In this document: piece after piece, positions 1 to 24,042 of the stretch
How the letters are laid out: each line of letters starts with the position of its first letter
Position numbering within the stretch: position 1 is the first letter of the stretch
From: a virus
Direction: 5' to 3' (one strand)
Length of the DNA: 24,042 nucleotides
IMG/VR virus record: IMGVR_UViG_3300020175_000053
Span: 1 to 24,042 of that record
The notes under the pieces: generated by a model
The model's input: the letters and a program-made list of their open reading frames with translations, nothing else
The model's database searches: none
What the model was told of the DNA's origin: nothing
Made by a program: the position numbers and the translations under genes

Positions 1-2
1 AT

Positions 3-143
3 AATAATGCAATAGAACATGGTTTAGCAGACTGTATAGAATGGTTTAATTTAATACCCGGTTGCTGGAATAAAAAAACATTCGATGATGGAAGATTAAT
101 TGTTTGTGATGCTAGTTGCGGGTATGCCAGTAGACATGTTTAA
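3..143 (+). CDS. C-terminal fragment of an unidentified protein (5' end outside window)
   Basis: An open frame enters from the left edge and ends at TAA 141-143, giving 46 residues with no start codon in the window. The fragment has three cysteines and ends in CGYASRHV. I do not recognise a family. It is read in the same direction as the following genes, so it is probably the tail of the preceding phage gene. The assignment rests only on frame openness and could be chance. Confidence 0.35.
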   Translation, partial: NNAIEHGLADCIEWFNLIPGCWNKKTFDDGRLIVCDASCGYASRHV

Positions 144-195
144 AGCGTTAGAAAAAGTTATGGGCTGGCATAAATTAATTACTTGTCAAACGTAG
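136..195 (+). CDS. Possible 19-aa micro-ORF
   Basis: ATG 136 overlaps the end of the partial frame ending at 143 and runs 19 codons to TAG 193-195. It encodes a peptide starting MFKALEKVMGW. There is no clear Shine-Dalgarno sequence. It ends just where the late-promoter-like box 195-202 begins. It may be real but is more likely chance; no function can be proposed. Confidence 0.15.
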   Translation: MFKALEKVMGWHKLITCQT

Positions 196-202
196 CTAAA
201 TA
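195..202 (+). promoter_or_regulatory. T4-type late promoter box (GCTAAATA)
   Basis: GCTAAATA matches the T4/cyanophage late-promoter core (TATAAATA / CTAAATA). In T4 the box occupies about -13 to -6, which would put +1 at about 208, exactly the A of the next ATG. The transcript would therefore be leaderless or nearly so. Confidence 0.45.
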
Positions 203-207
203 TACAT

Positions 208-450
208 ATGAAAAAGCAAACTCGCAGTATCCTTGAAGAAATAAGCAACATGGTCCCTCAGCAGGATCGTGCAACAGTTATTGAAAGTCGTGCCAATCAT
301 GCAATTAGTAGTGCTATTAATGTTATAAACATGATACACGAAAACTTTGATTCTACTACTGCAGAGGACTTAGAGAGAAAACTAATTAACAGCATCCGCG
401 GCAAAGACGGTAGAAAGTTTAGTCGAAGTGTGAGGAAACACATACAATGA
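208..450 (+). CDS. Small hypothetical phage protein, 80 aa
   Basis: An 80-aa, highly charged, probably all-helical protein with a basic C-terminus (KDGRKFSRSVRKHIQ). There is no TM segment and no catalytic motif. It resembles in style the small accessory proteins near structural genes in cyanophage/pelagiphage T4-like genomes, but I cannot name it. The ATG lies 5 nt after a late-promoter-type box and lacks a Shine-Dalgarno sequence, so a leaderless start is possible. Its TGA (448-450) overlaps the next start (447) as ATGA, so the two genes are translationally coupled. Confidence 0.7.
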   Translation: MKKQTRSILEEISNMVPQQDRATVIESRANHAISSAINVINMIHENFDSTTAEDLERKLINSIRGKDGRKFSRSVRKHIQ

Positions 451-818
451 AAATTGCAGATGTAATAAATGAAGCTCCTCCGGGTGTAAGCCAAACACTA
501 GCAGTTAAACAAAAAAGCTCAAACTGGTTTAAAAACCAGGTTGCTAAATTGCGACCAGAAGATACAATTATTGCTAAACAAAATCGAAAAAAATGGTATG
601 ACAACGTTAAAAAATTACAAAAATCTGGCAAAGATATGACCGACGAGCAAGTATATAGAAAAACTCTATATGCATTTTTAAGTTCAAATAATAAAGTTAA
701 ATTAGATAATGAACTCAAACGACAAATTGGAACCGCTAAATTAACGGATCGTAGTATACTAGACATAATGACTAAAGCACTAGTAGCAAGACGGGCAACT
801 AAAGGAGCCCAAGCATGA
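447..818 (+). CDS. Hypothetical phage protein, 123 aa
   Basis: A 123-aa Lys-rich soluble protein beginning MKIADVINEA, an N-terminus style (MKI/MRL + short helix) shared with other proteins here at 4335 and 5486. A central basic region is rich in K and W/Y. No known domain is recognised. It is coupled on both sides: ATGA with the upstream gene and ATGA (815-818) with the downstream gene, so 208-1477 probably forms one late operon. Function unknown; a virion or assembly role is inferred from context only. Confidence 0.75.
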   Translation: MKIADVINEAPPGVSQTLAVKQKSSNWFKNQVAKLRPEDTIIAKQNRKKWYDNVKKLQKSGKDMTDEQVYRKTLYAFLSSNNKVKLDNELKRQIGTAKLTDRSILDIMTKALVARRATKGAQA

Positions 819-1477
819 GTTATACATTTATTAAAGATTTAGGCGAAGCTAGAGTATTTAGAAACCCGACTAATTTACCAGACGTAGGTATAGGAAATAT
901 AGCAGATAATTTTTTTAACAGTGCACTAGCATTGCAAATTATGAAATACGAGAATCCTAAGGCTGCCAAAGAATATGCAAACCGCACATTAGCTGGAGGA
1001 TTAACAGGCTGGAGAAGTAGCGGAAGTGATTTTAATAATATGGCTCAGATTTTACTTAGTCCAGATCGGTACTCAGATAGACTAACAAAAGATCGTACAG
1101 TATCTGTACCAAGTTTGCAACTTAAATCTTGGTTAAAAAGTATTTCACAAGGCAAACTTGATGCCAGTTATGATAGAAGATTCTTTCTAGCATTGCAAAG
1201 ACAGTTGGGAGTTAAGAGCCCAGGGTTGATCAATGCTAGACGGGTAGTTGCCGATTGGGACAGATCCTTGGGCAACGAACGTGCACAAGCAATAGCTAGA
1301 GTGCACAGAGGTTTAAGTCGAGACCTTAAACAAGTCGACTTCTATGCACCATTTGCACGTGTTGCAAAAAAAGCAGGTGCCGAAACTACCAAAACCGGCG
1401 GCATTCCATTATGGGCAAAATTGGCGGCCGCCGGCGCAGGTGGGTATTATGTAGGCAAGAAAGTTGCTAATTGGTGA
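815..1477 (+). CDS. Hypothetical phage protein, 220 aa, Gly-rich C-terminal hydrophobic tail
   Basis: A 220-aa protein beginning MSYTFIKDLGEARVFRNP. The middle is polar and helix-prone. Residues about 198-213 (IPLWAKLAAAGAGGYY) form a short Ala/Gly-rich hydrophobic stretch, compatible with a C-terminal membrane-touching or capsid-packing helix. No enzyme motif is visible. It is last in the coupled 208-450, 447-818, 815-1477 series. Its TGA stop (1475-1477) overlaps the late promoter box of the next gene. Probably a virion-associated protein, by position alone. Confidence 0.75.
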   Translation: MSYTFIKDLGEARVFRNPTNLPDVGIGNIADNFFNSALALQIMKYENPKAAKEYANRTLAGGLTGWRSSGSDFNNMAQILLSPDRYSDRLTKDRTVSVPSLQLKSWLKSISQGKLDASYDRRFFLALQRQLGVKSPGLINARRVVADWDRSLGNERAQAIARVHRGLSRDLKQVDFYAPFARVAKKAGAETTKTGGIPLWAKLAAAGAGGYYVGKKVANW

Positions 1478-1483
1478 TAAATA
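1476..1483 (+). promoter_or_regulatory. T4-type late promoter box (GATAAATA)
   Basis: GATAAATA, 7 of 8 matches to the T4 late consensus TATAAATA, lies 31 nt before the ATG at 1515. It shares its GA with the upstream TGA stop. The same GATAAATA string recurs at 1847, 4305, 6556 and 23369. Confidence 0.75.
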
Positions 1484-1514
1484 AACACATACTAATAGTC
1501 AAAAGGATGAACAA

Positions 1515-1787
1515 ATGGCAGAACTAACAAACTCGAACGCTTCAGTAACTAGCAGCAATGGCGTAGGTCCAACTACTCGTGTTGTTACAATGAGCAAATC
1601 CAGGGGTTCACAAACTGAAATGAAGGCAGCAATCCAAAAAGCAGAAACTGAAGGCAACACTGTTGCTGGAACTATCGTTGCTACTAACGTAGTAACACTT
1701 CTACTTCAGGGTGCAGGCATCACCGACGGTACTAACTATGGTGCAACCGGTGTTACTAGTGCAACTACACTAACATTTAGCCAGTAA
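1515..1787 (+). CDS. Small probable virion protein, 90 aa
   Basis: A 90-aa Thr/Ser/Gly/Val-rich protein (MAELTNSNAS...). The composition suggests beta structure; there are no cysteines and no TM segment. It is preceded by AAAGGAT (Shine-Dalgarno) and by a dedicated late promoter box at 1476, and followed by a strong rho-independent terminator at 1806. It is therefore a monocistronic late unit, the architecture expected for an abundant structural protein such as a capsid decoration or internal protein. The neighbour at 1894 begins MAEIT and has the same layout. The specific structural role is inference. Confidence 0.75.
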   Translation: MAELTNSNASVTSSNGVGPTTRVVTMSKSRGSQTEMKAAIQKAETEGNTVAGTIVATNVVTLLLQGAGITDGTNYGATGVTSATTLTFSQ

Positions 1788-1805
1788 ATTAAGCATAAAT
1801 GTAGG

Positions 1806-1836
1806 AAAAAGAACGGTTATTATAGCCGTTCTTTTT
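1806..1836 (+). terminator. Rho-independent terminator
   Basis: Arms AAAAAGAACGG and CCGTTCTTTTT pair perfectly around a 9-nt AT-rich loop, with a T-run at the 3' side. It sits 19 nt after the stop of the 90-aa gene and before the next late promoter. Confidence 0.85.
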
Positions 1837-1846
1837 CTATGACTAT

Positions 1847-1854
1847 GATAAATA
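1847..1854 (+). promoter_or_regulatory. T4-type late promoter box (GATAAATA)
   Basis: GATAAATA lies between a terminator and the ATG at 1894, 39 nt upstream of that ATG. The predicted +1 is near 1860. Confidence 0.75.
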
Positions 1855-1893
1855 TTATTATGCGTAAATAACGCAATTTAATTGGAGAAAAAA

Positions 1894-2298
1894 ATGGCAG
1901 AAATAACTCGTGTGAACGGTGATGTGCTAAGTGGGGTTAATCAAAACACAGCCGTTGGCGAACTTGTTAGCTTTAATGGTAGCTATGCAGAGCTATATAC
2001 AATTATCGTTGCAAACGGTTCGGGAACAGCACAGGATATTCGTACAGAAGGCCAAGCAGGCGAAAGTATCGAAGCAATTTTGTTTGAATTACTAACAAAA
2101 TCAACAATTACTTTTATGCAAATTGAAAACGACACATCTGGTCAGATTAGCCTTATGCTAGAAGGCGCAGGAGGCGGCTGGACTGCAGCAACAATGCAAA
2201 CAGCAATTCGTGCACTAGGCGCTACAGTTGGTGTAAATGATGTTGATGTATCTGGGTCAACAGTAACTGACACAGGGTTAAAATTAGCAACTAGCTAA
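1894..2298 (+). CDS. Small probable virion protein, 134 aa
   Basis: A 134-aa Gly/Thr/Ser/Val-rich protein beginning MAEITRVNGDVLSG. I chose ATG 1894 because TTGGAGA lies 6-11 nt upstream; an earlier in-frame TTG at 1882 would include that ribosome binding site. It resembles its neighbour (1515-1787) in N-terminus, composition and single-gene layout, with its own late promoter and terminator. It may be a second abundant virion surface or internal protein. No catalytic motifs are visible and no family is recognised. Confidence 0.75.
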   Translation: MAEITRVNGDVLSGVNQNTAVGELVSFNGSYAELYTIIVANGSGTAQDIRTEGQAGESIEAILFELLTKSTITFMQIENDTSGQISLMLEGAGGGWTAATMQTAIRALGATVGVNDVDVSGSTVTDTGLKLATS

Positions 2299-2315
2299 TA
2301 AAATATAACCACATT

Positions 2316-2351
2316 AAAAAGGCTGCTATATACTCTATAGTAGCCTTTTTT
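2316..2351 (+). terminator. Rho-independent terminator
   Basis: Arms AAAAAGGCTGCTATA and TATAGTAGCCTTTTT pair with one G-T wobble around TACTC, followed by a T-tract. It closes the second monocistronic late unit. Confidence 0.85.
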
Positions 2352-2363
2352 AATATTAATAAC

Positions 2364-2807
2364 ATGAAAACATTACACTGTAAATGGAATGATGATAGAA
2401 TAAACAGCGTCAGGTTAAACAAACTTACGCCAATGGATCTACATCGAGACAATAGATACCTTACAAGAGACTTGCCACGAATAAAAGAAGATGGTCTTTG
2501 GTATCCACTTTTAGTATATAAAGCAGACCCAGATTGGTGGAATAACACTTGGGTTAAACATAGATCGTCTCGATGTACATATATAGATCCTCGTATTGCT
2601 AGTGATGGGTTTATATGGGCTATTAAAATGGGTAGTAACCGATATCAATCTGCAGTACATTTGGGGTATGATGCAATTGATATTATTCTTTGTAACGATG
2701 CAAACGAATGTGTTAAACTAGGAAAATGGTTTGCCCAATGTAATCCGTTAAATAACATTAACAGTTTACCTTATATGGAATTATACGATTATGAGCATTT
2801 GATATGA
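2364..2807 (+). CDS. ParB/sulfiredoxin-like domain protein, 147 aa
   Basis: The protein contains the pattern of a ParB N-terminal-like (ParB/Srx superfamily) domain. It has an N-terminal 'RLNKLTPMDLHRDNRY' strand/loop, then 'IKEDGLWYPLLVYKAD', and after a W-rich insert the conserved 'IKMGSNRYQSAVHLGYDAIDIIL' (G-x-NR-ax-AxxLGxxxI). Small phage proteins with only this domain are known but their roles are unclear: DNA binding, nuclease or nucleotide hydrolysis. There is no HTH or C-terminal dimer domain, so partitioning is unlikely. The start lies only 13 nt after the preceding terminator stem and has no strong Shine-Dalgarno. Its TGA overlaps the next ATG (2804). Confidence 0.6.
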   Translation: MKTLHCKWNDDRINSVRLNKLTPMDLHRDNRYLTRDLPRIKEDGLWYPLLVYKADPDWWNNTWVKHRSSRCTYIDPRIASDGFIWAIKMGSNRYQSAVHLGYDAIDIILCNDANECVKLGKWFAQCNPLNNINSLPYMELYDYEHLI

Positions 2808-3238
2808 ATTATGAATATAACCTTTATACTACAGTAGATATTACGCCAACAGGAGTTAATGCTAACAGCAAAAGTAATAATAACCTTGACTATAATCTTA
2901 GGCGCAACCAACAACGCAATTGTGATACATTATGCCAAGTAATAAGTTTGCGAGCAAATTTGCATAAAACAAAAGTAATATCATACCAAATATATAACGC
3001 ACCTACAGCACATACACACCAAAAGCTTTTTTTTCCTGATCCAAATTTGCCAGACTATATTACAGTTTGGAAATTACAATTTTACTGCGATAGACAAATG
3101 ACTTTTGGAGAAAGCCATGAAGCACTATACAATGATTTACACATGGTACCTATTGTGCCTGCTTTATCTGAAACTGTGCCGCAATACCCTCCGTATTTTT
3201 TAAGTTATGGTCAGCTGAAAAATATCTTTATAGAATAA
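2804..3238 (+). CDS. Hypothetical phage protein, 144 aa
   Basis: A 144-aa protein beginning MNYEYNLYTTVDITPTGV, with a mid-region 'NNNLDYNLRRNQQRNCDTLCQVISLRANL'. Its ending contains 'VPIVPALSETVPQYPPYF'. This overall pattern (Y-rich strand, NQQRN..TL.Q.I.LR, ..MVPIV..L.ET) resembles an uncharacterised family seen near structural genes of T4-like cyanophages. That is from memory and unverified. It has no TM segment or catalytic motif and is coupled by ATGA to the ParB-like gene. Confidence 0.65.
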   Translation: MNYEYNLYTTVDITPTGVNANSKSNNNLDYNLRRNQQRNCDTLCQVISLRANLHKTKVISYQIYNAPTAHTHQKLFFPDPNLPDYITVWKLQFYCDRQMTFGESHEALYNDLHMVPIVPALSETVPQYPPYFLSYGQLKNIFIE

Positions 3239-3266
3239 AATGGTATGTTATAATAAAAGATAAAAT

Positions 3267-3274
3267 AATAAATA
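3267..3274 (+). promoter_or_regulatory. T4-type late promoter box (AATAAATA)
   Basis: AATAAATA lies in a 140-nt gap between genes. The predicted +1 near 3280 would give a leader of about 99 nt before the ATG at 3379, longer than at the other late genes. The leader has only a weak CGGA/TCCG pairing around 3285-3303. Confidence 0.5.
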
Positions 3275-3378
3275 TTGTTGTGATTCGGACGCAACTAAAT
3301 CCGAGCTCAAGGCAACAAATATAAACGACTAGCATTATGGCAACTAACTTAACAAACTTTACAATACCAGGAGTCATA

Positions 3379-3657
3379 ATGTCTACGACTGAATATGAAA
3401 AGCATAATTTAGAAGCGCACGTTGATCTGTGCGCCGAAAGGTATGAGCAACTGAAAATAGAACTAGGAAATGTACAGGCTGGACAAGCCGCAGTAAATTT
3501 ACGTCTTGATACTCTCGAAGCTATGATATCAGACATTGCCAAATCTTTGGCAGAAAAAGAAAACACAGCATTACGGTCAATAATTAAAATAAGCGGAACT
3601 TTGATACTTACACTAGTAGGAACTTTAGGTGGTGTATTATGGTATTTAATAACGTAG
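3379..3657 (+). CDS. Small coiled-coil protein with C-terminal TM anchor (possible XhlA-like lysis accessory)
   Basis: A 92-aa protein. I chose ATG 3379 because AGGAG (3369-3373) lies 5 nt upstream; the longer in-frame ATG at 3337 has no comparable site. Residues about 1-65 are helical with heptad-like spacing (LRLDTLEAMISDIAKSLAE). Residues about 72-91 form one TM segment (ISGTLILTLVGTLGGVLWYL). This layout, helical N-half plus one C-terminal TM, matches XhlA-type hemolysin/holin-partner proteins. A plain membrane-anchored virion or host-takeover protein is equally possible. No endolysin is visible beside it. Confidence 0.7.
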   Translation: MSTTEYEKHNLEAHVDLCAERYEQLKIELGNVQAGQAAVNLRLDTLEAMISDIAKSLAEKENTALRSIIKISGTLILTLVGTLGGVLWYLIT

Positions 3658-3669
3658 TACTTTGATTAG

Positions 3670-3897
3670 ATGTATAAAGTACAATTAGCTCCCGGGGTTA
3701 ATATTACGGTTAACACCTTAGAGCTCAAAATTCTTAGATATTTAGAAAAGTCAGGAAATTTATCGTATAATAAATTGAATTCTGATGTTAAGTATGCTAT
3801 AAATAAGTTACTATCAAAAGGTTTGGTAATTAAGTCTAAGAAAGGTAATCATGCTTCAATACAAATACACAGAAGAACAATCTTACCAAAGGATTAG
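3670..3897 (+). CDS. Small winged-helix-like protein, 75 aa
   Basis: A 75-aa basic protein. The segment 'NTLELKILRYLEKSGNLSYNKLNSDVKYAINKLLSKGLVIKSKKG' looks like a winged helix-turn-helix: a helix, a second helix, a recognition helix, then a beta hairpin ending in 'GLVIKSKKGN'. It could be a small DNA-binding regulator. No strong ribosome binding site precedes the ATG. Its 3' end overlaps the next gene (start 3851) by 47 nt in another frame, which is unusual for this otherwise tidy layout. One of the two ends may therefore be misjudged. Confidence 0.55.
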   Translation: MYKVQLAPGVNITVNTLELKILRYLEKSGNLSYNKLNSDVKYAINKLLSKGLVIKSKKGNHASIQIHRRTILPKD

Positions 3898-4309
3898 CAA
3901 TTTTTTTAATAAAGAAATTGCACATTTAAAAACACCAATACTTAACAATCGACCTAATTGTGTTACTGTTGGACCTTATCGTGTAATTACAAATGGTAAA
4001 ATTTACGAAGTATGGAAAAGTCGGCAAAAGCTATGTGAGTTTTCTCGACGCAATTGGGGTGTTGGATATGCTTTATGTTTGTATCAACACAAACATCTGC
4101 AGGCACACAAATTTAAAGAAGACAACGATCAGTATGCTAGATTCTTGGAAAAAAAACACAGCTATAATTATCATCTGAGAATTGCCCAAAAACGAAATGA
4201 TGCAGCTAAACAGGATATATTTTGTTGTCGGTTAAGTCGAATTGAATACGAAATCTCTTCATTGGAATCTAAAACAAACAAACTTTTAAAAAGTATTCAA
4301 GTTGGATAA
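3851..4309 (+). CDS. Hypothetical phage protein, 152 aa
   Basis: A 152-aa basic protein rich in K, N, Y and H. The C-terminal half (about residues 85-150) is strongly helical and likely coiled-coil ('DNDQYARFLEKKHSYNYHL', 'LSRIEYEISSLESKTNKLLK'). The N-terminal half contains 'VTVGPYRVITNGKIYEVWK', probably a small beta domain. ATG 3851 has AAAGG 5-6 nt upstream, inside the end of the preceding gene. No family is recognised. It ends just before a late promoter box (4305), which overlaps its last codons. Confidence 0.65.
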   Translation: MLQYKYTEEQSYQRISNFFNKEIAHLKTPILNNRPNCVTVGPYRVITNGKIYEVWKSRQKLCEFSRRNWGVGYALCLYQHKHLQAHKFKEDNDQYARFLEKKHSYNYHLRIAQKRNDAAKQDIFCCRLSRIEYEISSLESKTNKLLKSIQVG

Positions 4310-4312
4310 ATA
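4305..4312 (+). promoter_or_regulatory. T4-type late promoter box (GATAAATA)
   Basis: GATAAATA overlaps the TAA stop of the upstream gene and lies 22 nt before the ATG at 4335. The predicted +1 near 4318 leaves a short leader carrying AAGGATTAGG. Confidence 0.75.
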
Positions 4313-4334
4313 CTCTTATAATAAGGATTAGGTC

Positions 4335-5486
4335 ATGAGATTAGGCGAGATGAACAAAGTTGATACTAAAGCACTAAACGATAGTATGCAAGAGCGTGTT
4401 GGTTGGAGTTTTAGTAATCTTTCAAAGTTAACTTTGGCGCAAGCAAGTGCAATGCTCGAAACAGTTGATAGTAAAATAGCACAAGTTAAAACTACTAGTA
4501 AATTACACGAAAGTGAAAAAAATGCTGCATACAACGGTATGGTACTAGCCAAGCAAGTTCTTGAAAGTTATTTGTCTGAAGCAACCGATACACATTGCTC
4601 AAACGATTGCTGCGGTAGTGATGTAAAAGCAGAAGATTGCACTTGCGGACCAAACTGCAAAGGCTGTAACTGTAACGCAGTAACAGAAGGTCGCATGAGT
4701 GATCAACTAATAGATGATTCAGAAAACATGACCAAAGAAGAATTTGCTAAAAAGTACGGTAAAGAAATGGCAGACGAATACTACGAATCAGTAAACGAAG
4801 CTGAAGAAGTATTGGAATTAGATACAAGTCGTTTAGTACTTGAAGCAGATGCAGCAAAAATGATTGATCGTGTAATAGCCAAAACACTAGAAGAAATCCA
4901 GGGTCTTAGTAATCGTTTCCAAGCTGAAGGTACATTGCATAGAACAATTTTAGCGCAAGGCGGCAAGTTTAATGCTAAATCCATGGCTGAAGTTTTTGAA
5001 AGTATGTGCAACGAGTTAACAGTAGCACACTACGATGCTATTGGCCATCACAATGTTAGCGAAGCAACACCAATGATGGAAGACGAAGTTGGCGAAGCAG
5101 AAGCATTAATGGCAGCACAGGACATGGTTGATCGTATCCAGGGCATGCTAGAAGATGTAGGCGAAATGCTCAACGAAGAACTACCACCGTTAACAGACAG
5201 CTTACGCCGTAGTGCTGGTGCTGATGCAGCAGCTTCATTTAATTCTAGTTCTAGTGAAACACTAAACAGTCTATTAGAAGCTTGCCGTAGTTCGAGAGAA
5301 GCAATGGCAAATAGTGTAGCCCAGTTAAGTGGCGGAGAGCCAACAACAATGGGCGACATTAAAACAGCAGAGCCTGATGCAGAGTCAAATCTAGACGACG
5401 ATGACGAAGTTGACCTAGATGATTTTGAGTCAAGTGATGCAGCAATAGGTGGCGACGAGCCACTAGGCCGTGCTAAGAGAGACTAA
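4335..5486 (+). CDS. Probable virion/assembly protein with a cysteine cluster, 383 aa
   Basis: A 383-aa acidic, mostly helical protein. Residues 1-85 are helical (MRLGEMNKVDTKAL...). Residues 88-113 contain eight cysteines (C88, C92, C93, C102, C104, C108, C111, C113), including the metallothionein-like run CTCGPNCKGCNC. The region around residues 255-335 (AAQDMVDRIQGMLEDVGEML then LPPLTDSLRR) resembles an uncharacterised structural-region family of T4-like cyanophages, recalled and unverified. The last 40 residues are very Asp/Glu-rich, as in scaffold or prohead-core proteins. Its own late promoter box and the downstream coupled gene (TAATG at 5484-5488) support a late, virion-related role. 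The cysteine cluster is not typical of phage structural proteins. Confidence 0.75.
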   Translation: MRLGEMNKVDTKALNDSMQERVGWSFSNLSKLTLAQASAMLETVDSKIAQVKTTSKLHESEKNAAYNGMVLAKQVLESYLSEATDTHCSNDCCGSDVKAEDCTCGPNCKGCNCNAVTEGRMSDQLIDDSENMTKEEFAKKYGKEMADEYYESVNEAEEVLELDTSRLVLEADAAKMIDRVIAKTLEEIQGLSNRFQAEGTLHRTILAQGGKFNAKSMAEVFESMCNELTVAHYDAIGHHNVSEATPMMEDEVGEAEALMAAQDMVDRIQGMLEDVGEMLNEELPPLTDSLRRSAGADAAASFNSSSSETLNSLLEACRSSREAMANSVAQLSGGEPTTMGDIKTAEPDAESNLDDDDEVDLDDFESSDAAIGGDEPLGRAKRD

Positions 5487-5836
5487 TGCGTTTAAGTGAA
5501 ATTGAATCACAAAGTGAAACAGAAAAGAAGGGCTCTCTTGAGACCCTTCTTAACATGTTAAAAGCCAAAGCAAATAACAGAGGTGTTGGGGCAAAAATCA
5601 GCATTAACAGTCTGGACAAATTAATGCAAAATCTTGGGCATAGTATTACTTACGATGAGCTAGATGCTCTTGTTAAAGACGACGAAACAATCGATAATCT
5701 TATTGCCGATTACAACCAGGAAATTGTAACTATAAACACCGATGCTACAATTGACAAAGACAATGACGAGATTGAGCCAGGTAATCAAGACACTGTTAAA
5801 AAAATGGCGAAACGTGCTACAAAACGTAGAGATTAA
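5486..5836 (+). CDS. Hypothetical phage protein, 116 aa
   Basis: A 116-aa protein beginning MRLSEIESQSETEKK, echoing the MRLGEM start of the upstream gene, to which it is coupled by a TAATG overlap. The middle has a compact helical part ('ISINSLDKLMQNLGHSITYD', 'ELDALVKDDETIDNLI'). This is followed by an acidic linker and a basic tail (MAKRATKRRD). No known family is recognised. A role alongside the 383-aa neighbour, for example as a virion or scaffold partner, is plausible but is only inference. Confidence 0.7.
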   Translation: MRLSEIESQSETEKKGSLETLLNMLKAKANNRGVGAKISINSLDKLMQNLGHSITYDELDALVKDDETIDNLIADYNQEIVTINTDATIDKDNDEIEPGNQDTVKKMAKRATKRRD

Positions 5837-5838
5837 GG

Positions 5839-5867
5839 TTGCTAGATTATAGCATGTATGCTATAAT
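5839..5867 (+). promoter_or_regulatory. Sigma70-like promoter overlapping palindromes, before the exonuclease gene
   Basis: TTGCTA (5839-5844), a 17-nt spacer and TATAAT (5862-5867) make a sigma70-type promoter whose predicted +1 is about at the exonuclease ATG (5874). The spacer and -10 overlap a perfect 9-bp inverted repeat, TTATAGCAT-GT-ATGCTATAA (5847-5866). They also overlap the palindrome CTATAATTATAG (5861-5872), so an operator is possible. Confidence 0.5.
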
Positions 5868-5873
5868 TATAGT

Positions 5874-6557
5874 ATGACATTAATCAAACCTAAATACAAA
5901 TATGAAGATATAAAACGTGTTGAAGTCGGCGGGAAGCGAAAATATGCAGCGCCCGGCGGCAATCCTGTGGCAAGTGTAACTACTATCCTTAGTGCAACAA
6001 AAGATATGAGTCATCTTATTGCTTGGAAGAAGCGTGTAGGTGAAAAGAAAGCACAAGAGATTGTAACTGAAGCTAGCGGTGTAGGTACACGCATGCACAA
6101 GTATCTTGAAGACTATGTCGACAATGGTGTGTGGACGGAAAAAGCTGGTAGTAACCCTTATGCACAACAAGCATACAACATGGCTTGTGTAATACGTGAC
6201 CAAGCAATGGTGCACGTAGATGAGATATGGGGTAGTGAAGTTCCACTTTACGTTCCAGGCATTTATGCTGGCACTACAGACTTAGTAGGACAGTACAAAG
6301 GAAATCCATGCATTATGGATTTTAAACAGTCAAACAAACCCAAAAAAGAAGAATGGGTATATGACTACTTCTTACAGTTAACAGCATATGCGATTGCACA
6401 CAACGAAGTACACGGTACTAACATTCGCGAAGGACATGTGTTTATGTGCAGTCGAGATTTAACGTATCAACAATTTGATATTTGGCCCGACGAATTTGAT
6501 GATTGGGCACAAGAATGGTGGAAACGATGCGAAGAATATTATTCGAAGTTTAGCTGA
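5874..6557 (+). CDS. PD-(D/E)XK exonuclease, MGME1/RecB-like
   Basis: A 227-aa DNA exonuclease of the PD-(D/E)XK superfamily, similar to the mitochondrial MGME1-like exonucleases common in T4-like cyanophages. Visible motifs are GTRMHKYLE with H75, SEVPLY with E122, GTTDLVG with D136, IMDFKQS with D149 and K151, and QLTAY with Q168 and Y172. Together these form the RecB-family metal-binding and catalytic set. Residues 28-40 (GGNPVASVTTILS) match the usual N-terminal segment. It probably processes DNA ends during replication, recombination or host DNA breakdown. There is no Shine-Dalgarno; the ATG sits 6 nt after a -10 box, suggesting a leaderless transcript. Its TGA overlaps the next late promoter. 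Confidence 0.88.
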   Translation: MTLIKPKYKYEDIKRVEVGGKRKYAAPGGNPVASVTTILSATKDMSHLIAWKKRVGEKKAQEIVTEASGVGTRMHKYLEDYVDNGVWTEKAGSNPYAQQAYNMACVIRDQAMVHVDEIWGSEVPLYVPGIYAGTTDLVGQYKGNPCIMDFKQSNKPKKEEWVYDYFLQLTAYAIAHNEVHGTNIREGHVFMCSRDLTYQQFDIWPDEFDDWAQEWWKRCEEYYSKFS

Positions 6558-6563
6558 TAAATA
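6556..6563 (+). promoter_or_regulatory. T4-type late promoter box (GATAAATA)
   Basis: GATAAATA shares its GA with the TGA stop of the exonuclease gene and lies 28 nt before the tailspike ATG (6592), which has AAAAGGA upstream. This is the same stop/box fusion as at 1475-1483. Confidence 0.8.
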
Positions 6564-6591
6564 CCTTATATAAGTTTAAAAGGACATTATA

Positions 6592-8175
6592 ATGCCTATC
6601 GTTAGCATTAGCAAAATTCAACATCGTTATGGTTTAAGTGACAATGGACCTAGTAATCCTGATACACTACAATTGTCAACTGCAGAGTTAGGTTGGGAAA
6701 TTAATACTAGAAAGCTGTTTATTGGCAACGGTCCTATCAGCGAAGGTGCACCAGAAATTGGTAATACCGAAGTGCTAACACAGCACAGTGATATACTAGA
6801 TATTAGTAGTGGCTATCAATACAAAGGCAAAGCTGCAGGATATACTGCAGTGACTGGCACAAGTGCAAGTAATCCCACTGTACGAACACTACAACGTAAG
6901 CTTGATGACTTTGCTAGTGTTAAAGATTTTGGTGCAGTAGGCGACGGTGATGCCGACGACACAGATGCTATTAATAGAGCATTTTATGAACTATTTGTTA
7001 GAAACAGTAATCCCGAAGTGCGTAGAAGTTTGTTTTTTCCAGCTGGTACATACTTGGTTACTGATACTATTAAAATTCCTTCATATGCAAAAGTATATGG
7101 CGAAGGAAAAAATTCAAGCATCATTAAACAAACTAGTGTAACTCCCGGAGTTGCACTTGCAGACAGTAAACAACAAATTGGAGCTAATATCGGCGGCGAC
7201 GGCGCTACCATTCCTTTTTTTATTGAAATTAATGATATTAGTTTTCAAAATACAACAGCAGGTACAGTATTAGATATTGCCAATAGCCAGAACTGTGTGT
7301 TTCGTCGATTAGGATTATCTGGTTCAAAAACTACTGCGCCTAGTGCAGTAGGTAGTAGCGAAACAACTATAACAATTTCAAGTACCGCTGTGAACAATAC
7401 CAAGAACATTGTTTTTGAGCAGTGCGACATATCCAATAATGTATTTGGTATTGTTGCCGACGATGAAATGCAAGGTGTACTGTTTAATGGTTGTTACTTT
7501 CATACTGTATTTAAAGGTGTAAAATTAGGCGAAACTGCTACTGGTACTGGGCCCAAGGGTTTAAAAATTACCAATGGGTTTTTTGACAACATTTATGATA
7601 CAGGCATTCATGTTTACGATATCTCGGGTGTTGTTAGTGCTTATAATTATTTTGCCGATGTTGGAAATGGGTTAAACGGCGCAGGAAATCCTATTGCTGA
7701 TACTATTATTTTTGATGGAGATGGAAACGCCAGTATAAATGATATTTTTGATAGAACTGATTCGGATGATGCAACTAATCCAAGAATTAATCTTAATGGT
7801 AAGTCAGTATATGCTATAAACAGTGCCGATGGTGTACACTACGGCTATCATAAAACTGAATCCGGTAAAGTAGTTACACTTAATGATAATACTTCTGTTG
7901 CAGCTAGTAGCACGATTACATTTAGTGCAACTGATGAAAAAGCAAATTTAATTTATTATACAGCATCTAGAGGCAGTAATGTAAGACAAGGTACAATGCG
8001 GATAACAGCTAGTAGTGAAGGTAGTACTGTAACCGATGAATTTAGCGACGATGGAACAGATATTGGACTAACATTTAGTGCAACTGTTGCAGCTGGTGTA
8101 ACAACACTAAATTATGTCACAACTTCCTCTGGCGATAATGTAACATTTAAATATAGAATTGAGCGTTTAACTTAA
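6592..8175 (+). CDS. Tailspike/tail fibre with pectate-lyase-type beta-helix
   Basis: A 527-aa receptor-binding or depolymerase-type tail protein. Residues 1-75 form the virion-anchoring head (MPIVSISKIQHRYGLSDNGP, then 'TAELGWEINTRKLFIGNGP'), a module common at the N-terminus of marine phage tail fibres. Residues 110-127 (VKDFGAVGDGDADDTDAI) are the signature opening of the Pectate_lyase_3 right-handed beta-helix. The helix continues with repeated short strands to about residue 400. Residues about 400-527 form a Ser/Thr-rich beta C-terminal domain, probably for trimerisation or receptor binding. It probably binds, and may cleave, host surface polysaccharide. It is transcribed from its own late promoter box. 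Confidence 0.88.
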   Translation: MPIVSISKIQHRYGLSDNGPSNPDTLQLSTAELGWEINTRKLFIGNGPISEGAPEIGNTEVLTQHSDILDISSGYQYKGKAAGYTAVTGTSASNPTVRTLQRKLDDFASVKDFGAVGDGDADDTDAINRAFYELFVRNSNPEVRRSLFFPAGTYLVTDTIKIPSYAKVYGEGKNSSIIKQTSVTPGVALADSKQQIGANIGGDGATIPFFIEINDISFQNTTAGTVLDIANSQNCVFRRLGLSGSKTTAPSAVGSSETTITISSTAVNNTKNIVFEQCDISNNVFGIVADDEMQGVLFNGCYFHTVFKGVKLGETATGTGPKGLKITNGFFDNIYDTGIHVYDISGVVSAYNYFADVGNGLNGAGNPIADTIIFDGDGNASINDIFDRTDSDDATNPRINLNGKSVYAINSADGVHYGYHKTESGKVVTLNDNTSVAASSTITFSATDEKANLIYYTASRGSNVRQGTMRITASSEGSTVTDEFSDDGTDIGLTFSATVAAGVTTLNYVTTSSGDNVTFKYRIERLT

Positions 8176-8176
8176 T

Positions 8177-8626
8177 ATGTGGTTTGATGAATCGCCGGAT
8201 GATCGTATTCTTTCATGGCGGTTATGGCGTGATGAATTAGAAAAAAATTCCTTAGACGAAGTAGTAGGGATAATAGCCAAGGACTGGTCTAAGGTTCCTG
8301 TCGTGATGCATTATCTTGCACCTGATCAGATATCTAACTGGCCGAACCCATGGCAATTAATCACTGATAATTTGTACTGTGATTTAAGTATTGCTTTAGG
8401 TATGTATTATAGTCTAGCATTACTAGACCACCCAAAAATAACAGATTTAAGATTACAAGTTTACAAAGTACCCGAAGGTTGGCTTAATTTATCATTGATA
8501 AACCAAGGGAAATATGTGCTTAATTACAATCACGGCAAAGTTGTAAATAACTCACAACTTAGCATAAGTCAAAAAAATTTAAGATTTGAATATTTAAATA
8601 TTGATCTATGTAGTAAATTTAAGTAA
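8177..8626 (+). CDS. Hypothetical phage protein, 149 aa
   Basis: A 149-aa protein beginning MWFDESPDDRILSWRLWRDE, starting 2 nt after the tailspike stop, so probably co-transcribed and co-translated with it. It contains 'VPVVMHYLAPDQISNWPNPW' and a hydrophobic helix 'LYCDLSIALGMYYSLALL'. Similar proteins sit next to tail genes in T4-like marine phages (recalled, unverified). It might assist tailspike assembly, but no chaperone motif is visible and the function is unknown. Confidence 0.7.
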   Translation: MWFDESPDDRILSWRLWRDELEKNSLDEVVGIIAKDWSKVPVVMHYLAPDQISNWPNPWQLITDNLYCDLSIALGMYYSLALLDHPKITDLRLQVYKVPEGWLNLSLINQGKYVLNYNHGKVVNNSQLSISQKNLRFEYLNIDLCSKFK

Positions 8627-8665
8627 ACTAAACACAACAATAAAGTATAAGCAAGGAAACATTCA

Positions 8666-10999
8666 ATGAGTAAAATTCTAGTCACTAAGCGAGATGGATC
8701 TCGCGAAGAGCTTAATATCGAAAAGCTACACAAGGTAGTTTTTGAAGCAACTGAAGGTGTTACTGGAGTTAGTCCGAGCGAAGTTGAAATTAAAAGTCAA
8801 ATTCAGTTTTACAATAATATTACCAGTAGTGAAATTCAAGAAACTTTAATTCGTGCTGCAGCTGAGCTTATTACTGAAGAAACTCCAAATTACCAATATG
8901 TAGCAGGCAGATTAATCAACTATCATTTGCGTAAGCAAGTATATAATCAATTTGTCCCAATACATGTTAAAGAACTAGTACAGCAAAATATCAATCTTGG
9001 CTACTATGATCCTGAACTCATTAACTACTACACAGACGAAGAATGGAATCGTATTGACAGTTTTATTAAACATGATCGTGACGAAACTCTTACTTATGTT
9101 GCAATGGAACAAATGCGTGGCAAGTATTTGGTACAAAACCGTGTCACAAAGCAAGTATACGAAACACCACAGATGTGTTATATTTTAATTGCAGCTACAC
9201 TGTTCCACAACGAACCAGTTGAAACTCGTTTACAAATCGTAAAGGAATATTATGATGCTATCAGTCTTCACGATATTAGTTTGCCTACTCCTGTTATGGC
9301 AGGTGTACGTACTCCACAGCGACAATTTTCTTCGTGTGTTCTTATTGAAGCTGATGATAGTCTTGATAGTATCAATGCCACTGTTAGTAGCGTTGTAAAG
9401 TATGTAAGCCAAAAAGCCGGTATTGGAATCGGCGCAGGCAGTATTCGTGCCATTAATTCACCTATTCGAAATGGTGATACAGCACATACTGGTGTGATTC
9501 CTTTTTATAGACTTTTCCAAAGTGCTGTAAAAAGTTGTAGCCAAGGTGGGGTCCGCGGAGGCGCAGCTACGTTGTATTATCCAGCATGGCATTTAGAAGT
9601 TGAAGATTTGCTAGTACTTAAAAACAATAAAGGCACTAACGAAACACGTATTCGTCAATTAGATTATGGTGTACAGTTTAATAAACTAATGTATGAACGT
9701 CTACTAACTGGCGGCAATATTACATTATTTTCGCCTAATGATGTTCCGGGCTTATACGAAGCTTTCTTTGCAGACCAGGACTTGTTTAAAGAACTATATG
9801 AACGTGCCGAACGAAATACTCGCATTAGAAAGAAAACAATTTCAGCAAAAGAACTGTTTAGTTCGTTTATGACTGAGCGCAAAGAAACAGGACGCATCTA
9901 TCTTCAAAACGTAGATCATGCTAACACACATAGTAGTTTTGATCAAAGCCTACATCCAATTCGCCAAAGGGGTTTGTGTGCAGAAATTGATCTACCAACA
10001 AAACCATTAAATGATTTTAATGATCCAGATGGGCGCATTGCACTATGTACGCTTAGTGCCGTTAACTGGGGAAACATCAAAACACCAGCAGACTTTGAAC
10101 GTCCGTGCAGACTAGCAATTCGAGGACTTGATGCACTACTGAGCTACCAAAACTACCCAGTTCTTGCTGCCAAAGAAAGTACTGAAGACTTCCGCCCGCT
10201 TGGTGTAGGTATTATCAACTTTGCCTATTGGCTAGCTAAAAATGATTTAAACTATACCAGTGATAATTCGCTCAACAAAGTAGATGAGTTTGCCGAAGCA
10301 TGGAGTTATTATTTAATACAAGCTAGTGCCGATTTAGCAGCCGAAAAAGGTGCTTGTAGACTCAGCGACGAAACAAAGTATGGACAAGGTATTGTACCAT
10401 GCGACACACGCAAAATAGAAGTTGATGAGCTAGTAAAACATAAAGAGCGCATGGACTGGAAAGGACTACGCAAACAACTGGCAATGACAGGCATTCGCAA
10501 TGCTACCACAATGGCACTTATGCCAAGTGAAACTAGTGCGCAAATTGCTAACGCTACCAATGGCATCGAGCCACCACGTAGTCTTATTAGTATTAAACAA
10601 AGCAAAGATGGTATTCTTAAACAAGTTGTTCCAGAGTATCGACGCTTAAAAAACAAGTACGAACTACTATGGGATCAACAGTCGCCGGAAGGTTATTTAA
10701 AAATTATGGCTGTTTTGCAAAAATGGATCGACCAAGGTATCAGTGTTAACACAAGTTATAACCCACAGTTTTTTGATGATGAAAAAATTCCAATGAGTGT
10801 TATGCTACAACATCTGGTTATGTTTTATAAATATGGCGGTAAACAATTGTACTACTTCAATACATTTGATGGCGCAGGCGAAGTAGATGTTGACAAGATG
10901 CAACAGGGCATGTTAAACTCTAATACTAACGACAAGACAATTGACGATTTCGAAACACAAGCAGAATACGACGACTATTGCGAAAGTTGCGTAATTTAA
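8666..10999 (+). CDS. nrdA: Class Ia ribonucleoside-diphosphate reductase, alpha subunit
   Basis: A full-length (777 aa) class Ia RNR large subunit that converts NDPs to dNDPs. The N-terminal ATP-cone is present (VTKRDGSREELNIEKLHKVV). Catalytic cysteines are C224 (FSSCVLIE), C438 (GLCAEIDLPTKP) and C461 (ALCTLSA), with E440 and the radical-transfer tyrosine pair in 'QLYYFNTFDG'. The C-terminal tail ends CESCVI, the thiol pair that re-reduces the active site. The residue equivalent to E. coli N437 is Gly436: the usual SNLC reads RGLC here, which is unusual. AAGGAAA precedes the ATG. It is first in the operon nrdA-nrdB-glutaredoxin. Confidence 0.97.
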   Translation: MSKILVTKRDGSREELNIEKLHKVVFEATEGVTGVSPSEVEIKSQIQFYNNITSSEIQETLIRAAAELITEETPNYQYVAGRLINYHLRKQVYNQFVPIHVKELVQQNINLGYYDPELINYYTDEEWNRIDSFIKHDRDETLTYVAMEQMRGKYLVQNRVTKQVYETPQMCYILIAATLFHNEPVETRLQIVKEYYDAISLHDISLPTPVMAGVRTPQRQFSSCVLIEADDSLDSINATVSSVVKYVSQKAGIGIGAGSIRAINSPIRNGDTAHTGVIPFYRLFQSAVKSCSQGGVRGGAATLYYPAWHLEVEDLLVLKNNKGTNETRIRQLDYGVQFNKLMYERLLTGGNITLFSPNDVPGLYEAFFADQDLFKELYERAERNTRIRKKTISAKELFSSFMTERKETGRIYLQNVDHANTHSSFDQSLHPIRQRGLCAEIDLPTKPLNDFNDPDGRIALCTLSAVNWGNIKTPADFERPCRLAIRGLDALLSYQNYPVLAAKESTEDFRPLGVGIINFAYWLAKNDLNYTSDNSLNKVDEFAEAWSYYLIQASADLAAEKGACRLSDETKYGQGIVPCDTRKIEVDELVKHKERMDWKGLRKQLAMTGIRNATTMALMPSETSAQIANATNGIEPPRSLISIKQSKDGILKQVVPEYRRLKNKYELLWDQQSPEGYLKIMAVLQKWIDQGISVNTSYNPQFFDDEKIPMSVMLQHLVMFYKYGGKQLYYFNTFDGAGEVDVDKMQQGMLNSNTNDKTIDDFETQAEYDDYCESCVI

Positions 11000-11015
11000 A
11001 AAGGAACATACATAC

Positions 11016-12143
11016 ATGAACGTTTTTGACGTTAACAATAAAGTAGATCACACTAAAGTAACAGCGTTCCTGGACCCTACTGGCGGTCCGACTATTCAAC
11101 GTTACGACACTATGAAGTATCCTAGCTTTGATAAATTTACAGATCAACAACTTGGTTTCTTTTGGAGACCAGAAGAAGTTGATGTATACCGTGATTCGAA
11201 AGACTTTAAAGCACTAACTGATCATGAGCAGCATATCTTTACATCAAATTTAAAACGTCAAATTCTATTGGATAGTGTACAAGGTCGTGCACCTGCAGAA
11301 AGCTTCGGTAACATTGTGAGTTTACCTGAACTTGAAAATTGGATTATTACTTGGACATTTAGTGAAACTATTCATAGTCGTAGTTACACACATATTATTC
11401 GCAATGTATACAGTAATCCAAGTGAGATCTTTGATGGTATGCTTGATATTCAAGAAATTGTAGATTGCGCTGATGACATTAGCAAGTATTACGATAAACT
11501 AATCGAACAGTCATATTGGTATAACTTGCTAGGCGAAGGCACACATACTGTTAACGGTAAGAAAGTTATTGTTGATTTATATGAGCTAAAGAAACTACTT
11601 TACCTGGCATTAATGAGTGTTAATATCCTCGAAGGTGTTCGTTTCTACGTTAGCTTTGCTTGTAGTTGGGCATTTGCTGAAGCAAAGAAAATGGAAGGCA
11701 ATGCTAAGATTATTAAGTTTATTGCTCGCGACGAAAATCTACACCTGGGCAGTACACAATTATTACTTAAAACTCTTCCTAAAGACGATCCAGACTTTAT
11801 TAAAATTGCAGAAGAAACAAAAGAAGAGTGTATCCAAATGTTTGTTGATGCCGTAGATCAAGAAAAAGCATGGGCGCATTACTTGTTCAAAGACGGTTCA
11901 ATGATTGGCCTAAACGAACAGTTGTTGGGCGACTATATTGAATATATTGCCAGCCGGCGTATGGAAAAAGTTGGTTTGTCTAAACTTTACAAAGTATCGC
12001 AAAATCCACTGCCGTGGACACAGAAATGGATTTCTGGAGCCGATGTTCAAGTTGCTCCGCAAGAAACTGAAATCACAAGCTATGTAAGTGGCGGTACCAA
12101 GCAAGATGTTAGCGAGGATACATTTAAAGGATTGAGTTTATGA
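11016..12143 (+). CDS. nrdB: Class Ia ribonucleotide reductase, beta subunit
   Basis: A 375-aa radical-generating small subunit. All diiron ligands and the radical tyrosine can be placed: D86 (LLDSVQGR), E117 and H120 (FSETIHSR), Y124 (SRSYTHIIRN), E206 (NILEGVRF), and E240 and H243 (IARDENLHL). Two iron atoms and a stable tyrosyl radical are therefore expected, as in E. coli NrdB. The C-terminus (EDTFKGLSL) is the peptide that docks on NrdA. AAAAAGGAAC lies upstream of the ATG, 16 nt after nrdA. The TGA overlaps the glutaredoxin ATG (12140). Confidence 0.97.
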   Translation: MNVFDVNNKVDHTKVTAFLDPTGGPTIQRYDTMKYPSFDKFTDQQLGFFWRPEEVDVYRDSKDFKALTDHEQHIFTSNLKRQILLDSVQGRAPAESFGNIVSLPELENWIITWTFSETIHSRSYTHIIRNVYSNPSEIFDGMLDIQEIVDCADDISKYYDKLIEQSYWYNLLGEGTHTVNGKKVIVDLYELKKLLYLALMSVNILEGVRFYVSFACSWAFAEAKKMEGNAKIIKFIARDENLHLGSTQLLLKTLPKDDPDFIKIAEETKEECIQMFVDAVDQEKAWAHYLFKDGSMIGLNEQLLGDYIEYIASRRMEKVGLSKLYKVSQNPLPWTQKWISGADVQVAPQETEITSYVSGGTKQDVSEDTFKGLSL

Positions 12144-12391
12144 TTGAAATTTATGGAAAACCTGCATGTCCGTATTGTGATCGAGCAAAATTGATCTGTG
12201 AACAGCGTAGTTTGCCATACCAGTATTTTCAACTTGGTACAGACTTTACTCGCGACGAATTACTCGAAATGTTTCCAACAGCACGTACTTTTCCGCAGAT
12301 TAAAGTAAGTGGAAAACCAATCGGTGGGTCAGAACAGTTAAGTAGTTACTTAGAGGAAACAAGTTATAACGGAACAGGATATGCGTTGTAA
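12140..12391 (+). CDS. Glutaredoxin, likely RNR electron donor
   Basis: An 83-aa glutaredoxin with the redox motif CPYC (C10, C13). The cis-proline segment is TFPQI, followed by the GSH-binding 'GKPIGGSEQL'. The size and fold are those of a classical small dithiol glutaredoxin. It is coupled to nrdB by ATGA, which fits a role in reducing the C-terminal cysteines of NrdA. T4 encodes the analogous donor as nrdC. The 3' end overlaps the next micro-gene as TAATG. Confidence 0.95.
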   Translation: MIEIYGKPACPYCDRAKLICEQRSLPYQYFQLGTDFTRDELLEMFPTARTFPQIKVSGKPIGGSEQLSSYLEETSYNGTGYAL

Positions 12392-12480
12392 TGGCATTAC
12401 GTAAGCCACGGGCAACCAAAACTAAAATGAAAGCTGCTGCTAAAAAAGCAACTAAAATTGGCAAAAAGAGAAAAAAATGA
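12391..12480 (+). CDS. 29-aa very basic micro-protein
   Basis: ATG 12391 overlaps the glutaredoxin stop (TAATG) and its own TGA overlaps the next start (ATGA at 12477), so this 29-codon frame is coupled on both sides. It encodes 11 Lys and 3 Arg with Ala/Thr spacers, starting MALRKPRATKTK and ending KIGKKRKK. The composition resembles histone-H1-like or nucleic-acid-binding tails. No acidic residues are present. Double coupling argues for real translation; the function is unknown and binding to DNA or RNA is inferred from charge. Confidence 0.6.
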   Translation: MALRKPRATKTKMKAAAKKATKIGKKRKK

Positions 12481-12788
12481 TCATTGAACAACCTATCAAA
12501 GAAAATACAACAGTAACAATTAAAACCACCAGCGGTGATGAAGTTGTTGCTCGTTATGTTAGCGAAGACAATAATACCATCACTATAACTAAACCATTAG
12601 CACTAGTTGCATCGCAACAAGGCATGGGATTAGCACCGTTTGCTTTTACAGTGCCTCTAGATGGCAAACTTAAAATATATAAAAGTGCTGTGATTTTTAT
12701 GGCAAAAACAGAAGACCAAATGGCAAGTCAATACATGACAAGTACCAGTGGCATTGCAACACCAAACTCATCATCGTTTAAAATTTAA
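12477..12788 (+). CDS. Small beta-rich protein, 103 aa (Sm/SH3-like barrel possible)
   Basis: A 103-aa protein whose first 75 residues alternate in strand-like fashion: 'TTVTIKTTSGDEVVARYVSE', then 'NTITITKPLALV', 'FAFTVPLDGKLKIYKSAVIF'. The order of short strands with a central G-D turn resembles Sm/Hfq- or SH3-like barrels. The C-terminal 25 residues are Ser/Thr-rich and probably flexible. No enzyme motif is visible. It is coupled to the Lys-rich micro-gene upstream. Comparable small proteins occur in T4-like marine phages (recalled). The fold call is tentative. Confidence 0.65.
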   Translation: MIIEQPIKENTTVTIKTTSGDEVVARYVSEDNNTITITKPLALVASQQGMGLAPFAFTVPLDGKLKIYKSAVIFMAKTEDQMASQYMTSTSGIATPNSSSFKI

Positions 12789-12794
12789 AGTATT

Positions 12795-12878
12795 ATGGAA
12801 CATCAAGAACGTTATCACGATTACATTTTACGAAAAACAAGAGAAGATAGAGAAGCCAAAGAAGATGACAAAAAGTAG
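12795..12878 (+). CDS. 27-aa charged micro-protein
   Basis: ATG 12795, 6 nt after the preceding stop, opens 27 codons encoding an alternating Glu/Lys/Arg/Asp helix (MEHQERYHDYILRKTRED...). No clear Shine-Dalgarno is present. Its stop lies inside the first arm of the terminator at 12871. It may be a real last gene of the operon or a chance frame. Confidence 0.4.
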   Translation: MEHQERYHDYILRKTREDREAKEDDKK

Positions 12879-12897
12879 CCCTTAGGGCTACTTTTTT
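12871..12897. terminator. Bidirectional rho-independent terminator
   Basis: AAAAGTAGCCC-TTA-GGGCTACTTTT forms an 11-bp stem with a 3-nt loop and T/A tracts on both sides, so it works on either strand. It separates the + strand nrd operon from the convergent - strand gene ending at 12904. Confidence 0.92.
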
Positions 12898-12903
12898 ATT
12901 TTG

Positions 12904-13542
12904 TTAAGCAGTTGGATACTGTGTCATTATTGTTAATGCAATTAACATGCTGTAGCGGTCCTTAGTTTTGCTTAAATTTCCGCCATCATGCCAAACATCA
13001 TTGTCGTTAACTTGCATCCATCCATCACCTAAATTAGTTGTACTCCTGGCATATTCTTTTTCGTCATTGTATGATCTAAAGAAATAAGTTGCTAGCTCTG
13101 GGTCATCTTGTGCGTTTAAACTAATGCCACCTGTGGCAGCTAGCAGCCTAAAATCAATGTGTCTGCCGCATTCAAAGCTTGGTTTATCTTCTGTAAACTC
13201 TCCATGGAAACTAGTATTTTTAATAAATGCATCCTTGGTCATGCCATAGTTGCCTCTAATGTTTGGGGATGTTTCAAACAAGTAATCAACTAAGTCGGCT
13301 TTGCTTTTTTCGAGATGAAAAAAGCTTTGCATTTCACGTAGCAGTTTGCTTTGTGGGTCTAGTATTTTAAAACGCAGCGGCCATATTTCATAACCAGTTG
13401 TGTTTGTTTCGCTAAACTTTCTCCATTTTTCATTTTTAAGTTCGCTTACTACTTCTTCGTGGCTGTAAGGAAAATTAAATTTTATACGGTAAAGTTGATG
13501 TTCTCGATGTTCAACTTCTAGACTGTAATTTTTATGATTCAT
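12904..13542 (-). CDS. 2OG-Fe(II)-oxygenase-like protein, 212 aa
   Basis: I chose the internal ATG at 13542 (MNHKNYSLEVEHREH); a longer frame to 13620 would run through the divergent gene's start and promoter. The C-terminal half carries the spacing of a 2-oxoglutarate/Fe(II) dioxygenase: H128-x-D130 (GRHIDFR), distal H185 (DVWHDGGN) and R196 (DRYSML) for 2OG. Position H to R is 11 residues and HxD to H is 55, both usual for the fold. The N-terminal 100 residues are not recognised. It is the only - strand gene. It has its own late-type box (13575-13582) and lies back-to-back with three radical SAM genes. The substrate is unknown. Confidence 0.72.
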   Translation of the reverse strand: MNHKNYSLEVEHREHQLYRIKFNFPYSHEEVVSELKNEKWRKFSETNTTGYEIWPLRFKILDPQSKLLREMQSFFHLEKSKADLVDYLFETSPNIRGNYGMTKDAFIKNTSFHGEFTEDKPSFECGRHIDFRLLAATGGISLNAQDDPELATYFFRSYNDEKEYARSTTNLGDGWMQVNDNDVWHDGGNLSKTKDRYSMLIALTIMTQYPTA

Positions 13543-13554
13543 AATAGTGCTTTC

Positions 13555-13562
13555 AATAAATA
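13555..13562 (+). promoter_or_regulatory. T4-type late promoter box (AATAAATA) for the radical SAM operon
   Basis: AATAAATA lies 25 nt before ATG 13588, in the 45-nt gap between divergent genes. A TATAAT (13567-13572) follows immediately. Confidence 0.55.
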
Positions 13563-13574
13563 CTGTTATAATGA

Positions 13575-13582
13575 TATTTATG
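13575..13582 (-). promoter_or_regulatory. T4-type late promoter box (CATAAATA) for the 2OG-oxygenase-like gene
   Basis: Read on the - strand the sequence is CATAAATA, 32 nt before the gene's ATG at 13542. It faces the + strand box only 12 nt away, so the two divergent units could be switched on together as late genes. Confidence 0.5.
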
Positions 13583-13587
13583 AACCA

Positions 13588-14802
13588 ATGAAAAACAATA
13601 CATGCATATTGGCAGAACAAGGGCTACATTTGCACAACAGCGGAAGATGCAACAGTTGTAGCGATAGTATAGCATACTGGACCGATGAACAAAACAATCC
13701 AATGGATCTAACTACACATTCTTTGGAACAAATTTGGAACAGCAAAAGCCGGCAGGATCTTGTTGCAGATCTTCGCAACGGTGTCGATAATCCAAGTTGC
13801 GAAAAGTGTTGGCAAAAAGAACGTGTGGGTATAGAAAGCAAAAGACAGATTAGTAACAGACAATGGCAACTAAGTGATAAACAGACACCGCAATATATTG
13901 ATTTAAAGTGGGGTAATGTTTGTAACTTAAAATGCCGGCACTGTAACCCTTGGACCAGCAGTAAGTGGTTAAAAGAATGGTACGCTGTAGAAAGAGATGG
14001 TGTACAAGATTATAGCGATTATGTTGCAGAATTTCAATCTACACAAAAAAGTTATCACCCAGACAACAAAGAAAACTTTCACAATACATTTAATCAATGG
14101 TTTGCTAACAGCACAAACATAATGCTGTATGGCGGCGAGGGTATGTATGTCAAGGATGTACAGCGTATGTTTAATTATGCGGTAGAAAACGGTAATAGCA
14201 AAAATATCGATGTTTACATCAATACCAATGGTACAATATACAGCGAAGAATGGATTGAGTTACTGGGGAATTTTCGCAGTGTAAGAATGGCATTTAGTAT
14301 TGACGGTGTTGGAGATAGTTTCGATTACATAAGGCACGGTGCCGATTGGAATACAGTTGTAAAAAACTTTAATCGATATAAACAAATAGAAAATATACAG
14401 GTAGATATTGTTGCTACTATTTTTACATTAAATGTTTACAATTGTGTCGATATGCTGTATAATATAAACAAGAGTATGAAAATGCCAATGGTTAATTTTG
14501 TATATGGCCCTGAATGGTGGGATATACGAGTACTACCAACAGATGTAAAACAACAAATATATAGCAAGAATAAACACGACTTAATGGCAAAACAATCTTC
14601 AATGTCGGAACATACGTTTGAAGTGTTACAGGAACAAGTTGACCAAATACAAAAGTTTTTGCTCGATGATGTAGATAATTCGTCAGCTAAGTATAAAGTA
14701 ATGAAGAACTGGGTTAAGTCTATAGATCAAAGTCGCAATGAAAACTTTAAAGATGGTTTTCCAGAATATAATAATTTAATTAAGGTATACAATGACTATT
14801 AA
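13588..14802 (+). CDS. Radical SAM protein 1 (twitch/SPASM-like), 404 aa
   Basis: The radical SAM CxxxCxxC motif is C112-C116-C119 (GNVCNLKCRHC), followed by a GGE motif (LYGGEGMY) and later core strands ('VYINTNGTIY', 'MAFSIDGVGDSFDYIRHG'). N-terminal to it lies an auxiliary cysteine region, C6, C21, C24, C71 and C74 (SGRCNSC ... PSCEKCW), of the twitch/SPASM type that usually binds a second iron-sulfur cluster. It begins at ATG 13588; a longer frame from 13534 would include the promoter. Phage proteins annotated as twitch-domain radical SAM are known but their substrates are not. The last 11 nt overlap the next gene. Confidence 0.88.
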   Translation: MKNNTCILAEQGLHLHNSGRCNSCSDSIAYWTDEQNNPMDLTTHSLEQIWNSKSRQDLVADLRNGVDNPSCEKCWQKERVGIESKRQISNRQWQLSDKQTPQYIDLKWGNVCNLKCRHCNPWTSSKWLKEWYAVERDGVQDYSDYVAEFQSTQKSYHPDNKENFHNTFNQWFANSTNIMLYGGEGMYVKDVQRMFNYAVENGNSKNIDVYINTNGTIYSEEWIELLGNFRSVRMAFSIDGVGDSFDYIRHGADWNTVVKNFNRYKQIENIQVDIVATIFTLNVYNCVDMLYNINKSMKMPMVNFVYGPEWWDIRVLPTDVKQQIYSKNKHDLMAKQSSMSEHTFEVLQEQVDQIQKFLLDDVDNSSAKYKVMKNWVKSIDQSRNENFKDGFPEYNNLIKVYNDY

Positions 14803-16078
14803 ACAAAGACCATTTCCAATAAAAACTGAAACCGCTTGTCAGCTAAAATGGAGTCACAGCACTGTTTTTCTAACTCAAAATAGGAGCAGTAGTTGTCATC
14901 GTGTTCAGGGTAACCAAATCGACGAAAGCTTTGATTTTCACAATACGCCTGACAAAATATCTGACCGAGAGAAAATGCTCAAAGGAGAATGGCCCGGCAG
15001 AGGATGCGAACATTGTAAAGATATTGAGGACGCAGGCGGAACAAGTGACAGAATGCTACACTTAAACTTTCCGGGACTGGGCGCTCCTCCTGAAGTTTTA
15101 GACGGAGATTTAACAGCAACAAAAGTTGCACCACGTTGGTTGGAAATTTATTTTAGTAACTTGTGTAATCTTAGTTGTTTGTACTGTGGTGAGCACTTTA
15201 GTAGTAGTTGGGAAAGTGAAAACAAAAAGTTTGGGCATATCGACGAAGCCATGGGCAGAGAAGCACCAAACACGAACTATACACAAAACTACAAAGACTT
15301 AAACTCAAAAATGTTTGATTGGCTAGATGAAAACGTCCATCACTTATATAACTTAATGATCTTAGGTGGCGAACCTTTTACACAACCGCAAAGTGATCAA
15401 CTGTTAGATTTTCTTGAAGCTAGGCATAATCCTAATTTAACATTAACATTTTTTAGTAACTTGAGTGTAGATCACGAGCGCATGAAAAAACGTTTTAATC
15501 GTATGCAAAAACTCAAAGATAATGGCCATTTAGCCGAAATTCATATTATTGGTAGTATTGATTGTTGGGGTCCCGAAATTGAATATATTCGTTCTGGATT
15601 AGACTTAGAATTGTTTGAGAAAAATTTTGAGTATCTAGTAAATGAAACAGATGTTCGCCTTGGAGTCAATGCTGCTTGGATGAGCCTATCAACATTTACA
15701 ATGCCTGATTTAATTAAAAAAATTAACAAATGGAGTACTCATCAGCGCCCGGTATTTTTCAGTTTAATGCAGGCAGCAGGCCAGAGATATGTGCATCCAG
15801 AAATATTTGGACCTAAAGTACTAGATTGGGGATATAGAGAAGCAGTTGAGTTATTTGAAACACAAGGCAATAATGTCAAAGAAGGTTACAAAACTTATCT
15901 TGAAGGTATTTTGAAAAAAATTGAAAATTCAGAACCAGACATTGAAGCACAACGTCAATTCCACAAATATCTAACAGTACTCGATGATCGCCGAAACACT
16001 GACTATAGAACTCTGTTTCCGGCAGTGTACACAGAAATACAAAAAACTCTGCAAATAAACAGTGAGCCCCATGGATGA
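14792..16078 (+). CDS. Radical SAM protein 2, 428 aa
   Basis: The radical SAM motif is C125-C129-C132 (SNLCNLSCLYC), followed by a GGE motif (MILGGEPFTQ) and the strand/loop 'HIIGSIDCWGPEIEYIRSGL'. Additional cysteines C16, C35, C72 and C75 (RGCEHC) precede the core, paralleling the other two proteins. The C-terminal third is helical. The gene overlaps the first radical SAM gene by 11 nt and the third by 8 nt, so the three form one translationally linked set. The substrate is unknown. Its resemblance to protein 1 suggests ancient duplication with strong divergence. Confidence 0.88.
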   Translation: MTIKQRPFPIKTETACQLKWSHSTVFLTQNRSSSCHRVQGNQIDESFDFHNTPDKISDREKMLKGEWPGRGCEHCKDIEDAGGTSDRMLHLNFPGLGAPPEVLDGDLTATKVAPRWLEIYFSNLCNLSCLYCGEHFSSSWESENKKFGHIDEAMGREAPNTNYTQNYKDLNSKMFDWLDENVHHLYNLMILGGEPFTQPQSDQLLDFLEARHNPNLTLTFFSNLSVDHERMKKRFNRMQKLKDNGHLAEIHIIGSIDCWGPEIEYIRSGLDLELFEKNFEYLVNETDVRLGVNAAWMSLSTFTMPDLIKKINKWSTHQRPVFFSLMQAAGQRYVHPEIFGPKVLDWGYREAVELFETQGNNVKEGYKTYLEGILKKIENSEPDIEAQRQFHKYLTVLDDRRNTDYRTLFPAVYTEIQKTLQINSEPHG

Positions 16079-17102
16079 GTTGCTATCGCATATACCCAAT
16101 GATAAAAAATGGCTTGCTGAAAACTTAATTGTAGACTTTGGTAAGCAAAAAAGTCTCAACTTGTTTTGTAAAGATCCATTTGATGGGTGTAGCATTGATC
16201 GCTTTGGTCAAGTGTTTGTTTGTACGTGCGATGGTAAGTTGCCTATTAGTGTTGGGCATATAACAGACTTTCAGTCATTGGAAGAAATTTGGATAAACGA
16301 CATTGCTAGACAACTACAGCAATCTATACTAGAGAAAAAGTTTACTTATTGCGATGTAAACAACTGCGGGATATTACACAACAATTCTAGTAATGCAGAC
16401 AGCTATTTTAGTAGCTCTCGTCGAAAAGAAATATTTCTAAACATTGATGAAAGCTGCAACTTACAGTGTCCTAGCTGCCGCGATACTATGATTTATATCA
16501 AAAACGGCAAAGAGTATACAGATAAAAAAGCATGGATGACTCATTTTCATGACATGCTAAAACAGTATAATGGCGCATTGGATCTTTATACTAGCGGTAA
16601 CGGTGATCCACTGGCTAGTGAAATATGCCATGAGTTTTTGCTCACATGTGAACTTAAAAACAATCAAAAATTTAATTTTCTCACAAACGGTTTGCTATTA
16701 AGACAGCGTTTCAGCGAGAATCCGTACTTGGTTAATAATACCAATTTGATTATGATAAGCATTGATGCTGGAAGCAAGGAAGTTTATGAGGATGTTAGGC
16801 GTCCTGGTAAATGGGAAAAGTTAATCGACAATCTAGATTGCTTGCACACACTGTCAAAACAAGGCATTGCTGCACAGTTGAATTTTGTAATACAACGTGC
16901 CAATTATCGTGACATTCCAAACTTTATTAATTTAGCAGAGAAATATGAATTTAGGACACACTATGCTTTACTAGAAGATTGGAGAACACTTGACGGCGGT
17001 TTTTACCAAAAAAATGCTGTGCACAACGAAAGTCATCCAGAATACCAAAATTGGTTAAATATTTACGATACATTTAAAGATAAAATTAATTTAGCTAGAT
17101 AA
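16071..17102 (+). CDS. Radical SAM protein 3 with N-terminal SPASM-like domain, 343 aa
   Basis: The radical SAM motif is C129-C133-C136 (DESCNLQCPSC). Residues 33-99 form a clear SPASM-like unit (FCKDPFDGCSIDRFGQVFVC, then SVGHITDFQSLEEIWIND) with C33, C40, C51, C53, C94 and C99. SPASM domains normally follow the radical SAM barrel; here the unit comes first. Instead of GGE the corresponding strand reads 'LYTSGNGDPL'. ATG 16071 overlaps the upstream stop; a GTG at 16062 is an alternative start. Anaerobic-maturase-type enzymes share this architecture, but the target is not shown by the sequence. Confidence 0.87.
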   Translation: MDELLSHIPNDKKWLAENLIVDFGKQKSLNLFCKDPFDGCSIDRFGQVFVCTCDGKLPISVGHITDFQSLEEIWINDIARQLQQSILEKKFTYCDVNNCGILHNNSSNADSYFSSSRRKEIFLNIDESCNLQCPSCRDTMIYIKNGKEYTDKKAWMTHFHDMLKQYNGALDLYTSGNGDPLASEICHEFLLTCELKNNQKFNFLTNGLLLRQRFSENPYLVNNTNLIMISIDAGSKEVYEDVRRPGKWEKLIDNLDCLHTLSKQGIAAQLNFVIQRANYRDIPNFINLAEKYEFRTHYALLEDWRTLDGGFYQKNAVHNESHPEYQNWLNIYDTFKDKINLAR

Positions 17103-17116
17103 CAAAGGATTTGCAC

Positions 17117-17389
17117 ATGGATATACTATCAAGATTATTTGACGATACATTATGGATTTACACAGCAATACTAGGCTCACTATTTGGTGCTGCATTCTTG
17201 GCATATGTAAGTACAACTCGCTTAGGTTTATGGGCTTATGCAAAAGTAGATAATACAGTAGATTTTTTAGTCGAACGTTGGGGATGGACTTGGTTACAGC
17301 AACCAGAAGATGCTTGGCGTAAAAAATATCCAAAAATTACTGATAAGATAGACAGTATTGAAGCAAGATTAAAAGAATTGGAAAAGTAA
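17117..17389 (+). CDS. Small membrane protein with C-terminal coiled coil, 90 aa
   Basis: A 90-aa protein. ATG 17117 follows AAAGGA by 7 nt; an in-frame TTG at 17111 is less likely. Residues about 10-32 are one TM segment (DTLWIYTAILGSLFGAAFLA). A W-rich amphipathic part follows, and the C-terminus (TDKIDSIEARLKELEK) is coiled-coil. It follows the third radical SAM gene by 14 nt and so is probably in the same operon. Its role is unknown; a membrane anchor or lysis accessory is possible. Confidence 0.7.
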   Translation: MDILSRLFDDTLWIYTAILGSLFGAAFLAYVSTTRLGLWAYAKVDNTVDFLVERWGWTWLQQPEDAWRKKYPKITDKIDSIEARLKELEK

Positions 17390-17390
17390 C

Positions 17391-17432
17391 ATGTCAGAAA
17401 TAGAAAAAATTGCTGTATTAGGCTACGACTAA
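17391..17432 (+). CDS. Possible 13-aa peptide ORF or gene remnant
   Basis: ATG 17391 comes 1 nt after the previous stop and opens 13 codons: MSEIEKIAVLGYD, then TAA. It could be a real leader or substrate peptide or the 5' stump of a deleted gene; the following non-coding stretch would fit a deletion. There is no direct evidence of translation beyond its tight spacing. Confidence 0.2.
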   Translation: MSEIEKIAVLGYD

Positions 17433-17622
17433 AGTACCTTAAATTGGCGTAAAAAGAAAAGCTTAAAAAACAGTATTGTAAGTTACTGTTTTTAAAAGAA
17501 AAAAATACCATAATTCTTAGTTAAATTCAAAATATTGGTTAAATTAACGATATAGTATCTTTACCAGCAAAAACTATTAAATATGCCTAAATGACGATTT
17601 AAGAGGCGTTTATGAATTCTGG
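17433..17622. other. Non-coding stretch before the tmRNA
   Basis: About 190 nt without a credible gene on either strand. It holds the terminator at 17465-17494 and two GTTAAATT repeats (17518-17525 and 17538-17545), the second within the near-palindrome GTTAA-A-TTAAC. No tRNA is seen here. Confidence 0.6.
17465..17494 (+). terminator. Rho-independent terminator of the radical SAM operon
   Basis: AAAAACAGTA and TACTGTTTTT pair as a 10-bp stem around an 8-nt loop with a T-tract. It ends the 13588-17432 transcription unit and isolates the tmRNA promoter. Confidence 0.8.
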
Positions 17623-17653
17623 TTGACATTATTAAGAAACTGTTATATAAATA
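17623..17653 (+). promoter_or_regulatory. Dual sigma70-type and T4-late-type promoter of the tmRNA
   Basis: A perfect -35 TTGACA (17623-17628) is followed by exactly 17 nt and TATAAA (17646-17651). The same bases extend to TATAAATA (17646-17653), the full T4 late consensus and the only perfect copy in the window. Both readings predict +1 near 17659, just before the first tmRNA hairpin. Confidence 0.75.
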
Positions 17654-17720
17654 TACTTGTAACGTTGAAGCAACGTAGACACATTCTGGACCTGGGGGCG
17701 GTACCCAGCAGCTCCACCAC

Positions 17721-17777
17721 AGATACACTACACCTCTGGGCAAACCCGGGGGGAACCTTGCAAGTTGTAGTGTATCT
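17721..17777 (+). repeat. Inverted repeat closing the tmRNA intervening segment
   Basis: AGATACACTACA (17721-17732) and TGTAGTGTATCT (17766-17777) are perfect 12-bp complements directly after the encoded CCA and just before the coding piece. The segment should be excised when the two tmRNA pieces mature. Confidence 0.9.
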
Positions 17778-17866
17778 TTGATGGGGCTGAAATAGGATCG
17801 ACAGGTGTGAAAGTGAAGTGGAGTTACCGGGATGTAAGCGCCGTACCGCGAACACAATTTCTAAAT

Positions 17867-17908
17867 GCAAACGCAAATAGAGCGCCAGAAATGGCATTAG
17901 CAGCCTAA
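17867..17908 (+). other. tmRNA proteolysis-tag reading frame
   Basis: Thirteen codons from GCA 17867 plus TAA encode ANANRAPEMALAA. With the alanine carried by the tmRNA itself the tag is A-ANANRAPEMALAA. The LAA terminus matches the degron of known SsrA tags such as AANDENYALAA of E. coli. Confidence 0.88.
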
Positions 17909-18011
17909 GGGTATGTGGGGGTTGGCAACTTACCTAGCAACAGAAAAGTTTGCACACACATTATAAAATACCCAACACATTTTGACTTTTAGAGCACGGA
18001 AGCCAATATAA

Positions 18012-18983
18012 ATGCAAGTAAATGTACTAACAGATCCAGAAATCGGGGGAACCTTTTTTTCGTGGAGTTTGTACTATCTAACAGGTCATAGTGATTATTA
18101 TCACACTCGTTCTGGAAGTATTAAACTGCTACCAAGTAATCCGTTGACTAAATTAAATAATGCACATGCATTTGAACCAAATCGCTATAACACGCCTGAA
18201 CAAGTTCGCAATATCACAATACCTCCAAGCCAAACTCGGCTAGATGTAATTTATCACCATACTGCAGCAACAACTGAGTTTACTTCTGATCAGATTCGAG
18301 ATACTGTTGATCATCTCATGTCAATGACAGATAAGAATATTATTATCACTAATAAAAATATAAGATTTTTTAGATTAACACAAGCTAGTAGGTCACAAGA
18401 CAAAACTTTTGACAAAGAAATTGGCAAAGAATTTATTCAACGTTGGTTTGATAAAAGTTATAAACAATGGAGCCAGGCTGCAGATATGTCCGACAGTTGG
18501 AATCTTCGAGAGTTTCTAGCACTAAATCTACAACCAGACACATCATTTGAAAGAATCACAGATTATATAACATCGTATGATAATACAGTGTACTACATTG
18601 ATATGAATCATGCATGGCATGCACTAGACGATGTTATGCATGACATAATTCCGTGGATGGGCTGGAAAGTTGACAATGAACGGTTTAACAAATGGTTAAA
18701 TGTGTACTATACGTGGCGAAATACGACTATGCAAAGATATAAGTTTCAATGGTACTTTGATGAAATAATCGAGGCAATACTTGAAAATAATTATATAAAT
18801 TTAAAACGTTTTGACTTAGACGTTGTACAGGAAAGTGTTATACTACACGAGCTGATATATAAACATAATTTGAATTTAGCAATGCATGGATTAGAACAAT
18901 TTGATAATACCCAGCAGTTGCATAGTCTATTAGAAGCCAATATTCATCCCTTGCCAATGGAAAAAATGAGAGTCAAAATATGA
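18012..18983 (+). CDS. Hypothetical protein, 323 aa, heading the Kdo operon
   Basis: A 323-aa soluble protein. It opens 'MQVNVLTDPEIGGTFFSWSL', a strand followed by a GG-T loop and a helix, which loosely recalls the phosphate-binding start of sulfotransferase-like P-loop folds. I cannot confirm this, and no second sulfotransferase motif is obvious. The rest is W/Y/H-rich and helical ('HAWHALDDVMHDIIPWMGW'). There is no TM segment. The start is preceded by CGGAAG. Its TGA overlaps the kdsA ATG (18980), so it is translationally coupled to Kdo synthesis and may act on the same sugar or surface structure. Confidence 0.65.
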   Translation: MQVNVLTDPEIGGTFFSWSLYYLTGHSDYYHTRSGSIKLLPSNPLTKLNNAHAFEPNRYNTPEQVRNITIPPSQTRLDVIYHHTAATTEFTSDQIRDTVDHLMSMTDKNIIITNKNIRFFRLTQASRSQDKTFDKEIGKEFIQRWFDKSYKQWSQAADMSDSWNLREFLALNLQPDTSFERITDYITSYDNTVYYIDMNHAWHALDDVMHDIIPWMGWKVDNERFNKWLNVYYTWRNTTMQRYKFQWYFDEIIEAILENNYINLKRFDLDVVQESVILHELIYKHNLNLAMHGLEQFDNTQQLHSLLEANIHPLPMEKMRVKI

Positions 18984-19768
18984 GAATTATTGCAGGACCT
19001 TGCCAACACGAATCATATGCACAAAGTTTAGAAATTGCAACAGAATGTAAACGTGTGTGCGACAAGTATGGCATCGAATACTACTTTAAAGCTAGCTACG
19101 ACAAAGCAAATCGTACAAGTGCTAACAGCAAACGTGGCCAAGGTATAGAATCAACACTTGCTGACTTTCTTGCATTAAAAGTAACACTAGGTGTAAAAAC
19201 ATTAACTGATGTACATGATGCTGTGCAAGTTAAACGTATTGAACAGCAATTTAAAGATGCAGTTGATGTTTATCAAATTCCTGCGTTTTTATGCAGACAA
19301 ACGGATCTTATCCAGGCAGCATGTGCTACAGATAAGATTGTAAATATTAAAAAAGGACAATTCCTAGCACCATGGGATGTCAAGGGCATTCTAAGTAAAA
19401 CCGAAGGCGATCGAGAAGTTTGGATAACAGAGAGAGGTACAAGTTTTGGCTATAATACCTTGGTTGTCGATTTCACTGGCATTCAGTACATGCTTGACAA
19501 TTATGACAATGTTGTGTTTGATGTCACTCACGCAGTACAAAAGCCAGGAGGACAAGGTGATAGCAGTGGGGGGAATAGGGATTATGTTCCAGGTCTTTGC
19601 AGGGCTGCTTCTGCTTTGGGTGTTTCTAACTTTTTCTTAGAGGTACACAAAGATCCAGACAATGCGCCTAGTGACGGTCCTAATATGCTACGATTAGAAG
19701 ATTTTGAGGATACAGTTAAACAAATCAAAGTCGTAAGTACTGCAGCAAATGGGTGGCACTGGCTATGA
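18980..19768 (+). CDS. kdsA: 3-deoxy-8-phosphooctulonate synthase (Kdo-8-P synthase), metal-dependent type
   Basis: A 262-aa enzyme joining phosphoenolpyruvate and arabinose 5-phosphate to make Kdo-8-phosphate. Family motifs run in order: AGPC (5-8), FKASYDKANRTS (36-47), TDVH (76-79), QIPAFLCRQTDL (99-110), NIKKGQF (122-128), ERGTSFGYN (151-159), DVTHAVQKPG (181-190) and FLEVHKDPDNAPSDGPN (219-235). C8, H184, E221 and D232 match the four metal ligands of the Aquifex enzyme, so this is the metal-dependent form, not the Asn-type of E. coli. It overlaps genes on both sides as ATGA. Confidence 0.95.
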   Translation: MRIIAGPCQHESYAQSLEIATECKRVCDKYGIEYYFKASYDKANRTSANSKRGQGIESTLADFLALKVTLGVKTLTDVHDAVQVKRIEQQFKDAVDVYQIPAFLCRQTDLIQAACATDKIVNIKKGQFLAPWDVKGILSKTEGDREVWITERGTSFGYNTLVVDFTGIQYMLDNYDNVVFDVTHAVQKPGGQGDSSGGNRDYVPGLCRAASALGVSNFFLEVHKDPDNAPSDGPNMLRLEDFEDTVKQIKVVSTAANGWHWL

Positions 19769-19926
19769 AAAAGAAAACGTGTGACGCATTTTTTTGTAAC
19801 AAGCAGACACCAAAAAAATTCCGTTACTGCTACGACTGTGCTAGAAATAAAGGATTAGTAGGCAGCAAAAATAATTGGGGAATGTGGGCAATATTAATAG
19901 TAATTGCATTGGTGGTATTTGGATGA
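19765..19926 (+). CDS. 53-aa zinc-ribbon plus TM micro-protein
   Basis: ATG 19765 overlaps the kdsA stop (ATGA) and its TGA (19924-19926) overlaps the kdsB ATG (19923), so it is coupled on both sides. Residues 6-25 carry two cysteine pairs (CDAFFC and CYDC), a likely zinc knuckle. Residues about 40-53 form a short TM helix (MWAILIVIALVVFG). The N-terminus is basic. It might tether the Kdo enzymes or the product pathway to the membrane; this is inference. No family name is known to me. Confidence 0.7.
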   Translation: MKKKTCDAFFCNKQTPKKFRYCYDCARNKGLVGSKNNWGMWAILIVIALVVFG

Positions 19927-20597
19927 AAACAGCAATATTAATTCCAGCAAGATACGGCAGCACACGCTTCCCCGGAAAGCCGTTGGCACTGTTAGATGGC
20001 ATTCCTATGATAAAGCGTGTGTATGACGCTTGTACAGCGTCTAAGATACCAACATATGTTCTCACAGACGACATGCGTATATACGAACTGTTTGGTCCTA
20101 ACAAGTGCTGGATTGAACAAATAGATTATGCTAACGGTACAGAACGGTGTGCTGGCGCAGTCAAGAACGATTTCTTTAAACAGTATGATCAGTTTATTAA
20201 TGTACAAGGCGATATGCCAGATGTAACAGTTGATATAATTCACAAGTGTATAGTTAGTCTTAATCAATACGAAGTAAGTACAGTGTACACCGAAATGACA
20301 AAAGAACTACAGAATGATCCTAACTCAGTTAAACTCATACGTTCAGATTGTAATGCTTTATGGTTTGGTAGAGGCATGACCGGATACGGCGATTGGCACT
20401 TAGGAGTATATGGGTATAGACGCAATGCATTATCTTTGTATAGCAACTTAGAAGTTACTCAAGAAGAACAAGTCGAACAACTTGAGCAACTACGTTGGTT
20501 AAAAAACGGTTGGAAAATCGGCGCACAGAGTGTATACTTTAATGGAGTAGAGATTAATACACCAGAAGATATGGAGAAATGGAATGATTGCAGGTAA
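19923..20597 (+). CDS. kdsB: 3-deoxy-manno-octulosonate cytidylyltransferase (CMP-Kdo synthetase)
   Basis: A 224-aa enzyme, slightly shorter than the usual roughly 245-250 aa, making CMP-Kdo from CTP and Kdo. Motifs are PARYGSTRFPGKPL (8-21) for CTP, NGTERCAGA (71-79), NVQGDMP (93-99) with metal-binding D97, 'WHLGVYGYRRNAL', and the C-terminal 'VEINTPEDMEKW'. The usual NVQGDEP has Met for Glu. I chose ATG 19923; a longer frame from 19875 would overlap the micro-gene. It feeds Kdo into lipopolysaccharide or capsule. The phosphatase KdsC that acts between KdsA and KdsB is not in the window. Confidence 0.93.
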   Translation: MKTAILIPARYGSTRFPGKPLALLDGIPMIKRVYDACTASKIPTYVLTDDMRIYELFGPNKCWIEQIDYANGTERCAGAVKNDFFKQYDQFINVQGDMPDVTVDIIHKCIVSLNQYEVSTVYTEMTKELQNDPNSVKLIRSDCNALWFGRGMTGYGDWHLGVYGYRRNALSLYSNLEVTQEEQVEQLEQLRWLKNGWKIGAQSVYFNGVEINTPEDMEKWNDCR

Positions 20598-20937
20598 AGT
20601 TTGGGGCAATACAGAACTAGTAGAAGCCAATGGAGCCTTAGAGTTTCATCGTATTGAAATGAATAAAGGTGGCGTATGCTCTAAACATCTCCACGAGTTT
20701 AAATGGAATGGGTTTTATGTTGAGTCAGGTCGCATGCTTATTCGTGTATGGCAGAAAGATTATGATTTAGTTGATGAGACTATTCTTGATCCTGGGATGT
20801 ATACAAAAGTAAAACCTGGTGTATATCATCAGTTTGAATGTCTTGATGATGGTGTTGCCTTTGAACTGTACTGGGCTGAGTTTAATCATAATGATATTAA
20901 ACGAGAGACTGTAGGTCATGCAGCAGGCACACTATGA
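20584..20937 (+). CDS. Cupin-domain protein, 117 aa
   Basis: A single-domain cupin. The first motif is 'GGVCSKHLHEFKWNGFYVES' with H-x-H and a later G. The second is 'PGMYTKVKPGVYHQFECLDD', with the PG and H of cupin motif 2. Small cupins of this kind include sugar-phosphate isomerase-like and sugar-nucleotide-modifying proteins. Given its 14-nt overlap with kdsB it may handle a sugar precursor. The specific reaction cannot be read from the sequence. Confidence 0.85.
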   Translation: MIAGKVWGNTELVEANGALEFHRIEMNKGGVCSKHLHEFKWNGFYVESGRMLIRVWQKDYDLVDETILDPGMYTKVKPGVYHQFECLDDGVAFELYWAEFNHNDIKRETVGHAAGTL

Positions 20938-21149
20938 AACCAAACACTAACTTTGAACTTTCAGTTCGTGACATCGAAATTATTGAATCGGCACTGAGAG
21001 CAAAAGCAGGACGCAGAGGTTTAGCTATTGCCCAAGGCGATGTATCTGTGCAACTACATGAAGAGATGAATGAGATACAAGCACTACTAGGTAAAATACA
21101 CGATCAAAAAGTTTGGTATAAACCAAAAGGATTTGTACCGGGAGGATAA
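20934..21149 (+). CDS. Small hypothetical phage protein, 71 aa
   Basis: A 71-aa helical protein ('NFELSVRDIEIIESALRAKA' then 'VQLHEEMNEIQALLGKIHDQ'). The opening 'FELSVRDIEIIESALR' recalls a family of small proteins common in T4-like cyanophages (unverified). It is coupled to the cupin gene by ATGA. It has no motif beyond a helix-hairpin pattern. Function unknown. Confidence 0.7.
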   Translation: MKPNTNFELSVRDIEIIESALRAKAGRRGLAIAQGDVSVQLHEEMNEIQALLGKIHDQKVWYKPKGFVPGG

Positions 21150-21154
21150 CACAT

Positions 21155-21337
21155 ATGTCAATGAATCACGACAAGAAACCCAAAGATAAAGAAACCGAGG
21201 ACTTGGTTGCTCAATACCTTGCTCAAGGCGGCGAGATTAAAAAGGGCAAAACTAAAGCAATGCCCAGTGAACTTGGTATTAGCAACAACACTTGGAACAA
21301 TAAATTAACCAAAGCAGAAAAAGACGCCAAAAAGTGA
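21155..21337 (+). CDS. Small 'YLxxGGE' protein, 60 aa
   Basis: ATG 21155 follows GGGAGG at a good distance. The protein has 'LVAQYLAQGGEIKKGKTKA', a pattern (YL-x2-GGE followed by basic residues) shared with the gene at 22566. The C-terminus is Lys-rich, and small regulators of this style occur in marine phages. Its TGA overlaps a GTG (21334), which opens the first copy of a tandemly duplicated frame. DNA-binding is likely but unproven. Confidence 0.7.
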   Translation: MSMNHDKKPKDKETEDLVAQYLAQGGEIKKGKTKAMPSELGISNNTWNNKLTKAEKDAKK

Positions 21338-21521
21338 ACTGGTTAGATATAGATAAAATACTCTACGGCATTATAGCAAGACATGATGCTGTAGAGGATA
21401 TGCTTAAAGAAGCTAAAATACAATTCAAGTGGACTGGTTAGATATAGATAAAATACTCTACGGCATTATAGCAAGACATGATGCTGTAGAGGATATGCTT
21501 AAAGAAGCTAAAATACAATTC
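21332..21521. repeat. Perfect 95-bp tandem duplication
   Basis: The sequence from 21338 to 21432 is repeated without a mismatch at 21433-21527. The similarity also extends 6 nt to the left with one substitution (A21337/G21432), and 4 nt (ACTG) restart a third copy. The shift of 95 is not a multiple of 3, so the copies lie in different frames. Confidence 0.95.
21334..21441 (+). pseudogene. Truncated first copy of the duplicated GTG-start gene
   Basis: GTG 21334 overlaps the upstream stop (GTGA) and reads 35 codons identical to the intact copy, apart from N2 for D2, up to 'FKWT'. The duplication join then replaces the rest with Gly and TAG. It keeps the original coupling to the upstream gene but has lost the last 14 residues. 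Confidence 0.6.
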
Positions 21522-21578
21522 AAGTGGACTGATAGGCAAGCCGAAACAGCACTACTGCCATTGCTTACACGCAAATAG
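21429..21578 (+). CDS. Intact 49-aa gene, second copy of the duplication
   Basis: GTG 21429 opens 49 codons starting (M)DWLDIDKILYGIIARHDAV and ending 'LLPLLTRK'. It is a helical, amphipathic small protein with no known motif. There is no strong Shine-Dalgarno upstream. The original arrangement was presumably the 60-aa gene's TGA coupled to this GTG; after the duplication the full-length frame sits 92 nt further from that stop. It could also be read after the short first copy, whose stop it overlaps by 13 nt. Confidence 0.5.
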   Translation: MDWLDIDKILYGIIARHDAVEDMLKEAKIQFKWTDRQAETALLPLLTRK

Positions 21579-21582
21579 ACCA

Positions 21583-21611
21583 TTGACAGTTATTTGATTA
21601 TGTGCTACTCT
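21583..21611 (+). promoter_or_regulatory. Sigma70-like early promoter
   Basis: TTGACA (21583-21588), 17 nt, then TACTCT (21606-21611) preceded by TGTGC, as in the 22227 promoter. The -10 is weak, but the -35 and the TGTGC string are shared. It drives the 21640-22223 pair. Confidence 0.5.
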
Positions 21612-21639
21612 AATATAACAATTTACTATGGAGCGTAAA

Positions 21640-21837
21640 ATGCAATCATATGATATAGACGGTTTAACCTACATGCAAATCGTAATGCTAGAACATATGC
21701 AAGAATTAGAAACTGCAAAAGAATGTTCAGATTTCATTAATAGTCTAACTCCATCACAACTTAAAATGGCTCGTTGTTTGCAAACATTGTTAAAGCAAAT
21801 ATATGCGGAAGTAGAAGAAAATTTGGAGGCAGTGTAA
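21640..21837 (+). CDS. Small hypothetical phage protein, 65 aa
   Basis: I chose ATG 21640 because GGAG (21630-21633) lies 6 nt upstream; the in-frame ATG at 21628 would place that site inside the gene. The 65-aa protein (MQSYDIDGLTYMQIVMLEHM...) is helical and acidic at its end. It has three internal Met and one CLQTLL segment. No domain is recognised. Its TAA overlaps the next ATG (TAATG). It is the first gene after an early promoter and probably an early host-takeover protein. Confidence 0.65.
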   Translation: MQSYDIDGLTYMQIVMLEHMQELETAKECSDFINSLTPSQLKMARCLQTLLKQIYAEVEENLEAV

Positions 21838-22223
21838 TGTCTATGCACTTGGTTGGTCCTTATATGACCACAACAAAGTATAATAAAAAGAAATCCAAAC
21901 GTAAAAAAACTGCCAAACAATTAAAAGCAGAAGCCGAACATGAAAAGTTTATGCGCAAGATGGGTGTAAGTCAAGAGCAACTTGAAGGTAAGTTGTACGA
22001 CAAGTATGGCAAACGAAAAAGTGTCAACGACCGCCCTGACTATAATACCGGTCCACGCATGACAAGTGATGTAATTGCAGGACATGGTGTAGCAAAAGAG
22101 TCTATGACTTATAGTGGCGAACGTAAACTTCTTGGTATTGCTACTATGCACAAAAGTAATATGGTTCCTATTTTTGCTGATAAGAAAGAAGATGCTAAAG
22201 ATATCGCAAGTATGCGGCGATAA
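21837..22223 (+). CDS. Conserved phage protein, 128 aa
   Basis: ATG 21837 is preceded by GGAGG. The first 35 residues are extremely basic (NKKKSKRKKTAKQLKAEAEH). The end 'LLGIATMHKSNMVPIFADKK' plus 'DIASMRR' is a signature I recall in many cyanophage/pelagiphage proteins (GIGTMHKSN-VPVF). This is recognised from memory; the function is unknown. The basic head and conserved C-terminal tail suggest nucleic-acid binding. It is coupled to the 65-aa gene by TAATG. Confidence 0.72.
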   Translation: MSMHLVGPYMTTTKYNKKKSKRKKTAKQLKAEAEHEKFMRKMGVSQEQLEGKLYDKYGKRKSVNDRPDYNTGPRMTSDVIAGHGVAKESMTYSGERKLLGIATMHKSNMVPIFADKKEDAKDIASMRR

Positions 22224-22226
22224 TGG

Positions 22227-22255
22227 TTGACACTGGTCTACTTTTGTGCTATATT
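22227..22255 (+). promoter_or_regulatory. Strong sigma70-like early promoter
   Basis: TTGACA (22227-22232), a 17-nt spacer and TATATT (22250-22255), preceded by an extended TGTGC. It starts 4 nt after the upstream stop and 61 nt before ATG 22288. Confidence 0.82.
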
Positions 22256-22287
22256 ATATGAGTAGGGCAACAACGTAAGAGGGCAAC

Positions 22288-22569
22288 ATGGCATACTATA
22301 CTTACACCAAAGATCCAATAGGTTGTTTCGTAGAGCGGGACACTGGCAATTACTTCGAGTACAGTGTCAACGATGATCCGTTGAACAACTGCAATGAGGA
22401 CACTCTGCACAAGATATGGGTAGGTGGTAGCAGTGTGGCGGGGGTGACTGGCTACTGTTATGGCACAGTCAAGAAGACAGTTGCCTACATAGTCGTAGAC
22501 GAAGATGAATACGGCTTGCCTGTAAAAAAGAAGTGGTACCTAAAAAAGAATATGGAGTATGCAGTATGA
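22288..22569 (+). CDS. Small hypothetical protein, 93 aa
   Basis: A 93-aa protein (MAYYTYTKDPIGCFVERDTG...) rich in Y, D and K, with beta-type runs 'VAGVTGYCYGTVKKTVAYIV' and a 'KKKWYLKKN' basic part. Three cysteines are scattered and no domain is recognised. AGAGGG lies upstream. It directly follows a strong sigma70-like promoter, so it is probably an early gene. Its base composition is somewhat more G-rich (GTGGCGGGGGTG) than its neighbours. Confidence 0.7.
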   Translation: MAYYTYTKDPIGCFVERDTGNYFEYSVNDDPLNNCNEDTLHKIWVGGSSVAGVTGYCYGTVKKTVAYIVVDEDEYGLPVKKKWYLKKNMEYAV

Positions 22570-22760
22570 GTTCTAAGATCCAAGACGAAAGAAATGCAGC
22601 AGCAGAAGCTGAACAACAAAAAATTGATAATATGGTTGATGAATACTTAAACAATGGCGGTGAAGTTACAGTATTTGAAAAATATGCTCGCAGTGAAGAT
22701 ATTGAATATACTACTGGCTGGGGCAAAAGGCGAAAGAAAACACCAAACTCGGACAAATAG
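22566..22760 (+). CDS. Small 'YLxxGGE' protein, 64 aa
   Basis: ATG 22566 overlaps the preceding TGA (ATGA). The protein has 'IDNMVDEYLNNGGEVTVFEK', the same YL-x2-GGE pattern as the 60-aa gene at 21155, followed by basic 'WGKRRKKTPNSDK'. The N-terminal 25 residues are helical and Ala/Glu/Gln-rich. These are probably paralogous small DNA-binding or regulatory proteins. It is separated from 21155 by about 1.4 kb. Function unproven. Confidence 0.65.
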   Translation: MSSKIQDERNAAAEAEQQKIDNMVDEYLNNGGEVTVFEKYARSEDIEYTTGWGKRRKKTPNSDK

Positions 22761-22764
22761 TTGG

Positions 22765-22802
22765 TTGACATCTTACAAATAGACGTTATAATAGTATTAT
22801 AA
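22765..22802 (+). promoter_or_regulatory. Sigma70-like promoter with palindrome over the -10
   Basis: TTGACA (22765-22770), 16 nt, then TATAAT (22787-22792). TTATAATA-G-TATTATAA (22786-22802) is a perfect 8-bp inverted repeat spanning the -10 and the predicted start, so it is a good operator candidate. AAGGAG follows before ATG 22832. Confidence 0.82.
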
Positions 22803-22831
22803 GTTAAACAAATGCATAAGGAGTATATGCA

Positions 22832-23281
22832 ATGGGAGTACGCAGCGCAATTGGTTATATGACACCACAAGGCAAAATCTATGCAAAGTACAGCCATTAT
22901 GATGGTTATGTGAGCTGCACTGGCGCAATCTTGAACGAGTATTATCAAGAAATACACAAAATCGCACAAATGGTAGAGCTTGGCGATCAAAGCTACATGG
23001 ACAAAGAGATTTTTCCCAAGACTCCTGTACATGATTTTAATACTCCGGAGCCAGATGTAACAGTATTTTACGGTCGTGACCGAGGCGAAACAGGTGTAGA
23101 TGCAAAAGAGTTTGATACCGTACATGAGATGGTTGAGTATTATACAGGTGCAGGTTGCGAATACTTTTATTTGTATACAAAAGGCGGCTGGATTGTTCAT
23201 GATCGTTACGGTGTAGGCAAAGACAAAAACGGCTATCCTGTTTTTGACTTTGTAGAAAATGTCTTGTTAGTAGATTCTTAG
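22832..23281 (+). CDS. Conserved phage protein, 149 aa ('GxRSxIG ... GYVS ... YGRDRGE')
   Basis: A 149-aa protein (MGVRSAIGYMTPQGKIYAKY...) with 'YSHYDGYVSCTGAILNEYYQ' and 'VTVFYGRDRGETG'. I recall this as a widespread phage and bacterial family of unknown function, seen across marine T4-like and other tailed phages, with the pattern G-RS-I... HWDGY.. YGRDRGE. It has AAGGAG 8 nt upstream, a near-consensus sigma70 promoter with a palindrome, and its own terminator. It is thus a single-gene early unit. An enzyme is possible, but no catalytic set is known to me. Confidence 0.78.
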   Translation: MGVRSAIGYMTPQGKIYAKYSHYDGYVSCTGAILNEYYQEIHKIAQMVELGDQSYMDKEIFPKTPVHDFNTPEPDVTVFYGRDRGETGVDAKEFDTVHEMVEYYTGAGCEYFYLYTKGGWIVHDRYGVGKDKNGYPVFDFVENVLLVDS

Positions 23282-23320
23282 AGTTGAACTGCAGATATAA
23301 TAAACCATAACTAGAATAGG

Positions 23321-23348
23321 AGGCATGTAGAAACACATGCCTTTTTTT
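23321..23348 (+). terminator. Rho-independent terminator
   Basis: GGCATGT (23322-23328) and ACATGCC (23335-23341) pair around a 6-nt loop, followed by seven T. It ends the 22832-23281 unit. Confidence 0.9.
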
Positions 23349-23368
23349 AATTCAGCAGTATTATGTTT

Positions 23369-23376
23369 GATAAATA
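23369..23376 (+). promoter_or_regulatory. T4-type late promoter box (GATAAATA)
   Basis: GATAAATA lies only 7 nt before ATG 23384. The predicted +1 (near 23382) would leave a 2-nt leader. An in-frame ATG at 23363 would put the box inside the coding region. Confidence 0.6.
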
Positions 23377-23383
23377 TACTACT

Positions 23384-24042
23384 ATGAAACTATATCATTA
23401 TTTTACATTGTTAGTGGCATTAACTATTTCGGTATGTGCTGCATATTATAGTATTGTTGGGCTTACTGCTATTTTTGCTGCTAGTGCTCTTCCTGTTATT
23501 ATTATGGGTAGTACACTCGAGCTAGCTAAAATAACTGGTGCTGTTTGGCTAAAAATATATTGGAAGCAAGCATCGCTTTGGATTAAATTGTATTTAATTC
23601 CAGCAATTGCTATACTGATGGTTATTACTAGTATTGGTATTTTTGGCTTTTTAAGCAAAGCACATATTGAACAAACTGCGGCAGCTGAAGAAGGTGTAGC
23701 ACAAATAGCTCGAATAGACGAGGAAATTGCTAGACAAGAATCTATTATTAATACATCAAACAATAGAATAAACGAAGCTGAAAACAGTATTGGAATAAGA
23801 AATACAGACGTTCAAGCACAAATTGACAAAGAGCAAGAGCGCATTGATACAGCATATGACAGAATACAACCAGCTATAGCTGAACAGAATGTTATTATAC
23901 AAACGCAACTAGATGCTTTAGAACAACAAGTTTTAGTATTTGAAAAAGAAATAGAAAGTCTCGACGAAGAAAATGCACGATTACAAGAGCTAGTTTCTCA
24001 GTATAGACTAGACTTAAAAAATACCAGTGTGTCTAGCATCCC
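23384..24042 (+). CDS. Membrane/coiled-coil protein, N-terminal part (runs off window)
   Basis: The frame is open from ATG 23384 to the window edge (219 codons, no stop). Residues about 7-45 contain two hydrophobic segments (LLVALTISVCAAYYSIVGLT, then AIFAASALPVIIMG) and about 71-92 a third (YLIPAIAILMVITSIGIFGF). From residue 100 on it is a long Glu/Gln/Ile heptad coiled coil. The style matches a large membrane-plus-coiled-coil protein family of T4-like marine phages, recalled and unverified. No Shine-Dalgarno is visible. Being late and membrane-bound it may be virion- or lysis-related. Confidence 0.8.
   Translation, partial: MKLYHYFTLLVALTISVCAAYYSIVGLTAIFAASALPVIIMGSTLELAKITGAVWLKIYWKQASLWIKLYLIPAIAILMVITSIGIFGFLSKAHIEQTAAAEEGVAQIARIDEEIARQESIINTSNNRINEAENSIGIRNTDVQAQIDKEQERIDTAYDRIQPAIAEQNVIIQTQLDALEQQVLVFEKEIESLDEENARLQELVSQYRLDLKNTSVSSI

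Follow-up and report, generated by a model that had tools for sequence, protein, structure and literature searches.

What three overlapping radical SAM genes and the oxygenase-like gene opposite them accomplish in a marine T4-like phage, and on what substrate they act, is the question raised by the window analyzed here (the whole 24,042-nucleotide stretch of an IMG/VR virus record), a 24 kb T4-like phage contig with a tmRNA of alphaproteobacterial type. Radical SAM genes have previously been listed as marine-phage auxiliary genes without known function. Several of them occur in the variable regions of marine T4-like phages and pelagimyophages, with 12 in one genome (PMC7029224; PMC5332604). 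The window shares with those cassettes the marine T4-like background and the multiplicity of radical SAM genes, which the accessible portions of those papers describe without architecture, partner oxygenase, substrate or mechanism. We propose that the cluster encodes late-expressed tailoring enzymes that remodel sugar residues of a glycan, on the virion or the host surface; the substrate is putative, and we give this reading an even chance of being right. The features of the locus are as follows (related contigs carry L numbers):

12904..13542, minus strand: ox, putative 2OG-Fe(II) oxygenase of 212 aa (H128xD130 ... H185 ... R196)
13555..13562, plus strand: T4-type late promoter box for r1, AATAAATA; retained as A/G/TATAAATA in L004, L005, L015 and L020
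13575..13582, minus strand: T4-type late promoter box for ox, CATAAATA on the minus strand (TATTTATG on the plus strand); retained in L004, L005 and L015
13588..14802, plus strand: r1, N-terminal-twitch radical SAM enzyme of 404 aa; the open reading frame opens at 13534
14792..16078, plus strand: r2, N-terminal-twitch radical SAM enzyme of 428 aa
16071..17102, plus strand: r3, radical SAM enzyme with SPASM-type cysteines at its N-terminus; alternative GTG start at 16062
17117..17389, plus strand: tm90, predicted membrane protein of 90 aa, fast-evolving and probably a passenger

The arrangement reported in the earlier note is present in all its elements: r1, r2 and r3 are overlapping plus-strand genes that face the minus-strand ox, and the two late-type boxes between ox and r1 lie 12 nt apart on opposite strands. 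In L099, L101 and L103, TATAAATA precedes ox as a late-type box. The homologues and the position of the late box place the r1 start at 13588 rather than at 13534, a correction to the first reading that leaves r1 and ox without overlap; r3 most likely starts at the ATG at 16071. Purifying selection on the four genes is strong, with dN/dS values against L004 of 0.02 (ox), 0.08 (r1), 0.07 (r2) and 0.04 (r3), and of 0.11 for r1 against L005.

CxxxCxxC cores are present in r1, r2 and r3, which match Pfam Radical_SAM (PF04055) at 3e-12, 2e-5 and 3e-6, respectively, the latter two slightly below the family cutoff. Against NF033640 (N_Twi_rSAM; curated cutoff 170 bits), r1 scores 289.2 bits and r2 223.9 bits over nearly the full profile—an N-terminal twitch domain followed by a radical SAM core—while the 36.9-bit match of r3 is confined to the core, so that by its sequence we class r3 as a relative under the family cutoff. 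Pfam SPASM matches lie at the N-termini of r1 (residues 24-93, 0.0024) and r3 (32-98, 0.0002), that of r3 being above cutoff. The cysteines are conserved among homologues, as the earlier note's interpretation needed: C6, C24, C71 and C74 and the core C112xxxC116xxC119 are invariant in r1, with the four-cysteine set kept across 27 r1-type N-termini; C16, C35, C72 and C75 and the core C125, C129 and C132 are invariant in 65 relatives of r2; and five N-terminal and three core cysteines are invariant among 10 homologues of r3. Binding of [4Fe-4S] clusters and cleavage of SAM by all three enzymes are predicted. The note's suggestion of an undescribed system holds only in part. Since the very name of NF033640 describes an N-terminal twitch domain, the twitch-before-core architecture was already known, as were marine T4-like phages rich in radical SAM genes (PMC5332604; PMC7029224), though the available text of those reports gives neither substrate nor mechanism. 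The family name likewise carries no substrate or reaction, and a fixed partnership with ox is no part of it; a literature search found no study of N-twitch radical SAM enzymes in phages. New here are the recognition that three radical SAM subtypes and an oxygenase form one conserved partnership, and that the N-terminal domain is a relocated BtrN-type twitch domain.

The profile of the N-terminal domain gave one meaningful match in the PDB, the C-terminal twitch domain of BtrN (E=7.6e-6), in which the four cluster cysteines coincide as C-x17-C and C-x2-C. BtrN is the aminocyclitol dehydrogenase of butirosin biosynthesis, and its twitch domain ligates a [4Fe-4S] cluster through four cysteines (PMC6231123). 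In BtrN this domain follows the radical SAM core, whereas in the phage enzymes it precedes it; the domain order is therefore swapped, and together with the NF033640 scores of r1 and r2 and the SPASM matches this bears out the permuted order claimed for the cluster. An electron-accepting role for the domain is likely in both, although the substrate is putative for the phage enzymes.

The cores themselves favor no one target. The AlphaFold model of r2 (pLDDT 94, pTM 0.91) matches radical SAM structures in the PDB, its core resembling SkfB (Z 13.7), BlsE, DesII, anSME (Z 12.4) and viperin, all at Z 12-14; such likeness of fold does not single out a substrate. Against the viperin-type antiviral profile NF038283, r2 scored 16.9 bits (cutoff 180). 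In the PDB, the profile of r3 finds MoaA (6.5e-10) and the core of NifB (1e-5), and some phages encode ErpA-like Fe-S carriers and a ferritin close to r2. Both observations would suit a small diffusible cofactor or metabolite as product, or a part in the redox or Fe-S metabolism of the host at large, with no macromolecular target. We consider this very improbable: the 3 to 14 diverged N-twitch paralogues per record are many for one cofactor, and the carrier and ferritin genes may simply supply clusters.

A protein or peptide target is a stronger competitor to sugars, if still an unlikely one. The radical SAM enzymes would crosslink, epimerize or oxidize residues of a phage structural protein, a ribosomal protein or a RiPP-like precursor, and ox would hydroxylate a side chain. 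Characterized SPASM/twitch enzymes act mostly on peptides, and the RiPP maturases among them (SkfB, SuiB, CteB), with anSME, share the radical SAM barrel (Z 11-14) and an auxiliary cluster domain with the phage enzymes; in the relative L016, a gene for an SbmA/BacA-type peptide transporter (1e-138) stands directly downstream. The phage enzymes differ from these in their reversed domain order, and Pfam detects no RRE domain in them. Of the substrates that the earlier note had offered, neither the 13-aa frame nor tm90 behaves as a conserved precursor beside a maturase, although a precursor encoded farther away may exist. Where the window has the 13-aa frame (17391), L004 and L005 carry other sequence and the frame is not kept; tm90 evolves fast (dN/dS 0.37-0.6) and has no match next to the cluster genes of the second clade (L099, L101-L103). 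The neighboring families, moreover, are of sugar type, where a RiPP locus would have genes for peptidases or exporters, and the context thus points to glycans over peptides. Near 12796 in the window, the frame for a 29-aa lysine-rich peptide resembles one in L016, but nothing was found to tie it to the cluster.

The oxygenase-like identity of ox is upheld by its motif: the HxD...H iron triad and distal arginine (H128, D130, H185, R196) typical of 2OG enzymes are invariant across eight homologues and kept in part across a wider set of 11 sequences. The homologue in L099 matches PF13640, which we take to be the 2OG family of prolyl-4-hydroxylase type and which would also suit a peptide target, over residues 115-198 at E=0.004 and 18.5 bits, under the 27-bit cutoff; ox of the window does not itself match PF13640 and has no above-cutoff Pfam match. 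Its AlphaFold model, meant to show the double-stranded beta-helix fold of the superfamily and built on an alignment of only four close sequences, reached pLDDT 37. PDB searches with its profile returned noise only, whether or not remoter 2OG-like proteins were added to the alignment. We call ox a putative 2OG oxygenase.

Such genes also invite comparison with phage DNA hypermodification, whose loci hold 2OG enzymes, carbamoyltransferases and radical SAM genes. A phage DNA or nucleotide target, modified as elsewhere with TET-type 2OG enzymes, carbamoyltransferases and glycosyltransferases, would fit the resemblance of the r2 core to the nucleotide-acting BlsE and viperin, but we judge it improbable. 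The large phage genomes tested hold at most one thymidylate-synthase-family gene each (none in a 344-kb record) and therefore no extra dNMP hydroxymethylase copy, the window contig itself being a fragment; a TET/JBP scan gave no match, its control being silent too; and the same enzyme type sits in bacterial polysaccharide loci. Cytosine is among the bases modified by such phage loci (PMC8670742).

Across phages, ox was found in two clades, about 34% identical to each other, and adjoins r1, r2 and r3 in both, with differing gene order. The co-occurrence anticipated by the earlier note proved one-sided: every ox found accompanies r1/r2/r3 wherever the contig reaches that far, but the majority of r2 loci have no ox. 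At least 540 viral contigs carry relatives of r2, and a pattern-based scan of 84,980 cellular genomes found none. A 292-aa neighbor of ox in the second clade was rejected as a shared partner (hhalign probability of 8.6% to array family F18).

The case for sugars comes from the genes around the relatives. Glycosyltransferases and other sugar-modifying genes surround the N-twitch arrays, as they do the related genes at four plasmid loci. Related phage arrays encode a carbamoyltransferase (PF16861, 5e-51), an amidinotransferase that in the PDB comes closest to inosamine-phosphate amidinotransferase (2.6e-38), a sugar-nucleotide epimerase (2e-37), a cytidylyltransferase and an FkbM methyltransferase (6e-10); some also contain a SAM synthetase and a nucleoside phosphorylase-family gene, which fits the high SAM use to be expected. 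In Vibrio phage K566 (255-kb genome), the only two GT8 genes lie amid N-twitch radical SAM genes, and KVP40 gene 0274 (an annotated PF00534 match) is two genes from the N-twitch-like 0272. By raw count of co-occurrence, all four plasmid loci contain glycosyltransferases; the radical SAM protein of a Methylomagnum plasmid, above the NF033640 cutoff, is encoded among five glycosyltransferases, an ABC exporter and a phytanoyl-CoA-dioxygenase-family gene. Array families F1, F8 and F10, read as glycosyltransferases, match nothing significantly in Pfam or the PDB (F10 reached glycogenin only at E=0.016), and eight large records scanned with Pfam glycosyltransferase profiles gave few matches, so the link to glycans draws on K566, KVP40, the accessory enzymes and the plasmid loci. 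In the window itself, the analysis identified no glycosyltransferase. The Kdo genes kdsA/kdsB lie 2-3 kb downstream in its contig; as obligate partners they were rejected, having no match in the L005 contig. Glycan genes are usual in the hypervariable regions of marine T4-like phages, and the proximity may thus partly reflect shared location. Because the relatives so often adjoin sugar-transfer genes, editing of a phage or host surface sugar is the most likely role.

For such sugar tailoring, r1, r2 and r3 would each convert S-adenosylmethionine to a 5'-deoxyadenosyl radical that abstracts a hydrogen atom from an unreactive sugar carbon. The auxiliary [4Fe-4S] cluster, if bound by the N-terminal twitch domain, would accept the electron, as proposed for BtrN, and the product would be a dehydrogenated, epimerized or deoxygenated sugar. 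A separate oxidative step (e.g., hydroxylation) may be contributed by ox, at a point in the order of reactions that we can only infer.

Sugars would thus be a testable substrate class for phage radical SAM enzymes, and, if this is true, radical chemistry joins the means by which phages disguise their virions or remodel host surfaces. More tentatively, and with some doubt, T4-type phages may possess a large sugar-editing chemistry. As many as 14 permuted-twitch radical SAM enzymes in one array would work with a SAM synthetase, an Fe-S carrier and glycosyltransferases made by the phage, and with dedicated 2OG oxygenases like that of the window, to place unusual sugars on virions or host surfaces. 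Searches of isolated phages by tblastn returned only K566/K567, one single-cell marine virus, or no match. Isolated phages with relatives are KVP40, phi-pp2 and K566, and the question of substrate can therefore be answered at the bench.

At 12904-17102 the window carries, as the earlier note had it, a putative oxygenase gene on the minus strand and three tandem radical SAM (rSAM) genes on the plus strand. The DNA analysed is the whole of an IMG/VR virus record of 24,042 bases with T4-like gene content (nrdA, nrdB, nrdC, and exonuclease and tail-spike PHROGs), and many of its genes are preceded by GATAAATA/TATAAATA late-type boxes. The features discussed here are as follows:

12904-13542, minus strand: ox, putative 2OG-Fe(II) oxygenase, 212 aa
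13588-17102, plus strand: r1, r2 and r3, rSAM genes with N-terminal twitch/SPASM-type cysteines ahead of CxxxCxxC
17117-17389, plus strand: tm90, predicted membrane protein, 90 aa
17625-17999: permuted, phage-borne tmRNA (alphaproteobacterial type; tag ANANRAPEMALAA), immediately following the cluster
18980-19768: kdsA-type gene, 335.7 bits (cutoff 242)
19875-20597: kdsB-like gene
20584-20937: WbuC-like cupin gene, after the kdsB-like gene

The start of r1 at 13588 was placed by means of homologues and the promoter box; r1 and r2 overlap by 11 nt, and r2 and r3 by 8 nt. dN/dS values of 0.02-0.11 show strong constraint on the cluster genes.

The gene ox occurs in nine viral contigs besides the window's own, which fall into two clades with identities to the window of 75-100% (near clade) and 32-36% (second clade). 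In the second clade a single operon contains ox and r3, which overlap; r2 is convergent on r3, r1 lies nearby and extra genes with an N-terminal twitch domain (N-twitch genes) are present; the late boxes are retained in both clades. The earlier note asked whether oxygenase and rSAM genes always co-occur, and they do so in one direction: despite rearrangement, ox is accompanied by r1, r2 and r3 wherever the contig extends far enough. The reverse fails, since among 89 tabulated loci (a few entries being one contig fetched twice) r2 stands alone in 61, with r3 in 12 and with r1 in 8. Relatives of r2 were found in at least 540 viral contigs; a short-peptide-pattern scan of 84,980 bacterial and archaeal genomes, which distant relatives could escape, found neither r2 relatives nor ox.

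The ox protein has no family match above cutoff, and one of its homologues reaches PF13640 below cutoff (E=0.004). Across eight homologues H128xD130, H185 and R196 do not vary, and the ox profile finds a 2OG-like protein in a different r2 locus (1.2e-6); judged from these sequence features, ox is likely a 2OG-type oxygenase.

Both r1 (289 bits) and r2 (224 bits) pass the 170-bit cutoff of NCBIfam NF033640 (N_Twi_rSAM). The third enzyme, r3, scores only 36.9 bits, under that cutoff; it has an above-cutoff Pfam SPASM match at its N-terminus and the same domain layout as r1 and r2. The N-terminal cysteines are kept among homologues, the four of r2 being invariant, together with the CxxxCxxC core, across 65 relatives, with equivalents conserved in r1 and r3. 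An AlphaFold model of r2 is of high confidence (pLDDT 94, pTM 0.91), and its barrel scores a tied Z of ~12-14 against SkfB, BlsE, DesII, anSME and viperin, among many rSAM enzymes, so the fold comparison picks no substrate.

A profile built from 27 r1-type N-terminal domains has a sole meaningful match in the PDB (E=7.6e-6), to the twitch domain at the C-terminus of BtrN, and all four cluster cysteines align. According to published work (PMC6231123), BtrN binds a single [4Fe-4S] cluster through its four cysteines and may oxidise the substrate radical. Whereas the twitch domain of BtrN is C-terminal, the matching domain of r1-type proteins is N-terminal; by this match, the domain has been relocated from the C- to the N-terminus in these enzymes. 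The earlier proposal of an undescribed system does not stand for the architecture, which is already catalogued, the very name of NF033640 recording the N-terminal twitch, and two published accounts (PMC5332604, PMC7029224) describe marine phages rich in rSAM genes. What is new is the identification of the moved domain as BtrN-type, the four-gene partnership conserved over two distant phage clades and a substrate class proposed from gene context.

That context comes from related phages, whose records hold 3 to 14 N-twitch genes each. In or beside these arrays are genes for a SAM synthetase, an ErpA-type Fe-S carrier and ferritin, and a nucleosidase-like protein of the PNP_UDP_1 family, which we infer clears 5'-deoxyadenosine/MTA. 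The arrays are also accompanied by sugar-type enzymes: carbamoyltransferase, FkbM methyltransferase, epimerase, cytidylyltransferase and an amidinotransferase closest to the inosamine-phosphate amidinotransferase of the streptomycin pathway. In Vibrio phage K566 the genome's only two GT8 genes are interleaved with rSAM genes, in KVP40 an N-twitch-like gene is paired with a GT-annotated gene, and all four loci found on bacterial plasmids to carry related rSAM genes are glycosyltransferase loci, one of them also with a 2OG-type dioxygenase. Together, the sugar-type array enzymes and these glycosyltransferase associations make sugar tailoring the best-supported reading of the cluster, one that we consider evenly poised between right and wrong. 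Under sugar tailoring, the rSAM enzymes would form a radical, the auxiliary cluster would carry out oxidation, ox would perform hydroxylation and the substrate would be a glycan.

The kdsA-type, kdsB-like and WbuC-like genes lie downstream of the cluster, at a distance of 2-3 kb; in the relative L005 neither kdsA nor kdsB is matched. The tmRNA scores 117 bits against the Rfam alphaproteobacterial model, which makes an alphaproteobacterium the likely host.

Several observations concern the relatives. At L080, L092, L093 and L097 a SAM synthetase and/or nucleoside phosphorylase-family gene sits within the N-twitch arrays (e.g., L097 12411-12986 and 16924-18018), as if the phage supplied SAM and cleared by-products. 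Genes resembling components of TctA/TctC tricarboxylate transporters, identified by eye only, lie near r2 at the locus starts of L035-L037 and L053-L055 in marine phages. The close relative L016 has an SbmA/BacA-type peptide transporter just downstream of tm90 (13917-14942; Pfam 1e-138) and, at 3385-4587, a 400-aa ORF absent from the window, with a lipoprotein-like start and, by eye, a resemblance to subtilisin-type proteases. In a phage of the second clade, L102 10287-12689 is an 800-aa ORF with an N-twitch rSAM domain, an unusual length.

Follow-up and report, generated by a model that had tools for sequence, protein, structure and literature searches.

The stretch of DNA analysed here, which we call the window, is a 24,042-base virus record carrying one tmRNA gene on the plus strand. 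Searches with cmscan against Rfam matched RF01849 (alpha_tmRNA) with 117 bits at 17625-17954, against a gathering cut-off of 50 bits, and RF04321 (tmRNA_permuted) with 114.7 bits at 17659-17908, against a cut-off of 47 bits, and ARAGORN called a permuted tmRNA at 17625-17999 with the tag ANANRAPEMALAA. Together, these confirm 17625-17999 as a circularly permuted two-piece tmRNA gene. An earlier note, made from the letters alone, had described an acceptor piece, a hairpin and a coding piece in permuted order, with G3-U70, CCA and a tag, and all of these base-level claims agree with the sequence, with the alpha_tmRNA model and with the tmRNA finder. The gene runs from a promoter through the acceptor piece with its CCA and a hairpin insert to the coding piece with its tag frame, and its parts and neighbouring landmarks, all on the plus strand, are as follows.

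8666-12391, plus: nrdA-nrdB-glutaredoxin block (open reading frames), the syntenic upstream landmark
12477-12788, plus: phrog_527 protein (PHROG match), last conserved gene before a variable zone
17623-17628, plus: -35 element TTGACA
17646-17653, plus: TATAAATA, a sigma70 -10 (TATAAA) overlapping a T4-late-type element
17659-17719, plus: acceptor piece, the 3' half of the tRNA-like domain with the CCA end (RF04321 from 17659; ARAGORN)
17692-17708, plus: T arm, stem 17692-17696/17704-17708, loop GGCGGTA
17709-17715, plus: acceptor stem 3' strand CAGCTCC, holding U70 of G3.U70 and pairing with 17783-17789
17717-17719, plus: CCA closing the acceptor piece
17720-17782, plus: intervening segment, a long hairpin (inverted repeat 17709-17735/17763-17789; -28 kcal/mol)
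17783-17789, plus: acceptor stem 5' strand GGGGCTG, start of the coding piece (covariation with 17709-17715)
17867-17908, plus: tag reading frame ANANRAPEMALAA with stop TAA (ARAGORN)
17909-17973, plus: 3' part of the coding piece, closed by GGGTAT 17909-17914/ATACCC 17968-17973 (inverted repeat; RF01849 to 17954), a probable pseudoknot region
21834-22223, plus: phrog_27048 protein (PHROG match), conserved downstream gene

The window RNA thus combines the marks of a two-piece tmRNA, namely the model score, an acceptor stem formed between the pieces, the CCA, the G3.U70 pair of alanine identity, and a hydrophobic degron followed by a stop. By analogy with known two-piece tmRNAs, the intervening segment at 17720-17782 would be cut out on maturation. 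The window RNA is more stably folded than shuffled versions of itself (z = -2.1), and the paired regions are under evident constraint in relatives. The acceptor stem, which is formed by strands of the two pieces, showed zero non-standard pairs across 59 distinct relatives, with compensatory changes at pairs 4, 5, and 6 (three or four pair types each) and G3.U70 invariant in all 59. The five T-arm pairs likewise held no non-standard pair in these relatives and showed compensatory changes at pairs 1-3.

The wider family was defined by its tag pattern, ANxNxAPEMAxAA (hereafter APEM), which was found in at least 119 viral contigs, as was the 20-base start of the coding piece. The window promoter departs from the sigma70 pattern (TTGACA, 16-18 bp, TATAAT-like) only in the last T of the -10, so that 11 of 12 positions agree, and it also matches the T4-late-type motif, with TATAAATA ending six nucleotides before the RNA start at 17659 modelled by RF04321. 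TTGACA-N17-NATAAATA lies directly 5' of the acceptor piece in 51 of 66 distinct APEM loci. Of the 52 loci that could be aligned, 50 keep a spacing of exactly 17 bp, while the spacer sequence is only 36% identical and the upstream flank 39%. Judged by this conservation, the composite promoter that the earlier note had read in the window is real and conserved. The octamer is absent from about 11 of the 66 loci, several of which retain the -35 with a TATAACTATA-type -10, so late use would not be universal. At the same place in 50 other phage tmRNAs, we found the late-type element alone in 11, a sigma70-like -10 in 18 (5 with a -35), and the composite promoter in 7.

Within the window alone, TATAAATA is not enriched (3 found vs 3.85 expected), so the promoter claim exceeds chance only through the comparative data, and the description of the gene as lying among late-promoter genes is not borne out there. 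In a set of thirteen clade records to which the window belongs, lone TATAAATA sites and TTGAC-TATAAT promoters are both common; the composite is rare and sits mostly at the tmRNA, and some sites labelled "other" in this survey are in fact tmRNA starts overlooked or wrongly placed by ARAGORN. Upstream of open reading frames clade-wide, ATAAATA was the top sense-biased motif, with TTGACA also among the top ones, and TATAAATA occurred 65 times in sense vs 15 in antisense (p = 1.4e-8; composite sites excluded).

The octamer probably lets a phage late factor keep tmRNA transcription on. That this factor is a late sigma we only infer, since searches of the core clade with phrog_234, phrog_12791, a T4-like profile, and Atu_ph07 gp694 gave no gp55 homologue; gp46 and gp47 homologues were not found in the core clade either, and a gp55-type late sigma was found only in three T4-like contigs (G003, G004, and G013), the window being a fragment. 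The promoter may instead be purely sigma70, with TATAAA as its -10, an incidental likeness to T4 late elements and use by host RNA polymerase only, a reading we regard as possible but on the doubtful side. The fixed 17-bp spacing of TTGACA is a sigma70 requirement, some loci of the APEM clade carry nothing but a sigma70-like element, and the lack of a recognisable gp55 points the same way. However, ten clade records hold 36 TTGAC-N-TATAAT sites, so TATAAT was available and the tmRNA nevertheless retains the full octamer; the clade's strongest upstream motif is ATAAATA with no -35; and the 11 other phage tmRNAs with the late-type element alone carry it at the same place.

Downstream of this promoter, relatives conserve the resume codon, the tag frame with its stop, and the ALAA-type end. 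These are features that a decoy would not need, and it is very unlikely that the phage tmRNA is mainly a decoy or inhibitor of host tmRNA in place of a working tagger, although PMC11915505 mentions that expression in E. coli of a CDS-less tmRNA-like RNA from phage DS6A inhibits the endogenous tmRNA. The tag itself is close to phage-exclusive. Only 2 of 84,980 species genomes contained the APEM pattern, both in phage stretches inside MAGs, one assigned to Rickettsiales (L126, PALK01000009.1) and one to Neomarinimicrobiota (L125, PBPT01000016.1), where phage stretches had been binned; both stretches carry phage genes also present in the APEM clade, and one of the two contigs is also an IMG/VR entry (L207). 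Such binned stretches would mislead a search for the tag's host. Tags of the sampled alphaproteobacteria include ANDNRAPVALAA and ANDNEMALAA. The AN start and LAA-type end are common to alphaproteobacterial and phage tags, and APEM was not seen in hosts.

A FastTree phylogeny of 140 tmRNAs placed all 106 phage sequences in one group, apart from 34 sampled alphaproteobacterial hosts (support 0.91), with the nearest sampled host 0.88 substitutions per site away and the nearest phage 0.07; because the alignment covers only ~150 positions and the host sample is not known to include SAR11, we take this tree as supportive, not final. Relative to those 34 hosts, the window tmRNA does not group with a host lineage, as a recently host-derived alphaproteobacterial ssrA would.

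Gene order provides a further line of evidence. Of 28 eligible APEM contigs, 16-17 have the nrdA-nrdB-glutaredoxin block and the phrog_527 gene upstream of the tmRNA; among 10 other tmRNA phages, no more than 2 show this arrangement. The phrog_27048 gene follows the tmRNA in 18 of 35 eligible relatives. A variable cargo zone separates phrog_527 from the tmRNA and spans 232-5495 nt in relatives and 4837 nt in the window, where three consecutive radical-SAM genes, one with SPASM, occupy 13534-17102. On the other side of the tmRNA, a 323-aa open reading frame (window 18012-18983) had no Pfam, PHROG, or viral relative, and KDO-8-phosphate synthase-like (DAHP_synth_1), cytidylyltransferase, and cupin genes at 18980-20937 suggest phage surface sugar synthesis. 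This synteny with nrdA-nrdB-grx argues for an old phage gene and not for a recent host transfer or a chimera. As to the phages themselves, a near relative of 155 kb (G001) encodes UvsX, UvsY, a clamp loader, a replicative helicase, and a head maturation protease, and the exonuclease-nrdA-nrdB order is also found in GAP32, from which the clade looks distantly related to RaK2-like and T4-like phages; the T4-like major capsid (Gp23) is absent from the near relatives G001 and G002 and present in the T4-like G003 and G004.

The earlier note had proposed capture of the gene from an alphaproteobacterial host, and although two-piece tmRNAs are typical of Alphaproteobacteria and the Melnitz tmRNA has been argued to be related to SAR11 (PMC9004378), we reject as highly improbable both a recent capture of host ssrA and its false joining to phage DNA in a chimeric assembly, on synteny (both flanks recur in independent contigs, which strongly opposes a chimera), on a tag distribution confined to phage stretches, and on a tree in which the phage tmRNAs form their own clade. 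These comparisons place the tmRNA in an old lineage that is confined to phages and has a tag of its own.

Taken together, we consider it likely that the locus encodes a functional two-piece tmRNA of a marine tailed phage, vertically inherited, that rescues ribosomes and tags their products from a promoter used both early and late. We base this on the anatomy, the covariation, the conservation of promoter and tag, and the synteny, all observed directly. Processing, charging, SmpB use, timing, and degradation are its predicted parts. The composite promoter would yield a single precursor starting near 17658, with its TTGACA/TATAAA reading permitting host RNA polymerase to transcribe it early. Once the intervening hairpin is cut out, an acceptor piece and a coding piece would remain, joined by acceptor stem pairing, and G3.U70 would direct alanine charging. 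With host SmpB, the tmRNA would enter ribosomes stalled on broken mRNA and add ANANRAPEMALAA to the unfinished protein, freeing the ribosome, and the ALAA end, as a degron, may then direct the product to ClpXP of the host or, in relatives that encode one, of the phage. No SmpB was found in the 13 contigs searched, so host SmpB would have to serve. The most likely benefit would be that ribosomes are kept free while host mRNA is cut and that broken products are disposed of.

Several relatives encode proteases that would fit such a degron. ClpX equivalogs above the NCBIfam cut-off occurred in 7 of 30 APEM contigs vs 0 of 22 other tmRNA contigs (G008, G009, G018, G001, G020, G023, and G032, of L160, L182, L225, L065, L235, L178, and L183), and ClpP exceeded its cut-off in 5 APEM contigs and narrowly missed it in a sixth, vs 0 of 22 others above it, in a comparison of contig fragments of unequal length whose counts ignore kinship. 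ClpA-like ATPases were present in several APEM contigs, some of them recognised from their size and match, and three contigs (G008, G009, and G018) hold tmRNA, ClpX, and ClpP together. The ClpX RKH-loop motif is present in G001 and altered in G008 and G009, and the window's 24 kb holds no clp genes. Elsewhere, Atu_ph07 has seven Clp proteins (PMC6102473), and the Sinorhizobium jumbo phage AP-J-162 carries Clp genes plus a tmRNA (PMC11242549). It is conceivable, if rather unlikely, that this lineage runs its own tag-and-degrade pathway, with a private tag, an early and late composite promoter, and, in part of the lineage, phage ClpX, ClpP, and ClpA suited to the tag; if so, proteolysis during infection would shift from host to phage control.

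Two-piece tmRNAs have been published from phages before, 53 of 133 unique phage tmRNAs being of this kind and 50 of those 53 coming from marine or aquatic phages (PMC9004378), so the kind is known and the window gene is a further member with distinct features. New here are the phage-only APEM tag, the conserved composite promoter, the covariation, and the nrdA-nrdB-grx synteny. The Methylophilales phage Melnitz and related marine myophages likewise carry a complete permuted alphaproteobacterial-type ssrA, although that of Melnitz has a glutamine riboswitch and an early promoter (PMC9004378), whereas the window tmRNA has the composite promoter, and no such riboswitch was detected in window 17380-18040 at E up to 1. 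Alphaproteobacterial ssrA (RF01849, e.g., Caulobacter) shares the permuted order, G3.U70, CCA, AN tag start, and LAA-type degron, but the host acceptor piece has a CUAUGG..AUAAACG segment that the phage piece does not, and sampled bacterial genomes score 143-313 bits with RF01849 vs 117 for the window. By DNA similarity and Rfam, roseophage DSS3_MAL1 and Sinorhizobium phage Phosso also have a permuted tmRNA in a large phage; the tag of DSS3_MAL1 is different (ANTNAAPMEMAIAA), and the composite promoter was not seen there. T4 and cyanophage late promoters use the same octamer, TATAAATA, which in this clade is sense-biased upstream of open reading frames, but the window octamer differs in having a TTGACA -35 at 17 bp and in belonging to a clade with no recognisable gp55.

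A phage-only tag, a promoter that unites early-type and late-type signals, and Clp genes in relatives make the reason for a phage tmRNA testable, through concrete questions such as which proteins get the APEMALAA tag, when, and which protease degrades them. Tag and promoter also form a sequence signature by which a large clade of uncultured marine phages can be tracked.

Finally, some tmRNAs depart from the standard architecture. Relatives tagged with ANANRAPEMAIAA or ANDNYAPEMAIAA have an insert of ~0.5-0.9 kb that splits the acceptor piece immediately past the T loop (L189, L148, L162, L185, L188, L190, L204, L231, L236; G007 near 29714, minus strand; L233/G015 near 18391). A second, different acceptor piece and a coding piece come after the insert, and the composite promoter is still found ahead of the locus. 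This looks like invasion by a mobile element. The insert in G007 has a 250-aa open reading frame that is GIY-YIG-like by eye alone, an assignment that neither Pfam nor PHROGs confirmed for the frame interrupting the tmRNA in L189 and relatives. In Phosso (L004, PV764938.1), a permuted tmRNA missing from the annotation lies at 1030-1632 (Rfam 113 bits), and its intervening segment is very long. In L225/G018, near 57649 on the minus strand, a 264-nt intervening segment contains a 77-aa open reading frame.
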